From: an uncultured Dehalococcoidia bacterium
GTDB lineage: Bacteria; Chloroflexota; Dehalococcoidia; Lucifugimonadales; UBA1123
Direction: 5' to 3'
Assembly (NCBI GenBank): GCA_958296105.1
Contig: OY282441.1
Coordinates: forward strand, 3,048,773-3,112,772
DNA: 64,000 nucleotides
A model generated the notes under the pieces. It saw nothing but the letters and a program-made list of their open reading frames with translations, was not told where the DNA came from and searched no databases. Positions 1 to 64,000 of the stretch are shown piece by piece. The position numbers and the translations under genes are program-made. Each line of letters opens with the position of its first letter. The stretch's first letter is position 1.

Positions 1-63
1 GGATGTCGTGTCCGGAAGCGCCGACGCCAGATCGTCGGCGGATAGTGAAGCGGCGTGAGTCAT
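1..63 (-). CDS. 5'-terminal fragment of an unidentified gene (runs off the window)
   Basis: Only the first 21 codons are inside the window, starting at the ATG at 61-63 on the minus strand and reading MTHAASLSADDLASALPDTT. A good ribosome-binding site (AGGAGAAGG) lies 6-7 bases upstream, which supports a real start. Too little is visible to name a family. The 176 bases from here to the amidohydrolase stop hold no gene that I can see; they contain a short direct repeat, cctgcgcgtctgt, around 155-190. Confidence 0.55.
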   Translation of the reverse strand, partial: MTHAASLSADDLASALPDTTS

Positions 64-239
64 GTGCGTCCTTCTCCTGCGGCAGTTCTCGATAGCGGCT
101 CTTGGGTGGATTGACTGGATGAGCTAGGCGCTCGACGGCGGCGGCGCTCGAACATCCTGCGCGTCTGTCGTCGCCTGCGCGTCTGTGTAGATAGATGATG
201 GGCAATGGGCATCGTGACCCGCTGAGACCATGTTACATA

Positions 240-1025
240 TTACAGGAAAGTGAACACGGACATCGCCGTCTCGCCCAGAACCCATGCCAGAGTCTGCGGG
301 TCGCTGAACGCCGGGTGTCTCCTGACGCCTTCCAGCGCGTTCGCGTATCCTTCGCGCCCGCTGACGGGCGGATAGTCGCTGCCCCACATCATGCGGCGAG
401 GTCCGAAGGCGTCCAGCGCCATCTCGTACAGCGGCGGCGTGTACTCGAAGCCGAAAGCCGAACCCAGCGCCGCCGGCCGCTCGCTTATCTCCCCCAGCCC
501 GGGAACCTTTATATACGTGTTCGGATACTTCGCCAGCCCCAGCGCCCTCTTGTACGTGGAGTACGGCGGCGCGGCCCCTTGTCTCACGCCCGCCAGATGC
601 TCGATTATGATGGGCATGTCCGGAAAGGCTGCGACTGCCGCCTCGAACTCGCGCGAGGCGAACTGACCAACGTCGCCCAGACTGCTCACCAGCAGACCAA
701 GCCCCGAAGCCTTGCGCCAGATGGCGAGCGGATCGCCGCCGCCAGACCTTTCGAGCGGCGCGAGACGGACGCCGCACGCGCCCATCTCCGCCCACCGCTC
801 CAGATCGGCTTCCGCCGATTCGCTGGACGTATCCACGATCGCCACCACCGCGAATCTGCCCGGAAAGCGTTGGGCGCACTCGAACAGATAGCCGTTGTCG
901 AACGTCCCCCGATGCTGTATCAGCGCGGCGCGATCCACCCCGTTCATATTCATCTGCGCCATTATCATCTCCACCGGCTCGAACCAGTTGAGCCCCGCGT
1001 GGCAGTGGGTATCTACGATGGTCAT
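240..1025 (-). CDS. Amidohydrolase family protein (Amidohydro_2 type)
   Basis: A 261-aa metal-dependent TIM-barrel hydrolase or decarboxylase. Visible signature residues are the N-terminal metal motif DTHCH (residues 5-9), a mid-barrel His in IIIEHLAG (about residue 138) and the C-terminal MWGSDYPP (about residue 216), whose Asp is the usual catalytic/metal residue of the 2-pyrone-4,6-dicarboxylate hydrolase/ACMSD-like group. I chose the ATG at 1025 because AAGGAG lies 9 bases upstream and the family starts right at this strand; the open frame continues 21 codons further. A TAGAAT -10-like box sits at 1057-1062. It is divergent from the CMD gene. Substrate unknown. Confidence 0.85.
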   Translation of the reverse strand: MTIVDTHCHAGLNWFEPVEMIMAQMNMNGVDRAALIQHRGTFDNGYLFECAQRFPGRFAVVAIVDTSSESAEADLERWAEMGACGVRLAPLERSGGGDPLAIWRKASGLGLLVSSLGDVGQFASREFEAAVAAFPDMPIIIEHLAGVRQGAAPPYSTYKRALGLAKYPNTYIKVPGLGEISERPAALGSAFGFEYTPPLYEMALDAFGPRRMMWGSDYPPVSGREGYANALEGVRRHPAFSDPQTLAWVLGETAMSVFTFL

Positions 1026-1136
1026 GGAGCGTCTCCTTCTCTCTTCGGATTGCAAGATTCTACACGATTCACTAAAGTTGGCGATCATCCAAATTCACGT
1101 TAGAGCTTAGAGCTTAGAATATAGAGGAGCCGCACA

Positions 1137-1682
1137 ATGGCAAGGATACCGCAGATTCGGCAGCGCGGCGAAGTTTCCGAAGACATGGCGCGCCACTTCG
1201 ATTCGATTGCCAGCAGTCGGGGCAGGGTGAGCGGGCCGTTCTCCGTCCTTCTCAACAGCCCGGAGGTGGCGGGACGCGCCGCGCACTTGGGAGCTTACAT
1301 CAGGTTCGAGTCCACCCTCGCCCCCGCCGTCCGCGAGCTTGCGATCATCACCACGTCGCGCGAGTTCGACTGCGACTATGAATGGTCTGCGCACGTGGTC
1401 TTGGCGAGAGAAGAGGGCGTGCGCGAGGAGGCCATCCAAGCGGTCGCCGCTCGGGGAGACTTGGACGGACTCAGCGACGACGAATCCCTCGTGATCCGCT
1501 ACGGACGCGAGATGTTCCGCGACAAGCGCGTCTCGGACGCCACTTTCGACCGCGCCATGGACCGTTTCGGCGCTCAAGGCGTCACCGATCTGACCGCGAC
1601 TATGGGCTACTATGGGATGCTCGCTTGCGCGCTCAACACGTTTGAGGTGGAGCCTGCGCCGAACGCGGAGCGCCTGCCCTGA
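1137..1682 (+). CDS. Carboxymuconolactone decarboxylase (CMD/AhpD-like) family protein
   Basis: A 181-aa protein of the CMD fold. The active-site helix reads REFDCDYEWSAH (about residues 76-87): one Cys, then Trp where the peroxidase-type CxxC would have its second Cys, then the conserved His. This single-Cys form is typical of CMD proteins found beside catabolic genes rather than of AhpD peroxidases. GAGGAG precedes the ATG by about 8 bases. The gene is divergent from an amidohydrolase and convergent with an LLM-class oxidoreductase, suggesting a degradation cluster. Its last 40 or so codons are repeated twice downstream in degenerate form (see the 178-bp repeat). Confidence 0.85.
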   Translation: MARIPQIRQRGEVSEDMARHFDSIASSRGRVSGPFSVLLNSPEVAGRAAHLGAYIRFESTLAPAVRELAIITTSREFDCDYEWSAHVVLAREEGVREEAIQAVAARGDLDGLSDDESLVIRYGREMFRDKRVSDATFDRAMDRFGAQGVTDLTATMGYYGMLACALNTFEVEPAPNAERLP

Positions 1683-2086
1683 CTCCATCGGGATGACGCG
1701 CTCGACGAACGCATCCTGTATTCGCCCGTATTTCGATAGACCGATTCGGCGCTCATAGCGTCCCGATCCGACCGCGCTGATAGGCTGCGATGGGCTGCGT
1801 ACGCGCCCGCCCGACAAGTTCGAGGCGGAGCCTGCGGTGGACGCGGAGCGCCTACCCTGACTCCATCGGGATGACGCGCTCGACGAACGCATCCTGTATT
1901 CGCCTTATTTTGGATGTACCGATTCGGCGCTAGGGCGTCAGCGATCTGACCGCGCTGATAGCCTGCTATAGGCTGCTTGCGCGCCCGCCCGACACGTTCG
2001 AGTTGGAGCTTGCGGCGGACGCGGATCGCCTACCCTGACTCCATCGGGATGACGCGCTCGACGAACGCATCCTGTATTCGCCTGAT
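1561..2086. repeat. 178-bp tandem repeat (3 units) made of two convergent gene ends
   Basis: Three units with an exact 178-base period; the shared block starting 'gactccatcggg' begins at 1681, 1859 and 2037. Each unit joins the 3' end of the CMD gene (plus strand) to the 3' end of the LLM gene (minus strand). Unit 1 holds the true CMD end and unit 3 the true LLM end; the rest is duplicated non-coding debris and fills the whole 1683-2029 gap. About 50 bases from the LLM end (cctgactcc to attcgcc) are identical in all three units, whereas the CMD-derived part differs at many positions. No intact gene lies in the gap. Confidence 0.9.
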
Positions 2087-2923
2087 GCGCTCGACGTTCG
2101 AGGTGCTGATCCCAAGCACTATCTCGGACGCGCCCGCGTCCCTCAGCGCTTCGATGCTGCGCGCCAGCTCGTCCGGCGTTCCGATCATTGGGGTGGCGGG
2201 ATCGCCGGATTCCGCGTCGAGTACGTCCAGCTCGCACCTGACCACGAGACGGATGTCGTCCGGATCGCGCCCGTGACCGTCTGCCATACGACGGATCTCC
2301 GCGAACCGTTCTCCAATCCGCTCGACCGAGCCGCCGTTCGGATGCCATCCGTCCCCTAGCCGCGCGCAGCGGCGCATGGCGGCTCGGCTCATGCCGCCTA
2401 TGAGGATCGGAACCCCTCCCGGCTGAACCGGCTTGGGCGAGAACTTGACAGGACCGAACTCGAAGAACCTTCCCGAGTAGCTGGCGTCTTCCGCGCCCCA
2501 CAGCTCGCGCATTATGCGGATCGACTCGTCCGAATACGCCCCTCTGGTGGCGAAGTCGCTGCCCAGCGCCTCGTTCTCCTCCCTGAGCATCCCGACCCCT
2601 ACGCCGAGCGTCACGCGCCCGCCGGACATGGCGTCCAGAGTGGCTACACTCTTGGCGAGGACGATCGGGTTGAGATAGGGAAGCACCAGAACCGTAGTGC
2701 CGAGCCGAACACGCTCGGTGAGCGCGCCGATCCAAGTCAGCGTCGTGAGCGCGTCGTAGTACGGTCGCCCTTCCAGCCTGTCGTAGATGTAGCCCAGATT
2801 CAGTATGTGGTGGTTCACCCAGACCGAATCGAATCCCATCTGCTCCGCGCGTATGGCGAGGTCTGTCACGTCCTGCGGACTGGACAGCCCCCAGTTCTGC
2901 GGAGTTACGTATCCGAACTTCAT
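2030..2923 (-). CDS. LLM-class flavin-dependent oxidoreductase (TIM barrel, F420/FMN type)
   Basis: A 297-aa luciferase-like monooxygenase family protein. It begins MKFGYVTPQNWGLSSPQDV and shows the family's order: GFDSVWVNHH near residue 35, LGTTVLVLPYLNPIVLAKS (about 70-90), a glycine-rich GGRVTLGVGVGM, then PILIGGMS and GDGWHPNGG. Use of F420 rather than FMN cannot be decided from sequence. The ATG at 2923 fits the family start; the upstream in-frame extension is a duplicated piece of the neighbouring aldo/keto reductase, not part of this protein. Ribosome-binding site is only moderate (GAGAG). Its last 16 codons are the conserved core of the 178-bp repeat. Confidence 0.85.
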   Translation of the reverse strand: MKFGYVTPQNWGLSSPQDVTDLAIRAEQMGFDSVWVNHHILNLGYIYDRLEGRPYYDALTTLTWIGALTERVRLGTTVLVLPYLNPIVLAKSVATLDAMSGGRVTLGVGVGMLREENEALGSDFATRGAYSDESIRIMRELWGAEDASYSGRFFEFGPVKFSPKPVQPGGVPILIGGMSRAAMRRCARLGDGWHPNGGSVERIGERFAEIRRMADGHGRDPDDIRLVVRCELDVLDAESGDPATPMIGTPDELARSIEALRDAGASEIVLGISTSNVERIRRIQDAFVERVIPMESG

Positions 2924-2931
2924 GGCTCTCT

Positions 2932-3300
2932 CAAGCTCCCGTTCACTTCGTCCTAGCTCGTCGTTGGAGAGCATCCAGCCCGCCGCGGCCGCGTTCGCCT
3001 CCACCTGCTCGGAGCGCGTCGCCCCCGCTATGACAGAGCTTACCATAGGGTGAGTCAGAATCTACGCGAAGACAAGCTCCCGTTCACTTCGTCCTAGCTC
3101 GTCGTTGGAGAGCATCCAGCCTGCCGCGGCGGCGTTCGCGTTCGCCTCCACCTGCTCGGCGCGCGTCGCCACTTCATGGTTCTCCCAGAATCCCGTTCAC
3201 TTCGTCCATCTCGTCGTTGGAGAGCATCCAGCCCGCGGCGTTCGCGTTCGCCTCCACCTGCTCGGCGCGCGTCGCCCCCGCTATGACAGAGCTTACCATA
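2932..3300 (-). repeat. Repeated C-terminal coding fragments of the adjacent aldo/keto reductase
   Basis: The aldo/keto reductase C-terminus (residues like VSSVIAGATRAEQVEANA... MLSNDE) is present three times. The true copy ends at 3174. A truncated copy lies at about 3073-3172 and another, still an open frame from VSSVIAG to MLSNDELGRSERELER, at about 2932-3046. The shared string tcccgttcacttcgtc occurs at 2937, 3078 and 3191 (spacings 141 and 113). The copies occupy the whole 2924-3173 gap, so the upstream region of the LLM gene is made of gene-end duplicates; no separate gene is present there. Confidence 0.85.
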
Positions 3301-4106
3301 GGGTTCGCCAGAAGCCACGCGAAGGCAAGTTCCAGTATAGCGCGGCCTCGATCCGCGCAGAACGCTTCTAGGCTTTCCAGAATATCGAAGTTGCGCTCGG
3401 TGAGCGCCCCCCTGTCGCTGGCGGCGAGGCGTGTTCCTTCGGGCGCCGCTTCTCCGCGCCTGTACTTGCCCGTTAGGAATCCGTTTTCGAGCGGGTAGTA
3501 GGGGAGAACCCCGACTCCGTACTTCTCGCAGAACGGCAGCAGCTCCGATTCGATCTGACGGTAGAGCATCGAGTAGCGCGGCTGCACACTCACGAATCCG
3601 TTGATCCCCAGCGCGCGCGCCGTCCAGTGAGACTCGCAGACCTGCCACGCCGCGAAGTTCGAGCATCCCGCGTAGCGTATCTTGCCCGCGTGGATCAGGT
3701 CGTCCAGCGCCCTCAGCGTCTCCTCTACCGGCGTGTTCGCGTCCCACCAGTGTATCTGGTACAGGTCTAAGTAGTCCGTCCCCAGCTTTCTGAGGCTGAC
3801 GTCGACCTGATCCATGATGTGCTTGCGCGAGTTGCCGGACTGATTTGGCCCCTCCGCCACTCGGCTGGATACCTTCGTGGCGATGACCGCCTGCCCGCGC
3901 CGCCCTTTCAGCGCCCTGCCGATGAACTCCTCCGAGAGTCCGCCGCCGTAGCTGTTGGACGTGTCTATGAGATTGACCCCTGCGTCGAGCGCGGCGTGAA
4001 TCACCGATTCCGTTCGGCGAGCGTCCACCCGCCCGCCGAAGTTGTTCGCCCCCAGCCCCACGGCGGATACCTGAAGCCCCGAATGTCCTAGATGTCTATA
4101 CTCCAA
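3174..4106 (-). CDS. Aldo/keto reductase
   Basis: A 310-aa NADPH-type aldo/keto reductase. The N-terminus LEYRHLGHSGLQVSAVGLG matches family starts, and the start is best read as TTG at 4106 because AGGAG lies 8 bases upstream; the long N-terminal extension of the open frame is translated repeat sequence. Catalytic residues are visible as DTSNSYGGG (Asp and Tyr, about residues 50-58), AVIATKVS (Lys, about 80) and QIHWWD (His, about 117). The C-terminal cofactor region ends SSVIAGATRAEQVEAN and LSNDE. Substrate unknown. The C-terminal coding region is duplicated downstream. Confidence 0.85.
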   Translation of the reverse strand: MEYRHLGHSGLQVSAVGLGANNFGGRVDARRTESVIHAALDAGVNLIDTSNSYGGGLSEEFIGRALKGRRGQAVIATKVSSRVAEGPNQSGNSRKHIMDQVDVSLRKLGTDYLDLYQIHWWDANTPVEETLRALDDLIHAGKIRYAGCSNFAAWQVCESHWTARALGINGFVSVQPRYSMLYRQIESELLPFCEKYGVGVLPYYPLENGFLTGKYRRGEAAPEGTRLAASDRGALTERNFDILESLEAFCADRGRAILELAFAWLLANPMVSSVIAGATRAEQVEANANAAGWMLSNDEMDEVNGILGEP

Positions 4107-4138
4107 CGGCTCGCTCCTACTCGTTGTTCTTTCCCTCC

Positions 4139-4460
4139 CCCTTCGGGGAGTACCCTGTATCAAGCCCCTTCCCGCCTTTATGGGAATACCCCGCCTCAAG
4201 TCCCTTCCCCCCTTCGGGAGTACCCTAATATCAAGTCCCTTCCCCCTCTGGGGGAAGGTTAGGATGGGGGCGTCCTCATCCATACATACTGCGGACACGC
4301 GATCAGCAGCCCGTCTTCTCTTATGGGAATACCCCACCTCAAGCCCCTTCCCCTTCGTGGGAGTACCCTGTATCGAGTCCCTTCCCCCTCTGGGGGAAGG
4401 CTAGGATGGGGGCATCTTCATACATACTGCCGACGCGCGACCAGCAGCCCGTCTTCCCTC
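4139..4460. repeat. 143-bp repeat containing hairpins and the 3' end of the phosphosulfolactate phosphatase-like gene
   Basis: The 4107-4417 gap holds no gene. It contains two units of 143 bp (starting ttatgggaata at 4178 and 4321) plus a partial earlier unit at about 4139. Each unit has a small palindrome of the form ttcccctctgggggaagg followed by (c/t)taggatggggg, a dispersed bacterial intergenic motif type, and then about 40 bases of the downstream gene's 3' coding end (catactgc...cagcagcccgtcttc). The second unit runs into the real gene end at 4418. The palindromes could act as weak terminators or attenuators in this minus-strand interval. Confidence 0.85.
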
Positions 4461-5107
4461 TCAACCCTTATAGCGAAGTCGTGAGAGTCGATCCGAGTCG
4501 CCATTTCGCGGTCGGCGGCAGGCCAGTGCGGGGTGGCGGGATTGCCGTACTTGCGCGCCTCCTGTCCGGCGAGGACAAGGCGGCGAACACTCTCGTGATC
4601 CGGGCGCGCCCCGTGCAGGAGATTTCGCATGAACAGCGCGCACTGTTCATCCTCGTCCGTCCGAACGCGGCCCTCGGAGCCCATCGCCACGATGGTAACA
4701 AGGCGCGCGTCCAGCGACTTTACGGCGCGAACCGTAGCCGACGCCACCGCCAGCGAGCCGCCATAGAGCGCGTCCGCCCCCGTAGCGGCGGCCATCCCCA
4801 CCGTGCCGGCGCGCGTGGACTGCACGATCGTCTTCGATGCAACGTCCGCCACCGCCAGCTCGGAAGGAGAGTTGCCGAAGTCGAACCCCGGCGGTCTCAC
4901 GCCGCCGACTTCCCCCATGCACAGATCGCCCACCCCGCGCCTGCGCAGATCCAGCGCCTCTTCCACCTCCGCCACCAGAACGATCTTCTCCGCGCCCATC
5001 GAGAGCGCCACCGCCGCCGTCGTGTACGCCCTGAACACGTCGACCACTACGACCACGCCCTTGGCGCGCCGCGCCCCTTCCAGAAGGCTGTCTATGACGA
5101 TCTCCAT
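4418..5107 (-). CDS. 2-phosphosulfolactate phosphatase (ComB) family protein
   Basis: A 229-aa protein matching the ComB fold: VVVVVDVFRAYTTA near residues 18-31, MGEVGGVRPPGFDFGNSP (about 64-81) and a STRAGT motif near residue 96 are the family landmarks. Known members hydrolyse 2-phosphosulfolactate in coenzyme M biosynthesis, but in bacteria without that pathway the family's role is uncertain, so only the family is claimed. It lies 22 bases downstream of the geranylgeranyl-reductase-like gene on the same strand, probably in one transcript with ispH. Its 3' end is duplicated in the following intergenic repeats. Confidence 0.8.
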   Translation of the reverse strand: MEIVIDSLLEGARRAKGVVVVVDVFRAYTTAAVALSMGAEKIVLVAEVEEALDLRRRGVGDLCMGEVGGVRPPGFDFGNSPSELAVADVASKTIVQSTRAGTVGMAAATGADALYGGSLAVASATVRAVKSLDARLVTIVAMGSEGRVRTDEDEQCALFMRNLLHGARPDHESVRRLVLAGQEARKYGNPATPHWPAADREMATRIDSHDFAIRVEREDGLLVARRQYV

Positions 5108-5129
5108 TGCGCCCCCGACCCGAAAGAAT

Positions 5130-6377
5130 TCACCCTCTCGGAGAGTGCAGCTCCGCCTGCCCCGTTTCCCTCACGAAGAACCGCTGCGGCGGCGCCGGCT
5201 CGCCCATCCCAGATTTGCGCTGGAGCATCGGCGTAACCCGCACCAAGTCCGATATGAAGTCTATCAGCGTCGCCGCGTTCGGATGATCGAGCATCACGTT
5301 CACGTATGTCTGATCGCCCCTGAGTATCCTTCGCGCCAGGCCCCAGAATACGGAGGTCAGCCGCTCGATCCCAATGTACAGTCGCGGCGTCAGGTGAAAG
5401 ATGTCGTGGAATCTGCGCGATACCCTCAGATCGGGAACGAGAGCGGACTCCACCTCGCGCGCGTATCCGCTCAGGTCCGAAACCTGCCCGTCCACGTACA
5501 TGGCTGTGTGCCGCGCCGCCGCGCCGCCGCTCCACATAGCCGAGTAGATACCCTCGTCCGTCATCGGGTCTATCAGCCCGGCGGCGTCGCCTGCCACCAG
5601 CGCGTTCCCGTCCGCCAGCGGCGAGTTGGCGCGCCTTATGTTCAGGTAGTGACCGCGCGTTCCCCACAGATCGGCGGCATCGAACCCGTAGTGGCGAGAC
5701 AGGCGAGACAGGCGGCTTCGCAGCGTTGGGCCGGCGTGCTTCCATCCCCCAACGCCTATGTTGAGGTGATCCCCTTTGGGGAATATCCAGCCGTAGCCGC
5801 CCGGCATCTCCCCGATATCCAGCCCGAACGTCCTGCTCCACCTTTCGGGCATTGCGCGTTTGGGAGATACGTTGCCCTCTATGGCGATCTGTCGCCAGTG
5901 GCGCTGTGGGATGCCCGCGAGCCGCGCCGTGGGTCCGTTCGCGCCGTCCGCCGCCACCAGCGCGCGCGCCTCGAACGTCTCCGCCCCCGCCCTGACCGTC
6001 ACACTGGCATCGCCGCGCTCGACCGCCCGAACCGTCGCGCCCTCGCGGACTGCCGCCCCAGCCCTGCGCGCCTCTTCCAGCAGCAGCGAATCGAAATCCC
6101 GCCGCCGCGTCATGTACACCAGATCGAGGTCGGAAGCCCGCGTAAAGCCGCTCGACTGTCGGAAGCTCAGATGAACGTCCGTCGTCACCTGTTCCACCAC
6201 CGGGCCGATGTCGAACGGAACCAGCCCGCTCGCCCTCACGGTGACGCCGCCGCCACAGGGCTTGTCTCTGGGAAACTCCGCCCTGTCCAGCAGCAGCGCC
6301 CTCATTCCGAGCGCCGCGCACTCTCTGGCGGCTGTCGACCCGGACGGGCCCGCGCCAACGATGATGACGTCGTGCAT
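5130..6377 (-). CDS. Geranylgeranyl reductase family FAD-dependent oxidoreductase
   Basis: A 415-aa flavoprotein. MHDVIIVGAGPSGSTAA at the N-terminus is the FAD Rossmann motif, PCGGG (about residue 42) and the GDAAGLIDPMTDEGI motif (about residue 273) are hallmarks of the digeranylgeranylglycerophospholipid/geranylgeranyl reductase family. The likely job is saturation of isoprenoid double bonds. It starts one base after the ispH stop, consistent with a shared isoprenoid operon. I chose the ATG at 6377 as the family start; the upstream in-frame codons overlap ispH. Exact isoprenoid substrate (quinone tail, carotenoid or lipid) cannot be read. Confidence 0.85.
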   Translation of the reverse strand: MHDVIIVGAGPSGSTAARECAALGMRALLLDRAEFPRDKPCGGGVTVRASGLVPFDIGPVVEQVTTDVHLSFRQSSGFTRASDLDLVYMTRRRDFDSLLLEEARRAGAAVREGATVRAVERGDASVTVRAGAETFEARALVAADGANGPTARLAGIPQRHWRQIAIEGNVSPKRAMPERWSRTFGLDIGEMPGGYGWIFPKGDHLNIGVGGWKHAGPTLRSRLSRLSRHYGFDAADLWGTRGHYLNIRRANSPLADGNALVAGDAAGLIDPMTDEGIYSAMWSGGAAARHTAMYVDGQVSDLSGYAREVESALVPDLRVSRRFHDIFHLTPRLYIGIERLTSVFWGLARRILRGDQTYVNVMLDHPNAATLIDFISDLVRVTPMLQRKSGMGEPAPPQRFFVRETGQAELHSPRG

Positions 6378-6378
6378 T

Positions 6379-7299
6379 CTAGCCGCGATCTTCGCGCCGC
6401 CCCCTGAGCTCGCGCGGGAGGACGAAGCTGATGTCCTCGTCAACGCCGTCTATCGTGACGACATCTTCGGGAGCGAGCGCGTCGATCACCGATAGAACCA
6501 GCTGCTCCGGAGTCGACGCGCCGGAGGTGATGCCCACGTTCTCCACCCCGTCCAGCCACTCCGGCAGCAGCTCCTCCGGGCCGTTGATCAGGTATGCCGT
6601 AACACCGTTCGCCTCCGCCACCTCGCGCAGACGATTGCAGTTCGAGCTGTTCTGCGCCCCGATCACCAAGACCAGATCCACAGCGCGCGACAGATCTTTC
6701 ACCGCGTCCTGACGATTGGTGGTCGCGTAGCAGAGGTCGTTGCGAACCACCACGTCCGAGAAGCTGCCCTCGATGTGAGATATGGACTTTCTGGTGTCAT
6801 CGACCGACAGCGTGGTCTGCGTCAGCACCGTAATCGGAGTGTCGCCCGTCCAGTTCGGCAGATCGAGCAGATCGCGGTCGTCCACCAGGTGCATACTGGT
6901 CTGCCCCATCGTGCCTTTCACTTCCTGATGGCCTCGGTGTCCGACCAGTATGAGCTTGCGCCCGTCCCGCGCGTACCGCCTCGCCTCGTTGTGAACCTTC
7001 GTGACGAGCGGACAGGTGGCGTCTATGACGTGAAGGCCGCGCCGCGCCGCCTTCTCGAAGTCCTCCGGCGGAGAGCCATGAGCCGAAAAGACCACACTCG
7101 CCCCCTCCGGTATCTCGTCCACGTCCTCCACCGTCTTGGCCCCCTTGTCCTCCAGCGACTTCACCACGTAGGGGTTGTGAACTATCTGGTGTTTCACGTA
7201 GACAGGGGGCGGGTACTTCTCCAGCGCAAGCTCCACGATGTCTATGGCGCGCACCACGCCTGCGCAAAAACCTCTTGGAATGCCGAGAAAAACTTTCAA
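6379..7299 (-). CDS. ispH: 4-hydroxy-3-methylbut-2-enyl diphosphate reductase
   Basis: 306 aa, the usual IspH length. It catalyses the last step of the MEP pathway, HMBPP to IPP and DMAPP. The three cysteines that bind the iron-sulfur cluster are in GFCAGV (Cys12), DATCPLV (Cys96) and NDLCYATTNRQ (Cys190); substrate-binding His41, His74 and His124 and the TQTTLSV motif are all present. First gene of a minus-strand operon with the geranylgeranyl-reductase-like and ComB-like genes. A TACAAT -10-like box at 7334-7339 about 35 bases upstream is a plausible promoter, back to back with that of the aminotransferase. Confidence 0.95.
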   Translation of the reverse strand: MKVFLGIPRGFCAGVVRAIDIVELALEKYPPPVYVKHQIVHNPYVVKSLEDKGAKTVEDVDEIPEGASVVFSAHGSPPEDFEKAARRGLHVIDATCPLVTKVHNEARRYARDGRKLILVGHRGHQEVKGTMGQTSMHLVDDRDLLDLPNWTGDTPITVLTQTTLSVDDTRKSISHIEGSFSDVVVRNDLCYATTNRQDAVKDLSRAVDLVLVIGAQNSSNCNRLREVAEANGVTAYLINGPEELLPEWLDGVENVGITSGASTPEQLVLSVIDALAPEDVVTIDGVDEDISFVLPRELRGRREDRG

Positions 7300-7333
7300 T
7301 TGCCGCCTCGCAGTGGTGTTTGGATGCCGCGCA

Positions 7334-7368
7334 ATTGTATCATACGATGTACCGTCACGGTGTATACT
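7334..7368. promoter_or_regulatory. Divergent promoter region between ispH and the aminotransferase
   Basis: Within the 113-base divergent gap, a minus-strand TACAAT (7334-7339) faces ispH and a plus-strand TATACT (7363-7368) faces the aminotransferase ATG at 7413. No convincing -35 boxes at 17-base spacing were seen, so the assignment rests on the -10 hexamers and position only. Confidence 0.4.
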
Positions 7369-7412
7369 GGTCCGAACATCGCGGCGTGGACGATTTCAGA
7401 GGGGTTTGACAC

Positions 7413-8582
7413 ATGAAACTTGCCAATCGAATGGCGCGGCTTGGCACCGAGACCGCTTTCGAGGTTCTCGCCAAGGCGCGGCGCTTGGAAGCCGAAGGGG
7501 TGGACGTGGTTCATCTGGAGATAGGCGAGCCTGACTTCAGCTCGCCCTCCAACGTAGTGGACGCCGGAAGGCAGGCGCTGGCGGACGGCTTCACCAGCTA
7601 CAACCCGTCTCCGGGCTTCGACGAGCTCAGAAACCGCATCGCCGAAGAGATCTCGCGCACGCGCGGCATCTCCGTACACGGCGATAACGTCGTGGTCACC
7701 CCCGGCGGCAAGCCGATCATGTTCTTCCTCATCATGGCGCTCATAGACCCCGGCGACGAGGTGCTGTACCCCAACCCCGGCTTCCCTATATACGAGTCCA
7801 TGATCGACTTCGTTGGCGGCGTCCCGATCCCGATGCAGCTTCACGAGTCGAGAGAGTTCAACATAGACGTGGAAGAGGTGGCGGGTCAGATCAGCGAGCG
7901 AACCAAGCTGATGATCATAAACTCCCCCAACAATCCCTGCGGCTCGATCATCCCCAGAGAAGACCTCGAAGCGCTGGCGAACCTCGCCAAGGAGAACGAC
8001 GTCGCCGTCCTCTCGGACGAGATATACAGCCGATTCCTGTACGAGGGCGAACACAGCTCCATCTCCAGCTTCCCCGAGATGCGCGAGCGCACCATCATCT
8101 TGGACGGCTTTTCCAAGACCTACGCCATGACCGGCTGGAGAATCGGATACGGCGTCATGCCCATGGAGCTTGTAGAGCCGGTGTCTAGGCTGGTCACCAA
8201 CAGCGTCTCCTGCACGGCGAGCTTCACGCAGATAGCCGCGCTGGAGGCGCTCGACGGCCCCCAAGACGACTCCTACCAGATGGTGGCGGAGTTCGAGAAG
8301 CGGCGCGGCATCATAGTAGACGGCCTCAACTCCATAGAGGGTATACGCTGCGCGCTCCCGCAGGGGGCTTTCTACGCCTTTCCCAACGTATCCGCCACCG
8401 GAATGGACAGCCAGCGCTTCGCAGACGATCTGCTCACCGAGGGCGGGGTGGCGTGCCTGCCCGGAGAGTCTTTCGGCAAGTACGGCAGCGGCTTCGCGCG
8501 CTTCTCCTTCGCCAACTCCACCGAGAACATACAGAAGGCGCTCGAACGAATAGACCACTTCGTCAGGCGCGCCCGCCGCTAG
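7413..8582 (+). CDS. Class I/II pyridoxal-phosphate aminotransferase
   Basis: A 389-aa fold-type I aminotransferase of the aspartate aminotransferase Igamma group. PLP-site residues are readable: SPNNPCG (Asn174), SDEIY (Asp202, Tyr205), DGFSKTYAMTGWRIGY (Schiff-base Lys235, Arg243), and the substrate-carboxylate arginine region GFARFSFA near the C-terminus. The gene is followed 10 bases later by nadE, so the two are probably cotranscribed; a link to glutamate/aspartate supply for NAD synthesis is only an inference. Substrate specificity (aspartate, alanine, aromatic) cannot be decided. Confidence 0.88.
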   Translation: MKLANRMARLGTETAFEVLAKARRLEAEGVDVVHLEIGEPDFSSPSNVVDAGRQALADGFTSYNPSPGFDELRNRIAEEISRTRGISVHGDNVVVTPGGKPIMFFLIMALIDPGDEVLYPNPGFPIYESMIDFVGGVPIPMQLHESREFNIDVEEVAGQISERTKLMIINSPNNPCGSIIPREDLEALANLAKENDVAVLSDEIYSRFLYEGEHSSISSFPEMRERTIILDGFSKTYAMTGWRIGYGVMPMELVEPVSRLVTNSVSCTASFTQIAALEALDGPQDDSYQMVAEFEKRRGIIVDGLNSIEGIRCALPQGAFYAFPNVSATGMDSQRFADDLLTEGGVACLPGESFGKYGSGFARFSFANSTENIQKALERIDHFVRRARR

Positions 8583-8592
8583 GAGCCACGAA

Positions 8593-10332
8593 ATGCGCAA
8601 CTTCAGAATCGCCCTAGCGCAGATCAACGTCACGGTCGGAGACCTGCGCGGCAACACCTCCCTGATCTTGAGCTACATTCAGAAAGCCCGTGAAGCCGAG
8701 GCCGACCTGATCGCCTTCCCCGAGCTTGCCGTCACCGGCTACCCGCCCGAAGACCTGCTGCTCAAGCCGCAGTTCTTGGACGAGACGAAGCGGAGCATGG
8801 AGGAGATCGCCCGCCACTCCGAGGGCATAGCCGTCGTGGTCGGCTTCGCCGACAACGAGGCGTCCGAGGTCTACAACGCCGCGGCCACGGCGTGGGACGG
8901 CGAGCTGGTCGGAACCTACCACAAGCAGTTCCTGCCCAACTATGGCGTCTTCGATGAAAACCGATACTTCCATCAGGGCAGCGCCTGCCCAGTGTACGTC
9001 ATAGCAGGCACGCCCGTGGGCGTCAACATCTGCGAAGACATCTGGTACCCCGTCGGCCCAACTGTGGTGCAGCGCTCGATAGGCGCGGAGGTCATAGTCA
9101 ACATCAGCGCCTCGCCCTTCAGCGTGGGCAAGCTCCAGTTCCGCGAGAAGATGCTCGCCACCAGAGCGGCGGACAACGAGATATTCTTGGCTTACGTCAA
9201 CATGGTCGGCGGCCAGGACGAGGTCGTGTTCGACGGCGCGAGCATGGTTCTGGACCCGTCCGGCGGGATGGTCGCCTCCGCCAGACAGTTCGAGGAGCAG
9301 CTGCTGATCGCAGACCTCGAAGTCGGCGCGGTGTTCAGGTCGCGCCTGCGCGAGCCGCGCCCCCGAAAAGAAGACTCCGCCGCGCTCCAGGGGCTGGGGC
9401 GCGCCAAGCTCGTTCACGTCTCCGAGCGGCCGCTCGCCGAACGGCCAGATTCCGCGCCGTCCAGCATCGCCGCTCCCCGGCGCGGCGCGGCTGAAGTCTA
9501 CCAAGCCCTCGCGCTCGGAACGCGCGACTACGTTCACAAGTGCGGCTTCGACAAGGCGCTGGTCGGACTCTCCGGCGGCATAGATTCCAGCCTCGTGGCT
9601 GCGCTGGCGGCAGACGCGCTCGGCGGCGAGAACGTGATCGGAGTCGCCATGCCCTCGCGCTTCTCGTCCGAAGCCAGCCTGACGGACGCGCGCCAGCTGG
9701 CGGACAACCTCGGCATCGAGATGTGGACACTCCCCATCGAGGACACGTTCGCGGCGTTCATCGACACCCTCGCCCCGCGCTTCGACGGCGCAGAGTGGGG
9801 CGTGGCGGAAGAGAACATCCAGTCCAGAATACGCGGCAGCCTGATAATGGCGCTGTCCAACAAGTTCGGCTGGCTCGTGCTGACCACCGGCAACAAGAGC
9901 GAGATGTCCACCGGCTACGCCACCATCTACGGCGACATGGCAGGCGGATTCGCCGTCATCAAGGACGTTCCCAAGGTGATGTGCTACGATCTGGCGAGAT
10001 ACCGAAACTCGCTGGCGGCACACCCCCTGATCCCCCTCTCCGTCCTCGAAAAGCCGCCCAGCGCCGAGTTGCGACCCGACCAGAGAGACGACGACAGCCT
10101 CCCGCCATACGAAGAGCTGGACCCCATCCTCAAGGCATACGTCGAGGACGACATGACCTTCGATGAGATAATCGCCATGGGCAGCGAGCCGGAAGTCGTC
10201 AAGCGCGTCATCGGCTTGGTCGACCGCTCCGAGCATAAGCGTTGGCAGGCTGCGCCCGGCGTCAAGATCACCCCCCGCAGCTTCGGACGCGACCGCAGAA
10301 TGCCCATTGCGAACAGGTGGCGAGCATACTAG
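8593..10332 (+). CDS. nadE: Glutamine-dependent NAD(+) synthetase
   Basis: A 579-aa two-domain enzyme making NAD from deamido-NAD, ATP and glutamine. Residues 1-270 are a nitrilase-type glutaminase with the Glu44-Lys111-Cys147 triad (FPELAVTGYPPEDLL, YHKQFLPNYGVFDE, NICEDIW). Residues 300-579 are the NAD synthetase domain with the ATP-pyrophosphatase P-loop SGGIDSS (327-333), the GNKSEMSTGY motif and the C-terminal KRWQAAPGVKITPRSFGRDRR. AGGAG precedes the ATG at normal distance. Length and domain order are typical of bacterial NadE with a built-in glutaminase. Confidence 0.95.
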   Translation: MRNFRIALAQINVTVGDLRGNTSLILSYIQKAREAEADLIAFPELAVTGYPPEDLLLKPQFLDETKRSMEEIARHSEGIAVVVGFADNEASEVYNAAATAWDGELVGTYHKQFLPNYGVFDENRYFHQGSACPVYVIAGTPVGVNICEDIWYPVGPTVVQRSIGAEVIVNISASPFSVGKLQFREKMLATRAADNEIFLAYVNMVGGQDEVVFDGASMVLDPSGGMVASARQFEEQLLIADLEVGAVFRSRLREPRPRKEDSAALQGLGRAKLVHVSERPLAERPDSAPSSIAAPRRGAAEVYQALALGTRDYVHKCGFDKALVGLSGGIDSSLVAALAADALGGENVIGVAMPSRFSSEASLTDARQLADNLGIEMWTLPIEDTFAAFIDTLAPRFDGAEWGVAEENIQSRIRGSLIMALSNKFGWLVLTTGNKSEMSTGYATIYGDMAGGFAVIKDVPKVMCYDLARYRNSLAAHPLIPLSVLEKPPSAELRPDQRDDDSLPPYEELDPILKAYVEDDMTFDEIIAMGSEPEVVKRVIGLVDRSEHKRWQAAPGVKITPRSFGRDRRMPIANRWRAY

Positions 10333-10455
10333 CGTCGGCGGGTCGCGCCGAGTCGCGCTGAGCAGATCGACCGCTCCGCCCGATATGCCCGATATACTCG
10401 ATATGATAGAATTGCCCTGACACTGGATACACCAGCTCCGCCGCGCCGAGAGGCA

Positions 10456-11181
10456 ATGTCCATGATTGTCGAACATACCGTTCACACCCTGCCCACAGAC
10501 GGGCGCCCAGACGACTGGTACCTGCCCGATCCCCCCAAGAAACTCAAGATGGATCAGTTCTTCTGCTTCCTGCTGCCGTCCGTGCCAAACACCATCTACC
10601 GACACTTCGCGCATCTCCCGGACTTCTTCATCGGCGCAGAAGGCTACCTCTGCTTCGACCCCCGAAGACTGGATGGGAGACTGGTTCCGGACCTGATGAT
10701 CGCCTTCGGAGTCGATCGACATGCCATTCGCGCCCGTCGAGGGTACGTCATCAGCGACGTGGGAAAGCCTCCCGACTTCGTGTTGGAAGTGGCGTCGAAG
10801 TGGACGGCGCGGGCTGACTACACCTACAAGATGGACAGGTACGCTGAGTTCGAGGTGCCCGAGTACTGGCTGTTCGACTACACCGGCGGCCTGTATCACG
10901 GCGCGCCGCTGGCGGGATACCTGCTGGCGCATGGCGAGTACGAGCCTATACGGATGACGACCGAGCCGGACGGCATGGTATGGGGACGCAGCCCCGCGCT
11001 GGGCTTGGATCTGTGCTGGGATCAGGGAGTATTGCGCCTGTACGACCCCGTTGCCAGAGAGTACCTCCGCAATCCGGACGAGCTGGAAGACGAGCTAAAC
11101 GCCGAACGCGACGCCCGCATAGCCGCCGAAGCCAGAATCCGCCAGCTCAAGGAAGTTCTGCGCCAGATGTCAGCGGAGTAG
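10456..11181 (+). CDS. Uma2 family (DUF820) endonuclease-like protein
   Basis: A 241-aa protein of the PD-(D/E)XK-like Uma2 family. The core reads RLVPDLMIAF (about residue 80), then DFVLEVASKWTARADYTYKMDRYAEFEVPEYW in pieces: the E-x-x-S-K element and the D...K...Y pattern are family landmarks. A charged helical tail (residues 215-241) follows. Uma2 proteins are abundant in cyanobacteria and Chloroflexota and their biological role is not established. The ATG at 10456 is used; an alternative Met lies two codons in. No -10/-35 pair stands out in the 123-base gap after nadE. Confidence 0.8.
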   Translation: MSMIVEHTVHTLPTDGRPDDWYLPDPPKKLKMDQFFCFLLPSVPNTIYRHFAHLPDFFIGAEGYLCFDPRRLDGRLVPDLMIAFGVDRHAIRARRGYVISDVGKPPDFVLEVASKWTARADYTYKMDRYAEFEVPEYWLFDYTGGLYHGAPLAGYLLAHGEYEPIRMTTEPDGMVWGRSPALGLDLCWDQGVLRLYDPVAREYLRNPDELEDELNAERDARIAAEARIRQLKEVLRQMSAE

Positions 11182-11201
11182 CTCTCCGCTAGCCGCCCCT
11201 G

Positions 11202-11254
11202 TCATCGGCTGCCCCGTGTCTGCCCCGCATGAATATCATCGGCTGCCCCGTATG
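11202..11254. repeat. Short duplication of the P-loop gene 3' end
   Basis: The string tcatcggctgccccgt occurs at 11202 and 11236 (34-base period). The second copy contains the stop codon of the minus-strand P-loop gene, so this is a small example of the gene-end duplication seen at larger scale elsewhere in the window. Confidence 0.7.
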
Positions 11255-11925
11255 AATCTGTGGTACAGCATTCTGGATACGTCCCGCTCCGTCAGATGCG
11301 GCTCGATCTTCCTGCCGAACTCGGCAACGCTCCCCTCCACACTCGATTCGCTGGTGTCCAGGCTGATCTTGTGTCGCAGCGCGGAGCGAGCGACGGCGGC
11401 TTCGCATCTGTCGAGCGCAGTTTGGATGTCCTCCGCCCTCAGCGCGCTGTTCGGATGCGGGTTTTCTTCCATGCGCCGCGCTATCACGTCCGCGCGCGCC
11501 TTGACGTGAACCAAGACCATGTCCGGCGCGAATCTCAGAATCGAATCCTCAACCTGTCTGCCCACGACCTTCCTGTCGTGGTCCTGCCCGTCTCCGCCGT
11601 AGCCGAAGTACATCGGCCCATACACGCCGTCGTCTATGTGCAGGCCGATGGCGAGCCAGTCCGGACCGTTCCATGAGTTCGCCTGAATGTGGTAGTACAG
11701 ACTGTGCCGCTGCGTCATCTCCTTCAGCTCCGGACTCAGCCCCAGCACCTGCGCGCGTTCGTCGTCCGTCATGTCCGCCTGCGGATGCCCGGACGTGTCC
11801 GGCAGCTTCCAGTGGTCGTGTATCAATGGAAAGCGCGCCCCCGCGTTGACGTAGAGCCAGTCGTCCAGCGCGAAAGCCAGCGTCGAAGTGCCGGAGTATT
11901 CGCAGCCCGCTATTATCAGTCTCAT
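11236..11925 (-). CDS. P-loop NTPase, small-molecule-kinase-like, function unknown
   Basis: A 229-aa protein that starts with a variant Walker A, IIAGCEYSGTST (residues 4-15), where the usual GK(S/T) is GTS: the Lys is missing. Later segments include ADVIARRMEENPHPNS (about residue 145-160), resembling the lid of nucleoside/shikimate-kinase-type enzymes, and an acidic HDHWKLPDTSGHP near residue 37. GGAGGG lies 7 bases before the ATG. Convergent with the Uma2 gene. The altered P-loop may mean weak or no ATP hydrolysis, or a sulfotransferase/AAA-like relative; I do not recognise a named family. Confidence 0.65.
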   Translation of the reverse strand: MRLIIAGCEYSGTSTLAFALDDWLYVNAGARFPLIHDHWKLPDTSGHPQADMTDDERAQVLGLSPELKEMTQRHSLYYHIQANSWNGPDWLAIGLHIDDGVYGPMYFGYGGDGQDHDRKVVGRQVEDSILRFAPDMVLVHVKARADVIARRMEENPHPNSALRAEDIQTALDRCEAAVARSALRHKISLDTSESSVEGSVAEFGRKIEPHLTERDVSRMLYHRFIRGSR

Positions 11926-12013
11926 GCCGTTCCCTCCGAATTCGCTATGCCGACCTGTATGATATTACCGACTGGCGTCTGCTGGCTAGTGGCTGACGCC
12001 GCCCCGCCGCATC

Positions 12014-12101
12014 GAACGGGATGCGCGCCTGTACGCGATTGTTATAGAATCACGCCATCATACGCGCATACGCGATAGATAATAGAGGCGCGGATATGGC
12101 G
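12014..12101 (+). promoter_or_regulatory. Duplicated promoter/leader of the first PLD-like gene
   Basis: About 85 bases ahead of the first PLD-like ATG, including gcgcctgtacgcgattgt, a TATAGAAT -10-like box and atacgcgatagataatagagg with the ribosome-binding site, are repeated almost perfectly at 13490-13577 ahead of the second paralogue (1476-base offset). Preservation of the whole leader in both copies suggests that both genes are expressed the same way. Confidence 0.6.
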
Positions 12102-13397
12102 CAATTCCTAAGAAGAAATGGTTGCTCTCATCATATAGATGAGATAGTGCATCGCGCCAAAGAAAAAGTCTGGCTGATAAGCCCGTTCATCAAAATCGCC
12201 GACCATCTCAAGGAGCTGCTGCAAAGTAAAGACAGAGACCGAATAGACATGCGGCTGGTTTACGGCAAGAGCGAGTTGCGCGAGGGTGAGCGCGAATGGC
12301 TGAAGTCGCTGGAGTCCCTGCGGATCTTCTACCGCGAGAACCTTCACGCCAAGTGCTACATGAACGAGGATGTGGCGCTCATCACCTCCATGAATCTCTA
12401 CGAATTCTCGCAAATCCACAACGACGAGTGGGGCATACTCGTATCGAGACACGAGGACGAAGAACTCTATCAGGATATTCTCGATGAAGCCAACCTCATC
12501 TTCCAAAACAGCAAGCCTGAGTCCAGCCCGAAAGAGTCCGCCGTAGATTCGCAATCCGCCAGCGCCCCCGCCGCGCAAACAGAAACCGCCGAGCGCGAGC
12601 CTTCGCTTCCAAAAACGGGCTTCTGCATAAGAGACGGCGAGCCTATCGAATTCGACGTAGTCAAGCCTTACTGTGACGAGTGTTTCAGGGTCTGGAACAG
12701 GCACAAGAACCGAGAATACGTAGAAGAGATGTGCCACTCGTGCGGGATAGAGGAACCGGCTACGATGGACCGTCCTCTGTGCCTCGACTGCTGTAACGTC
12801 GAACTGCTTGCCGCCAGCGATTTGCAATTCGCAATAGAGCAAACGCCCAGCGCCCCCGCCGCGCAAACAGAAACCGCCGAGCGCGAGCCTTCGCTTCCAG
12901 AGACTGGCGTCTGCATAAGAGACGGTGAGCCTATCGGATTCGACATACTCAAGCCTTACTGCGTCAACTGTTTCATGGTCTGGAACATGTACAAGAACCG
13001 CGAATACGAAGAAAACTTGTGCCACTCGTGCGGACGTGATTGGGAAACAGGCATAAACCGCCCTCTGTGCCACGACTGCTATCGGAAGTATGCCGGGCTT
13101 CTTGTCGCTCGCGGCCATGGACGTCGACAGCCGGAGATAGTCTTCTGCATAAGAGACGGCGAGTTTATTGAATTCGACGTATTCAAGCCTTACTGCGACA
13201 AGTGTTTTAGGAGTTGGAACAGGTGTAAGAACCGCGGATACGAAGAAAATATGTGCCACGTGTGCGGGCGAGAGGGTACATTTACGATGGACTTTCCCGT
13301 ATGCCTCTATTGCTTACTGAATGTCGAATACATGGCGTCCTTTCAAGTCCTATGGGATAACTCCCTGTTGTTACGCGCTTACTACGCGCTCACATAG
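12096..13397 (+). CDS. Phospholipase D-like protein with three C-terminal Cys-rich (zinc-ribbon-like) repeats
   Basis: A 433-aa protein. Residues 1-135 form one PLD-type domain: VWLISPFIK (25-33), NLHAKCYMNE (83-91) and ITSMNLYEFS (96-105). The HxK motif is present, but the usual Asp four residues after the Lys is Glu, as I recall for this subfamily. A Pro/Ala/Thr-rich linker leads to three modules at about 175-236, 271-330 and 349-410, each CIRDGE...KPYC..C...W...KNR.Y...MCH.CG...RP.C..C. The family's usual CxxC knuckle is CIRD here, so the second Cys is lost. Likely a cytoplasmic zinc-binding nuclease-like or nucleic-acid-binding protein; role unknown. Confidence 0.75.
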   Translation: MAQFLRRNGCSHHIDEIVHRAKEKVWLISPFIKIADHLKELLQSKDRDRIDMRLVYGKSELREGEREWLKSLESLRIFYRENLHAKCYMNEDVALITSMNLYEFSQIHNDEWGILVSRHEDEELYQDILDEANLIFQNSKPESSPKESAVDSQSASAPAAQTETAEREPSLPKTGFCIRDGEPIEFDVVKPYCDECFRVWNRHKNREYVEEMCHSCGIEEPATMDRPLCLDCCNVELLAASDLQFAIEQTPSAPAAQTETAEREPSLPETGVCIRDGEPIGFDILKPYCVNCFMVWNMYKNREYEENLCHSCGRDWETGINRPLCHDCYRKYAGLLVARGHGRRQPEIVFCIRDGEFIEFDVFKPYCDKCFRSWNRCKNRGYEENMCHVCGREGTFTMDFPVCLYCLLNVEYMASFQVLWDNSLLLRAYYALT

Positions 13398-13489
13398 AGG
13401 ATAACTACCTGACGTTACGCGCTCGGATACCTTGGACCTTCGGGGATGACGGCGATCTTAGGGAGTGCTGACATTTCGAGCTTGCGATT

Positions 13490-13577
13490 GAACGGGATGC
13501 GCGCCTGTACGCGATTGTAGTAGAATCACGCCATCATACGCGCATACGCGATAGATAATAGAGGCGTGGATATGGTG
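13490..13577 (+). promoter_or_regulatory. Second copy of the PLD-gene promoter/leader
   Basis: Near-identical copy of 12014-12101, with TAGAAT and the AGAGG ribosome-binding site directly before the paralogue. The 13398-13489 interval between the first gene's stop and this leader shows nothing recognisable apart from short repeats of the string 'ataactac/ctgttacgcgct'. Confidence 0.55.
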
Positions 13578-14585
13578 GAATTCCTAAACAGGTCAGGATG
13601 CTCCTACCAAATAGAGGAGATGGCGCGCCAAGCCAACGACAAACTTTGGCTGATAAGCCCGTTCATCAAAATCACCGACTCCCTCAAGGAGTTGCTGGAA
13701 GACAAAGACAGAGACCGCATAGACATGCGGCTGGTCTACGGCAAGAGCGAGCTGCGCGATGACGAGCGCGAGTGGCTAAGGTCACTGGAGTCCCTGCGGA
13801 TCTTCTACCGCGAGAACCTTCACGCCAAGTGCTACATGAACGAGGATGCAGCGCTCATCACCTCCATGAATCTCTACGAATTCTCGCAAATTCACAACGA
13901 CGAGTGGGGCATACTCGTATCGAGACGCGAGGACGAAGAACTCTATCAGAATATTTATGAGGAAGCCCGCCGCATCTTCCGAAGAAGCGAGCCTCAATAT
14001 GCACCGAAAGAATCCGCCGTCGATTTGCAATCGGCAAGAGAGCAAACGTCCAGCGCACCCGCAGCGCAAACGAAAACCGCCGAACGCGCGAAAAAGCGAA
14101 CCGCCAAGCGCAAGCTGTCGCTTCCGGAGACGGGCGTCTGTATAAGAGACGGCGAGCCTATCGGATTCGACGTACTCAAGCCTTACTGCAATAAGTGTTT
14201 CAGGAGTTGGAACAGGTACAAGAACCGCGAATACGAAGAAGAGATGTGCCACGTGTGCGGGCGTGATTGGAAAATAGCAGCCAAAGACCGCCCTCTGTGC
14301 CTCGACTGCTATCGGAAGTATGCCGGGCTTCTTGTCGCTCAAGGCCATGGACGTCGACAGCCGGAGACGGGCGTCTGCATAAGAGACGGCGAGCCTATCG
14401 GATTCGACGTACTCAAGCCTTACTGCAATAAGTGTTTCAGGAGTTGGAACAGGTACAAGAACCGCGAATACGAAGAAAATATGTGCCACATGTGCGGGCG
14501 AGAGGGTCCATTTAGGATGGATCGTCCCGTATGTATCTATTGCATCCTGAATGTCGAATACATGGCATTCTCTCGAGAGTCCTAG
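13572..14585 (+). CDS. Phospholipase D-like protein with two C-terminal Cys-rich repeats (tandem paralogue)
   Basis: A 337-aa paralogue of the preceding gene, very similar across the PLD domain (VRLY/HAKCYMNED/TSMNLYEFS region) and the Cys modules but with two modules instead of three, at roughly residues 195-260 and 278-335, and a Lys/Arg-rich linker. I start it at the ATG at 13572 because this aligns with the first paralogue and keeps AGAGG at the same distance; a GTG two codons upstream is possible. The two modules here are nearly identical to each other, indicating recent internal duplication. Same uncertain function as its neighbour. Confidence 0.75.
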   Translation: MVEFLNRSGCSYQIEEMARQANDKLWLISPFIKITDSLKELLEDKDRDRIDMRLVYGKSELRDDEREWLRSLESLRIFYRENLHAKCYMNEDAALITSMNLYEFSQIHNDEWGILVSRREDEELYQNIYEEARRIFRRSEPQYAPKESAVDLQSAREQTSSAPAAQTKTAERAKKRTAKRKLSLPETGVCIRDGEPIGFDVLKPYCNKCFRSWNRYKNREYEEEMCHVCGRDWKIAAKDRPLCLDCYRKYAGLLVAQGHGRRQPETGVCIRDGEPIGFDVLKPYCNKCFRSWNRYKNREYEENMCHMCGREGPFRMDRPVCIYCILNVEYMAFSRES

Positions 14586-14766
14586 TGGATAACTACTCCA
14601 ATCCTAGATTGGTAACTTGGGCAGTGGCGGCGCGATAGTCGCCCCGTCGAGCCTAACGTCAGCCCGCCTGCCCTTCAACTTCTAGCCACTCCCCTAGCCA
14701 CCAGTCGCCAATTGCGGTTACACTTGTGCAAAATCACGAAAGGCGGTTCTCCGGCTTCCCTTCCAC

Positions 14767-16326
14767 ATGGTTATCAGACGCAAGATAGACAGGCGCGCCC
14801 AGCTGCGCAGAATGCGCGAAGAGTCTCTGCTCGGCGGCGGGCAGCGGCGCATAGACGCCCAGCATCGGCGCGGCAAGCTCACCGCGCGCGAGCGCATCGC
14901 CACGCTCCTAGACGAGGGCAGCTTCGAGGAGCTGGACACCTTCGTAGTCCACCGCTCATCCGACTTCGGGCTGGACAGCCAGCGCTTCCTAGGCGACGCC
15001 GTCGTCACCGGCTACGGCAGCGTGGACGGACGCCGCGCGTTCGTCTACGCGCAGGATTTCACCGTGTTCGGCGGCTCCCTGTCCGAGGCGGTGGCGCAGA
15101 AGATATGCAAGGTCATGGACTTGGCTATGAGCGTCGGCGCGCCCGTAGTGGGGCTTATAGACTCCGGCGGCGCGCGCATTCAGGAAGGCGTGGACAGCCT
15201 CGGCGGCTACAGCTCCATATTCCACAAGAACGTTTGGGCGTCCGGCGTCGTTCCCCAGATATCCGTCATCCTCGGCCCCGCAGCCGGAGGCGCGACCTAC
15301 TCCCCAGCCCTCACCGACTTCATCTTCATGGCGTCCGGCATAGGCCAGATGTACATTACCGGGCCGGACGTCATCCGCTCCGTCACAGGCGAGAACGTGA
15401 GCCACGAGGATCTAGGCGGAGCGGCGGCGCACTCCGTCCGCAGCGGCGTAGCCCACTTCTCGGTCGCTGGCGAAGAGGCGTGCTTGGCGCAGGTGCGCCG
15501 TCTGCTCGGATTCCTCCCCCTCAACAACATGCAGGATCCGCCCCGACTCCATCTCGGCGACGACCCCGCCAGAAGCGACCCCGACCTGCCCCACGTCATA
15601 CCAGACGACCCCAGCCAGCCCTACGACATGCTGGAAGTCATAGGCCGCGTGGTGGACAGCGGCGACTTCATGCAGGTTCACCAGAACTTCGCGCAGAACA
15701 TCGCGGTGGGGTTCGCGCGCTTCGACGGGCGGCCCGTGGGAATCGTAGCCAACCAGCCCAGCCACATGGCAGGCGTGCTGGACATAGACGCATCCGTCAA
15801 GGCGGCGCGATTCGTCAGATTCTGCGACGCCTTCAACATCCCGCTCGTGACGTTCGTAGACGTCCCCGGCTTCATGCCAGGCTCCAATCAGGAGTACGGA
15901 GGCATCATCAGACACGGCGCGAAGCTCATCTTCGCCTACGCCGAAGCCACCGTTCCCAAGATAAGCCTCCTCACCCGCAAGGCATACGGCGGCGCGTACA
16001 TCGTGATGAGCAGCAAGAACCTGCATGGAGACGTCAACCTTGCGTGGCCCACCGGCGAAGTCGCAGTCATGGGCGCTGCCGGCGCGGTCAACATCATCCA
16101 CAGAAACGATATACGATCGGACGAAGACCCCGAAGCGAGGCGCGCCGAGCTTATAGCCGACTACGAAGAGCGGCTGATGAACCCATACGCCGCCGCCGCC
16201 CGAGGCATGATAGACGACATCATAGACCCGCTCGATACGCGCGCGAAGATCGTCAGGTCGCTCGAAATGCTCGAAAACAAGCGCGAGCGCCTCCCGCCCA
16301 AGAAGCACGGCAGCATACCGCTGTGA
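14767..16326 (+). CDS. Acyl-CoA carboxylase / methylmalonyl-CoA carboxyltransferase 12S-type subunit
   Basis: A 519-aa biotin-dependent carboxyltransferase of the PccB/MmdA/12S family. Landmarks are [23 protein letters not shown] (start, in part), [12 protein letters not shown] (about 95), [12 protein letters not shown] (acyl-CoA site, about 130-141), [17 protein letters not shown] (about 165-180), and in the second half [22 protein letters not shown] (biotin-side site) and [14 protein letters not shown]. It transfers carboxyl between biotin and an acyl-CoA such as propionyl-CoA. With the downstream 5S-plus-biotin protein it would make a transcarboxylase- or decarboxylase-like complex. No clear ribosome-binding site precedes the ATG. 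Confidence 0.88.
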
Positions 16327-16526
16327 ACGTCCGCGAGCCGGCGCGCGGCGAGCCGAGCGCGGAGATAGCGGCGGCGATAATAGCGGCGGTGGAAGCATTC
16401 TTGCAAGACGAGGCGGCGCAGCCGCAAGAGCCGACCACCACAATATCCGCGTGGCGCATGGCGGCGCGAGCCGGCGGCGAACGCGGCTTCGGATCCAGCC
16501 CCGCGTGGCGCGGACGGGATGAATGA
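16323..16526 (+). CDS. Small (67-aa) accessory protein of the carboxyltransferase operon, GTG start
   Basis: An open frame starting at a GTG that overlaps the 12S stop by four bases (GTGA), the classic translational-coupling arrangement. The protein reads [10 protein letters not shown], then [20 protein letters not shown] (residues 14-33), a Pro/Thr linker, then [10 protein letters not shown] and a Gly/Arg-rich tail. A short alanine-rich helix followed by a linker and a W...R-type tail resembles the small accessory subunits beside biotin-dependent carboxyltransferases/decarboxylases (OadG/MmdC-tail-like); this is resemblance, not proof. Residues 17-63 are duplicated at 17013-17153. Confidence 0.6.
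16373..16513 (+). repeat. 141-bp direct repeat, copy 1 (inside the 67-aa gene)
   Basis: Nearly identical, gap-free to 17013-17153 (offset 640 bases); I see only about two base differences. This copy lies within an open reading frame, the other is free of its start codon. Confidence 0.9.
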
Positions 16527-16539
16527 GGTAGGGATAGTA

Positions 16540-16926
16540 ATGAAGTGGATTCTAGTCGGCTTACTGGCAATTGTCGTTGTCGGTTTACTGTTTGGAGTGT
16601 TGCGGATTGTTGTATTTTCAGTCGATCTGGTCAGAGCGTTCTGCGATCTGATCAATGTGTTGAATGCCGCTTTGAGTATCGCAGACGCAACGAATTCGTC
16701 AATAGTAGAAGCGATTAATGAGTTCCTAGAATCGGTCACTGACGACATGATTGCGGCATTGCCGGAGAGTTGGCATAATCCGGTCACGCTGCTAATGAGC
16801 GGAGCGCAAGCTCTGGTCAGCGCGGTCGGTGGAATTCTGGGCGCAATAATCGATGTGCCTCAGGCGATACTGGATGCGCTGTTGGGCGCTCTTGGCAAAG
16901 TAGTGGCGCTCTGCGTGGCGCGCTAG
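16540..16926 (+). CDS. Small hypothetical membrane-anchored protein
   Basis: 128 aa starting MKWILVGLLAIVVVGLLFGV: an N-terminal transmembrane segment (residues 3-25), then mostly helical residues with hydrophobic stretches near the C-terminus (GGILGAIIDVPQAILDALLGA). GAGGTAGGG is placed about 8 bases upstream, which favours this ATG over the in-frame ATG at 16519 that overlaps the previous gene. Base composition is visibly AT-richer than its neighbours, so it is probably a recent arrival between the 67-aa gene and the truncated 5S start. No family recognised. Confidence 0.6.
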   Translation: MKWILVGLLAIVVVGLLFGVLRIVVFSVDLVRAFCDLINVLNAALSIADATNSSIVEAINEFLESVTDDMIAALPESWHNPVTLLMSGAQALVSAVGGILGAIIDVPQAILDALLGALGKVVALCVAR

Positions 16927-16931
16927 AAAAC

Positions 16932-16981
16932 ATGACCACCCCTCTAAAACTCGGCGACACCACCTTTAGGGACGCTCATCA
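16932..16981 (+). pseudogene. Truncated 5' end of the 5S carboxyltransferase gene
   Basis: About 50 bases that encode MTTPLKLGDTTFRDAHQ, matching the first 17 residues of the intact gene at 18847 (MTNPLKLSDTTFRDAHQ) with about seven base changes. It then breaks into unrelated sequence and the second 141-bp repeat. The frame stays open to 17225 but encodes repeat translation only. Confidence 0.8.
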
Positions 16982-17012
16982 GTGGGTTACTCCATTCTGG
17001 AGGCGGCGGATA

Positions 17013-17153
17013 GGCGATAATAGCGGCGGTGGAAGCATTCTTGCAAGACGAGGCGGCGCGGCGGCAAGAGCCGACCACCACAATATCCGCGTGGCGCATG
17101 GCGGCGCGAGCCGGCGGCGAACGCGGCTTCGGATCCAGCCCCGCGTGGCGCGG
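17013..17153 (+). repeat. 141-bp direct repeat, copy 2 (decapitated copy of the 67-aa gene)
   Basis: Duplicate of 16373-16513 without the GTG start or the original stop. Together with the truncated 5S start just upstream, it shows that the junction between the 67-aa gene and the 5S gene was duplicated in tandem. Confidence 0.9.
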
Positions 17154-17192
17154 GATCGACGGGATCGGCTGAATCGACTGACAGGCGAAGCG

Positions 17193-17198
17193 TACAAT
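17193..17198 (+). promoter_or_regulatory. Candidate -10 box of the coiled-coil nuclease-like gene
   Basis: TACAAT 29 bases before the ATG at 17227, in the short gap after the repeat. No strong -35 match at 17 bases. Confidence 0.3.
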
Positions 17199-17226
17199 CC
17201 AACCCCAAGACACGGCGGGCGCTAAC

Positions 17227-18831
17227 ATGCAAAAGACACTCACGACCACCGGCGGCGCGACCAACGGAACCAACGGCGCGACTTCGGACGGCGGCGGCGC
17301 GCTCATGGAGCTGTCCCTCCACATAGCCGACCCGGAGCTTTACGGCGTTCTCTCCGAGTATGGCGAGGGACGCGAGCGACACGACTTCGCAGTCTCCGCG
17401 CTCAAGATAGGCGCGATAGCCCTCCGTCAGGCGCAGGGCAGGATAGACGCCGAGCGCGTCCGCCAAGAGGGAGACCGCTTCATCGAAAACATGGGACACG
17501 CCCTGGAGCTGCATCAGCGCGGCGTGACCGAGAAGATCAACAGCTGCCTTAAAGACTACTTCGACCCCAGCGGCGGACAGTTCAGCCAGAGGGTCGAGCG
17601 GCTCGTCGAAAACGACGGCGAGATCGAACGAATCATCCGCGCTCAGATAGGCGGCAGCGGCTCCGAGCTAGTCAAAACCCTCGATGCCCACGTCGGCGCG
17701 ACCAGCCCGCTGATGTCCGCGCTCGACCCGAAGGCGTCCGACGGCATCATCCTCACGCTGACCAAGTCCACCCAGGACACCCTCGAGACCCAGCGCGAAA
17801 TCATACTCAAGGAGTTCTCGCTGGACAACGGAGATGGCGCGCTCAGGCGTCTGGTCGGCGAGCTGAAGGAGTCTCACGGCAACCTCAAAGATGCACTCGA
17901 CAACCGCATCGAAACGGTCACGGGCGAGTTCTCGCTGGACAAGAAAGACTCCGCCCTGTCGCGCTTGGTAAACAGCGTCGACGAGGCGCAGGCGCGAATC
18001 AGCAGCGAATTCTCGCTGGACGAGGAAGGCTCCGCGCTCGCCAGAATGAGAAAGCAGCTTCTGGACGAAATCGAAATACAGCGCCAAGCCAGCGAAAAGT
18101 TCCAAGCCGGCTTCTTGACGTGGCAGGGGGAGATGCTCGCCAAGCTCGCCGAAATGACCGCGCGCAAAGAGGAATCCGAACGCTCCACGCGGCACGGACT
18201 GGTTTTCGAGGACGCCGTTTTCGACTTCATCCGAGCGCGCGGCGAAAACGCGGGCGACATCGTAGAGCGCACCGGAAACACCACCGGGCTTCTGCGCGGA
18301 AGGCGCGTGGGCGACGTGGTGATAACGCTCGGCGCCGAACACGCCGCCGCCGGCGCCAAGATCGTAGTAGAGGCGAAGCAAGACGCATCCTACACACTCG
18401 CCAAAGCGCTCGCAGAGCTGGACGAAGCCCGCCGAAATAGAGGCGCGGGCGTGGGCTTGTTCGTCTTCTCCGCCAGATCCGCCGCCGCCGCCAATATCCC
18501 CACCTTCGGACGCTATGGCGATGACGTAGTGGTAGTCTGGGACGCCGAAGACCCCGCGAGCGACGTAGCCTTCGCCGCCGGCCTGTCGGTTGTCAGGGCA
18601 GTCTCCGTGCAGGCGAAGAGCGGCGCGAACGAGCTGGAAGCCGACTTCGAGGCGATCGACAAGGCGATTGCCGAGATAGAGCGCGAAGCCCGCAAGCTGG
18701 ACGACATAACCAAGTCCTCCCAAGCCATAGAAAACCACGCCGGCAAGATATTAAACCACGCGCGCATCATGCGAAACGGGCTTGGCAGGCAGGTCGGCAT
18801 ACTTAACCAGCAGATAGCGGCGATCCGCTAA
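17227..18831 (+). CDS. Coiled-coil protein with a PD-(D/E)XK nuclease-like core
   Basis: A 534-aa cytoplasmic protein. Residues 1-330 are mostly helical and hold three repeats of an EFSLD...SAL.R motif (near 197, 237 and 262). Residues 325-450 look like a nuclease fold: HGLVFEDAVFDFI, then VGDVVITLG and about 15 residues later IVVEAKQD, giving the D...ExK pattern of restriction-like enzymes, followed by LFVFSARSA. A second coiled coil ends the protein. Related proteins are usually annotated as hypothetical. It sits inside the carboxyltransferase operon as an apparent insertion with its own possible promoter. Confidence 0.6.
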   Translation: MQKTLTTTGGATNGTNGATSDGGGALMELSLHIADPELYGVLSEYGEGRERHDFAVSALKIGAIALRQAQGRIDAERVRQEGDRFIENMGHALELHQRGVTEKINSCLKDYFDPSGGQFSQRVERLVENDGEIERIIRAQIGGSGSELVKTLDAHVGATSPLMSALDPKASDGIILTLTKSTQDTLETQREIILKEFSLDNGDGALRRLVGELKESHGNLKDALDNRIETVTGEFSLDKKDSALSRLVNSVDEAQARISSEFSLDEEGSALARMRKQLLDEIEIQRQASEKFQAGFLTWQGEMLAKLAEMTARKEESERSTRHGLVFEDAVFDFIRARGENAGDIVERTGNTTGLLRGRRVGDVVITLGAEHAAAGAKIVVEAKQDASYTLAKALAELDEARRNRGAGVGLFVFSARSAAAANIPTFGRYGDDVVVVWDAEDPASDVAFAAGLSVVRAVSVQAKSGANELEADFEAIDKAIAEIEREARKLDDITKSSQAIENHAGKILNHARIMRNGLGRQVGILNQQIAAIR

Positions 18832-18846
18832 CGCAGTCGAGATGAC

Positions 18847-20685
18847 ATGACCAATCCCCTAAAACTCAGCGACACCACCTTCAGAGACGCGCATCAGAGC
18901 CTGATGGCTACGCGCCTTCGCACAGAGGACATGGCGGCGCTGGCGGAGCGGATGGACTCTGTCGGCTTCCACTCTATGGAGGTGTGGGGCGGCGCGACTT
19001 TCGACGCCGCGACTCGCTTCCTCATGGAAGACCCTTGGGAGCGGCTCAGAACGCTCAAGAGCCTGCTGCCGAACACCCCCCTCTCCATGCTGCTGCGCGG
19101 ACAGTCGCTGGTCGGCTACCGCACCTACGCCGACGACGTGGTCGACGCATTCGTGGATCGCTCGGCAGAGAACGGCATAGACGTATTCAGAGTGTTCGAC
19201 GCCCTGAACTACGAGCCGAACCTCGAACGCGCGGCTTCGGCAGTCAAGCGCGCAGGCAGACACCTTCAGCTAACCATCTGCTACACCGTCACTGGCGAGG
19301 GGCGCATGGGCGGCCCCATATACAACCTCGACTACTACATGTCGAAGGCGCGCGCCCTGCGCGACATGGGCGCAGACAGCATCTGCATCAAGGACATGGG
19401 CGGCTTGCTCGCCCCATACGACGCCTACGATCTCGTCTCCGCCGTCAAGTCCGAGATCGACCTGCCCCTTCAGCTTCACTGCCACTACACCAGCGGCATG
19501 GCGTCCATGAGCGCGCTGAAGGCTGTCGAAGCCGGGCTGGACGTCTTGGACGTGTGCCTGGCCCCGCTCGCGCTCAGAACTTCCCAGCCGGCGGTCGAGC
19601 CTATCGCCGTGGCGCTCATGGGCGGCGAGCGCGACCCGGGCGTCGACATCGAAGCCATCCTCGACATAGGCGACGATCTGGAGGCAGTCCTCCCGAAGTA
19701 CGCCGAGCATATGCAGACCACACGCTCCGCGGTCATAGATGCCAGAGTGCTGAGCCACCAGATACCCGGCGGCATGGCGTCCAACATGACCTCCCAGCTC
19801 AGAGAAGCCGGAGCCATCGACCGCCTCGCAGAGGTGTTGGCAGAGATACCGAAGACACGCGCAGATCTCGGCTTCCCCCCGCTGGTGACGCCAATGAGCC
19901 AGATGGTCGGCGCGCAGGCGGTCAGCAACGTGCTGTTCGGACGCTACGCCTCCATGTCCGAACCCGTCAAGGAGTATCTCAGAGGCGGCTACGGCAAGCC
20001 CGTATCGCCGGTGAGCCAGGAGCTTGTAGACAAGCTGGCGGAAACGGACGGACAGGACGCTCCCCCCGCTCCCGATCGTCCGGGCGAGACGCTCGCCCCC
20101 GAGCTGGAAGCCGCCAGAGAAGCCGTATCCGATCTGACTTCCGACATAGACGACGCGCTCATCTACGCGCTCTACCCCCAGACAGGGGAGAGGTTCCTGC
20201 GGATAAAGCACGGCTTGGAGCGCCCCCCCGATCCTGCCGCCCCCAGCGCGCCCGCGCCCCAGCCTGAGCAAGCGCCCAGCGACGCGCCGCCCAGAAGCAC
20301 GCGCGCCCGCCGCTTCAACGTATTCGTGGGCGGCAGGTTCTTCGAGGTGGAAGTCGATCCGGTCGGAGGCCCTGCGCTCTCTGGCCCCCCGTCCCCGCCG
20401 TCCGCCCCTCCCCTCGCCCAAGCCGCCGCGCCGCCGAGCCGCGCCGCCGAGCCTGCGCAGGGTCAGGTCGCCGTCCCCGCGCCCATGCCCGGCATACTCG
20501 TCAGCTTGGCAGTCTCCGTTGGCGACGAAGTGAAGACGGGCGATCCGCTGCTCGTTCTCGAAGCCATGAAGATGCAGAACACCATCCCATCGCCCGCGGA
20601 TGGCGCGGTCGAGTCCCTCCCCGTGCCGCCCGGCGCGCAGGTGATGAGAGAGCAGACACTCGCCGTAATAAAGACCGAAGGCTAA
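18847..20685 (+). CDS. Carboxyltransferase 5S-type domain fused to a biotin carrier domain (pyruvate carboxylase B / oxaloacetate decarboxylase alpha-like)
   Basis: 612 aa. Residues 1-400 are the TIM-barrel carboxyltransferase: DTTFRDAHQS (9-18), the CIKDMGG motif with the Lys that becomes carboxylated (about 179-185) and the metal-binding HCHYTSG (about 210-216). After a long Pro/Ala linker, residues 540-612 are a biotinyl domain with EAMKMQN (Lys near 576). The protein moves carboxyl between pyruvate/oxaloacetate and biotin. With the 12S-like protein upstream this fits a transcarboxylase linking oxaloacetate and methylmalonyl-CoA, or a pyruvate carboxylase B subunit. IDH and MDH follow. Confidence 0.88.
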   Translation: MTNPLKLSDTTFRDAHQSLMATRLRTEDMAALAERMDSVGFHSMEVWGGATFDAATRFLMEDPWERLRTLKSLLPNTPLSMLLRGQSLVGYRTYADDVVDAFVDRSAENGIDVFRVFDALNYEPNLERAASAVKRAGRHLQLTICYTVTGEGRMGGPIYNLDYYMSKARALRDMGADSICIKDMGGLLAPYDAYDLVSAVKSEIDLPLQLHCHYTSGMASMSALKAVEAGLDVLDVCLAPLALRTSQPAVEPIAVALMGGERDPGVDIEAILDIGDDLEAVLPKYAEHMQTTRSAVIDARVLSHQIPGGMASNMTSQLREAGAIDRLAEVLAEIPKTRADLGFPPLVTPMSQMVGAQAVSNVLFGRYASMSEPVKEYLRGGYGKPVSPVSQELVDKLAETDGQDAPPAPDRPGETLAPELEAAREAVSDLTSDIDDALIYALYPQTGERFLRIKHGLERPPDPAAPSAPAPQPEQAPSDAPPRSTRARRFNVFVGGRFFEVEVDPVGGPALSGPPSPPSAPPLAQAAAPPSRAAEPAQGQVAVPAPMPGILVSLAVSVGDEVKTGDPLLVLEAMKMQNTIPSPADGAVESLPVPPGAQVMREQTLAVIKTEG

Positions 20686-20713
20686 CCACCCACCAACACG
20701 AAAGGAGCCGACA

Positions 20714-21922
20714 GTGGCTGACAACCAGATCATAGAGGCAGCCAAAGAGCATTACGGGCAGGTCGTCGCCCAGCAGCTGGAGCGAGTCGAACGCTTGAAG
20801 AACGAGCCTGACTGGGTGGACTATTCCAGCGTGTCCCCAATCGTGATTGGTATGCTCGGCGGCGACGGAATCGGCCCCATGATCAGCGCGGAGACCCAGA
20901 CCGTGCTGGAGCATCTGCTCAGAGGCGAGGTCGACTCCGGCAAGGTCGAGTTCAGGGTGATCGACGGACTGACCATCGAGAACCGCGCCGAGCATATGCA
21001 GTCCATCCCGGATGACGTTCTCGCCGAGATCAAGCAGTGCCACGTAACGCTCAAAGGCCCCACGCACACGCCGGAGCGCGGCGACGGCTGGCCCAATCTG
21101 GAGAGCGCCAACGTAGCCATGCGAAAGGAGCTCGACCTGTTCGCCAACATCCGGCCGGTGCGCATTCCCGCCGAGGGCATCGACTGGACGTTCTTCCGCG
21201 AGAACACGGAGGACATGTACGCCGTCGGCAGCCAGGGGCTGAACGTCACCGAGGATCTGGCGATGGACTTTCGCGTCATCACCACGCAGGGATCGCGCCG
21301 AATCATAGACGCCGCCTTCGCGCACGCCCAGAGAACGGGCAGGGATCGCGTGACCATCGTCACCAAGGCGAACATCGTCAAGACCACAGACGGCAAGTTC
21401 TTGGACATCGCGCGCGAGGTGTCCGAAAACTATCCCAGCATCGAGTGGGACGGCTGGTACATAGACATAATGACCGCCGCGCTCATCAACCCCGCGCGCC
21501 AGAAAGACTTCCAGGTTCTGGCGCTGCCCAACCTGTACGGCGACATCCTCACCGACGAGGCGGCGCAGATTCAGGGCGGAGTCGGCACCGCCGGCAGCGC
21601 CAACGTGGGCAAGCGCTACGCCATGTTCGAGGCGATTCACGGCAGCGCGCCCAGAATGGTCAGGACGGGACGCGCCCACTTCGCCGACCCAAGCTCGCTC
21701 CTGCGCGCAGGCGCGATGATGCTGGAGCATATCGGCTACGCCGACATCGGCGCGCGCCTGCACAAGGCTATCGACGTCTGCGGCCAGTACGAGCGCAAGA
21801 TCGTCATGACGGGCAGAGACACCGGAGCCACCAGCGCGCAGTTCGGCCAGTACCTCATGGACACGGTCGCCGACCCAGCTCTGGACGAGCGCTGGCAGGA
21901 GTACGTGGCAGCCACGGGATAA
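20714..21922 (+). CDS. Isocitrate/isopropylmalate dehydrogenase family; probably NAD(P)-dependent isocitrate dehydrogenase
   Basis: 402 aa, GTG start with AAAGGAG 7 bases upstream. Shows the family motifs: IGMLGGDGIGPMI (about 46-58), substrate-site stretch RKELDLFANIRPVR (140-153), FRENTEDMYA (162-171), the YIDIMTAALI region with the catalytic Asp, NLYGDILTDEAAQIQGG (about 275-291) and EAIHGSAP. Residues suggest isocitrate rather than isopropylmalate because of the operon: 28 bases after the biotin carboxyltransferase and 9 bases before malate dehydrogenase. Cofactor choice not determined. Confidence 0.85.
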   Translation: MADNQIIEAAKEHYGQVVAQQLERVERLKNEPDWVDYSSVSPIVIGMLGGDGIGPMISAETQTVLEHLLRGEVDSGKVEFRVIDGLTIENRAEHMQSIPDDVLAEIKQCHVTLKGPTHTPERGDGWPNLESANVAMRKELDLFANIRPVRIPAEGIDWTFFRENTEDMYAVGSQGLNVTEDLAMDFRVITTQGSRRIIDAAFAHAQRTGRDRVTIVTKANIVKTTDGKFLDIAREVSENYPSIEWDGWYIDIMTAALINPARQKDFQVLALPNLYGDILTDEAAQIQGGVGTAGSANVGKRYAMFEAIHGSAPRMVRTGRAHFADPSSLLRAGAMMLEHIGYADIGARLHKAIDVCGQYERKIVMTGRDTGATSAQFGQYLMDTVADPALDERWQEYVAATG

Positions 21923-21931
21923 GGAGCCAAG

Positions 21932-22873
21932 ATGCCCAGAAGCAAAGTAACCATCGTGGGCGCGGGGAACGTCGGAGCCACCGCCGCCCAGAGAATCTTC
22001 GACCGCGGCTACGCCGACGTGGTCTTGGTCGACATCGTCGAGGGCTTGCCGCAGGGCAAGGCGCTCGACATGCTCGAATCCGGCCCCGTTCTCGGCTCTG
22101 ACGCCAAAGTCACCGGAACCAACGACTACGCCGATACCGCAGGCTCGGATGTAGTCGTCATCACCTCCGGCGTAGCGCGCAGGCCCGGCATGAGCCGCGA
22201 CGACCTCCTGCTGACCAACATGAACATCGTAACGTCAGTGACTCGCTCGGTCGTGAATCACTCCCCCGATTCGATCCTCGTGATCGTCACCAACCCGCTG
22301 GACGCCATGGCTCAGCGAGCGTTCCAAGTCAGCGGATTCCCCAAGCGGCGCGTGGTCGGCATGGCGGGGATTCTCGACACCGCAAGATTCAGAACGTTCT
22401 TGGCAGAAGAGCTTGGCGTATCCGTCAACTCCGTGGAGGCATACGTGCTTGGCGGACACGGCGACACCATGGTTCCCGTCACCGCAAGCACCACAGCGGG
22501 CGGACGCCCGATCACTCAGGTACTGCCGCAGGATCGCATAGACGCCATCATCCAGCGCACGCAGGACGGCGGCGCGGAGATCGTCAACCTTCTCAAGACC
22601 GGAAGCGCCTACTACGCCCCCTCTGCCGCCATCGCCCAGATGGTCGAGGCTGTCCTGCTCGACAGACAGGAGATACTGCCATGCACCGCCTATCTCGAAG
22701 GCGAGTACGGCATAGACGGCCTGTACGTCGGCGTGCCTGTCAGACTCGGAGCCAGCGGAGTCGAGGAGGTCATCGAGTTCGACCTGACCGATGCCGAGCG
22801 AGAGGCGCTTCGCCACTCTGCCGACGCCGTGCGCGAGCTGGTCGATGTGATGGCGCAAGACAGCCAGAGCTGA
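21932..22873 (+). CDS. mdh: Malate dehydrogenase
   Basis: 313 aa, lactate/malate dehydrogenase superfamily, LDH-like MDH type. NAD motif VGAGNVGA (9-16) with Asp34 after beta-2, substrate-specificity loop [10 protein letters not shown] with Arg84 and Arg89, Asn121, Asp149-Arg152, and catalytic His176 in GGHGDTMVP. The Arg at the Arg84 position favours malate over lactate. AAGGAG precedes the ATG. End of the 12S-5S-IDH-MDH operon; oxaloacetate is the shared metabolite with the carboxyltransferase. Confidence 0.93.
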
Positions 22874-22874
22874 C

Positions 22875-22902
22875 CTCTCTACACCCGATCGGCTGTAGAG
22901 AG
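22875..22902 (+). terminator. Hairpin after mdh
   Basis: Perfect 9-bp inverted repeat ctctctaca/tgtagagag with a 10-base loop, beginning two bases after the mdh stop. There is no clear U-tract, so factor-independent termination is only probable. Confidence 0.5.
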
Positions 22903-22914
22903 CGACTGTAAAGA

Positions 22915-23015
22915 CAGACGGGCGGCTCCGGTAAATCGCAGCGCACACCCTCACGCCCGCAGAGCAGATGGCGGCGCAGAGCAGATGGCGATTGTAGCGA
23001 GAGACCGCCCGTCTG
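22915..23015. repeat. Long-range inverted repeat upstream of the enolase-superfamily gene
   Basis: cagacgggcgg (22915-22925) is matched by ccgcccgtctg (23005-23015), an 11-bp perfect inverted repeat with about 79 bases between, inside the 172-base gap. The interior has two copies of gcagagcagatggcg. An alternating ttatatatatatag lies just before the ribosome-binding site. It may be an RNA leader structure or an operator; nothing here identifies a known riboswitch. Confidence 0.5.
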
Positions 23016-23045
23016 CGTTCCTTATATATATATAGAGGAAGACCA

Positions 23046-24137
23046 ATGAAGATCGTGTCATTCGAGACAGGCGCAGTATCCCTTCCAAGAGAGGAGGGAC
23101 CGCTTTCAGGAGGTCCTCCCGGCGGCATCGCCGCCAACTTCGTCACCCTAAAGCTGCGCGCGGACGACGGCACAGAGGGCATTGGATACGCCGGCTTCGC
23201 CTCCTCCCCGATGCTTAAGGCGCTCGAGGCAGCGCTCGACGGGCTTGCCGAGCAGACCATCGGCTGCGACCCCATGATGGTCGAACAGATCGGCGCCAGA
23301 CTGCTGGCGCTTGGCGGCGGCGGCTCTCCGGCGGGTCTCGTAACCAGATCCGTGTCCGCCATAGATGTCGCGCTCTGGGACATGCGCGGCAAGGCGCTGG
23401 GCCAGCCCGTCTATCGGCTGCTCGGCGGCTTCGCCGACCGCGTCCCCACCTACGCCAGCGGCCACCTGTGGCGCACTTACGATCTTGACATGCTCGCCAA
23501 GACAGGCTCCGATCTGGTCGAACAGGGCTTCACCGCCATGAAGTTCAGGATGGGCGGCGAGAATACAGACGCGCGCGAGATCGAGCGGATGAAGACCATG
23601 CGCGAGGCGGTGGGCGATCAGGTCGATCTCATGGTGGATATCAACCAGGGCTGGGATATCAACACAGCCATAAGGATAGGCAGACTGATGACGGACTTCG
23701 GCTTGTACTGGCTGGAAGACCCAATACATCATCAGGACTATGTCGGGTACGCCAGAATAGCCGACGCCCTCGATACCCCAATCGCCACCGGCGAGTACCA
23801 CTACGGCATGATTCCGTTCCGACACATGCTGGAACATCGGTCTGTGGACATCGTGATGGTAGATCTGCTCAGAGTGGGCGGGCTGACCGGATTTATGAAG
23901 GTGGCGCACATGGCGGAGATATACAACCTGCCAGTCGTCAGCCATCTGGCGACGGAGGTTCTCGCCCACGCCATAGCCGCCGCCCCCAACGGGCTGATCG
24001 TCGAGCATATGCCCTGGACGTTCGGGATGTTCACCGAGCAACCGACTGTGGAAGACGGCATGATCGTCTTGCCGCAGTCCCCCGGTCTGGGAGTCGAGTT
24101 CGACGAAGACAGGCTGAAGGCTTACGCGCTGGGCTAG
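23046..24137 (+). CDS. Mandelate racemase / muconate lactonizing enzyme family protein (enolase superfamily)
   Basis: 363 aa. N-terminal capping domain (1-125) followed by the barrel. Metal ligands are visible as VDINQGW (Asp, about 198), WLEDPI (Glu, about 224) and ATGEYHYG (Glu, about 250). The acid/base candidates are AMKFRMG (Lys near 165, the second position of the KxK motif is Arg) and VVSHLATE (His near 299). That layout is the mandelate-racemase subgroup, which acts on sugar acids or hydroxy acids. GAGGAAG lies 5 bases before the ATG. Stands alone between hairpin-rich flanks; exact substrate unknown. Confidence 0.87.
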   Translation: MKIVSFETGAVSLPREEGPLSGGPPGGIAANFVTLKLRADDGTEGIGYAGFASSPMLKALEAALDGLAEQTIGCDPMMVEQIGARLLALGGGGSPAGLVTRSVSAIDVALWDMRGKALGQPVYRLLGGFADRVPTYASGHLWRTYDLDMLAKTGSDLVEQGFTAMKFRMGGENTDAREIERMKTMREAVGDQVDLMVDINQGWDINTAIRIGRLMTDFGLYWLEDPIHHQDYVGYARIADALDTPIATGEYHYGMIPFRHMLEHRSVDIVMVDLLRVGGLTGFMKVAHMAEIYNLPVVSHLATEVLAHAIAAAPNGLIVEHMPWTFGMFTEQPTVEDGMIVLPQSPGLGVEFDEDRLKAYALG

Positions 24138-24264
24138 CCCCGCGTCCGCTCGAAGACGGAGCGGAGGCGATTCTATCCAGCTCCCCAGCCGTGACGCTCG
24201 CAAAGAACGCCTTGCGCTCGCTGCGTCGTCCAGTCCTCCGCTGCGTCCGAGCGCGGCGTCAGCC

Positions 24265-24732
24265 CTAACCCGTCCTCCACTCCGCGAATGCGTCGCCGAT
24301 GTCGCCCCTCTCGGCTATCTCCACCAGCTCCAGAGCGAACGTCAGCGTTCTGCCGGCGAGCGGGTGGTTCGCGTCCAGCGATGCCACGCCGTCCCTGATT
24401 TGCACTACCGAGAAGCGCAGCTGCTCCCCGTCGGCGTCTCTGCCGACGAGCGTCGATCCCACCTCCACCCCCGGCGGCAGGTTGGCTGTCTTCTGTTCCA
24501 GCGTCATGTCCGGGTTGTACGGCCCGTATGCTTGGCTCGGCGGAATGTCCACCGTCTTCTTCTCCCCCGGCTCCATGCCTATGACCGCACTCTCGAACCC
24601 CGCCACCACCTGCCTGGCGCCCACCGTGAACTCCAGCGGCTCGCCGCGCAGATAAGACGAGTCGAAGCGTTCCCCTTCGGTGACGCCTTCGTAGTGAACT
24701 CGCACCACGTCGCCCAGCCGGACACCTTCCAT
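24265..24732 (-). CDS. FKBP-type peptidyl-prolyl cis-trans isomerase (SlyD-like)
   Basis: 155 aa starting at the ATG at 24732 with GGAGGGG upstream. The FKBP half-domains flank an inserted-flap region: VRVHYEGVTEGERFDSSY and PLEFTVGARQVVAGFESAVIGM (first 55 residues), PPSQAYGPYNPDM (about 67-79), and the returning strand DANHPLAGRTLTFALELVEI (about 121-140). This architecture is SlyD, a cytoplasmic folding helper; the His-rich metal-binding tail of enterobacterial SlyD is absent. Starts two bases after the preceding gene's stop, so the two are cotranscribed. Confidence 0.9.
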   Translation of the reverse strand: MEGVRLGDVVRVHYEGVTEGERFDSSYLRGEPLEFTVGARQVVAGFESAVIGMEPGEKKTVDIPPSQAYGPYNPDMTLEQKTANLPPGVEVGSTLVGRDADGEQLRFSVVQIRDGVASLDANHPLAGRTLTFALELVEIAERGDIGDAFAEWRTG

Positions 24733-24734
24733 AT

Positions 24735-25631
24735 CTAGCCCCTCCGCGATTCGCCTTCCGAGATACGCCTGTCCATCTTCTGGTACTCCTCGTACCCGAT
24801 GAGGTCGTACAGCTCGGCCCTGCTCTGCATCCGATCCAGCATATGCACTTGCGTTCCGCTTGCGAGGACGTCGGACATCGCATCGCGCATCGCGTTGGCG
24901 GCGACTCTCAGCGATGTCACGGGAAAGATTACCAGATCGTAGCCGAGCGACTGGAACTCGCCCACACTCAGATACGGCGTCTTGCCGAACTCGGTCATGT
25001 TCGCCAGCAGCGCCCCCGGCGTCTCCTCCGCGTACAGACGGAACTCCTCGGCCGACTCCAGCGCCTCCGGGAAGACGATGTCCGCGCCCGCCTCCCTGTA
25101 CGCCCGACCGCGCCTGATCGCCGCGTCCATGCCCAGCGTCGCCTTGGCGTCCGTGCGCGCTACCAGCAGCGCGGACGACCGCGCCTCCGCCGCCGCGCGC
25201 AGCTTGGCGCAGAACTCCCCTTCGCTCACAACCTGCTTGCCGTCCAGATGGCCGCACCTCTTGGGCATGACCTGATCTTCTATCTGGATAGCCGCCGCGC
25301 CCGCGCCCTCCAGCTCCGACACGGCGCGGTATGCGCTCAGCGCGCCTCCGAACCCCGTGTCCGCGTCCACCACCAGCGGCAGACTGGTTGCCCTCGTCAC
25401 CCACCGCACCGCCGAAACCAGCTCGCCCAGCGTGAACAGCCCGATGTCGGGAATCCCCAGACTTGCGGAGAATGCGGCGCCCGAGAAGTACAGCGCCTCG
25501 AATCCGACCCGCTCGGCTATGAGCGCCGACATCGGATCGAACACGCCCGCCACCGGCGTGGATTCGTCCCTGTCCATCAGCCGCCTGAGCGCGTCCGCCC
25601 CCGCGCCGCTCTTTCCGATGCCCCAGTTCAT
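24735..25631 (-). CDS. Isocitrate lyase / PEP mutase family protein (methylisocitrate-lyase-like)
   Basis: 298 aa TIM barrel. GVFDPMSALIAERVGFEALYFSG (start, in part), PLVVDADTGFGG (Mg-binding Asp residues, about 85-96), IEDQVMPKRCGHLDGK (catalytic Cys in the PKRCGH motif, about 120-130) and LLVARTDA (about 155) are the PrpB/oxaloacetate-hydrolase-group landmarks. PrpB splits 2-methylisocitrate in propionate oxidation; carboxyvinyl-carboxyphosphonate and 2,3-dimethylmalate relatives share these motifs, so substrate is left open. The ATG at 25631 is used; the 5' coding end is duplicated just upstream. Confidence 0.83.
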   Translation of the reverse strand: MNWGIGKSGAGADALRRLMDRDESTPVAGVFDPMSALIAERVGFEALYFSGAAFSASLGIPDIGLFTLGELVSAVRWVTRATSLPLVVDADTGFGGALSAYRAVSELEGAGAAAIQIEDQVMPKRCGHLDGKQVVSEGEFCAKLRAAAEARSSALLVARTDAKATLGMDAAIRRGRAYREAGADIVFPEALESAEEFRLYAEETPGALLANMTEFGKTPYLSVGEFQSLGYDLVIFPVTSLRVAANAMRDAMSDVLASGTQVHMLDRMQSRAELYDLIGYEEYQKMDRRISEGESRRG

Positions 25632-25715
25632 GGGAAGCGCGCCCTTTCCATCAGCCGCCTGAGCGCGTCCGCCCCGCCGCCGCTCTTTCCGATGCCCCAT
25701 CTCACGGGAAGCGCG
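25573..25715. repeat. 74-bp duplication of the 5' end of the isocitrate-lyase-family gene
   Basis: tccatcagccgcctgagcg begins at 25573 and again at 25647. The second copy has lost the start codon (cacggg where the true copy has catggg), so it cannot initiate. It leaves a non-functional extra start region upstream of the gene and explains the extra in-frame residues before the true Met. Confidence 0.85.
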
Positions 25716-25770
25716 CCCCCTCTGCCGCCTGCTTCGCCCGGATCCGCAGCTCCCAGCAGCCCACTTTTCA

Positions 25771-26577
25771 TTAGAAGACTCGACCCATGAACCCAGACAT
25801 GCCCTCGCGGGTTGTCCACTCCTCGCCCGCCCCGTCTTCCGGAGAGAAGCCGATGGCGCGCTGCCCCTCTTCTATGTCCCAGATGCGCAGCTCGTTCTTC
25901 GACATGCCGTACACGATGGCATACCCTGCGGAGGAAGGCGCGTCTATGGCTTTGCTGATCAGCTGCGCGGCGTCGCGGTGGCTGAGCCACAGCGAGAGCG
26001 CGGCGGGATGGAACGCGGGATCGTCAGGCGTCATCACCCAGCCGATCCGCAGGCAGATCACCGACAGCCCGAACTCGTCGTGATAGAAGCTGCCCAGCGA
26101 CTCCCCAAACGCCTTGCTCACCCCGTACAGACTGTCCGGACGCATGTCGCGCTGGTCGAGCATCCTGAACGGACGCCTGACTTCCGACAGCCGCCCCTCG
26201 TAGATAGCGCGGTAGGGATCGTCCTTCAGCGGATAGAAGCCCACCACGTGGTTGGTGCTGGCGAGAACAACCCGTTTCGCGCCCGCCTGCCGCGCCGCCT
26301 CGTAGACGTTCCGCGTGCCGACTATATTGTTGTCCAGAACCGACTCCCAAGACGCCTTGGGACTTGGGTCCGCCCCCAGATGTACCACCACCTCCACGCC
26401 CTCGAACGCTGGGCGGATCGCCTCGAAGTCCGCCAGATCTGCAACTTGCGAGCGATGCCATCCGCAATCCACCCTGTCCAGACCGATCAGCTCGTACCTG
26501 TACCCCAGCTTGTCGCGCACGATACCCCCGATCTGCCCGGCCGCCCCCGTCACCAGCACCTTTCTCATCTCGCCCAA
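25771..26577 (-). CDS. NAD-dependent epimerase/dehydratase family protein (uronate-dehydrogenase-like SDR)
   Basis: 268 aa, extended SDR. MRKVLVTGAAGQIGG is the nucleotide-binding motif, HLGADPSPKASWESVLDNN (about 68-86) and the catalytic YGVSK (Tyr and Lys, about 150) are present, with ASTNHVVGFYP upstream holding the Ser. This set resembles uronate dehydrogenases acting on hexuronic acids. GGAGGG lies 7 bases before a TTG at 26577 but 16 bases before the ATG at 26568; I use TTG on spacing while noting that the family begins at the ATG. The start region is triplicated upstream. Confidence 0.83.
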   Translation of the reverse strand: MGEMRKVLVTGAAGQIGGIVRDKLGYRYELIGLDRVDCGWHRSQVADLADFEAIRPAFEGVEVVVHLGADPSPKASWESVLDNNIVGTRNVYEAARQAGAKRVVLASTNHVVGFYPLKDDPYRAIYEGRLSEVRRPFRMLDQRDMRPDSLYGVSKAFGESLGSFYHDEFGLSVICLRIGWVMTPDDPAFHPAALSLWLSHRDAAQLISKAIDAPSSAGYAIVYGMSKNELRIWDIEEGQRAIGFSPEDGAGEEWTTREGMSGFMGRVF

Positions 26578-26785
26578 GCCGCCCCCTCCGTTCGATCTTC
26601 ACCTTGTCGCGCGCGATGCCCCGATCTACTCGGCTGCTGCCGTTACAAGACCTTTCTCATCTCGCCCAAGCCGCCCCCTCCGTTCGATCTTCACCTTGTC
26701 GCGCGCGATGCCCTGATCTACTCGGCTGCTGCCGTTACAAGACCTTTCTCATCTCGCCCAAGCCGCCCCTCCGTTCAATCTTCGT
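26552..26785. repeat. Triplicated 5' region (about 90 bp) of the epimerase gene
   Basis: acctttctcatctcgcccaagc occurs at 26558, 26650 and 26740 (periods 92 and 90). Each copy carries the ribosome-binding site, the start and five codons (MRKVL). In the two extra copies the frame then hits a stop, so they could at most encode pentapeptides. Identical spacer cgatgccc(c/t)gatctactcggctgctgccgttacaag joins the copies. Confidence 0.9.
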
Positions 26786-26816
26786 CTCCACTGCGATAGA
26801 ATAGTGTGGCTCGCAC

Positions 26817-26909
26817 TCACGCGCCCCTTTGCAGCGCAATCAGCACCACCACCACCACGATGGGAACGACCACCGTCCACAGAAGCCTTCGAGGTGTAAA
26901 CTGAAACAT
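26817..26909 (-). CDS. Possible 30-aa single-span membrane peptide
   Basis: A short frame with a strong ribosome-binding site (GGAGGTAGGC immediately before the ATG). It encodes MFQFTPRRLLWTVVVPIVVV followed by VVLIALQRGA: a basic N-terminus, one hydrophobic span of about 15 residues and a basic end. The start resembles the N-terminus of ABC-transporter permeases, so it may be either a real micropeptide or a leftover permease start. Absent from standard length-limited gene calls. Confidence 0.45.
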   Translation of the reverse strand: MFQFTPRRLLWTVVVPIVVVVVLIALQRGA

Positions 26910-26934
26910 GCCTACCTCCACTATATCGACAGAC

Positions 26935-26972
26935 CCCCTCTCCCTTGAGGGAGAGGGCTAGGGTGAGGGTGA
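26935..26972. repeat. Dispersed palindromic intergenic element
   Basis: cccctctcccttgagggagagggctagggtgagggtg: a palindrome (ccctctccctt/gagggagaggg) followed by a directional tail, a common bacterial REP-like repeat. A related form occurs at 4230-4265 and 4385-4415. The rest of the 26578-27020 gap is the epimerase repeat and the micropeptide. Confidence 0.75.
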
Positions 26973-27020
26973 AAATCCACCTCCCATCCGAATCTTACCA
27001 CACCTAGAGGACAGACCGAA

Positions 27021-27830
27021 TTGGGATACAGACTCATAGCCCTCGACATAGACGGCACGATCAGAACCGTCGAACGCCCCATGTCCGAGCGCACCCGCCG
27101 CGCCATCTACAGAGTCAGAGCCGCCGGAGGCGCGGTGACACTGGCTACGGGCAGAACCTACAGGAGCGCGTCCGCCGCCTCCGCCGAGCTGAGCCTCACC
27201 ACGCCCATAGTCACCTTTCAGGGCGCGCTCGTCTCCGACCCGCGCTCTGGCGAGTCGCTGTGGCACGTGCCGCTGACCACCGCCATGATGGAGAGCGCGC
27301 TCCACGCTCTCGCCGGCAGAGACGACATCGAGATCAGGGGCGATCTGGGAGACGATCTGTACATCGCCGCCCCCAGCGACTGGTCGCGCCAGTACAGCGA
27401 CAGGCACGGCGTCCCGATTCGAGTCGTCGATGCCGACTGGTTCGCCTCCACCCCCATGACCCGCCTCGTAGTTCGCGGCGCGGACCATGCCATAGAGCGC
27501 TTGGAGATCGACCTCAAGCGGCGGCTGGACGGCTCCATGTACGTCACCAGGTCCCTGTCCTACTTCTGCGAGATACTGCATCCCGACGGCGGCAAGGACA
27601 AGGCGCTGGACTGGCTGAGCCACCGGCTCGGCGTGGAGCGCAGCGACACCATCGCCTTCGGCAACGGCTACAACGATGTTCAGATGCTGGAGTGGGCGGG
27701 CATGTCCGTTGCCGTAGATGACGCCGTGCCGCAGGTTCTGGACGTGGCGGACGTCGTCGCCCCCTCCATGGAGCGGGACGGCGTGGCGCAGATACTGGAA
27801 GGTCTTCTGGACAGGGGGATGATCGGATGA
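27021..27830 (+). CDS. HAD superfamily hydrolase (Cof type phosphatase)
   Basis: 269 aa with a TTG start (AGAGGA about 9 bases upstream). Catalytic motif I is LDIDGTIRTV (residues 8-17), motif II is in LATGRTYRS (Thr, about 42), and motifs III/IV are KDKALDWL (Lys, about 192) and FGNGYNDVQMLEWAG (Asp residues, about 214-222). These define the Cof subclass with a C2B cap, which dephosphorylates sugar phosphates and cofactors. Its stop overlaps the ribokinase start by four bases, implying a shared role in sugar metabolism. Confidence 0.88.
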   Translation: MGYRLIALDIDGTIRTVERPMSERTRRAIYRVRAAGGAVTLATGRTYRSASAASAELSLTTPIVTFQGALVSDPRSGESLWHVPLTTAMMESALHALAGRDDIEIRGDLGDDLYIAAPSDWSRQYSDRHGVPIRVVDADWFASTPMTRLVVRGADHAIERLEIDLKRRLDGSMYVTRSLSYFCEILHPDGGKDKALDWLSHRLGVERSDTIAFGNGYNDVQMLEWAGMSVAVDDAVPQVLDVADVVAPSMERDGVAQILEGLLDRGMIG

Positions 27831-28810
27831 GCGCATCCAGCAGGCCCGTCGTAGTCGTGTTCGGCGGCATAAACATGGACCTCGTAGCCGCCGCCGAGCG
27901 GATGCCAGCGCCGGGCGAGACCGTCTTCGGTCACTCGTTCCACACCGCCCCCGGCGGCAAGGGCGCAAATCAGGCCGTCGCCGCCGCTCGGCTTGGAGCG
28001 GAAGTCCGCATGGTCGGCCGAGTCGGACAGGACGAGTTCGGCCCCGCCCTCATCGAGAGTATGCGAGGGGAGGGCATAGACGTATCCGGCGTCGCCTCCG
28101 ATCCGAACAACCCGTCCGGCATCGCCATGATCCTGTTGGACGGCCAGAAGCAGAACTACATCGTAGCCATATACGGCGCAAACCTCGCGTCCGATGGCGA
28201 GCAGGTGGCAGCCGCTCGCGCCGCGCTGGACGGAGCGGATACGCTTCTTCTTCAGCTTGAGACGCCGCTGGAAGTGGCAGTCGCAGCCGCTCGATTGGCG
28301 AAGGAGAGGGGCGTTCGCGTCGTGTGGGATCCTGCCCCCGCCATTCACATGGGAACAGCCGCCTATCGGCTGTGCGACGCCCTCACCCCCAATCAGGTCG
28401 AGGCGGAGCATCTGACCGGCGTTCGAGTCTCCGATCGGCAGTCTGCGCTGAGAGCCGCGCGGAGTCTCGCGGCTGACGGAGTCTCGGCGGCCGTCGTCAA
28501 GCTCGGAGGCGATGGCGCCTGCTACGCCACTCGGAGCGGCGAAGACGGATTCGCCCCGCCCTTCGAGGTCTCCGCCATCGACACCGTGGCCGCAGGCGAC
28601 GCCTTCTCCGCCGCGCTTGCCGTAGCCCTCTCCGAAGGCCGTGACCTGCCAGCCGCCATACGTTACGGATCGGCAGCCGGCGCCCTCGCCGTAACCAAAC
28701 GCGGCGCGCAGGAGGCGATGCCGCGCCGCCGCGAAGTGGACGCGCTGTTCGAGGGAGAGATGGACTCCTCCGCCAGACTTGCGCCATCCCCATCTGACGC
28801 GAATAGGTGA
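27827..28810 (+). CDS. rbsK: Ribokinase / PfkB family sugar kinase
   Basis: 327 aa, ATGA overlap with the HAD gene. Motifs: GGINMDLV (start), TAPGGKGANQAVAAARLG (about 43-60, PfkB signature 1), WDPAPA (about 168), TPNQVEAE (about 187) and the anion-hole/catalytic loop DTVAAGDAFSAALA (signature 2, Asp near 253). Length and motif order match ribokinase best, although other pentose or nucleoside substrates remain possible. The last 20 residues after the fold are low in complexity. Confidence 0.85.
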   Translation: MSASSRPVVVVFGGINMDLVAAAERMPAPGETVFGHSFHTAPGGKGANQAVAAARLGAEVRMVGRVGQDEFGPALIESMRGEGIDVSGVASDPNNPSGIAMILLDGQKQNYIVAIYGANLASDGEQVAAARAALDGADTLLLQLETPLEVAVAAARLAKERGVRVVWDPAPAIHMGTAAYRLCDALTPNQVEAEHLTGVRVSDRQSALRAARSLAADGVSAAVVKLGGDGACYATRSGEDGFAPPFEVSAIDTVAAGDAFSAALAVALSEGRDLPAAIRYGSAAGALAVTKRGAQEAMPRRREVDALFEGEMDSSARLAPSPSDANR

Positions 28811-28879
28811 GAAGCGCCTCTTGGAGCGAAAGAAAGAGTTCACAGCCGCTGTCACTCGGGCTTTTGCTTCACGAAAACC

Positions 28880-28992
28880 AGAATATACGAGCGATTGTTC
28901 CTGCGAGGTCATGCCGACTGTGTCGTCCATGACTTGGGCGGGCAAGATTTCAAGAATATACGAGCGATTATTCCTGCGAGGTCATGCCGACA
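28880..28992 (+). repeat. 73-bp direct repeat in the gap before the DUF2298 gene
   Basis: agaatatacgagcgatt(g/a)ttcctgcgaggtcatgccgac occurs at 28880 and 28953. The 313-base gap 28811-29123 holds no convincing gene; an open frame spanning it has no ribosome-binding site and only reads the repeat. Confidence 0.85.
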
Positions 28993-29123
28993 GGCGCGCG
29001 TACGAGCCACGCGAACCCCTTCATCCGCTTGAATCCGTCCAGCTATACTATGTCCGCGTGTATTGGAAATATCGCAGACCCGGCGCGGCGGAAGGCTGAA
29101 CCTCGCGTAACCCCCTGCAAACG

Positions 29124-32100
29124 ATGCTAACTTCGGAAGCGCTCCGAGACCGCGCGGCGTGGATCGGCATTGCCATCGTTCTGTCCATCGCGCTCGCTCT
29201 GCGTCTGTACGGACTCGATTGGGACGAGGGCTACGCTTGGACGCCCCACCCGGACGAGCGCGCCATTCTGTCCAAGACCGCCGAGCTGTCCACGCCCTCG
29301 CTTGCAGAGCTGCCCAGCCTGCTGGACGCCGACCGAAGCCCCTGGAACCCGCGCTGGTTTCCCTATGGCAGCTTCCCCCTGTACCTGCTCCGCTCCGTCC
29401 ACGTGATCGGCGAGTACGCGCTAGGCGTCCAGATCGGCGACCTGCGGATTCTGGCGCGCTCGATCTCCGCGCTCGCAGACGTCTTTACAGTCGGCATGAC
29501 GTACCTGCTCGGCAGGATGCTGTGGTCGCGCAGGGCGGGGCTGATCGCCGCCGCGCTCGTGGCGCTTGCCGTCGTCCACATACAGCTAAGCCACTTCTAC
29601 GCTGTGGATACCCTGCTCACTCTGCTGTCGGTGGCGACCGTCCTGTTTCTCGTGCGCGTGGCGCGATACGGTCGGGCGACCGACTCCGCGCTTGCCGCGC
29701 TGTTCCTCGGCCTTGCGCTGGCTACGAAGATCAGCGCCTCCCCATTGCTCGCCGCCTACGCGGTGGCGCATTTCATGTACGCATTCCGCCTGAGCGCAGC
29801 CAGCGACCGCGCCGACCTGTCCATACTGGATGCGATCTGCCGCGCCGCAGCCAACGCCGCGTTCGGCGGAGCGGTCATCCTCGCGTCGTTCCTGATCGTC
29901 CAGCCATACGCGCTGCTGGACTGGAATCAGTTCTACGCCGACTTCGTAGAGCAGTCGGAGATGGTGCGTCGGATTAGAGACTACCCATACACGCGCCAGT
30001 ACGTAGACACCGCCCCATACCTCTACCACATTCGGCAGCTGTCCGCTTGGGGGCTGGGCTGGCCGTTCGGTATCCTCGCTTGGGGCGGGCTGGCGACCGC
30101 CGCAGTGCGAGGTCTCGGCCCTCGCGCCGCCCTGATCTTCGCGGCGGCGGGAGTTGGCTTGCCCGTCGCCATTCTGATCGTGTCCAGCAGCTCGCTTGCG
30201 GTCGTGGCTGCGTCCTCGATCTCGGTGACCGCGCTCGCCCTGTCCATCCCCGCGCGAAAGCCATCCACCAGAATGGACGCGCTTCTTCTCTCATGGGTGC
30301 TGCCCTACTTCATGGTCATCGGCATCTTGGACGTCAAGTTCATGCGCTACCTTCTGCCCATAACGCCGTTTCTCGCGCTGTTCGCAGCGAGGATGTTCAT
30401 AGCCGCGTGGAACGCCACTCCGCCGGCGGCAAGCCGTCTGCGCATGTCTGCGAGGGCTGCGCTGCTGATCATCGGCACAGCCGTCTTGGCGTCCACCGCC
30501 TTCTACGCCGCCTCTTACATGAGAGTATACACCGCCGATCATCCCGCCGTTCGCGGCTCGGAGTGGGTGCGCGCCAACGTCCCCAAGGGCTCCGTGATTC
30601 TGAAAGAACACTGGGAAGAGGGCTTGCCGGATCTGTACGCATACCGCATCCGCGAGCTGCCCATGTACGACCATGACACCCCCCAGAAGATCGAGAGGAT
30701 GAGCCATGATCTAGCCTCCGCAGAGATGCTGACCCTGTACAGCAACCGTCTCTACGGCACTATCGCGCGCCTGCCCGAACGCTACCCGCTCAGCCGCGCG
30801 TACTACACACTGCTGTTCACCGGCCAGCTCGGATACCATCTGGAAGCCGCTTTCACCTCGTATCCCAACCTGTTCGGCATCGAATTCGTGAACGAGACGT
30901 TCGACCGCCCCGCTCTGCCCGCCCTGCTGCTGTCGGACGGCGAGCCTGCGCGCGCCGTGTCACTCTCACTCGGCTACGCGGACGAGAGCTTTTCGGTATA
31001 CGACCACCCCAAGACGCTGCTGCTCCGAAACGTCGAGCGTCTGACGGCTGACGAGATAGCGGCGCGAATCCTCGCCGCCGCTGGCGATATGCCCGCGGTC
31101 GAGCGTCAGCCCGCCCCGCCCGATGCCCCGTCCTCCGACTCTAGCGGTCTGATGATGTCGCCCGATCGCCTCGCCGCTCAGCGAGCGGGCGGAACGTGGA
31201 CGGACATAATAGACTCCGATGGCTGGGCGAGCGGGCAGCCCGCGCTCGCGTGGCTGATAGTCGTCGAGGGAATCGCGCTCTTGGCGTTCCCGCTCGCGTT
31301 CGTGGTGTTCCGACCGCTTGCGGATAGGGGATGGCTGTTCTCGAAAGCGCTTGGACTCCTCGCCGTCGCTCTCGTGGTCTGGCTCATGGCGAGCATGGAG
31401 CTGGCGGCGTTCGGCAGATCCTCGGTCGCTGTCGGCGTCCTCGCCCTGTTCGCAGTCGGGCTTGCGCTTCTCATCGCCAACGGCAGGGCAATGAGAAAGT
31501 TCCTGAAGGAGCGCTGGCGGACGGTCGCCCTTGCCGAGATGCTGTTCCTCGCCGCGTTCCTCGCCTTCATGCTCGTTCGGATGGCAAACCCCGACCTGTT
31601 TCACCCGTGGCGCGGCGGTGAAAAGTCGATGGACATGGCATATCTCAACGCCGTTCTCAAGTCCTCCTACATGCCGCCTTACGACCCTTGGTTCGGCGGC
31701 GGATACATCAACTACTACTACTGGGGTCAGTTCCTAGTGGCGACCCTGATCCACGCCACCGGGATAGTCCCCGAGGTGGCGATCAACCTCGCCGTGCCCA
31801 CCTTCTTCGCGCTCACCGCCGCGCTGTCTTACTCCATTTCGTACAACCTCGCCGCCGCCGCGCGCAGAGCGCGGAGCCGCGCCGGGCCGCCCGCGTACGT
31901 CGCCGGGCTTGCCGGCGCGCTGTTCGTCGCCGTTCTCGGAAACTTGGACGGCGCCATTCAGGTAGGGCAGGGGATATGGCGCGTCGCCGTTCAGGGACTG
32001 CCCGCCCCCCCGTTCGACTTCTGGCGCTCCAGCCGCATGATGCCGCCCGACCCGCCGGGATGGGAGATCACCGAGTTTCCGTTCTTCACCTTCCTGTTCG

Positions 32101-33611
32101 CCGACCCGCACGCGCACATGTTCGCGCTGCCGTTCACCCTGTTGAGCGTGGGAATCGCGGCGGCGGTCGTCTTGGAACGCTCGCCCGCGCGTTCGATCTG
32201 GAGCGCGGATCGGCTTCTGAGACTCGCCGCGCTCGGCGTGACAGTCGGCGCTCTGCGAGTCATCAACACTTGGGACTACCCGACCTACTTGATGTTCGCC
32301 GTAGCCGCCCTCGTCTTGAGCGAGTGGCTCGCGCACGGCGGGCTGTCGCTCGCGGTCGCGGCGCGCGCCGGCGCGAAGGGCGCGGCGGTGTTCCTGATCG
32401 GGTTCGCCGCCTTCCTGCCGTACCACCTCAGCTACGAGACTTTCTTCGACGGCGTCGACTCCACGACCAACACGACCGCGCTCGTTCAGTTCCTCGCCAT
32501 AGTGGGGCCGTTCGTATTCGCCATCGGCGCGCTGTACCTGTGGGAGCTTCGCCGTCCGCTCGCCAGCGGATTCGGACGAGTCAGCCGCGTGTTCGGCGAC
32601 CTGCGCCTAATCCTGTCAGGGCAGGGGACACCCGAAGCGTCGGCGCGCCGCGCGCAGTTGTCCCCCTTGGCGATACTGTTCGCCGTCGCCGCGCTGCTGC
32701 TCGTCGGCTATCTGCTGACTGCCCTCGCCTCCGGAACCGGCTGGGCGACCGTTCTGTTTGCCGCCGCGCTCCTCTGTCTCGCCCTCGCCGCCGCCCTCGG
32801 CGCGCTGAACAGACTACAGGCTGACGCGCCCGCCGCCATCTTCGCGTCCCTCATGGTCGTCACCGCTCTGGCGCTCGTCGTAGGCTTGGACTTCGTGCGA
32901 GTCGAGGGCGACATCGAGCGCATGAACAGCATATTCAAGTTCTATCTGCAAGTGTGGACACTGCTCGCGCTGGCGGCCGCCTACGCCGTCTGGCGGCTGC
33001 TCGCATCCATGAAGCGCGGCGCGTTCAGGCGCGTCTGTCTGGCGCTGATGGCAGCCCTCTTGCTGTGCGCAGCCATCTACCCCGTCATGGGAACGCGCGA
33101 CCGCCTGCGCGACCGTTTCGACGGCAGCACCACGCCCCTCACCCTCGACGGCTTGGCATATATGCAGGGGACGACCTACCGCGACGTGGAGGGACAGATC
33201 GACTTGGAGGCCGATTTGGAAGGCATCCGCTGGCTCAGGGAGAACGTGGCGGGTTCGCCGCTGGTACTGGAAGCCAACACGCCCACGTACCGTTGGGGAG
33301 GGCGAGTATCTATCCACACCGGCCTGCCCGGAGTAGTCGGCTGGGAGTGGCACCAGCAGCAGCAGCGCTGGGATTACCGCTCGGACGTCACCAAGCGCAT
33401 CCGAGACGTGGAGCGCATCTACTCGACCCCTAGCCCGTCCGAGGCGACTGCGCTCATAGAGCGATACGAGGTAGCATACGTCTATGTCGGACAGGTCGAG
33501 CGCCTTTACTATTCAGAAGAGGGCATAGCCAAGTTCGATCACGGCCTCATGCCCAACTTGGAGTTGTCATTCGAGTCCGAGCGCGTGGCGATATACCGTG
33601 TGATCTACTGA
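29124..33611 (+). CDS. Giant membrane protein: GT-C (PMT-like) glycosyltransferase half plus DUF2298 (Chlor_Arch_YYY) half
   Basis: 1495 aa, polytopic. The first half is GT-C like: WTPHPDERAIL (about 39-49) contains the Asp-Glu pair typical of dolichyl-phosphate-mannose-protein mannosyltransferases, followed by repeated membrane spans and HFYAVDTLLTL (about 154-164). From about residue 820 the DUF2298 half begins (FHPWRGGEKSMDMAYLNA, then PPYDPWFGGGYINYYYWGQF, about 850-870), with more than ten further spans. The C-terminal ~170 residues form a soluble domain. It is probably a lipid-linked sugar transferase of the envelope. Those last residues are copied in the array downstream. Confidence 0.85.
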   Translation: MLTSEALRDRAAWIGIAIVLSIALALRLYGLDWDEGYAWTPHPDERAILSKTAELSTPSLAELPSLLDADRSPWNPRWFPYGSFPLYLLRSVHVIGEYALGVQIGDLRILARSISALADVFTVGMTYLLGRMLWSRRAGLIAAALVALAVVHIQLSHFYAVDTLLTLLSVATVLFLVRVARYGRATDSALAALFLGLALATKISASPLLAAYAVAHFMYAFRLSAASDRADLSILDAICRAAANAAFGGAVILASFLIVQPYALLDWNQFYADFVEQSEMVRRIRDYPYTRQYVDTAPYLYHIRQLSAWGLGWPFGILAWGGLATAAVRGLGPRAALIFAAAGVGLPVAILIVSSSSLAVVAASSISVTALALSIPARKPSTRMDALLLSWVLPYFMVIGILDVKFMRYLLPITPFLALFAARMFIAAWNATPPAASRLRMSARAALLIIGTAVLASTAFYAASYMRVYTADHPAVRGSEWVRANVPKGSVILKEHWEEGLPDLYAYRIRELPMYDHDTPQKIERMSHDLASAEMLTLYSNRLYGTIARLPERYPLSRAYYTLLFTGQLGYHLEAAFTSYPNLFGIEFVNETFDRPALPALLLSDGEPARAVSLSLGYADESFSVYDHPKTLLLRNVERLTADEIAARILAAAGDMPAVERQPAPPDAPSSDSSGLMMSPDRLAAQRAGGTWTDIIDSDGWASGQPALAWLIVVEGIALLAFPLAFVVFRPLADRGWLFSKALGLLAVALVVWLMASMELAAFGRSSVAVGVLALFAVGLALLIANGRAMRKFLKERWRTVALAEMLFLAAFLAFMLVRMANPDLFHPWRGGEKSMDMAYLNAVLKSSYMPPYDPWFGGGYINYYYWGQFLVATLIHATGIVPEVAINLAVPTFFALTAALSYSISYNLAAAARRARSRAGPPAYVAGLAGALFVAVLGNLDGAIQVGQGIWRVAVQGLPAPPFDFWRSSRMMPPDPPGWEITEFPFFTFLFADPHAHMFALPFTLLSVGIAAAVVLERSPARSIWSADRLLRLAALGVTVGALRVINTWDYPTYLMFAVAALVLSEWLAHGGLSLAVAARAGAKGAAVFLIGFAAFLPYHLSYETFFDGVDSTTNTTALVQFLAIVGPFVFAIGALYLWELRRPLASGFGRVSRVFGDLRLILSGQGTPEASARRAQLSPLAILFAVAALLLVGYLLTALASGTGWATVLFAAALLCLALAAALGALNRLQADAPAAIFASLMVVTALALVVGLDFVRVEGDIERMNSIFKFYLQVWTLLALAAAYAVWRLLASMKRGAFRRVCLALMAALLLCAAIYPVMGTRDRLRDRFDGSTTPLTLDGLAYMQGTTYRDVEGQIDLEADLEGIRWLRENVAGSPLVLEANTPTYRWGGRVSIHTGLPGVVGWEWHQQQQRWDYRSDVTKRIRDVERIYSTPSPSEATALIERYEVAYVYVGQVERLYYSEEGIAKFDHGLMPNLELSFESERVAIYRVIY

Positions 33612-33629
33612 AGCCATCGGAGGAAGCCA

Positions 33630-33833
33630 GTGTGCAGAAGCATCAAACGACTCAGAAACGCCGACCGCCGCCCCACTGACGCCGAGATTGGCGAAGCCGC
33701 GCTCCAGTTCGTTCGCAAGATCAGCGGATACAGGAAACCGTCCAAGGCCAACAGGCCCGCGTTCGACCGCGCCGTATCCGACGTGGCAGCCGCGTCCAGT
33801 ATCCTTCTCGACTCCCTAAAGGTCAGGGTCTAG
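33630..33833 (+). CDS. DUF2277 family protein, copy 1 (the original position)
   Basis: 67 aa from a GTG with GGAGGAAGCCA directly upstream. The family signature CRSIKRL, EIGEAALQFVRKISGYRKPS and FDRAVSDVAAAS...LLDSL is complete. Function of DUF2277 is not known; it is a small soluble protein of mixed helices. Copy 1 follows the intact DUF2298 gene by 18 bases, so the DUF2298-DUF2277 pair was probably an operon before amplification. Confidence 0.85.
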   Translation: MCRSIKRLRNADRRPTDAEIGEAALQFVRKISGYRKPSKANRPAFDRAVSDVAAASSILLDSLKVRV

Positions 33834-34043
33834 CCCGCCCTTGCCGCTCACTGCGCCGTGGCACCGCCGTCTATGATCAGCGGCTGCCCCGTCTGGGATC
33901 CTTCTCGACTCCCTAGGGGTTAGGGTCTAGCCCACCCTTGCCGCTCACTGCGCCGTGGCACCGCCGTCTATGATCAGCGGCTGCCCCGTCATAAACGAAG
34001 ATTCGTCGGACGCATTCGCAAGATCGTCGGATACAGGAAACCG

Positions 34044-34528
34044 CCTGCGCGACCGTTTCGACGGCAGCACCACGCCCCTCACCCTCGACGGCTTGGCATA
34101 CGCGCAGGGGACGACCTACCGCGACGTGGAGGGACAGATCGACTTGGAGTCCGATTTGGAAGGCATCCGCTGGCTCAGGGAGAACGTGGCGGGTTCGCCG
34201 CTGGTACTGGAAGCCAACACGCCCACGTACCGTTGGGGAGGGCGAGTATCTATCCACACCGGCCTGCCCGGAGTAGTCGGCTGGGAGTGGCAGCAGCAGC
34301 AGCAGCGCTGGGATTACCGCTCGGACGTCACCAAGCGCATCCGAGACGACTCGACCCCCAGCCCGTCCGAGGCGACTGCGCTCATAGAGCGATACGGTCT
34401 ATGTCGGACAGGTCGAGCGCCTTTACTATTCAGAAGAGGGCATCTCCAAGTTCGATCACGGTCTCATGCCCAATTTGGAGTTGTCATTCGAGTCCGAGCG
34501 CGTGGCGATATACCGTGTGATCGACTGA
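34044..34528 (+). pseudogene. DUF2298 C-terminal fragment, array copy A
   Basis: Copies about the last 165 codons of the intact gene (LRDRFDGSTTPLTL onward). Compared with the original it lacks 12 bases after 'cgagacg' and 11 bases after 'gatacg', the second of which shifts the frame, so the protein would end out of frame. The original's final VIY becomes VID. Read in the leading frame it is fused to translated antisense SDR sequence. Confidence 0.85.
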
Positions 34529-34546
34529 AGCCATCGGAGGAAGCCA

Positions 34547-34750
34547 GTGTGCAGAAGCATCGAACGACTCAGAAACTCCGACCGCCGCCCCACTGACGCC
34601 GAGATCGGCGAAGCCGCGCTCCAGTTCGTTCGCAAGATCAGCGGATACAGGAAACCATCCAAGGCCAACAGACCCGCGTTCGACCGCGCCGTATCCGACG
34701 TGGCAGCCGCGTCTAGGATCCTTCTCGACTCCCTCGGGGTTAGGGTCTAG
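34547..34750 (+). CDS. DUF2277 family protein, copy 2
   Basis: 67 aa, GTG start, same GGAGG ribosome-binding site. Differs from copy 1 at about four residues (Glu6, Ser11, Arg57, Gly64). Intact throughout the family core QFVRKISGYRKPSKANRPAF. Confidence 0.8.
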   Translation: MCRSIERLRNSDRRPTDAEIGEAALQFVRKISGYRKPSKANRPAFDRAVSDVAAASRILLDSLGVRV

Positions 34751-34877
34751 CCGTCAGGGTCTAGCCCGCCCTTGCCGCTCACTGCGCCGTGGCCCCGCCG
34801 TCTATGATCAGCGGCTGCCCCGTCATAAACGAAGATTCGTCGGACGCATTCGCAAGATCAGCGGATACAGGAAACCG

Positions 34878-35359
34878 TCTGCGCGACCGTTTCGACGGCA
34901 GCACCACGCCCCTCACCCTCGACGGCTTGGCATACGCGCAGGGGACGACCTACCGCGACGTGGAGGGACAGATCGACTTGGAGTCCGACATGGAAGGCAT
35001 CCGCTGGCTCAGGGAGAACGTGGCGGGTTCGCCGCTGGTACTGGAAGCCAACACGCCCACGTACCGTTGGGGAGGGCGAGTATCTATCCACACCGGCCTG
35101 CCCGGAGTAGTCGGCTGGGAGTGGCGCCAGCAGCAGCGCTGGGATCACCGCTCGGACGTCAGCGAGCGCATCCGAGACGCCTCGCCCCCCAGCCCGTCCG
35201 AGGCGACTGCTCTCATAGAGCGATACGGTCTATGTCGGACAGGTCGAGCGCCTTTACTATTCAGAAGAGGGCATAGCCAAGTTCGATCACGGTCTCATGC
35301 CCAATTTGGAGTTGTCATTCGAGTCCGAGCGCGTGGCGATATATCGGGTGATCGACTGA
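34878..35359 (+). pseudogene. DUF2298 C-terminal fragment, array copy B
   Basis: Carries the same two deletions as copy A and the VID ending; one Gln codon fewer in the CAG run. Frame shifted before the end. Confidence 0.85.
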
Positions 35360-35377
35360 AGCCATCGGAGGAAGCCA

Positions 35378-35581
35378 GTGTGCAGAAGCATCAAACGACT
35401 CAGAAACTCCGACCGCCGCCCCACTGACGCCGAGATCGGCGAAGCCGCGCTCCAGTTCGTTCGCAAGATCAGCGGATACAGGAGACCGTCCAAGGCCAAC
35501 AGGCCCGCGTTCGACCGTGCCGTGTCCGACGTGGCAGCCGCGTCCAGGGTCCTTCTCGACTCCCTAAAGGTCAGGGTCTAG
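35378..35581 (+). CDS. DUF2277 family protein, copy 3
   Basis: 67 aa, GTG start and GGAGG site conserved. Substitutions against copy 1 are Ser11, Arg36, Arg57 and Val58, all outside or conservative in the core helix. Confidence 0.8.
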   Translation: MCRSIKRLRNSDRRPTDAEIGEAALQFVRKISGYRRPSKANRPAFDRAVSDVAAASRVLLDSLKVRV

Positions 35582-35694
35582 CCCGCCCTTGCCGCTCACT
35601 GCGCCGTTGCGCCGCCGTCTATGATTAGCGGCAGCCGCGTCATAAACGAAGATTCGTCGGACGCATTCGCAAGATCAGCGGATACAGGAAACCG

Positions 35695-36176
35695 CCTGCG
35701 CGACCGTTTCGACGGCAGCACCACGCCCCTCACCCTCGACGGCTTGGCATACATGCAGGGGACGACCTACCGCGACGTGGAGGGACAGATCGACTTGGAG
35801 TCCGACATGGAAGGCATCCGCTGGCTCAGGGAGAACGTGGCGGGTTCGCCGCTGGTACTGGAAGCCAACACGCCCACGTACCGTTGGGGAGGGCGAGTAT
35901 CTATCCACACCGGCCTGCCCGGAGTAGTCGGCTGGGAGTGGCGCCAGCAGCAGCGCTGGGATTACCGCTCGGACGTCAGCGAGCGCATCCGAGACGACTC
36001 GCCCCCCAGCCCGTCCGAGGCGACTGCGCTCATAGAGCGATACGGTCTATGTCGGACAGGTCGAGCGACTTTACTATTCAGAAGAAGGCATCTCCAAGTT
36101 CGATCACGGTCTCATGCCCAACTTGGAGTTGTCATTCGAGTCCGAGCGCGTGGCGATATACCGGGTGATCGACTGA
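35695..36176 (+). pseudogene. DUF2298 C-terminal fragment, array copy C
   Basis: Same shared deletions and VID ending as the other array copies. Retains the Met codon of AYMQG like the intact gene, whereas copies A, B and D have AYAQG. Confidence 0.85.
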
Positions 36177-36194
36177 AGCCATCGGAGGAAGCCA

Positions 36195-36398
36195 GTGTGC
36201 AGAATCATCAAACGACTCAGAAACGCCGACCGCCGCCCCACTGACGCCGAGATCGGCGAAGCCGCGCTCCAGTTCGTTCGCAAGATCAGCGGATACAGGA
36301 AGCCGTCCAGGGCCAACAGACCCGCGTTCGACCGCGCCGTGTCCGACGTGGCAGCCGCGTCAAGGATCCTTCTCGACTCCCTAGCTGTCAAGGTCTAG
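36195..36398 (+). CDS. DUF2277 family protein, copy 4
   Basis: 67 aa, GTG start, GGAGG site conserved. It has the most distinctive change, Ile4 for Ser in CRSI, plus Arg39 and a V-K-V ending. Followed by a duplicated 'agctgtcaggt(c/t)tag' tail. Confidence 0.8.
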   Translation: MCRIIKRLRNADRRPTDAEIGEAALQFVRKISGYRKPSRANRPAFDRAVSDVAAASRILLDSLAVKV

Positions 36399-36524
36399 CT
36401 GTCAGGTTATAGCCCGACCTTGCCGCTCACTGCGCCATGGCGCCGCCATCTATGATCAGCGGCTGCCCCGTCATAAACGAAGATTCGTCGGACGCATTCG
36501 CAAGATCAGCGGATACAGGAAACT

Positions 36525-37010
36525 GCCTGCGCGACCGTTTCGACGGCAGCACCACGCCCCTCACCCTCGACGGCTTGGCATACGCGCAGGGGATGACCTA
36601 CCGCGACGTGGAGGGACAGATCGACTTGGAGTCCGACATGGAAGGTATACGCTGGCTCAGGGAGAACGTGGCGGGTTCGCCGCTCGTACTGGAAGCCAAC
36701 ACGCCCACGTACCGTTGGGGAGGGCGAGTATCTATCCACACCGGCCTGCCCGGAGTAGTCGGCTGGGAGTGGCACCAGCAGCAGCAGCGCTGGGATTACC
36801 GCTCGGACGTCAGCGAGCGCATCCGAGACGACTCGCCCCCCAGCCCGTCCGAGGCGACTGCGCTCATAGAGCGATACGGTCTATGTCGGACAGGTCGAGC
36901 GCCTTTACTATTCAGAAGAGGGCATAGCCAAGTTCGATCATGGTCTCATGCCCAATTTGGAGTTGTCATTCGAGTCCGAGCGCGTGGCGATATACCGTGT
37001 GATCGACTGA
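36525..37010 (+). pseudogene. DUF2298 C-terminal fragment, array copy D
   Basis: Same deletions and VID ending. Has acctgcc changed to actgcc at the unit start and a Met in GMTYRD. Last fragment before DUF2277 copy 5. Confidence 0.85.
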
Positions 37011-37028
37011 AGCCATCGGAGGAAGCCA

Positions 37029-37232
37029 GTGTGCAGAAGCATCAAACGACTCAGAAACGCCGACCGCCGCCCCACTGACGCCGAGATCGGCGAAGCCGCG
37101 CTCCAGTTCGTTCGCAAGATCAGCGGATACAGGAGACCGTCCAAGGCCAACAGGCCCGCGTTCGACCGCGCCGTGTCCGACGTGGCAGCCGCGTCCAGGA
37201 TCCTTCTCGACTCCCTAGCCGTCAGGGCCTAG
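37029..37232 (+). CDS. DUF2277 family protein, copy 5
   Basis: 67 aa, GTG start, GGAGG site conserved; ends L-A-V-R-A instead of L-K-V-R-V. Convergent with the SDR gene whose 3' end is repeated in every unit. Confidence 0.8.
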   Translation: MCRSIKRLRNADRRPTDAEIGEAALQFVRKISGYRRPSKANRPAFDRAVSDVAAASRILLDSLAVRA

Positions 37233-37343
37233 CCCGACCTTGCCGCTCAGTGCGCCGTGGCCCCGCCATCTATGATCAGCGGCTGCCGCGTCTATGATCT
37301 TTCTCGACTCCCTAGAGGTCAGGGTCTAGCCCGATCTTGCCGC

Positions 37344-38108
37344 TCACTGCGCCGTAGCGCCGCCGTCTATGATCAGCGGCTGCCCCGTCATAAACGAAGA
37401 TTCGTCGGACGCGAGAAACAGAGCGCCGTATGCGATCTCTCGCGGCTTGCCGTGGCGCTTCATGAAGTTGGAGTTCGCCGCGTCAGACAGAAACGCTTCC
37501 CGGTCCTCTCCTGTGAATTGGCGGTGCAGCTCCGTCGCCTGCGTGAGTATCGCGCCCGGACAGACACAGTTCACGCGGATGTTGTCTGGCGCAAGGTCGA
37601 GCGCGAGGCATCGCGTCAGCTGCATCAGCGCGCCCTTGGACGTGTTGTAAGGCACGAACGCAGGCGCGGCCACGAAGCTGGACACCGAGGCGATGTTCAC
37701 CACCGCGCCGCCGCCGGCCGCGCGCATGTGTCGCAGCGCGTGCTTGACGGTGTAGGCGGCTCCTAGGACGTTGACCCCCAGCGCCCGCCGCCACTGCTCA
37801 TCCGTCACGTCCTCGACCTTGCCGAACACGAACGCCGCCGCATCGTTGACGAGGACGTTGACCCCGCCATAGCTGGCTGCTGCGGCCTCGATCAGGCTGG
37901 CAGCCTGATCTTCCGAAGATACGTCTGTTCTTACGAACACCGCATCGCCGACCGCGCTCCTGATGAGCCTTGCCGTCTCCTCCCCGCCCTCGACGTCGAT
38001 GTCGCCTATGACGACCTTCGCGCCCTCCTCCGCGAACAGCTCGCAGATCGCTCGACCGATCCCCGCCGCCCCGCCGGTTACGATTGCTACCCTGTCTTCG
38101 AGTCTCAT
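37344..38108 (-). CDS. SDR family oxidoreductase
   Basis: 254-aa classical short-chain dehydrogenase. TGGAAGIG (11-18) binds the cofactor, GDIDVEGG supplies the NAD-type Asp after beta-2, NDAAAF replaces the usual NNAG, and the catalytic set is Ser in NIASVSS (about 141), Tyr/Lys in YNTSK (about 154-158). PGAILT follows. NAD dependence is suggested by the Asp. The C-terminus SSFMTGQPLIIDGG is normal, but the coding of its last 20 residues occurs repeatedly in the array. Lies 17 bases downstream of the rhamnose-mutarotase-like gene. Confidence 0.88.
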   Translation of the reverse strand: MRLEDRVAIVTGGAAGIGRAICELFAEEGAKVVIGDIDVEGGEETARLIRSAVGDAVFVRTDVSSEDQAASLIEAAAASYGGVNVLVNDAAAFVFGKVEDVTDEQWRRALGVNVLGAAYTVKHALRHMRAAGGGAVVNIASVSSFVAAPAFVPYNTSKGALMQLTRCLALDLAPDNIRVNCVCPGAILTQATELHRQFTGEDREAFLSDAANSNFMKRHGKPREIAYGALFLASDESSFMTGQPLIIDGGATAQ

Positions 38109-38125
38109 AGATTCACCACAGTATC

Positions 38126-38449
38126 TCAGTCCGTGTGGAACACCTCTTCGAGCTCCAACATCATCTGGTCAGGATGCGCTCCGGACGGAATCTCGAAGTA
38201 CGGAGCCATGAACTCCTGCCAGCGCGCGTTGGCGTTCTCTCCAGACATGCCGGCGAGCGCGGCGGCGAAATCCTCTTCAGCCTCGAAGTACCCAAACAGC
38301 AGACCGTCCTCACGCGAGAACAGCGAATAGTTGCGCCATCCATTTCGGCGCAGAGCGTCGAGCATCTCCGGCCATACGTCTCGGTGATGGCGCTTGTACT
38401 CTTCGAGCATATCCTCCCTCACCTTGAGAAGGAATCCGACGCGCTTGAT
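38126..38449 (-). CDS. L-rhamnose mutarotase (DUF718) family protein with a non-standard start
   Basis: 107 aa: KRVGFLLKVREDMLEEYKRH, HHRDVWPEMLDAL, GWRNYSLFSREDGLLFGYFE and NARWQEFMAPYFE are the RhaM landmarks, including the conserved active-site Tyr and His. Family proteins start right at this first strand, yet no ATG/GTG/TTG occurs there. A GGAGG sits 6 bases upstream of an ATC codon (38447-38449), which I use as the start; the nearest in-frame ATG would cut off the first strand. It may be a rare ATC start, a point mutation or a sequencing error. Probably cotranscribed with the SDR. Confidence 0.75.
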   Translation of the reverse strand: MKRVGFLLKVREDMLEEYKRHHRDVWPEMLDALRRNGWRNYSLFSREDGLLFGYFEAEEDFAAALAGMSGENANARWQEFMAPYFEIPSGAHPDQMMLELEEVFHTD

Positions 38450-38604
38450 ATCGAACCTCCAATCGAGCCGACGAATCCATTCCCACTCTATGGGAGACGG
38501 TGGTACACCTCTCCCGTCAAATTCAGCGGTGGAGCGGGAGACCACATTCGAACCGGCCACAGCCTGCTTGGAAGACAGACTTTGTACCTTGATACAGATA
38601 TATT

Positions 38605-39180
38605 CTAAACCATTCTTCTGGCGCGGCGCACGCCCCACAGATGAGAAAGTCCGTCCATCTTCTGCTTCAGCGGCGCTAAGCAGGACGGGCAGAGGACGCC
38701 CTCCACCAGAATCTCGGTGTGCGGAACGCTTCCACCCGCCAGCCGTCCGTGTCGTCCGAGCATCCGTCGTAGAGACGCGAGCGCCTGACCGACGGGATTC
38801 GAGCGTATCCGTTCTTCATCGTCTCCTTGCTCATGATCAAGTAGAGCGCCCCACGCTCCACCGACACCTCGCCGACGCGCTCGATGTCCGTGGCTGTCCT
38901 GACGATCTCGGCGCGGACTAAAGACTAAGGGGAGTATGCGCTCGACCTCGCGCTTCCACTCGCCGAGCAGGTGAGTCGGGCAGATGATGCGGACGCGCCT
39001 GAAGGCGTTCATCTCGGCTGCTGCTGCCATGAACGTCTTGCCCGTTCCCATCTCGCCCGCCATCTGCGTTCTTCTGCGCGCTTCCAGCGAGGCGGCGACG
39101 GCGTGCAGTTCGCTCACGTGGGCGACGGCGCGGCCTTCGTAGTCCGCGTCTATTCCGTAGCCCGTGCAGGTCATTTCCAC
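38605..39180 (-). pseudogene. Decayed DEAD/SNF2-type helicase remnant
   Basis: The frame starting at 39180 has a good Walker A (MAGEMGTGKTFMAAAA, about residues 40-55) and IICPTHLLGEWKREVERILP (motif Ia/Ib-like), then loses homology. A second minus-strand frame at 38676-38867 continues with VERGALYLIMSKETMKNGYAR, which belongs later in the same helicase family, and a Cys pair (CPSCLAPL) follows. So a mobile-element-type helicase was truncated and frameshifted here. No C-terminal helicase domain remains. Confidence 0.7.
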
Positions 39181-39232
39181 TCCTTTCCGCGAAAACTAAG
39201 AAGCTCCGCCTTCCCTTTTGGGAGATGAACGC

Positions 39233-39271
39233 AAAAAGGGACGGAGGCCCCTTTCGGGGAGCCTCCGTCCC
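39233..39271 (-). terminator. Strong intrinsic terminator of the first coiled-coil gene
   Basis: On the minus strand, gggacggaggc and gcctccgtccc form a perfect 11-bp stem, extended by cccc/gggg in the loop, followed by TTTTT. It lies about 30 bases after the stop at 39302. Confidence 0.85.
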
Positions 39272-39301
39272 TCGTGGACGGGTTGGCTGGTTTCGCGGAC
39301 G

Positions 39302-40258
39302 CTAGCGCCGCGACCTCATCATAAACACTTCCACGCCTCTGTCATTGGCATAGAGCCTGTCCTGCTCGGACATCTCGCTCCCGTACACAGCTGGCAGGAC
39401 CTCCGCGTCCGGATAGACCCCGGCAAGCGCTTCCGCGCTTTTCACCGCCCTGTCCACGTCCTCACGGTCGAGACGATTGGACACCTCGACGGGGACGTAT
39501 ACCTCTTGTGTCGAGCCGCGTCTGCGCGCGCTGGCGATCAGGTCAGTGTTCATCAGCCGCGTGTACTGCTCCTCTGTGATGTCGTCTCTCTCCTCAGCCT
39601 CGTGGACGGCGTTGTCGAACGCGGGCAGATCCCCCGCCGGATAGAGCGCCCTGGCCACTCGGACTCTGCGCATCCCCAGTCTGGTGGCCAGCAGCCCGTG
39701 GATTCTGCCCTGAAGCCGCATCTCCATGTGGTCGCCCTTCATACTGTCATGGTCACCTTTCATGCTGTAGAGATCGCCCTTGACGCTGTAGATGTCGTCC
39801 CTCATGCTGTAGATGTCACCCTTCATGCTGTAGAGATCGCCCTTGACGCTGTAGATGTCACCCTTCATGACGCCGATGTCGTCCTTCATGCTGTCGATGT
39901 CCTGTTTCATGACGCCGACGGTCTCTTCCAGCCGAACATGCGAGTCCACCAGTTGCGCGATGGTGGTCTCGTGTCGCGTCTGCGTCTCCAACATCCGCGC
40001 CTGCGTCTCCAGGATCTGCGCTATAGTGGCATCCTGCGCGTCTAAGCGCGCGTTGGTGGACTCCATGAACCGCTGGAGTGTGTTCTCCGTGTTGGCCTGC
40101 GCCGCCGCCAGCTGCTGAACGACGCCCTCCAGCGCGTCGAACCTCTGCGGCAGAGCCAGCAGCTCGCGGGTCAGCAGCCGCGCGCGAACCGCCTCCAGCC
40201 ACTGCGGGTTCTCGTCCATGATTCGGATGAAGTCTTCTATGGTGTCGATGCTGGCCAT
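39302..40258 (-). CDS. Coiled-coil protein with nine 7-residue repeats, nuclease-like C-terminus
   Basis: 318 aa. The N-terminal 30 residues (IEDFIRIMDENPQWLEAVRA RLLTRELL in pieces) are shared with the paralogue at 40740. Residues 40-110 are coiled coil. Then nine consecutive MK(G/D)D(I/L)YS-type heptads (about 116-178) give a 21-base DNA period. The C-terminal 120 residues, EVYVPVEVSNRLDREDVDRA and SAEALAGVYPDAEVLPAVYG, resemble the restriction-fold tail of this Chloroflexota/cyanobacterial family. GGAGGGGTGAA precedes the ATG and a TACAAT -10-like box lies at 40276-40281. Function unknown. Confidence 0.75.
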   Translation of the reverse strand: MASIDTIEDFIRIMDENPQWLEAVRARLLTRELLALPQRFDALEGVVQQLAAAQANTENTLQRFMESTNARLDAQDATIAQILETQARMLETQTRHETTIAQLVDSHVRLEETVGVMKQDIDSMKDDIGVMKGDIYSVKGDLYSMKGDIYSMRDDIYSVKGDLYSMKGDHDSMKGDHMEMRLQGRIHGLLATRLGMRRVRVARALYPAGDLPAFDNAVHEAEERDDITEEQYTRLMNTDLIASARRRGSTQEVYVPVEVSNRLDREDVDRAVKSAEALAGVYPDAEVLPAVYGSEMSEQDRLYANDRGVEVFMMRSRR

Positions 40259-40411
40259 TTCACCCCTCCACTGGGATTGTAGTGTACAAGACGAGAGGCA
40301 GGCGTTCCAGCGGAGCGCTTATCCATGCCAATGACCTATTCGACGCCGAAGCGCCTAGATGCGCTTGGTGTTCAGGTAGAGCTCGGGTAGGACATCTAGG
40401 TTTCAGCCCCT

Positions 40412-40618
40412 CTATCTTCGCGCCTCGCTCCCCCGAATCAGCGCCGCGATGTTCCTCGTCTTGTCGTCCGTGACCAAGCTGCCGATCACCGAAATCGCTC
40501 CGAGCCAGCCCAGGAACCACACGATGCCGAGGACGCTCGCCACCACGAAGGCAAGCATCCTGAGCGGGAGCTACACCATCCTAATCGTCTTGAACATTTC
40601 GATCATGTCCACTGCCAT
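40412..40618 (-). pseudogene. Small membrane protein gene with an in-frame amber stop
   Basis: From an ATG at 40618 with AGGAAGGGG upstream, the frame encodes MAVDMIEMFKTIRMV, then TAG, then LPLRMLAFVVASVLGIVWFLG and a further hydrophobic stretch GAISVIGSLV, ending KTRNIAALIRGSEARR. Either a nonsense mutation (CAG to TAG) has broken a 68-aa protein, or the internal ATG at 40558 is used for a 48-aa version; that ATG has no good ribosome-binding site. The 40262-40411 remainder of the gap shows nothing recognisable. Confidence 0.5.
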
Positions 40619-40682
40619 ATCCCCCTTCCTATAAGTTGTACCAGCCACCATGTTGGGCGAACGGGAACGCCTTGAACGCAGA

Positions 40683-40719
40683 AAGGGCCGGATGCCCCTC
40701 TCGGCAACCTCCGGCCCTT
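40683..40719 (-). terminator. Intrinsic terminator of the second coiled-coil gene
   Basis: aagggccgga/tccggccctt 10-bp stem, on the minus strand followed by TTTC, 20 bases after the stop at 40740. The same position and style as the terminator at 39233. Confidence 0.7.
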
Positions 40720-40739
40720 GTGATGTGGCTATAGGTCGG

Positions 40740-41756
40740 TTAGTCCGCTTGCGGAATCCTGTCGGGCAGCTCGTACCAGAGCGCCCTCTTGGTATCGATG
40801 AATCTCCGCTTCACCCGGTCGGTCACCTTTACCCCGGCCACCATCGCATGGGCAGGAAGTCCGGTGAATCTCGTGAGGAACTCTGCGTTGCGGATGGCCC
40901 TCCTAGTGTCGCCTCTGTCCACAGTGTACGAAAACTCCGCGGCAACGTAGCAGTCCACACCGTCCGAATCCGTGATCTTCATGATGAGATCCGCAACACT
41001 GAAGCTCACTATGTCATCCCGAGAGATGCCGCTGGTGTCGGCGTCATTGAGTATCTTCCAGATGTTCTCTTGGGAAAGAGTCTGCTTCAGCTGGAAGCCG
41101 TGCCTGAATGCCATAGCATAGGCGTGTTTGGAACTCTGGATACTTGCGTGGTGGCCTTTCATGACGCCTACGTCCTCGTTCATTGTCTCTTGCAGCGTCG
41201 CAAGTTTCGCAACCGTGCCTTCCAGTCGAACCTGGGACGCCGCGAGCTCCGCAACGGTGTTTTCCAGCCTGACGTAAGACGCTTCGAGCGCGTCCATCCG
41301 CCTGTTGGTGGTCTCGACGAACTTCTGGAAGGTGTTTTCCAGCCTAGCGTGAGACGCCGCGAGCTCCGCAACGGTGTTATCCATCCTAGCGTTGGACGCT
41401 TCGAGCGCGTCCATCCGCCTGTTGGTAGTCTCGACGAATTTCTGGAGGGTGTTTTCCAGCCTAGCCTGAGACGCTTCGAGTGCGCCCAGCCGCCTATTGG
41501 TGGTCTGCATGAACTCTTGGGTAGTCTCGACGAACTTCTGGAAGGTGTTCTCCAGCCTGACTTGAGACGCCGCCAACTCTGCAACGGTGTTTTCCAGCCT
41601 GACGTGGGACGCCGCCAGCTCCATGACGACCTGCGGCAGCCCCAGCAGCTCACGGGTGAGCACCCGGACGCGAATTTCCTCCAGCCAGTCCGGGTTCTCG
41701 TCCAGAACGCGGATGAAGTCCTGTATGTTGTCGATGGCGGTCACCTCTGCCTCCAT
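40740..41756 (-). CDS. Coiled-coil protein with PD-(D/E)XK-like C-terminus (paralogue of the previous)
   Basis: 338 aa. Starts with DNIQDFIRVLDENPDWLEEI, closely like the 39302 protein. Residues 40-195 are a long coiled coil of repeated blocks (LENTVAELAASQVR, FVETTNRRMDALEAS). The C-terminal third has VADLIMKI, then VDCYVAAEFSYTVDRGDTRRA IRNAEFLTRF in pieces, giving the D...E pattern of a restriction-like fold. A TATACT (41766-41771) ends only 9 bases before the ATG and no ribosome-binding site is visible, suggesting a leaderless transcript. Confidence 0.75.
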   Translation of the reverse strand: MEAEVTAIDNIQDFIRVLDENPDWLEEIRVRVLTRELLGLPQVVMELAASHVRLENTVAELAASQVRLENTFQKFVETTQEFMQTTNRRLGALEASQARLENTLQKFVETTNRRMDALEASNARMDNTVAELAASHARLENTFQKFVETTNRRMDALEASYVRLENTVAELAASQVRLEGTVAKLATLQETMNEDVGVMKGHHASIQSSKHAYAMAFRHGFQLKQTLSQENIWKILNDADTSGISRDDIVSFSVADLIMKITDSDGVDCYVAAEFSYTVDRGDTRRAIRNAEFLTRFTGLPAHAMVAGVKVTDRVKRRFIDTKRALWYELPDRIPQAD

Positions 41757-41780
41757 TGAACCTACAGTATACAGAACGAT

Positions 41781-41809
41781 GGGCTGGCGTTCCAGCGAAT
41801 CGCCAGCCC
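41781..41809. terminator. Hairpin between the coiled-coil and enoyl-CoA hydratase genes
   Basis: gggctggcg/cgccagccc 9-bp stem with an 11-base loop, 80 bases after the enoyl-CoA hydratase stop. No U-run on either side, so terminator function is weakly supported. Confidence 0.35.
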
Positions 41810-41890
41810 CTGAGCCTTCCCCAGTAGAGCGAGCAGCTCCCGCGATGCCCCTGATCGAACGGCTACGTCTATGGCGCGTCCGCGTCCGCG

Positions 41891-42667
41891 CTACTTGCCA
41901 ACGAACATAGGCGTCCGCTTCTCCGCGAACGCCTCGATGCCTTCCTGCGCGTCTCTGGTGCGCTGAAGGCGGCGGTTGACTATGCCCGCCAGCCGCACCC
42001 TGTCTTCTAGGCGCATGTTGAGACCGCGCACCGCCACCTCCTTGATCGCGCGCATGGCGAGCGGGGCGTTGTTCATAAGAGTATCCACGTACTCTTGCGT
42101 CGCCTCTTCGAGACGCTCATGGGGAACGACCCTGTTGATTAGCCCAAGCTCCAGCGCGCGCTCTGCCGAGATCATGTTCCCCGTGAACAGGAACTCGAAT
42201 GCGAAGTTGAGCGGGACGCGGTGGGCGAGCATACACGGGCCGCTGACCGAGCCGATGCCCCGCCGCGCCTGCGGCCAGCCGAACTGCGCCCGGTCGGACG
42301 CTATTCTGATGTCCGACGCCAGCGCGATCCCCCCGCCCTGAGCCAGGCAGAATCCGTTGATGGACGCGATGATCGGCTTGTATATCTGAGTCTGGTATAC
42401 GTAGAGGTCCTCGGTGGATATCTCGTCCTCGTACAGGTCGTCCCCTCGCCCGGACATCGAGACCAGATCGTGGCCCACCGAGAAGGCGCGCCCCCTGCCC
42501 GTTATGACCGCCATCCACACCTCCGGGTTGTCGTTCACGTCGTGCATGACGCGCCATATCTCGTTGCGCATCTCCACGTCTATGGCGTTCAGCTTGTCCG
42601 GCCTGTTGAGCGTAACGTATCCGACCCTGTCTCTGATCTCGTACTCGACTGTTGACACTGTTGACAT
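41891..42667 (-). CDS. Enoyl-CoA hydratase/isomerase family protein
   Basis: 258-aa crotonase. LNRPDKLNAID (about 21-31), GRGRAFSVGHDL (oxyanion-hole Gly, about 61-72), ASINGFCLAQGGGIALASDIRIAS (in part; second oxyanion Gly and catalytic-position residues, about 101-125) are the family motifs. The usual catalytic Glu after FGxPE is replaced (FGWPQARRGIG), so it may be a different crotonase activity such as isomerase or thioesterase. GGAAAGGG precedes the ATG at 42667. Divergent from the ThDP enzyme. Confidence 0.85.
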   Translation of the reverse strand: MSTVSTVEYEIRDRVGYVTLNRPDKLNAIDVEMRNEIWRVMHDVNDNPEVWMAVITGRGRAFSVGHDLVSMSGRGDDLYEDEISTEDLYVYQTQIYKPIIASINGFCLAQGGGIALASDIRIASDRAQFGWPQARRGIGSVSGPCMLAHRVPLNFAFEFLFTGNMISAERALELGLINRVVPHERLEEATQEYVDTLMNNAPLAMRAIKEVAVRGLNMRLEDRVRLAGIVNRRLQRTRDAQEGIEAFAEKRTPMFVGK

Positions 42668-42773
42668 GGTTTTCCCTTTCCAGCGTACACTAACCACCTG
42701 CCGCTGACTTATGATACCCTTGCCCTGTCTTTCAGCGCCATTTTCGCAGTCAGCCCACGGTCAGGAGATACGA

Positions 42774-44417
42774 ATGTCCCAAGTAATCGGCAGCTACCTC
42801 ATATCCAAGACGCTCAAGGAGGAGGGAGTCGATACCCTCTTCTACCTGATGGGCGGCCCCAACTTCGACATCGTAATGGCAGCGGAAGATCAGGGCATCC
42901 GCTGCATCGACTTCAGGCACGAGCAGGCTGCCGCCTTCGCCGCCCACGCCTACGCCCGAGTCACCGGCAAGCCCGGCGTCTGCACCGCCGCCTCGGGCCC
43001 CGGCACGTTGAACCTTCTGACAGGCGTCTACACCGCCGCCATCGACTGCGCGCCCATGGTCATCCTCGGCGGCGCGGGGCCAGTCCACGAGATCGGGCGC
43101 GAGGCGTTCCAAGAGGTGGATCAGGTGGGCATCATGGAACCCATGATGAAGTGGGTGCATCAGACCACGCAGGCGGCGCGCTACCCGGAGGTCGTCAGCA
43201 TGGCATTCCGTAAGGCGACCACCGGACGACCAGGCCCCGTCTACATCGACTGCGGCGCGGACGTCCTCTACGAGGAGGTAGAGGAGGATGACGCCGTCAC
43301 GCCGTACCGCGCCGAGCGGCGCAGCCGTCCCGCTGCGGAAGCCCACGTGGTCAGAGAGACCATCGACATGCTCGCCGCAGCCGAAAGGCCCATGATCTTC
43401 GCCGGCGGAGGCGCGTTCTTCTCCGGCGCCGCGGACGAGCTGACCAGATTCGTCGACCTCACCTCCACGCCGTTCTACACCGCCCCAATGTCGCGCGGAC
43501 TGGTTGCCGAGGATCACGTCGTATCCTTCCAGGCGGCTCGAAGCACCGCCATGCGCGAGACCGACTTCGTGCTGGTGGTTGGCACGCGCCTGAACTGGAT
43601 GGTGCAGTACGGCCACCGCTTCAATCGAGACGCCAAGATCGTGCAGATAGACATAGACGCCGCCGAGCTTGGCCACAACCGCGACATCGAGCTTGGCATC
43701 GTGGGCGACGCCAAGGCCGTCATGTCCCAGCTGGTGGCTGAGGCTGCCAGCCGAGAGGCAGACTGGGCCGGACGGCTCGAGTCCGACTGGATCGCCCACC
43801 TTCGGGACGTGGAGGACAGGCGCGCCGAGCAGAGCGCCGCGCTGCTGAACTCCGACAATAGGCCAATGCACCCCCTGCGGCTGTGCAAGGAGATACGCGA
43901 ATTCTTGGACAGGGACGCGATCGTATCGGTGGACGGCAACGAGATACTCCACTTCGGACGCCAGTCCATCCCCACCTACGTAGCCGGACACAGGCTGAAT
44001 TCCGGCGTCACCGGCACCATGGGCGTCGGCCTGCCATACGGCATCGGCGCGCAGGTTGCCAAGCCCGACAAGCAGGTGCTGGTTCTGCACGGAGACGGCT
44101 CCATGGGCATGAACGCGATGGAGCTCGACACCTGCGTTCGCCACAACATCCCCGTCGTGACCGTCATCTCGAACAACGCCGGCTGGACGGCGCGCACGCC
44201 CGACCGCCGCAAGCCCGGACGCGAGCTTGGCTTCACCAACTACGACGGCATGGCGCGCGAGCTGGGCGCATACGGCGAGAAGGTCGAAGACCCCAACGAG
44301 ATCAAGCCCGCGCTCCAGCGCGCGTTCGACAGCGGCAAGCCCGCCGTCATCAACGCCATAGTCGAGCCGACCGCTGCCGGCGTCTCCCGCGCCTGGGGCG
44401 GCAGCCGAATGGAGTAA
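42774..44417 (+). CDS. Thiamine-diphosphate-dependent enzyme (acetolactate synthase / oxalyl-CoA decarboxylase-like)
   Basis: 547 aa, three-domain ThDP fold. GGPNFDIVMAAEDQGIRCI, then RHEQAAAFAAHAYARVTG with the cofactor-activating Glu (about residue 49), CTAASGPGTLNLLTG, the middle-domain PMIFAGGGAF, and the C-terminal GDGSMGMNAMELDT with NAGWT (ThDP/Mg-binding GDG...N, about 441-468). AGGAG lies 6 bases before the ATG. The activity (acetolactate synthase, benzoylformate decarboxylase, oxalyl-CoA decarboxylase) cannot be fixed. AddB starts 9 bases after its stop. Confidence 0.85.
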   Translation: MSQVIGSYLISKTLKEEGVDTLFYLMGGPNFDIVMAAEDQGIRCIDFRHEQAAAFAAHAYARVTGKPGVCTAASGPGTLNLLTGVYTAAIDCAPMVILGGAGPVHEIGREAFQEVDQVGIMEPMMKWVHQTTQAARYPEVVSMAFRKATTGRPGPVYIDCGADVLYEEVEEDDAVTPYRAERRSRPAAEAHVVRETIDMLAAAERPMIFAGGGAFFSGAADELTRFVDLTSTPFYTAPMSRGLVAEDHVVSFQAARSTAMRETDFVLVVGTRLNWMVQYGHRFNRDAKIVQIDIDAAELGHNRDIELGIVGDAKAVMSQLVAEAASREADWAGRLESDWIAHLRDVEDRRAEQSAALLNSDNRPMHPLRLCKEIREFLDRDAIVSVDGNEILHFGRQSIPTYVAGHRLNSGVTGTMGVGLPYGIGAQVAKPDKQVLVLHGDGSMGMNAMELDTCVRHNIPVVTVISNNAGWTARTPDRRKPGRELGFTNYDGMARELGAYGEKVEDPNEIKPALQRAFDSGKPAVINAIVEPTAAGVSRAWGGSRME

Positions 44418-44426
44418 GGCGGCGCA

Positions 44427-47400
44427 ATGCCCACCGCGCCGCGCTTGGAGCGCCAGAGTCCGCGACCTGTAGGGGGCAGATATGCTGCGACCGCGCCGCG
44501 CTTGGAGCGCCAGCGTCCGCAGCAGTCCGAGTGGCTGTGGGGCGTCATCTCTGCGCTCAAGCGCGGCGATCCCCTTGCGCCCGTAACCGTGGTCGGCCCG
44601 TCCGTCTACGCCAACCTGAGCCTGCGCCAAGAGCTCGCGGCTCACGGATTCGCCAACGTCCGTTTCGTGATCCTGTCCAGAGTGGCAGAGCTTCTCGGCG
44701 CGCCCCGCCTCGTCGCCGCGCATCCCGACATCAGCCCGCTGAAGCCCGCCATAGAGACGACGGCTATCCGCGCCGCGCTCGAAGCCAACGCCCACAGCCG
44801 ACTGTCGGATTTCGCCGACAACTCCGGCGCGATACGCAGCCTGCGCACCACCTTTAGAGACCTGCGCGGCGCGGCGGACGGCGCGCTGGACGCCATATCG
44901 AGCGGCGCGCTTGGCAGGGACGTCGTCTCTATATATCGCGCCTTCCTCGAACGGACGCGCCAAGACTTCTACGATGCCGAGAGCCTCGCGCGCGCCGCCG
45001 CCGAAGCCGTGAACGAAGGAACGGCGGCAGGACTCGACGATCTCGGTTTCGTCGTCTTCTACCACGTCAGCGACCTGAGCGCGGGCGAGACGCGCCTTGT
45101 ACGCGCCCTGTCGAGCGCGGGCATGTGCGCCGTGGCGCTGGGGCTGACAGGAGACGCGGACGCGGACGCCCACACCAGAACGCTGGCGCGGCGGCTGTCT
45201 CCGTCCCCCAGTACAGATGACGACCAACCCGACGAGCGCGACGGCGGCTCGGACACCCCCAGCCCCTCCGTTCCCAAGTCCGCCGAGAATACCCATCTGC
45301 TCATCGCCCCCACTCCGCGCGAGGAGATCAGATGGGTCATTCGCCAGATAGCGCGCAGGGCAGAGAGCGGAACCCCGTTCCACAGAATCGCCATTCTCTA
45401 CCGCAAGCCCTCCCCATACTCATCGCTCATTCGTGAAGAGCTGGAGTTGGCGAAACTGCCAGTCGCCGGGCCGGATACGACCCCCCTCTACCAGACCGCA
45501 GTCGGGCGCGCGCTGATCGGGCTGATGAATCTGGCGGGCGGAGACTTCAGCAGAGACGATGTCATGTCGTGGCTGACAGGATGCCCCGTCAGGCCGCCCG
45601 GAACCCCAGCGTCCAGATTCGTCCCAAGCTACTGGGACGCCATATCCAAGAAAGCGGGAGTGGTGCGAGGAATCGAACAGTGGCAGCGCCGCCTGTCCGC
45701 CCACGCCGAGAACATGGAGCGGCAGGCGGACGGAGACGAGGGCGAGGTGAGCGCCGCGCTCGCCTCCGGCATGAGAGCCGAAGCGAACGCCGCCCGCGAC
45801 CTCGCCGATTTCGTAAACACCCTCGCGGACGACCTGAAGCCCCCGCCGAACGGCAGCGCGTGGGCAGCATTCCGCAAGTGGGCTGCGGACACCTTCGAGA
45901 ACTTCCTAGCCAGTCGGTCGCACATCCCCGATTCTGAGATAGTCGCGCTGGACAATATAACCAGTCGCATGGAGGATCTGGAGACGGCTCAGGCGGTGGA
46001 TCCGTCCCCTACCTTCGAGAGCTTCCGACAGGCGCTGAACGAAGCGCTGTCATCCTCCGTTGGCCGTCTCGGCCCGACCGGCGAGGGCGTCTTCGTGGCG
46101 CAGCTCGCAACCGCCGCCGCCCTGAGCTTCGACATCGCCTACTTCGTGGGGATGATAGAGGGCGCCGCGCCCCCCGCGCTCAGGGAAAACCCGCTGATGC
46201 CCGACAGGGCGCGCACCGCCGCCGGCGGCGCGGACGCGGGCTTGCCCCTCCTCAGCGAGCGTCGCGCGCGCGAACGCCGTCAGTTCCTGTCCGCCATGGC
46301 CACCGCGCCCCGCAGAACACTCTCTTATCCCGTCGCAGACCCGGTCGGCGGGCGCGAAAACTACCCCTCGCGCTGGCTGCTCGAGCAGGCGACCGCGCTG
46401 GAAGGCGAGCGCGTGGCAGCGACCGCGTTAACCTCCCTGTCAGACAGACGTTGGCTGACCGTCATAACCTCTCCCTCGACCGCCCTCCAAACCGTAGCCG
46501 AGTCCGCCCCCGCCGATGTTCACGACTACGACGTGGAACGAATATGGCGCTGGACCCAGAGCGGCAGGCAGGCGCGATACCACCCCATAGCGGAGTCCGG
46601 CTCGCTGGCTGCCGCCCTCGACTTGGGAAGGATGCGAAACTCCGCCCAGCTGACCGAGTGGGACGGCAACCTGACGTCCGCGCCCGAAGCGCTGCGCCCC
46701 ATGCACAGACCGCGCCACTCCGCCAGCAGCTTGGAGCTTTGGGCGAAGTGTCCGTTCAGCTACTTCCTCTCATACGGATTGCGAATCCGTGCGCTCGACG
46801 ATCCGGAAGACGAATACTCCATAACACCCATCGAACGCGGGTCTCTGGTACATACCGTCCTCGAAGAGTTCATCGGCGCGGCGATGGAAACACGCGATAT
46901 TCCGCCCCCGCCGCAAGCGTGGAGCGAGAGTCAGCGCGGCGAGCTTCGGCGCATCGCCCTCCGCCGCTTCGAGGATCTCGAAAGCAAGGGCGCGCTCGGC
47001 AAGCCCATGCTGTGGGAGATCGACCGCGAGGAGATACTCGCCGATTTCGACGCCTTCCTAGAATGGGATTCGAGCATACGCGAGCGCTTCCGCGTCACTC
47101 CGCATCTGGTCGAAGCCAAATTCGGCATGGATGGCGACACTCCGGACGTCGAGCTTCTCTTGAACGCCGCCGACGCCATACACTTCAGAGGAATGGCAGA
47201 CCGCATAGACACGAGCGAAGACCGCAGCCGAGCGCTGGTCATAGACTACAAGACGGGAGGCTCGACCTACTACGACGTACTGGACAAAGACCCTCTGGAC
47301 AGCGGCAGAAAGCTGCAGCTGGCGATCTACTCGCTAGCGGCGAGATCGCTTCTCGGCGAGAACGTCTCCGTAAGAGCCGCCTACGGATTCGTCAGCGGAC

Positions 47401-47672
47401 GAGGCGGTTTCCAAATCCGACCCAAAGAGCCGCTGGACTACGGCTCGGATGAGATGCTGGGAAGATTCCGCAAGGCGACGAGCGCAATCGTGAACGGAAT
47501 CCACGAAGGCGTATTCCCCGCCAATCCCGGCAATCAGGGCTATGGCGGCTACGACAACTGCCGCTTCTGCGATTTCGATTCCATATGCCCCTCGCGCAGA
47601 GATGTCATGTGGCGGCGCAAGCGCTCCGACAAGACGGCGGCGGCCTATGTGAGCCTCTTCGAAGAAGAGTGA
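44427..47672 (+). CDS. addB: AddB-like exonuclease/inactivated-helicase subunit (PD-(D/E)XK nuclease)
   Basis: 1081 aa. After a duplicated N-terminal segment, GDPLAPVTVVGPSVYANLSL (about residue 48) begins the AddB-type fold without an intact Walker A. The C-terminal RecB-type nuclease has KCPFSYFLSYG (about 773), ERGSLVHTVLEEF, GMADRIDTS and VIDYKTGG (about 920-945) and NCRFCDFDSICP (about 1043); the four cysteines fit the AddB iron-sulfur pattern. With AddA it would resect double-strand breaks. The start is uncertain; family resemblance begins only after about residue 33. Confidence 0.85.
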   Translation: MPTAPRLERQSPRPVGGRYAATAPRLERQRPQQSEWLWGVISALKRGDPLAPVTVVGPSVYANLSLRQELAAHGFANVRFVILSRVAELLGAPRLVAAHPDISPLKPAIETTAIRAALEANAHSRLSDFADNSGAIRSLRTTFRDLRGAADGALDAISSGALGRDVVSIYRAFLERTRQDFYDAESLARAAAEAVNEGTAAGLDDLGFVVFYHVSDLSAGETRLVRALSSAGMCAVALGLTGDADADAHTRTLARRLSPSPSTDDDQPDERDGGSDTPSPSVPKSAENTHLLIAPTPREEIRWVIRQIARRAESGTPFHRIAILYRKPSPYSSLIREELELAKLPVAGPDTTPLYQTAVGRALIGLMNLAGGDFSRDDVMSWLTGCPVRPPGTPASRFVPSYWDAISKKAGVVRGIEQWQRRLSAHAENMERQADGDEGEVSAALASGMRAEANAARDLADFVNTLADDLKPPPNGSAWAAFRKWAADTFENFLASRSHIPDSEIVALDNITSRMEDLETAQAVDPSPTFESFRQALNEALSSSVGRLGPTGEGVFVAQLATAAALSFDIAYFVGMIEGAAPPALRENPLMPDRARTAAGGADAGLPLLSERRARERRQFLSAMATAPRRTLSYPVADPVGGRENYPSRWLLEQATALEGERVAATALTSLSDRRWLTVITSPSTALQTVAESAPADVHDYDVERIWRWTQSGRQARYHPIAESGSLAAALDLGRMRNSAQLTEWDGNLTSAPEALRPMHRPRHSASSLELWAKCPFSYFLSYGLRIRALDDPEDEYSITPIERGSLVHTVLEEFIGAAMETRDIPPPPQAWSESQRGELRRIALRRFEDLESKGALGKPMLWEIDREEILADFDAFLEWDSSIRERFRVTPHLVEAKFGMDGDTPDVELLLNAADAIHFRGMADRIDTSEDRSRALVIDYKTGGSTYYDVLDKDPLDSGRKLQLAIYSLAARSLLGENVSVRAAYGFVSGRGGFQIRPKEPLDYGSDEMLGRFRKATSAIVNGIHEGVFPANPGNQGYGGYDNCRFCDFDSICPSRRDVMWRRKRSDKTAAAYVSLFEEE
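44433..44513 (+). repeat. 57-bp in-frame repeat in the AddB N-terminus
   Basis: accgcgccgcgcttggagcgccag at 44433 and 44490. It adds 19 residues (TAPRLERQ twice) before the conserved fold without shifting the frame. Confidence 0.8.
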
Positions 47673-47684
47673 GCGAATCCACCC

Positions 47685-50600
47685 ATGACCGACTTCACCC
47701 CGCGAGATCAGGATGCCCGCGACCGCATCGCCGGCTCTCTCCGAGAGACGCTGTTCGTCGAAGCCGGAGCCGGCACCGGCAAGACCACGAGCCTAGTCTC
47801 CAGAGTGATGACGCTCGTCGAGACCGGAAGCGCCACGCTGGACAGGATAGCCGCCATCACCTTCACCGAAGCCGCCGCCTCCGAGCTGCGCGAGCGCGTC
47901 AGGGACGAGCTGGAAAAGGCGGCGGCAGACGAATCGCGCACTGACGAGCGGCGCGAGCGGTGTCGGCGCGGCGTGGAAGATATAGACCAGTCTTACATCG
48001 GCACGCTGCACCGGTTCGCGTCCTCCCTGCTGTCCGAGCGTCCGCTGGAGGCGGGGCTTCCCCCCACCTTCGAGGTGATGGACGCCATATCGGCGGACCT
48101 GGACTTCGAAGACGTCTGGCGCGAGTGGATAGAGTCCGCGCTCGACGGCGCGCTGGACATCTCCACACTGCCGCTCGCGCTCGCGCTTGGGCTGACGCCC
48201 GCCAACATGCGCCAGATCGCCGACCACTTCTACGACAGCTACGACCTGCTCGCAGACGCGCCGCTTGACGATGTACACGCGCCCGAACCTCTGGCGGTTC
48301 CCGAGCTTGTCCAAAGCGCCCCCGAGCTGGAGCGGCTCTGTCGCCTCTCCCATATCCAGGATGGAGACCCGCTCTACAGCCACGTCCAGCGGCTGCTGGC
48401 TGCGATACCTCGTCTGTCGAGAATGGAGCCAGGTTCGCCGTTGGCGTACAGGCAGCTGCTCAGAATGACTCCCATACGCCAAATGAGAGGACGGCAGGGA
48501 GATTGGAACATCGACCCCCAATCCGGCGTCAACGCCTGCAAGCTGCTCAAAGACCTGCTCGCATATCTGGACGAGAACGCGAGGGTGGAGATCGAAGAAG
48601 TCCGCCGACACGCGCTCATGCCCATCCTGCGCGCCCTGAAATATCTGGTACTCGAATACGCCAGGGAGTGCAGGCAAAGCGGACGCGCCGGCTTCCACGA
48701 CCTTCTGGTGTGGGCGCGAGATCTGCTGCGCGACGACGGCGAGGCGCGCGACCACTTCAGGGCGAGCATCTCGCACCTGCTCATAGACGAAGCTCAGGAT
48801 ACCGACCCGATTCAGGCGGAAATCGCCATGTTCCTAGCCGCCCCGGACGGAGACGCGCCGAGAAACTGGCGAGACATCGTACCAGAAACCGGCAAGCTGT
48901 TCGTGGTGGGCGACCGAAAGCAGTCCATATACCGCTTCCGCCGCGCCGACGTCCGCCAAGTCACCGCGCTCAGCGAGGCGATGAACGGCATGACGCTCGA
49001 CCTCGTCCAAAACTTTCGCTCCCAAAAGCCGATCATAGACTGGGTAAACCACGTATTCGACAGGTGGATGAGCGAGGGGAGCAGGCAGCAGGCGGAGTAC
49101 AGACACCTGACGCACAGATGGGAGGCGAAAACCCGCCATCCCGCCTCTCCCGGCGTGTGGCGACTTGGCGATGCGATGGACGAAAGATCCGTCGCGCCCG
49201 TCCGCGCCGCCGAGTCCCGGGGAATAGCCGCGCTCGCGCGCGAGGTGGTAGGCTGCGGATGGCAGGTTCTGGACGTAGACGCAACCGAGAGCGCGGACGA
49301 CGGCAAAGAGTGTTACAGACCCGCGCGATATTCCGATATCTGCATACTCATGCCCCGTCGAACCGCGCTGCGCCAGCTCGAAATAGACTTGGAAGACGCC
49401 GATGTTCCGTACAGGCTGGATGGCTCGTCCCTCGTATTCGAGACGCAGGAAGTACGCGACCTGCTCAGCTGCCTTCGCGCCATAGACGATCCGGCCGATC
49501 AGGTGGCGCTCGTCGCCGCGCTGAGATCGCCCGCGTTCGCCTGCTCGGACGTCGAGCTGCTCGACTTCCGACACGCCGGCGGACGCTTCGACTATCTCGA
49601 TGAGCGCGAGCCTCCGCCGGGCCGCGTATCCGAAGCCCTCGCCGACCTGCGCGAGCGTCACAGGCTGCGAACTTGGGTATCCATACCGTTCCTCATAGAC
49701 AGCCTCGTCCGAGACAGGCGGCTGGTGGAAGCCGCGCTCGACCATCCGCGAACCCGAGAGGCATGGCGGCGATACAGGTTCATAATCGAGTCCGCCCGCG
49801 CCTTCGTCGAAGCCGACGGCAACTCCCTGCGCAGCTTTCTGGAATGGGTGGACAGGCAGATACAGAAGAGCGCGCGCATAACCGAGACCCCCGTTCCCGA
49901 AGGGGACGAAGACGCGGTTCGCGTAATGACCGTCCACGGCGCCAAGGGTCTCGAATTCCCCATCGTCATACTCACGGGATTGAACTCTAGCCGCAGAGAC
50001 TCGCCCGACTCCGTTCTGTTCGACCGAGACACCGGCGCCGTTCAGGTCAGAGCGGGATCGTCTCGCTCGGGATACTTCTCGACTTCCGGATACGAAGAGC
50101 TCCGCGAGATGGAGAGCGAGATGATGGAAGACGAATCCGTTCGCCTTCTCTACGTCGCCACTACGCGCGCGCGCGACCACCTCGTTCTCAGCATGTACCA
50201 CAAGACGAAGGACAAGTCCGCCGCCGCGAAGATAGCCGAGCTCATGGAAGATTGCGAGGATGATCTCTGGCGAGATGCGCCGGTCGAGAGCGTCTCCGCG
50301 CTCGCGCCGATCACCTCGTCCGCGTCCGAGCTGCCGGAACACTCCGCCGACGAACATTCCACCCAAGCGCGGCAAGAGTGGCTGACCAAGCGAGAGCGCG
50401 CCATCGAGACGATGGGCAGGCCCACGTCCGTATCCGCAACCGCACTTGCGAAGGTGGCGAAAGAGGAGCCGGACGAGGAATCGGAAGAACCATGGCGGCG
50501 CGGACGCGGCGGCGCGCCCATCGGAAGGGCAGTCCACTCGGTTCTACAGACCATAGACCTAGCCACAGGAGCGGGCATAGACGAGACCGCGCGAGCGCAG

Positions 50601-51035
50601 GCAGTCGCAGAGGGCATCCCCCGCAGGCGAGAGGAAGTCGCTCTATTGGCGCGGACTGCCATAGACAGCGAGGTAGTGCGCCGCGCTGTGGCTTCCCGCA
50701 GACTGTGGCGCGAAGCGCCCATGGCGACCCCAGTAGGCGGCGGCGCGATGCAGGGATACATAGACCTGCTCTTCGAGGAAGACGGCGATCTGGTCGTCGT
50801 GGACTACAAGACAGACGCCATAGACTCTTCCCAAACTGAGGACGCCGCCAGCCGCTACCGCCTTCAGGCAGGAGCCTACGCGCTCATGGTTTCGAGAGCG
50901 ACGGGCAAGCGCGTCAAAGAGGTCGTCTTTCTGTTCCTGCGCCCCAAGAGCGAGCAGCGGCTCACGGACGTGGAATCGCTGGCAAGAGAGGCCGAGCGCG
51001 TCGCAGAATCCCACTTCCAGATCACGGACGGCTGA
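47685..51035 (+). CDS. addA: AddA-like helicase-nuclease (UvrD/RecB family)
   Basis: 1116 aa, starts 12 bases after AddB. SF1A helicase motifs in order: EAGAGTGKTT (Walker A, about 27), TFTEAAASELRERV (Ia), LIDEAQDTDPIQ (II, about 367), VVGDRKQSIYRFRRAD (III), QNFRSQKPII (IV), TVHGAKGLEFPIV (V, about 747) and LLYVATTRARDHL (VI). The C-terminal RecB nuclease domain shows GYIDLLFEEDGDLVVVDYKT (about 1025) and LQAGAYALMV. Together with AddB it forms the RecBCD-equivalent complex. The 3' end overlaps the convergent MBL gene by 14 bases. Confidence 0.92.
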   Translation: MTDFTPRDQDARDRIAGSLRETLFVEAGAGTGKTTSLVSRVMTLVETGSATLDRIAAITFTEAAASELRERVRDELEKAAADESRTDERRERCRRGVEDIDQSYIGTLHRFASSLLSERPLEAGLPPTFEVMDAISADLDFEDVWREWIESALDGALDISTLPLALALGLTPANMRQIADHFYDSYDLLADAPLDDVHAPEPLAVPELVQSAPELERLCRLSHIQDGDPLYSHVQRLLAAIPRLSRMEPGSPLAYRQLLRMTPIRQMRGRQGDWNIDPQSGVNACKLLKDLLAYLDENARVEIEEVRRHALMPILRALKYLVLEYARECRQSGRAGFHDLLVWARDLLRDDGEARDHFRASISHLLIDEAQDTDPIQAEIAMFLAAPDGDAPRNWRDIVPETGKLFVVGDRKQSIYRFRRADVRQVTALSEAMNGMTLDLVQNFRSQKPIIDWVNHVFDRWMSEGSRQQAEYRHLTHRWEAKTRHPASPGVWRLGDAMDERSVAPVRAAESRGIAALAREVVGCGWQVLDVDATESADDGKECYRPARYSDICILMPRRTALRQLEIDLEDADVPYRLDGSSLVFETQEVRDLLSCLRAIDDPADQVALVAALRSPAFACSDVELLDFRHAGGRFDYLDEREPPPGRVSEALADLRERHRLRTWVSIPFLIDSLVRDRRLVEAALDHPRTREAWRRYRFIIESARAFVEADGNSLRSFLEWVDRQIQKSARITETPVPEGDEDAVRVMTVHGAKGLEFPIVILTGLNSSRRDSPDSVLFDRDTGAVQVRAGSSRSGYFSTSGYEELREMESEMMEDESVRLLYVATTRARDHLVLSMYHKTKDKSAAAKIAELMEDCEDDLWRDAPVESVSALAPITSSASELPEHSADEHSTQARQEWLTKRERAIETMGRPTSVSATALAKVAKEEPDEESEEPWRRGRGGAPIGRAVHSVLQTIDLATGAGIDETARAQAVAEGIPRRREEVALLARTAIDSEVVRRAVASRRLWREAPMATPVGGGAMQGYIDLLFEEDGDLVVVDYKTDAIDSSQTEDAASRYRLQAGAYALMVSRATGKRVKEVVFLFLRPKSEQRLTDVESLAREAERVAESHFQITDG

Positions 51036-51870
51036 ATCCGCCCCCGCTCTGCCGCAGCCTGAAGCTGGCTGGCGTCTCTTCCGCCACGCCTTCGCCCTTG
51101 AGCTTCTCCAAATGGGTGGATACGTTGCGCCGAGCCGAGCGGCGCAGACCCTCCTTGAGATTGCGCGGGTATATGGCGTCCGTGATCGAATCTGCGGTCG
51201 TATGCCCTTCTCGCAGAGCCTCCAAGACTTGGCTCTCGCGCCTCGCTCTGTGATCGTACTGCCACCTGACCAGCCCCGCGCCCTTGGGCGGAGGAACCAC
51301 CGGCCCATGCGCCGGGCATACCGTATCGTGGTCGAAGCCCATCAGCAGCTCCAGCGATTTCATGTACGCCGACAGGTCGCCCACCGAAGTCGATGACGCG
51401 CCCAGCACCGTATCGCCCGTGAACATGACCCTGTCTTGGGCGAGGTGGTAGCAGACGTGATCGACTTCATGCCCCGGCGTGAACAGCGCGCGCAGCGTCG
51501 CGCCGCCGACGTGGATCTCCTCCTCCGACTCCAGCGGCAGGACGGCGTCTTCATCGCCGAGCGTCTTGACAAGGCGGCTTGCCAGCTTGGGGTGACAGCG
51601 CGCGGGCGCGCCCATCGCCTCTTGAATTCGGTCGAGACCGCCCACGTGGTCCATGTGGCCATGCGTGATCAGAATGGCGCTTATCGCCGGCCGCCCGATC
51701 TCGTCGTAGTAATCCAAGATCGCCCGCGTCCACTCGCGCCAGTGGTCGCCCGTGTCTATCAGAACCATCTCAGACGATGGATCGCCCACGAAGTAGTTGT
51801 TCGAGCCGCCCGGATGGGAGACCGCGCCATCGTCTATGTGCATGTTGTAAACGTGTGGGGTTATCCGCAT
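51022..51870 (-). CDS. MBL-fold metallo-hydrolase
   Basis: 282 aa. HGHMDHVGG (about 71-79, zinc motif HxHxDH), TPGHEVDHVCYH (about 133-144), FTGDTVLG (Asp, about 151) and CPAHGP (His, about 186) give the full beta-lactamase-like metal set. A C-terminal winged-helix-like tail (STHLEKLKGEGVAEE) matches the LACTB2 group, some of which cleave RNA. No clear ribosome-binding site at 51870. Substrate unknown. Confidence 0.87.
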   Translation of the reverse strand: MRITPHVYNMHIDDGAVSHPGGSNNYFVGDPSSEMVLIDTGDHWREWTRAILDYYDEIGRPAISAILITHGHMDHVGGLDRIQEAMGAPARCHPKLASRLVKTLGDEDAVLPLESEEEIHVGGATLRALFTPGHEVDHVCYHLAQDRVMFTGDTVLGASSTSVGDLSAYMKSLELLMGFDHDTVCPAHGPVVPPPKGAGLVRWQYDHRARRESQVLEALREGHTTADSITDAIYPRNLKEGLRRSARRNVSTHLEKLKGEGVAEETPASFRLRQSGGGFSRP

Positions 51871-51886
51871 GTGAAACTCGTTCCGT

Positions 51887-52834
51887 TTAAAGCGCGTTTA
51901 GGCGCGCAGCTGCCTCGCGGGGCAGGTCGATGGCTGCAGCGGCGGCGTTTGCCTCCACCTGATCGGGGTGCGACGCCCCTACTATCACCGATGTGATCTG
52001 CGGCTTGGACAGCGCCCACGCGATCAGCAGCTGCGGAACGCCGATCCCCAGCTCCGCCGCGACCTCTCTCAGCGTATCGACCATGCCGAAGACGCGCTCG
52101 TTCCAGTACGCCGCTTTAGCGCGCTGAGCGTGGCGCGAAGCCATGTGGCTGTCGTCTGGCGGCGGCGCTCCCGGCTCGTACCGTCCGGTGAGAACGCCCC
52201 CCATGAATATCTGATATGGGATGATGCCCACGCCCTGATCTTCGCACGCCTCGAAAAGCTCCCCTTCGATGCGTCTGTTGCCGAGATTGTACTCCGGCTG
52301 AACCGACTCGAACCGCTCCAGCCCCCGCTTGTCGCTGACCCACAGCGCCTTCATCAGCTGCCACGCCGCGAAGTTCGAGCATCCGATGTATCGAATCTTG
52401 CCCTGCCGCGCGAGATCGTCGAGCGTCTTGAGAGACTCCTCCAGCGGCGTATCCGGATCAAAGTAGTGTACCTGATACAGGTCTATGTAGTCCGTTCCGA
52501 GCCGTCTGAGACTGCCCTCGACGGCGTCCATGAGATGCTTTCTGGACAGACCCACGTCATTGGGGCCGTCGCCGGTGGCGATGAACCCTTTGGTGGCGAT
52601 TACGAAATCATGTCTGCGCCCCCGGATCGCCTTGCCCACCACCACCTCCGAGTGGCCCGAGTTATAGGCGTCGGCGGTGTCTATGAAGTCGATGCCCATT
52701 TCGCGCGCGCGGTCTACGACCGATACAGCGCGCTCGTCGTCCACGTACCCCGCGCCGAACATATTGGTTCCCAGACACACACGAGATACCTTGAGACCGC
52801 TCCGCCCAAGCCTGACGTAGTCCATTCCAGCCAT
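51887..52834 (-). CDS. Aldo/keto reductase
   Basis: 315 aa. YVRLGRSGLKVSRVCLGTN at the start, DTADAYNSGHSE (Asp and Tyr, about 53-64), VIATKGF (Lys, about 79-85), QVHYFD (His, about 122-127) and a C-terminal SVIVGASHPDQVEANAAA. A paralogue of the enzyme at 3174-4106 but with an intact, unduplicated C-terminus. The two Met codons (MAGM) leave a three-residue uncertainty at the start. Reads toward the MBL gene 17 bases downstream and is probably cotranscribed with it. Confidence 0.87.
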   Translation of the reverse strand: MAGMDYVRLGRSGLKVSRVCLGTNMFGAGYVDDERAVSVVDRAREMGIDFIDTADAYNSGHSEVVVGKAIRGRRHDFVIATKGFIATGDGPNDVGLSRKHLMDAVEGSLRRLGTDYIDLYQVHYFDPDTPLEESLKTLDDLARQGKIRYIGCSNFAAWQLMKALWVSDKRGLERFESVQPEYNLGNRRIEGELFEACEDQGVGIIPYQIFMGGVLTGRYEPGAPPPDDSHMASRHAQRAKAAYWNERVFGMVDTLREVAAELGIGVPQLLIAWALSKPQITSVIVGASHPDQVEANAAAAAIDLPREAAARLNAL

Positions 52835-52855
52835 ACCGCTGCACTCACCTAGTAG

Positions 52856-52888
52856 GGGAATAGCTCGATCTCACGACTTGCTATTCCC
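52856..52888. terminator. Hairpin at the 3' end of the adenine methyltransferase gene
   Basis: gggaatagc/gctattccc 9-bp perfect stem with a 15-base loop. It includes the methyltransferase stop codon. No U-tract on the minus strand. Confidence 0.4.
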
Positions 52889-53462
52889 AAAATCCGTATT
52901 GCCCTTCGCCGCCTATTACCTTGCCAATCAAGCGCCTTATATCGACAACTGCGCCGAATTCTATAAAGACATCGAAGAATTTCTGATAATCACTGCCCCA
53001 ATAGATCATAGCGCAAGCCATGGGTGCGCCTTTGCCGGTATCCACTCCGTTTTCCCAGAATTTCAGGCGTGTATCATACAGGAAGCATATCGCAGTAGCC
53101 TTGCCCCACACATATTGTTTCCAATGACCTGTGTTCGCCGCTACCGGAACTAACGCCAATACTTCCGAATGACACGATTCATTTGTACGTGAACACTTGT
53201 ACAGCCAATCCTTTATAGTCGTTCCCCTTGTGCGATCAGCCCCGTAGGGGGGATTTACGTATATCGTTCGATAATTCCAATCTTCACTCAAGCCGTCATA
53301 TTCAGGTATAGACCACTCAGTGTCAGCCCCTACAATTGACCATTGATTGGAACAAGGATCGAGTTCGATATTCCCGCCAAAAACATCTTTGACTGCCTTG
53401 ACGTATTTCGGCGGAGTACACCATTCGATACTCTGTGAGAGTACAGTGCGTCCTGCTGTCAT
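52881..53462 (-). CDS. Phage-type DNA N6-adenine methyltransferase (Dam family)
   Basis: 193 aa. SIEWCTPPKYVKAV (start), IELDPCSN, YVNPPYG (NPPY catalytic motif, about 69-75), IKDWLYKC and LVPVAANTGHWKQYVW match the phage N-6-adenine-methyltransferase family, whose N-terminal 'W-TP' element is characteristic. It would methylate adenine, probably within GATC or a related site. GAGG lies 10 bases before the ATG. Base composition is clearly AT-richer than the surrounding genes, supporting acquisition from a phage. Last of a three-gene minus-strand set. Confidence 0.82.
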   Translation of the reverse strand: MTAGRTVLSQSIEWCTPPKYVKAVKDVFGGNIELDPCSNQWSIVGADTEWSIPEYDGLSEDWNYRTIYVNPPYGADRTRGTTIKDWLYKCSRTNESCHSEVLALVPVAANTGHWKQYVWGKATAICFLYDTRLKFWENGVDTGKGAPMACAMIYWGSDYQKFFDVFIEFGAVVDIRRLIGKVIGGEGQYGFWE

Positions 53463-53476
53463 TTGTCATTGACCTC

Positions 53477-53914
53477 TTACCAATTCTTATTTATAAGAAT
53501 ATCGAGTTCTCCCCTCAACGTAGAGATAGTCGAACGATCTGGTGATATTACATTGAACCAGTCTTCTATCTCCGATGAATGTTCAGTGAAGTAATTCTGA
53601 ATAGCCAAATCAGCCGGCAGAAGTATCTGGACTTTCGTAAATCTGTTCCGTCCCCTTTCTCCAGTATAGCTGTTGATGAACGCTTCGCTCACGGCCTTGT
53701 ACTGTTCCAAAGGATCTAACAGCAGATCGTTTATAAATCTGGACAATCCTGTATCTGTCAGAAATAGCAGCCAATCGTAGGATTGAGCCAGTACCTTTAG
53801 CTCTTTGTTATGATCATTTGACGTGAACCAATTCCCATGGTTGCTTACTACGCCTACAGTTAGAATAAAATGCTCCAGTAAATTTCGATCGCTAGAATTT
53901 ATAACGTCACTCAT
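53477..53914 (-). CDS. Hypothetical protein in the AT-rich island
   Basis: 145 aa from the ATG at 53914 (MSDVINSSDRNLLEHFIL), ending DILINKNW 14 bases before the methyltransferase start. It is a soluble, mostly helical, acidic protein with no motif I can assign; no PD-(D/E)XK, HNH or zinc signature is evident. Position in front of the methyltransferase could mean a restriction partner or a phage accessory protein. Earlier in-frame Met codons overlap the lipoprotein gene and are less likely. Confidence 0.55.
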   Translation of the reverse strand: MSDVINSSDRNLLEHFILTVGVVSNHGNWFTSNDHNKELKVLAQSYDWLLFLTDTGLSRFINDLLLDPLEQYKAVSEAFINSYTGERGRNRFTKVQILLPADLAIQNYFTEHSSEIEDWFNVISPDRSTISTLRGELDILINKNW

Positions 53915-53952
53915 AATCTCGTTTTGTCGAGGCGTTTCGTTCAGCGTCCTCG

Positions 53953-54420
53953 TCAGTTGTTGCGGATGAGGTCGATTGGGGCGCGGCACCTGCCGGTGTA
54001 GCAGTATCCGCCCTTTTCATACAGACGCTCAATGGCGTAGTGCGCCTCGTCCGATATTTCAGCGCCTGGGAACACGTCGCAATCAGCGCTCGCTGGAATC
54101 AGATTACGAGGCTCGTTAGGCGTATAGATTCCATGAGGATAGTTATATGGTTCAGTGTGCCAGTCTATGTGCGAGGGCTTGGGCGAATTCAGAGGTACGG
54201 TAACGTATCGCATCTCCATATCTTGCGGCGTCCACGAACAGACTGCGTGAGCCTTCGGCTCGTTATAGGTGTACGGGTAGACGTCAGGGTTCAGCGTGAT
54301 CGTCTTTGCACGGAACCCGTTAACTACGGTCTCACCCATCTCAACAGACGAGTCTCCGCACGCAACGGCGAATGCCATCAGTGTAACTAGGATTCCGATT
54401 CCGATTATTTGCGTATTCAT
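53953..54420 (-). CDS. Putative lipoprotein, secreted
   Basis: 155 aa with a clear type II signal: MNTQIIGIGILVTLMAFAVAC with the lipobox Cys at residue 21, then a Ser/Asp-rich start of the mature domain. The mature part holds four Cys (VCSW, DCDVF, GYCYTGRC), probably disulfides outside the membrane. AGGAGG sits 6 bases before the ATG. First gene of the AT-rich three-gene set; function unknown. Confidence 0.7.
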   Translation of the reverse strand: MNTQIIGIGILVTLMAFAVACGDSSVEMGETVVNGFRAKTITLNPDVYPYTYNEPKAHAVCSWTPQDMEMRYVTVPLNSPKPSHIDWHTEPYNYPHGIYTPNEPRNLIPASADCDVFPGAEISDEAHYAIERLYEKGGYCYTGRCRAPIDLIRNN

Positions 54421-54504
54421 ACGACACCTCCTATGTGATTATGTATCCATTAGTCTGGTCTCTTTCCCGGCGACCCCGGAGCTACGCCCCGGGATTTCGT
54501 TCAG

Positions 54505-54618
54505 CTAGTTGGAGCAGTCAGTGCCGCGCTCACGCTTCCGCTCCGCTTGATTTACGAGAGCTACTGCGAGCATTCCGGCAACAATGACGAACGCGAGTAC
54601 CGCATAAACGGCAACCAT
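54505..54618 (-). CDS. Possible 37-aa membrane peptide
   Basis: [20 protein letters not shown], then a charged tail NQAERKRERGTDCSN: one transmembrane span with a basic cytoplasmic end. It overlaps the 63-aa frame at 54561-54752 in another frame, and lacks a ribosome-binding site, so the two may be pieces of one frameshifted gene. A GC-rich ccccgg...ccggg hairpin follows at about 54474-54493. Confidence 0.35.
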   Translation of the reverse strand: MVAVYAVLAFVIVAGMLAVALVNQAERKRERGTDCSN

Positions 54619-54752
54619 TTCAGCAAGTGAAAGGTAATGATTTCTACCAGAGTGCCGCGCGCGCGCGCTGCGGCTTTCTTCGCGTCCCGTGCGTAGTAGA
54701 ACACCTCACTCGCCAAAGTGTTTTGGAGCGCATCTATGGATTCATAAGGCAT
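54561..54752 (-). CDS. Hypothetical 63-aa protein downstream of E2
   Basis: MPYESIDALQNTLASEVFYY with a basic middle (KKAAARARG) and a hydrophobic LVEIITFHLLKWLPFM. Starts two bases after the E2 stop, with AGGT 5 bases upstream, so coupling to E2 translation is plausible. See the overlapping 37-aa frame; one of the two may be a frameshift product. Confidence 0.35.
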   Translation of the reverse strand: MPYESIDALQNTLASEVFYYARDAKKAAARARGTLVEIITFHLLKWLPFMRYSRSSLLPECSQ

Positions 54753-54754
54753 AG

Positions 54755-56077
54755 TTACCTGAACAGAGCCGCCGGGCGCTCGATCGTGGCTTGCAGGCGT
54801 CGCATGAAGCTCGCCGCAACCGCGCCGTCTATCACCTGATGATCGGCTGTCAGGCTGAGCGTCAGCATCTCGCGCGCGACGACCTCGCCCCGAGCCACAA
54901 CGGGCTTCTGCACGCTGCGGCCGACGCCCAGAATCCCACTCTGCGGCGAGTTGAGAATAGGCGTGAACCCGTCCACCGAGCCTAGCACGCTGATCGTGAA
55001 CGTGCCGCCCACCACGTCGTCCGGGGACAGCGAGCCGGCGCGGGCTTTCAGCGCCATTTCATGCGTAGCCTGCGAAATCCGCCCTATGCTCATGCCGCCC
55101 ACGTCGCGCAGCACAGGAACTATCAGCCCGTCGTCCAGCGCCACCGCAACGCCGATGTTCACTTGGTCGAAGTAGTGGATGGTCTCGTTGACGAGCGCCG
55201 AGTTCATAGCGGGGATGCGCTTGAGCGTCTCGGCGCACGCCTTGATGAGCATGTGGGCTAGGGTGATGGTCATATCGCTGTCCCGCGATACTTCCCGTCG
55301 CATCCGCTGCGCTTCGGTCACGTCGACTTCGAGGAAGTAGGACAGCTGCGCCGAGCTGCGCAGACTGTCGCTCATGTGCCGAGCGATGCCCCGCCGCATC
55401 CCGCCCAGCCGCTCGCTTCTCGCAGGATCGGGCAGTCCGGGCGGCATTGCGGAAGCCTGATCCGCCGTCTGCTTCTCCGCGAACGCGCGAACGTCCGCCT
55501 CGATGACTCGTCCTCTCGGCCCGCTGGGAGTCACCTGAGAGATGTCCACGCCAAGATTGGATGCCAGCCTGCGCGCGCCCGGCGTCGAGGGCGTCACGGA
55601 CGGACGCGCCGCCTGCCGCTCCGCGAACGCGCGGACGTCGGCTTCGACCACCCTGCCGCCCGGCCCGGTTGGGGTCACTTGCGAGATGTCCACGTTCAGG
55701 CTGGCGGCGACTCGCCGCGCGCCCGGCGTCGAGCGCGTAGCATCGCCGGATCGACTCGCCGCTGATCGCCGCGTCGGAGCCCGACGCGCCGCTGCCCGCC
55801 CGCTCGGAGGCGCGGCCGCTTCTGCGGCGGGCGCGTCCTCACCTTCGGCAAGCACGTAGCCGATCAGACCGTCCACCGCCACCGTCGCGCCCTCGGCGAC
55901 CACCGGGTGGAACCTGCCGCCCGCCACCGCCTCTAGGTCGTAGTTCAGCTTTTCGGTCTCTATCTCTGCGATGACCTCGCCCTGTCCGACCTCGTCCCCT
56001 TGGGACTTGGCAAGCCTGACGACGGTGCCTTCCGTCATGAAGTCGCCCAGTCTGGGCATGACAATTGGAGTAGCCAG
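54755..56077 (-). CDS. Dihydrolipoamide acyltransferase E2 component of a 2-oxoacid dehydrogenase
   Basis: About 440 aa. Lipoyl domain 1-80 with EIETEKLNYDLEA (lipoyl Lys near 43). Two peripheral-subunit-binding domains in tandem, STPGARRVAASLNVDISQV and STPGARRLASNLGVDISQV, where most E2 proteins of this size have one. Catalytic domain from about 210 with LTADHQVIDGA (His/Asp) near the end. AGGAG lies 7 bases before a CTG that would restore the conserved ATPIVMPRLG start; ATG 56059 is the alternative. Follows E1beta by 49 bases. Confidence 0.88.
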   Translation of the reverse strand: MATPIVMPRLGDFMTEGTVVRLAKSQGDEVGQGEVIAEIETEKLNYDLEAVAGGRFHPVVAEGATVAVDGLIGYVLAEGEDAPAAEAAAPPSGRAAARRAPTRRSAASRSGDATRSTPGARRVAASLNVDISQVTPTGPGGRVVEADVRAFAERQAARPSVTPSTPGARRLASNLGVDISQVTPSGPRGRVIEADVRAFAEKQTADQASAMPPGLPDPARSERLGGMRRGIARHMSDSLRSSAQLSYFLEVDVTEAQRMRREVSRDSDMTITLAHMLIKACAETLKRIPAMNSALVNETIHYFDQVNIGVAVALDDGLIVPVLRDVGGMSIGRISQATHEMALKARAGSLSPDDVVGGTFTISVLGSVDGFTPILNSPQSGILGVGRSVQKPVVARGEVVAREMLTLSLTADHQVIDGAVAASFMRRLQATIERPAALFR

Positions 56078-56126
56078 CGTATCTCTCCTGCGGCTTGGGG
56101 TTGGCGTTCGGCGGTTGGCGAGGCGC

Positions 56127-57152
56127 TTATTCGAGGATGCCCAGCGCGGCGTCAGCCACCATCTCGGCAGTCGGCACGAACAGCGCCTCTAGCGGGCGGC
56201 TGTACGGCACAGGCGCGTGCGGAGCGTTCAGCCGAACGGGTGGAGCGTCCAGATAGTCGAACGCCTGCTCCGCGACCAGAGCGGAGATGTCGGACGCTAT
56301 CGAGCAGCGCGGATAGTCCTCGTCGACCACCACTATCTTGCGCGTCTTCTTGACCGACTCCAAGATGGTCTCGTCATCCATGGGCGACAGCGACAGGAGA
56401 TCGACGACCTCGACCGAGTAGCCTTGCGCCTCCAGCTCCGCCGCCGCCTGAAGGCACACCCTCGTAGTGTAGCTAATGCCCACCAGCGTGACGTCCGCCC
56501 CCTCTTGGACTATGCGCGAGCTGCCAATCTCTATTTCGTAGGGAGCTTCGGGAACGTCCACGTCGAACCTGATGCCCATGAGCTGCCTGTTGTTGAAGAC
56601 GATGACCGGGTCGTCGTCTCGTATCGCCGCGCTCATCAGTCCCTTGGCTGTGTACGGGTCGGACGGCGCCACGCACTTGAGGCCTGGGAAGTGAGTGAAG
56701 ATCGAGTACAGCGTCTCCGAGTGTTGCGCGGCGGAGTTCGTCCCTGCGCCCGTGCCTGTCATGATCGTCAGCGGAATCGTGACCTTGCCGCCGAACATGT
56801 AGTGTATCTTGGCGGCGTTGTTGGTGATCTGATCGGCGCACACGCCATAGAAGCCCACGTACATGAGATCGACCACCGGACGCAGGCCTGACGCCGCCGC
56901 GCCCACCCCTGCGCCGATGAAGCCCGCCTCGGATATGGGCGTGTCCCGCACCCGTTCGCGCCCGAACTGCCCCACCAGCCCTTTCGTCAGCCGCATGGGG
57001 CCGCCCCAGGCGTCCTGTTTGTCCTCGCGGTCGCCGCCGCCCGCGATGTCCTCGCCCATGACGATGACATTGGCGTCGCGCTCCATCTCCTGCTGAATAG
57101 CCTCGTTGATCGCTTGAATGTATGTGACTTGGCGAGTGGCTTGGACTGTCAT
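56127..57152 (-). CDS. 2-oxoacid dehydrogenase E1 component, beta subunit
   Basis: 341 aa. ALNEAI-type start (YIQAINEAIQQEMERDANVI), VMGEDIAGGGD, GFIGAGVGAAASGLRPV, HYMFGG, GTGAGTNSAAQHSE (about 143-156) and the C-terminal KTRKIVVVDEDYPRCSIASD are E1-beta landmarks of the pyruvate/acetoin/branched-chain group. Works with E1alpha (59445-60428), which a restriction-modification pair now separates from it by 2.3 kb. GGGGAGAAAG precedes the ATG. Substrate class is not decided. Confidence 0.9.
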   Translation of the reverse strand: MTVQATRQVTYIQAINEAIQQEMERDANVIVMGEDIAGGGDREDKQDAWGGPMRLTKGLVGQFGRERVRDTPISEAGFIGAGVGAAASGLRPVVDLMYVGFYGVCADQITNNAAKIHYMFGGKVTIPLTIMTGTGAGTNSAAQHSETLYSIFTHFPGLKCVAPSDPYTAKGLMSAAIRDDDPVIVFNNRQLMGIRFDVDVPEAPYEIEIGSSRIVQEGADVTLVGISYTTRVCLQAAAELEAQGYSVEVVDLLSLSPMDDETILESVKKTRKIVVVDEDYPRCSIASDISALVAEQAFDYLDAPPVRLNAPHAPVPYSRPLEALFVPTAEMVADAALGILE

Positions 57153-57201
57153 CGGCTTTCTCCCCTATGATTCCTTCCATTGGCTCAGAGCGGCTGTTGG
57201 T

Positions 57202-57390
57202 ATGTCAAATCTCACCATACCCCAGAACGAGGCGAGAGATTTTCTCGACTTCTTTCGGAAATGCTCCAACATACGGCTCGGAGATGAAGATAGCTGCAAT
57301 CTGTTCGTGGAACATCTTCATAAGAACGGTATAAAGCGCTTTCCAAGAATGTCATGGCTGGCCGGCCCCTTTATGACTCTGATTGAATAA
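57202..57390 (+). CDS. Possible 62-aa protein at the edge of the restriction-modification insert
   Basis: MSNLTIPQNEARDFLDFFRK onward, ending SWLAGPFMTLIE, on the strand opposite to the restriction gene and overlapping its end by 20 bases. AT-richer than the dehydrogenase genes. No ribosome-binding site stands out. It may be a small regulator of the module or chance. Confidence 0.35.
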   Translation: MSNLTIPQNEARDFLDFFRKCSNIRLGDEDSCNLFVEHLHKNGIKRFPRMSWLAGPFMTLIE

Positions 57391-58123
57391 ACGCTCGGAT
57401 ATCAGGTCTATCCGATACCAGGTCAGTCAGCGCCTTCATCGCCTCTGTCACGCTTTGGAAGGACGACAGCACCATCTCATTCTGGTCGGTTTTCAAAAGA
57501 ATCTCGATCTCCGATACCCTAGTGGCGATAGAAGAAACATTGGTATCGAGTACCTGAGTTACTTCTCGCTTGAGTTGATCCGATATGTCGGACAGCATTT
57601 CTAACCCTATGTTCGTTCGGGTTTCCTGATCGAGGTTGGAGAATATATCAAGAGATTGTCTTGCGACACTCTCGCCTCCGCGCTCAGGCCAATCGAACTC
57701 GACCCCATTCGTCCGCAGTTCTGACACCATGCGGACGAATGGCACTTCTAGGGTTTCGACTCCAAAACTCCTTATCAAGGCTTTAGAAGGTTCTGACCAG
57801 CGGCCGGCCAGAACTGCGAGCGACTTTCGGATTGTTCGATGCGTCTTCCTCAAGTTGTAGTGTGCCACGCACAGCCAACTGCCCTTGTCTCTGTTGTGCT
57901 TCGTGTAGCGTATGTATTTGGGGTCTATGATGATTACCGGGCGTTCACTGGCATCGAAAACCACCGCATCGATCTGGTACTGATTGCCCGTGCCGTTCCT
58001 GAGCCTAGCCGGTCGGATCGTGTACCCTCTGCTCTCGACCTCTTCTCGCACGGATTCCAGCACGGCAGCCTCGAACAGCTTGCCGACTTCTTGGCCCAAT
58101 GCGCTTGTCGCTCTGGCGACCAA
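57371..58123 (-). CDS. PD-(D/E)XK-type restriction endonuclease candidate
   Basis: 250 aa, placed 15 bases after the methyltransferase stop. The N-terminal half has GKLFEAAVLESVREEVESRG, then QIDAVVFD and, 13 residues on, VIIIDPKYIR: the D...(D/E)xK catalytic pattern with Asp in the third position. The C-terminal third is helical/coiled coil (LDIFSNLDQETRTNIG onward). Pairing with a DNA methyltransferase strongly suggests a type II restriction enzyme; recognition site unknown. Confidence 0.7.
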   Translation of the reverse strand: MVARATSALGQEVGKLFEAAVLESVREEVESRGYTIRPARLRNGTGNQYQIDAVVFDASERPVIIIDPKYIRYTKHNRDKGSWLCVAHYNLRKTHRTIRKSLAVLAGRWSEPSKALIRSFGVETLEVPFVRMVSELRTNGVEFDWPERGGESVARQSLDIFSNLDQETRTNIGLEMLSDISDQLKREVTQVLDTNVSSIATRVSEIEILLKTDQNEMVLSSFQSVTEAMKALTDLVSDRPDIRAFIQSES

Positions 58124-58138
58124 CTATATATGTCCTTC

Positions 58139-59452
58139 CTACTTCCCTATCGTCAGTATGCTCTCCCTAAGAGGCACCTTGTGGCGCTGTGGGTTGTGTC
58201 CCCACTTTCCGCCCCGTGTTCGCAGCGGCTCTATCTCGTAAGAGGAGAATCCGATGGCGACTGCGAGCCTGCCCACCAGCTCTTCGGTCGGAACGTGGAC
58301 GCCGTATGGAGCGGAATCTCCCAGAACCAGCGCGAAGTGGCCGCCGGACTTCAGGATTTCCCTTGCGCCTTCCAGAACTTGGAGCATGTCTTCGAAGTAT
58401 CCCGCAACCACGTAGTCGTAGGTCTTCTTGCCACTCCTGACAGCTCGCATGTCTTCCAGCCTTTGGATGATGGAGGACAAGTCCCTGTGTATCTGGCCGT
58501 CCACTTGGCGAATCCCCTGGCACTCCCGTATTCCATTCATTCCAGCCATTCGGACTTGGGTTGTGGCCGCCATGATCAGGTGGTCTCTAACCCCGCTGGT
58601 GATGTCGGCCCAAGAATCGTAGATCCCCCAGAAGTAAGTCTCCAGCCTGGTGCGGTCTGCGTAGTCGTAGTTATTCAGGTAGGGCGGCGAGGTCAGTATG
58701 AGGTCAATGGTCTCGCCTTCCACATATGACGCGAGCTTCCTAGCGTCGCCTAGGATTATGTCATGCGACGAGTGCGGCAATCCAAGCTGGGCTTGCTGAA
58801 TGTCTGACAACATTAGATCGCATCGTGCCTTGAATTCCTGTAGCGCATGTTTGACGACCTTCTTGGCGTGACGCTTGCTTGGAGCTATGTAAGGCCATCC
58901 TGCGCCCGCGGTAGTAACCACTCGGAGGGTCGAGGTGAGCGCCAGTTTCAGGAAGTCTCGAACGTGTGGCGTCGCGTCCAGTTCCAAGATGGACTGGCGG
59001 AGCGCGGACAGCTGCGCCAGATTGTCTTCGGTGAAGCACTTGTAAATCAGCGGCGGCCATATGTCTGTCCATTGGACTCGACCTGCGAGCATCTCCGCGC
59101 GCTGCGTAGCTTGGTGGATGGATTGCGCCAGCTCGTCCAAGTCGTAGCTCGATCGCATCTTGGTTTTCGCCACCCAGTGAACGAAGCCATGCGCCTCGAC
59201 GCCAATCGAGTTGACCCCGACCATCTTGGCGACGAGCGAGGTCGTCCCTGTGCCGAGGAACGGATCCGCGATCGTCGAACCTGCGCCCAGCCCGTATTCG
59301 TCTATCTTGGCTTCCACGAGCTTATGCGAGTATCCGGCAGGGTACGTGAACCAGCGATGAATAGGCGCTCGAAGACTGTCTCGGAACGACCCGTATTCAC
59401 TTTTCGCGCTGGTGGTCATCAGTACGTCCATTCCATTGGAGGTTCTACCCAT
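58139..59452 (-). CDS. DNA methyltransferase (beta-class, TSPPY type)
   Basis: 437 aa. SAM-binding motif I is TIADPFLGTGTTSLVAKM (about 61-77) and the catalytic motif IV is LILTSPPYLNNYDYADRTRL (about 225-244), giving an N4-cytosine or N6-adenine methyltransferase of the permuted class. A third block, SGGHFALVLGDSAPYG, is motif X-like. Its ATG overlaps the E1alpha stop (TATGGGTAG), so it is translated directly after E1alpha; internal Met codons at 59431 and 59419 are alternatives. Partner of the adjacent restriction gene. Confidence 0.83.
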   Translation of the reverse strand: MGRTSNGMDVLMTTSAKSEYGSFRDSLRAPIHRWFTYPAGYSHKLVEAKIDEYGLGAGSTIADPFLGTGTTSLVAKMVGVNSIGVEAHGFVHWVAKTKMRSSYDLDELAQSIHQATQRAEMLAGRVQWTDIWPPLIYKCFTEDNLAQLSALRQSILELDATPHVRDFLKLALTSTLRVVTTAGAGWPYIAPSKRHAKKVVKHALQEFKARCDLMLSDIQQAQLGLPHSSHDIILGDARKLASYVEGETIDLILTSPPYLNNYDYADRTRLETYFWGIYDSWADITSGVRDHLIMAATTQVRMAGMNGIRECQGIRQVDGQIHRDLSSIIQRLEDMRAVRSGKKTYDYVVAGYFEDMLQVLEGAREILKSGGHFALVLGDSAPYGVHVPTEELVGRLAVAIGFSSYEIEPLRTRGGKWGHNPQRHKVPLRESILTIGK

Positions 59453-60428
59453 ACCTCACGTACACGTCCGCCATCAGCTCGTCTGCATCGGGGAACGGGC
59501 TGGCGTCTGCGAAGGCGGTCGCCGCCAGCACCGACTCCACACATTCGCGGTCTATCTCGTCCAGCACCGACTCGTCTGCGAAGCCGCCGTCTATGATGTA
59601 GCTTCGAAGGCGCGTCAGGCAGTCGCGCCCCTTGTAGTATGCCTCCTCCTCCTCCGAGCGGTAGCCCAGCGGATCGTCCGCGCCGAAGTGACCTTGGTAG
59701 CGGTAGGTCTGCGCTTCGATGAGCGTGGGGCCTGCCCCGCTGCGCGCTCGCGCCACCGCTTCCGCTGCCACCTCGTGCATCTCGATCACGTCCTGACCGT
59801 CCACTGATACGCCCGGCATGTCGTACCCTGCGGCGCGGTTGGCTACCGAGGCCCCCGCCACCGTGAACTCGAACGGCGTCGCTTCGGCGTAGCGGTTGTT
59901 CTCGCACACGAACAGCACCGGCAGCTTCCAGATGCTGGCAAGGTTCATGGACTCGTGAAGCACCCCTTGGCTCGATGCGCCGTCTCCGAAGAACACCACG
60001 CTAACCTGATCCGTGCCTCTCACTTTGGCGCTCAGCCCCACCCCCGTCGCCACTGGGATGTTCGATCCGACCACGCCGTTGGCGCCCAGCATCCCCTTGT
60101 TGATGTCGGCTATGTGCATCGTCCCGCCCTTGCCCTTGTTGGTGCCTGTGGACTTGCCGAGCAGCTCCGCCATCATCTCATTGAGGTCTACGCCCTTGGC
60201 GATGCAGTGGTGGTGGCTTCGGTGAGTGCCGAGTACGTAGTCGTCATCGCGCAGGTGGGCGCAGATGCCCGTAGGCACCGCCTCCTGTCCGATGGACGAG
60301 TGCATCCCGCGCAGCTTGCCCGCGTCGGCCTCGCGGCGCGACTGCTCCTCGAACCTGCGGATGGTCGACATCGTCCTCCACATCCACAGAAAGGTGTCAC
60401 GGTTCAGCTCCGAATGTGTCGCGCTCAT
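59445..60428 (-). CDS. 2-oxoacid dehydrogenase E1 component, alpha subunit
   Basis: 327 aa. RRFEEQSRREADAGKLRGMH (start), THRSHHHCIAKG, GKGGTMHIADINKGMLGANG (in part), and the ThDP motif VSVVFFGDGASSQGVLHESMNLAS with NNRYAEAT are the pyruvate/acetoin E1alpha signature. AAGGAGGAC precedes the ATG by 4 bases, and a strong promoter lies 60 bases upstream. Normally E1alpha, E1beta and E2 are adjacent; here a methyltransferase and a nuclease gene follow E1alpha instead. Confidence 0.9.
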   Translation of the reverse strand: MSATHSELNRDTFLWMWRTMSTIRRFEEQSRREADAGKLRGMHSSIGQEAVPTGICAHLRDDDYVLGTHRSHHHCIAKGVDLNEMMAELLGKSTGTNKGKGGTMHIADINKGMLGANGVVGSNIPVATGVGLSAKVRGTDQVSVVFFGDGASSQGVLHESMNLASIWKLPVLFVCENNRYAEATPFEFTVAGASVANRAAGYDMPGVSVDGQDVIEMHEVAAEAVARARSGAGPTLIEAQTYRYQGHFGADDPLGYRSEEEEAYYKGRDCLTRLRSYIIDGGFADESVLDEIDRECVESVLAATAFADASPFPDADELMADVYVRYG

Positions 60429-60488
60429 GGCGTCCTCCTTGAAGAGTCGAATGCGTGTGACCCGCCGCCGCGGGCGGGCTTTGGCGCG

Positions 60489-60517
60489 AGTGTAGCAACC
60501 AGCGCCTGAAGCGTCAA
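60489..60517 (-). promoter_or_regulatory. Sigma-70-type promoter of the E1alpha operon
   Basis: TTGACG (60512-60517), exactly 17 bases, TACACT (60489-60494) on the minus strand. It starts right after the stop codon of the upstream VOC gene. The predicted leader is about 54 bases and contains a cccgcc/ggcggg hairpin (60461-60478). Confidence 0.75.
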
Positions 60518-60931
60518 TCAGGCGTAAACCATCCACTCCAGCAGATTCTCGTCCGGATCGCGCGCGTACATACTCACCGCGCTTCGGTGTCCGAGCGCGC
60601 CTCGTCTGGGTCCCGGCCCCGCGATGATCTCTACCCCCGCGCCTTCCAGCCACTTCTGGCACTCCTCCGCCGTCCCGTCCCACACGAAGCAGATGTCCGC
60701 GCATCCCGGCACGGCGGCCGGAGCGCGGAGGCTTGCCGTGTGGCCTTCCGGATGCACGTTGATCTTGGAGTCGCCCGCCTGTATCGAGAAGATCGCCGCA
60801 TCGCCCGCTCGCCACTCCGCTTCGTCGTTGATCGTGAAGCCGAGACGCTTGTAGAACTCGATCAGCCGCTCGGCGTTGGCTGTGGGCATGGCTACGTGGT
60901 CTATGCCCACTGTGTTCATGTTCGCGTTCAT
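60518..60931 (-). CDS. VOC (glyoxalase/bleomycin-resistance) family protein
   Basis: 137 aa, two beta-alpha-beta-beta-beta modules. GIDHVAMPTANAERLIEFYK and LGF at the N-terminus with the His metal ligand, INVHPEG (His), ADICFVWDG, and DPDENLLEWMVY (Glu) at the end give the vicinal-oxygen-chelate metal set. GAGGAG precedes ATG 60931; a second ATG lies four codons in. Sits 29 bases after the SDR stop, same strand, so probably the tail of the SDR transcript. Confidence 0.88.
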   Translation of the reverse strand: MNANMNTVGIDHVAMPTANAERLIEFYKRLGFTINDEAEWRAGDAAIFSIQAGDSKINVHPEGHTASLRAPAAVPGCADICFVWDGTAEECQKWLEGAGVEIIAGPGPRRGALGHRSAVSMYARDPDENLLEWMVYA

Positions 60932-60960
60932 GTTCGCTCCTCGTTTCTGGCGCTCGCCGG

Positions 60961-61797
60961 TCAGTACGGCAGGCGCGTGTTCGGGTTTCGCTGGATGTAT
61001 CTGGCTTGGCGCACTGCGAGGTTCTCCTGAAGCTGCGCCGTCAGACCGCCGTCGACCACCAGCGCGTGGCCAGTTATGAAGCTCGCCTCGTCCGAGCAGA
61101 GGAAGACCACCGCGTTGGCGATGTCCAGCGGCCTGCCGACTCGTCGAATCGGGTACTGATCTTCGAAGAACTTCAGCCCGCTTGGGTTTCCGTCCCACGT
61201 TTCACGCCCGCGCTCGGTGACGATATGCCCCGGGCAGATGGCGTTCACCCGAATTCCCGAAGGCCCCAGCTCCGTGCAGAGCTGGCGGGTGATGCCGATG
61301 ACAGCGTGCTTTCCCGTCTCGTAGATCAGCGCTCCGGGCGCGCCGAACATGCCGTGGACGGAGGAGATGTTGACGATGCTGCCGCCGCCGGCCGCCCTCA
61401 TGTGCGCAGCCGCTCCCTTCGCAGCCAAGAAGTGCGCCTTCACCAGTATTCCCATTCCGGCGTCGAAGTCCGACTCGGATATGTCCTCTATCTCGTTGTC
61501 TCCGCCCCACAGCGCCGAGCTCACCGCGTTGTTGACGAGAATATCCAGCCTGCCGAGCTCGCGGACCGCCCTGCCGATCATCGCCTCGATGTCAGACGCT
61601 CGGCTGACGTCCGCGCGCATGGCTGTCGCACTGCCGCCGGCTTGGGCTATCGCGTCGACGTTCGCGCTGGCGGCGTCCATCTCCACGTCTGCGATCAGCA
61701 CCCTCGCGCCCTCCTCCGCCAGCCTGCGCGCCGTTGCGCCGCCTATGCCGAGCGCCCCGCCGGTGACCACCGCCGCCCGTCCTGTGAGTCTGCCCAT
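60961..61797 (-). CDS. SDR family oxidoreductase
   Basis: 278-aa classical SDR. TGGALGIGGAT (13-23), DVEMDAAS (NAD-type Asp), NNAVSS (about 89), the catalytic NISSV (Ser) and YETGK (Tyr/Lys, about 158-162), and PGHIVTERG. The C-terminal tail (LQENLAVRQARYIQRN) is about 20 residues longer than usual. Directly upstream of the VOC gene; a joint role in ring or hydroxy-acid catabolism is possible but not shown. Confidence 0.88.
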   Translation of the reverse strand: MGRLTGRAAVVTGGALGIGGATARRLAEEGARVLIADVEMDAASANVDAIAQAGGSATAMRADVSRASDIEAMIGRAVRELGRLDILVNNAVSSALWGGDNEIEDISESDFDAGMGILVKAHFLAAKGAAAHMRAAGGGSIVNISSVHGMFGAPGALIYETGKHAVIGITRQLCTELGPSGIRVNAICPGHIVTERGRETWDGNPSGLKFFEDQYPIRRVGRPLDIANAVVFLCSDEASFITGHALVVDGGLTAQLQENLAVRQARYIQRNPNTRLPY

Positions 61798-61834
61798 ACT
61801 GCGCCCCCTTTACACCCCGAACTTTCGTCCGGAC

Positions 61835-62572
61835 TCAGCGCGGCTGTTCCACCTCTACCGGGCGATCCTCGAGAATCGCCAGCGGCGTATCCGACACCAT
61901 TGCGCTGGCAGCCGCCTGCCCGACTATGCGCGCCGCCGCTTCGACGCCGACCCCCATGTTCGGAGACCTGCGCCCCTTCGCCCGATGCGTGTCGGACGCC
62001 ATGACGTGCGCCATCCGCCTGCGCAGAAGCTCGCGGGTAAAGCGCGCCACCTCCGCGCCCCATGTTCCGACCACGCTGCCGGACGTGATCTGACTCAGCA
62101 TCCCGCGCTCGATGAACTTCTTCAGCATCTCCGGTTCGCGCTGGAACGCCTCGATGCGCTCCGGATGCGCCAGCACCGGAGTCAGCCCGCGCTCCTGCAC
62201 TTCGGAGAGCGCCCTTTCTATGTAGTCCGGTCTGCCGAAGAACGGCATCTCTATCAGTATATAGCGCGAGCCGTTCATCGGCAGCGCGCGCCCCGCGTCT
62301 ATCTCGGCAGGCAGCCCCGCGTCCAGATGGTTCTCCATGCCCAGAGCCAGCGAGACGTCCACCCCCAGCTCGGCGTTCTGCGCGTTCATGTCGGAGGTCA
62401 GGCGGACGACGTGTTCGATCGACCAGTCTTCGATGACGTCCTTGCGGTGCGGAGTCGCCAGCGCCACCTTCGTGCCGCTCGCCGCCGCCGCGCGAGACAT
62501 CTCCAGCGTCTCCAGCGGAGACCTTGCGCCGTCGTCCACACCCGGCAGGATGTGCGCGTGGAGGTCGTACAT
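61835..62572 (-). CDS. PHP-family phosphatase (CpsB/YwqE-like tyrosine phosphatase)
   Basis: 245 aa. MYDLHAHILPGVDDGA (DxHxH metal motif and the DDG), ALATPHRKDV (His), LALGMENHLD (Glu), PVLAHPERI (His-Pro-Glu-Arg) and ASDTHRAKGR (Asp-x-His) are the complete PHP metal set of bacterial CpsB-type tyrosine phosphatases that regulate capsule synthesis. Its ATG shares one base with the upstream deacetylase stop (TGATG). Polysaccharide export genes are not visible nearby, so the substrate is uncertain. Confidence 0.88.
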   Translation of the reverse strand: MYDLHAHILPGVDDGARSPLETLEMSRAAAASGTKVALATPHRKDVIEDWSIEHVVRLTSDMNAQNAELGVDVSLALGMENHLDAGLPAEIDAGRALPMNGSRYILIEMPFFGRPDYIERALSEVQERGLTPVLAHPERIEAFQREPEMLKKFIERGMLSQITSGSVVGTWGAEVARFTRELLRRRMAHVMASDTHRAKGRRSPNMGVGVEAAARIVGQAAASAMVSDTPLAILEDRPVEVEQPR

Positions 62573-63276
62573 CACCTGCGTATGTTGATCCTGCGGAAAG
62601 CCTCCGCGTAGGGCATATCCGCCCTCTGTCCGATTCGCCGCGCGTTGGCGCGCACGAACTCGCCCACGTCGGTATCGCCGTCCTCGCCCCCCACCTGCGA
62701 GGCGTGCTTCTTGAGTGACTCTATCTTTACGCCGATGGTGTCCGTGATATCTATGTACGTATCCGGCTCCTCGGTTCCCCAGAACAGCACGTCGCCCACC
62801 TTGTGAGTATCCAGCCCGTCGCGCGTGATATGCTCCGGGTAGTGCAGACGGTCTCGCGCGTAGGGAAAGACCGCGTCCATCGTCACCATTCCGCACATCC
62901 GATGATCGCGGTGCAGGTAGAAGCTGCGTCTGTGCGGATCCGTGGCCAGCACCACATCCGGCCTGAACCTGCGTATGGCGTGTACGAGCTGCCCTCTGAA
63001 CTCCGCCGTGTCTTCGAGCGCGCCGTCAGGGTGTCTGAGGTACACCACCTCTTTGATGCCAAGAACTCGCGCAGCCTCCGCCTGCTCCCGCTCGCGGATC
63101 TCCGCCAGTCGCTCCGATGTAAGGTTGGGGTCGCTGGTGCCTTTGTCCCCATTGGTGCAGAGAACGTAGTAAACCTCCGTCCCTTCTGCGATCCAGCCGG
63201 CCACGGCGCCCCCGCAGCCGATCTCCGCATCGTCAGGATGCGGCGTCACCACCAGCGCTCGTTCAGGTCTTTCCAT
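62572..63276 (-). CDS. PIG-L (LmbE-like) family deacetylase
   Basis: 234 aa. VVTPHPDDAEIGCGGAVA (HPDD zinc motif, about 10-15), TNGDKGTSDP, REREQAEAARVLGI and HRDHRMCG (zinc His, about 120) define the N-acetylglucosaminyl-type deacetylase family. Related to MshB/Bshb and to LmbE proteins, so mycothiol- or bacillithiol-like sugar deacetylation is one option. I use the ATG at 63276 at the domain start; GGGAGG lies 14 bases upstream, so a longer start at 63318 is possible. Followed with one-base overlap by the PHP phosphatase gene. Confidence 0.88.
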   Translation of the reverse strand: MERPERALVVTPHPDDAEIGCGGAVAGWIAEGTEVYYVLCTNGDKGTSDPNLTSERLAEIREREQAEAARVLGIKEVVYLRHPDGALEDTAEFRGQLVHAIRRFRPDVVLATDPHRRSFYLHRDHRMCGMVTMDAVFPYARDRLHYPEHITRDGLDTHKVGDVLFWGTEEPDTYIDITDTIGVKIESLKKHASQVGGEDGDTDVGEFVRANARRIGQRADMPYAEAFRRINIRR

Positions 63277-63494
63277 ATCGCTTCGCGCGACCTCCCGTTC
63301 AGATATAGGTTGTCGCATCCAGTTTACAGATATGGGCTGACGCCTGTCAGCATCTTGGCTGCCAGTAGCTGCCAGCATCTGCCAGTATATGGAGAGATGA
63401 CGCCTTCCCCCACTTCGCGCGCTGGCGAGCGGTCTTCCGCCACTTTTGTTACAATCCCCACAGTCTGCGAGTGTATTGGAAGTCAGGAGCGCAA

Positions 63495-64000
63495 ATGGAC
63501 GGCAGCGTTGAACTGCGAAAGTTCGATTGGAAAGACATAGAGGCGGTCACACGCCTGTTCAGCCGACTAGGCGGCACGGAGGGGACGGAGAAGGAGGCGG
63601 ACACCGAGCTGGTGCGCCAGACGCTTTCACATCCGTCAGCGTCTCCCGAAGACAATCTGACCCTTGCGCTGAGCGGCGGCAGGCTGATCGGCTTCTATCA
63701 GCTGTTCCCCGAGGTCCCCATCGGCAGGGCTGTCGTTGCGAGTGGAGCGTTGACGGAGTTTCGACACGGCGACGCTGCCCGCCGTCTGCTGAGCGCGGCA
63801 ATCGAGCAGGTCGAGGCGCTGGACGTCGGCGTACTCCACATACAGGCGTCCGGCGATGACGACCACACCCGCGAGATGCTCGAATCCGAAGGCTTCCGCA
63901 GCGTCAAGGACTACTGGCAGATGCGCTGGGAGGGCGGCGAGCTTCCGCCGCTGAGCATGAGGCCCAACTTCAGCCTGCGCCCCTTCAGGCTCGGACAGGA
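63495..64000 (+). CDS. GNAT family acetyltransferase, 3' end outside the window
   Basis: At least 168 residues before the window ends in frame. It begins MDGSVELRKFDWKDIEAVTR with AGGAG 5 bases upstream. The pattern of a GNAT domain is visible: LTLALSGGRLIGFYQLFPE (beta-3/4 region), GALTEFRHGDAARRLLSAAI (CoA-binding loop) and GFRSVKDYWQMRW. The start of a second domain (SLRPFRLGQ) hints at a tandem-GNAT protein such as mycothiol synthase, which would suit the PIG-L gene 219 bases away and divergent. Confidence 0.75.
   Translation, partial: MDGSVELRKFDWKDIEAVTRLFSRLGGTEGTEKEADTELVRQTLSHPSASPEDNLTLALSGGRLIGFYQLFPEVPIGRAVVASGALTEFRHGDAARRLLSAAIEQVEALDVGVLHIQASGDDDHTREMLESEGFRSVKDYWQMRWEGGELPPLSMRPNFSLRPFRLGQ

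Follow-up and report, generated by a model that had tools for sequence, protein, structure and literature searches.

The window, the whole 64,000-nucleotide stretch of DNA analysed in this study, contained two adjacent genes, P1 and P2, with the following features:

12012-12095, + strand: P1 leader, 80/84 identical to 13488-13571
12096-13397, + strand: P1, ORF of 433 aa; a PLD domain with a tail of three Cys modules
12096-12509, + strand: P1 PLD-like nuclease domain (HAKCYMNE...TSMN...NDE)
12618-12797, + strand: P1 module 1, the extra copy; its upstream linker recurs 288 bp on, before module 2
12906-13091, + strand: P1 module 2, by module profile
13143-13322, + strand: P1 module 3, by module profile
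13488-13571, + strand: P2 leader, 80/84 identical to the P1 leader
13572-14585, + strand: P2, 337 aa from ATG 13572; a PLD domain with a tail of two Cys modules
13572-13997, + strand: P2 PLD-like nuclease domain; its structure model resembles Nuc, NucT, SauUSI, TrmBL2, and BfiI
14133-14321, + strand: P2 module 1, by module profile
14370-14552, + strand: P2 module 2, by module profile; one base off module 1 across the first half

P1 and P2 were tandem paralogues with three and two Cys modules, as the earlier note had claimed, and their PLD domains were 78% identical. Each protein consisted of a PLD-like domain of ~140 aa, an Ala/Glu-rich linker, and the Cys modules. The ORF of P2 was listed from GTG 13566 (339 aa), and alignment with P1 moved the start to ATG 13572. 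A genome search found no further copy of either protein elsewhere in the genome. The DNA repeats of the pair were far above chance: 215 nt in five copies, a 300-nt pair at 88%, and a second 300-nt pair at 84%. Identity of the 84 bp preceding the two start codons was lost abruptly further upstream. This stretch had been described as a shared promoter leader. Since no sigma-70-like promoter above chance was found in it, the leader stands and the promoter is unsupported. The genome search found two copies of the leader, before P1 and P2 only, and a dispersed repeat was thus ruled out. The stop used by P2 was missing in P1, so the P1 C-terminus was extended. A 25-nt near-repeat was also observed at this end of P1 (window 13355-13423), where P1 runs on.

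The PLD motif of the pair was HAKCYMNE, i.e., H-x-K-x4-E. The Glu in place of the catalytic Asp, which the earlier note had pointed out, was present and proved to be the family norm. Glu ended the motif in 144/148 PLD-family rows and Asp in 4/148 (155 rows, 148 with a readable full motif and 7 not readable). Since Glu is a family trait, it is no hint of lost catalysis, and that interpretation was ruled out. The set of HxK, SxN, and downstream Glu was present in both PLD domains, and H84, K86, E91, S98, N100, and E111 were invariant across 37/37 aligned rows. The invariant His, Lys, Ser, Asn, and Glu correspond to the catalytic residues of Nuc. The same H(X)K(X)4E motif is attributed to SauUSI, an active DNA-cutting nuclease, in passages of PMC7913695.

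Structure prediction, as proposed earlier, supported a PLD fold for P2. The PLD part of the model had pLDDT mostly of 79-97. Comparison with solved structures gave Z scores of 16.5 for TrmBL2, 16.1 for NucT, 15.7 for TrmB, 15.1 for SauUSI, 14.9 for Nuc, 12.5 for BfiI, and 11.9 for NgoAVII R. This DALI-like comparison returned PLD folds only, and it barely covered the tail. TrmBL2, the best structural match, is a chromatin protein that binds DNA and contains a PLD-like domain; the fold alone is thus no proof of catalysis. The PLD profile and the module profile gave chance-level matches only against the sequences of solved structures. With Pfam PLDc_2, P1 and P2 scored 25.5 and 25.6 bits, just below the cut-off of 27, and the one-module relatives L103 and L079 exceeded it with 32.5 and 37.7 bits.

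The dN/dS of the PLD domain between P1 and P2 was 0.43 (20 synonymous and 38 non-synonymous changes). Therefore, the proteins are constrained, though loosely. The uncorrected ratios of the paired second halves of the modules were 0.76-0.86; being below 1, they gave no sign of positive selection on the modules. Together, the two sets of ratios suggest that the constraint has been loosened. On the PLD tree, the pair lay on a long branch of 0.83 changes per column.

The modules were ~62 aa in length. Across the 3.18-Mb genome, the module profile matched exactly five times, each time within P1 or P2 (E 4e-30 to 2e-31). With moderate confidence, the module was predicted to consist of two successive units, each of two short strands followed by a helix, resembling treble clefs. 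The Cys pairs sat at the first turn and the helix start of each predicted unit, and the zinc modules of the P2 model had pLDDT of about 56-85.

The first knuckle, zinc site 1, had been reported as CIRD rather than CxxC. This was confirmed in 5/5 window modules; the remaining seven Cys were kept in each, and CHxCG...CxxC was retained in every second half. CIRD was found in this genome alone among the modules read. Zinc-site residues were counted by hand from a fetched listing, with 55 modules outside this genome readable and three fragments unreadable. The second Cys of site 1 was Cys in 53/55, Arg in 2/55, and Asp in none. The fourth ligand was His in 7 and Asp in 5 of the 55 readable modules, and none of them had both positions replaced. 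Site 1 thus tolerates one non-Cys position, and at the fourth-ligand position Asp is found in nature. CIRD was therefore probably fixed before the five modules multiplied. The Asp of CIRD may still hold the putative zinc as the fourth ligand. A separate loss of the same Cys, CIRR for CIRC, was observed in relatives from G198 and G170 (L226:5519-6460 and L219).

The order of events was read from identities between modules. The second halves were more alike across genes (0.86 for P1 module 2 and P2 module 1; 0.88 for P1 module 3 and P2 module 2) than within genes (0.62 for P1 modules 2 and 3; 0.60 for P2 modules 1 and 2). The first halves of the two P2 modules were 0.94 identical, with one mismatch over about 117 bp, at offsets -15 to +101 around CIRD. 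The best reading of these patterns is that there were two modules at first, that the whole gene was duplicated with its leader, and that gene conversion in P2 then homogenised the first halves. A later tandem duplication would have given P1 its third module, because the linker upstream of P1 module 1 is repeated nearly unchanged 288 bp on.

The distribution of the module was patchy. Matches were found in 42/250 genomes of the window's order and in 15/400 genomes of an even draw of the phylum, the own genome included in both; three of the 15, at 22-23 bits, were probably spurious. Outside this genome, 57/58 module-bearing ORFs had one module and one had two. The 58 ORFs were counted by hand from fetched loci (a 59-row listing included P2, and P1 was added, giving 60 ORFs); they include fragments and leave out three weak matches (G153 twice, G169). 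The two modules of the exception (G102, L206:5324-6352) were nearly identical and about 5 aa apart, and are an independent duplication of the zinc tail. A Methylococcales PLD protein (L142:10001-11128) had three tails in a row, with a predicted winged-helix-like pattern of helices and strands, parallel to the expansion of the zinc tail. The active modular expansion proposed in the earlier note was thus supported: tandem duplication and gene conversion are visible in the DNA, and the G102 and L142 tails expanded independently. Module number, however, did not vary widely among relatives. The survey of relatives that had been called for gave a nearly constant module number, and the distribution was not housekeeping-like, since the module was patchy in the order and the PLD gene was absent in 7/7 same-family genomes searched.

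The PLD domain was found with other tails. The genome collection contained 509 PLD relatives, and the best 80 of the 509 were kept. Four of these 80 carried the zinc module, from Latescibacteria (L079), Lysobacterales (L083), Thermoplasmatales (L103), and Methanosalsum (L139). Nearly all others of the 80 whose tails were printed had a winged-helix-like tail. A tree of 55 PLD domains, of hand-picked rows and with many forks lacking resolution, required only two changes between zinc and winged-helix tails, so swaps seem to have been few; distant, long-branched rows likewise bore the zinc module. Homologues of the PLD domain were also found in 7/50,697 phage records, all of Vibrio, in 617/72,556 plasmid records, 575 of these typed conjugative, and in 48 viral contigs. 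A search of phages, plasmids, and viral contigs with the L103 module found nothing, which is a weak test with one distant query. The plasmid and phage records seen were labelled "phospholipase D family protein", "hypothetical protein", or "DNA repair protein", and the PLD-plus-zinc family was not named in the titles and abstract starts of the open-access PMC literature searched.

The module was also found on proteins of other kinds. In the same-genus genome G003, it was fused behind a GIY-YIG domain (L156:1480-2037; PF01541 27.2 bits, cut-off 22.6). In G247, it stood at the end of a UvrD/helicase-IV-like protein of 959 aa (L207:2810-5686), after a Top1-type zinc ribbon; this protein matched PF00580 with E 3e-43 and NF008276 with E 6e-102, the latter below its 543-bit cut-off. 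Both non-PLD carriers are enzymes acting on nucleic acid. The putative zinc-binding unit of the tail probably serves as an exchangeable hold on DNA or RNA, because the same unit sits on other cutting and unwinding enzymes.

P1 and P2 were compared with known systems. PHROG 9329, a phage family with no function assigned, matched P1 1-167 with E 7.1e-52 and P2 3-185 with E 1.7e-58, covering the PLD part and part of the linker. The PLD proteins of Vibrio filamentous phages and conjugative plasmids had about 37-52% identity in the listed records, and the Vibrio forms read had a winged-helix-like tail at their end and lacked the zinc module of P1 and P2. BfiI and NgoAVII R are similar in plan, with a nuclease domain and a C-terminal nucleic-acid-binding part; for BfiI, this layout of PLD nuclease and C-terminal recognition domain is given in sections of PMC4081073. 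The C-terminal recognition domain of BfiI-type enzymes is B3-like, and they have partner methyltransferases; the tail of P1 and P2 was Cys-rich, repeated, and predicted to be treble-clef-like, and no methyltransferase partner was seen beside the pair. SauUSI shares the motif and the PLD fold with P1 and P2, but has an ATPase and an SRA domain, which they lack. DrmC of DISARM and DpdK had weak local similarity near the HxK motif. With the DrmC model NF038319, the pair scored 22.3 and 19.7 bits, far below the cut-off of 133; no DISARM or Dpd genes were noticed beside P1 and P2, and PADLOC gave no Drm match in the three window neighbour proteins tested. The Cys pairs of the module resembled Pfam DZR_2, the double zinc ribbon (cut-off 27), with which the two-module protein of G102 scored 26.2 bits and P2 10 bits; the pattern of the module, CxRC...PYC..C...W...N..Y.E..CHxCG...P.C..C, is longer and more conserved.

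The pair lay in 2.84 kb between a kinase-like gene and a carboxylase gene. In G001, of the same genus, these genes were adjacent with about 190 bp between them. In G002 and G003 they were on different contigs, and the local gene order is therefore variable. The PLD gene is considered accessory, because it was missing in the same-family genomes and the site was empty in G001; the simpler reading is that it was gained in this lineage. Other apparent insertions were observed nearby. A Uma2-family gene (window 10456-11181; PF05685, 50.5 bits) lay between the NAD synthase-like and kinase-like genes and looks inserted, because the G001 gap there is about 32 bp. The carboxylase gene cluster contained an insertion at 16325-18855, compared with about 245 bp in G001. 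Within it, 141 nt were repeated in direct orientation (99%) at 16373 and 17013, and a 58-nt copy (84%) of the gene start at 18847 lay at 16925; these repeats bracketed an ORF of 534 aa that weakly matched Mrr_cat.

The neighbours of the PLD gene were investigated in 74 genome loci. The commonest neighbour, found in 19/74 loci, mostly Comamonadaceae by title, was one conserved chromosomal gene, housekeeping-like; the next occurred in 6. In 6 loci (L086 and five others), the PLD gene was followed, mostly within about 7-26 bp, by a small ATPase gene, presumably zeta-toxin-like. No conserved defence partner was found across the 74 loci. P1 and P2 stood alone among genes of other kinds, as did the PLD gene in the five relatives viewed, and no defence island was noticed in the window or in these relatives. 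PADLOC families numbered 117 for the nearest four genes and 97 for the farthest four, with top counts of 3 and 3 (35/74 loci, 140 proteins on each side, E up to 1e-10, simple gene calls); L079 was the only zinc-module locus in this comparison. The difference is not clear and gives no support for defence.

The likely explanation is that P1 and P2 are PLD-superfamily nucleases that stand alone and bind nucleic acid with their tail. The pair probably encodes DNA- or RNA-cutting enzymes. By analogy with Nuc, BfiI, and SauUSI, the proteins would act as dimers, both chains contributing to the active site, and would cleave the backbone of the nucleic acid. The tail, an array of portable modules with predicted treble-clef-like folds, would most likely hold the enzyme on its substrate, and additional modules could raise avidity or shift target choice. 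Nucleic acid is preferred as the target because the tail is exchangeable and expandable and its zinc form occurs on another nuclease fold and a helicase. Treble clefs can also be protein-binding, which counts against this preference.

The likeliest use of such an enzyme would be the control of invading or mobile DNA, the weakest step of the explanation. In its narrower form, the pair would be a stand-alone antiphage or anti-plasmid restriction factor, with a tail array reading a feature of foreign nucleic acid; this is a tentative reading. The plasmid, phage, and viral homologues, the patchy distribution, and the empty site in G001 agree with it, and uses of PLD nucleases in defence are described in parts of PMC11442185 and PMC9142583. 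The absence of a noticed defence island, the PADLOC comparison, and the housekeeping-like neighbour count against it, and the phage- and plasmid-borne homologues could just as well serve counter-defence. A defence or sensing role, offered earlier as a possibility, remains plausible, with no conserved defence partner and no clear PADLOC enrichment near the gene.

It is rather unlikely that P1 and P2 are nucleases that process or repair the nucleic acids of their own cell and take no part in conflict. The helicase-IV-like and GIY-YIG carriers of the module have folds used in repair, and the conserved neighbour in 19/74 loci is consistent with such a role, but the sparse occurrence in the order, the lack of the PLD gene in the same family, and the homologues on filamentous phages and conjugative plasmids are not. 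It is improbable that the modules expanded by neutral drift as part of an insertion in decay, in which slippage and conversion multiply repeats with no functional gain. Raised dN/dS, the read-on end of P1, the Cys ligand lost in all window modules, and the long branch fit this, whereas both ORFs are open (433 and 337 codons), the PLD domain is under some constraint, and the other seven Cys are kept in every module. Least probable are DNA-binding regulators or chromatin proteins with the PLD fold as a mere dimer scaffold and a binding tail, which are suggested by the TrmBL2 and TrmB matches and by weak Pfam Regulator_TrmB matches in relatives, since a pure scaffold is not expected to retain the HxK...SxN...E set kept in all 37 aligned rows, nor the full motif read in 148/155.

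For the favoured nuclease reading, the second Cys of site 1 would have changed to Asp in this lineage before the modules multiplied. A bolder proposal is that the module, so far unnamed, is a swappable nucleic-acid reader that a GIY-YIG nuclease and a UvrD-type helicase have in common with PLD nucleases. Its copy number, as with the L142 tail, would be adjusted through tandem duplication and gene conversion, yielding a class of stand-alone nucleases whose recognition array can expand and in whose zinc site 1 Asp can stand in for Cys; this is regarded as unlikely on present evidence. The PLD family is poorly annotated, although conjugative plasmids and filamentous phages commonly carry it, and to describe P1 and P2 as PLD nucleases whose tail can be exchanged and is sometimes multiplied is more informative than the annotation. 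The natural variants with one, two, and three modules make the function of the PLD family testable.
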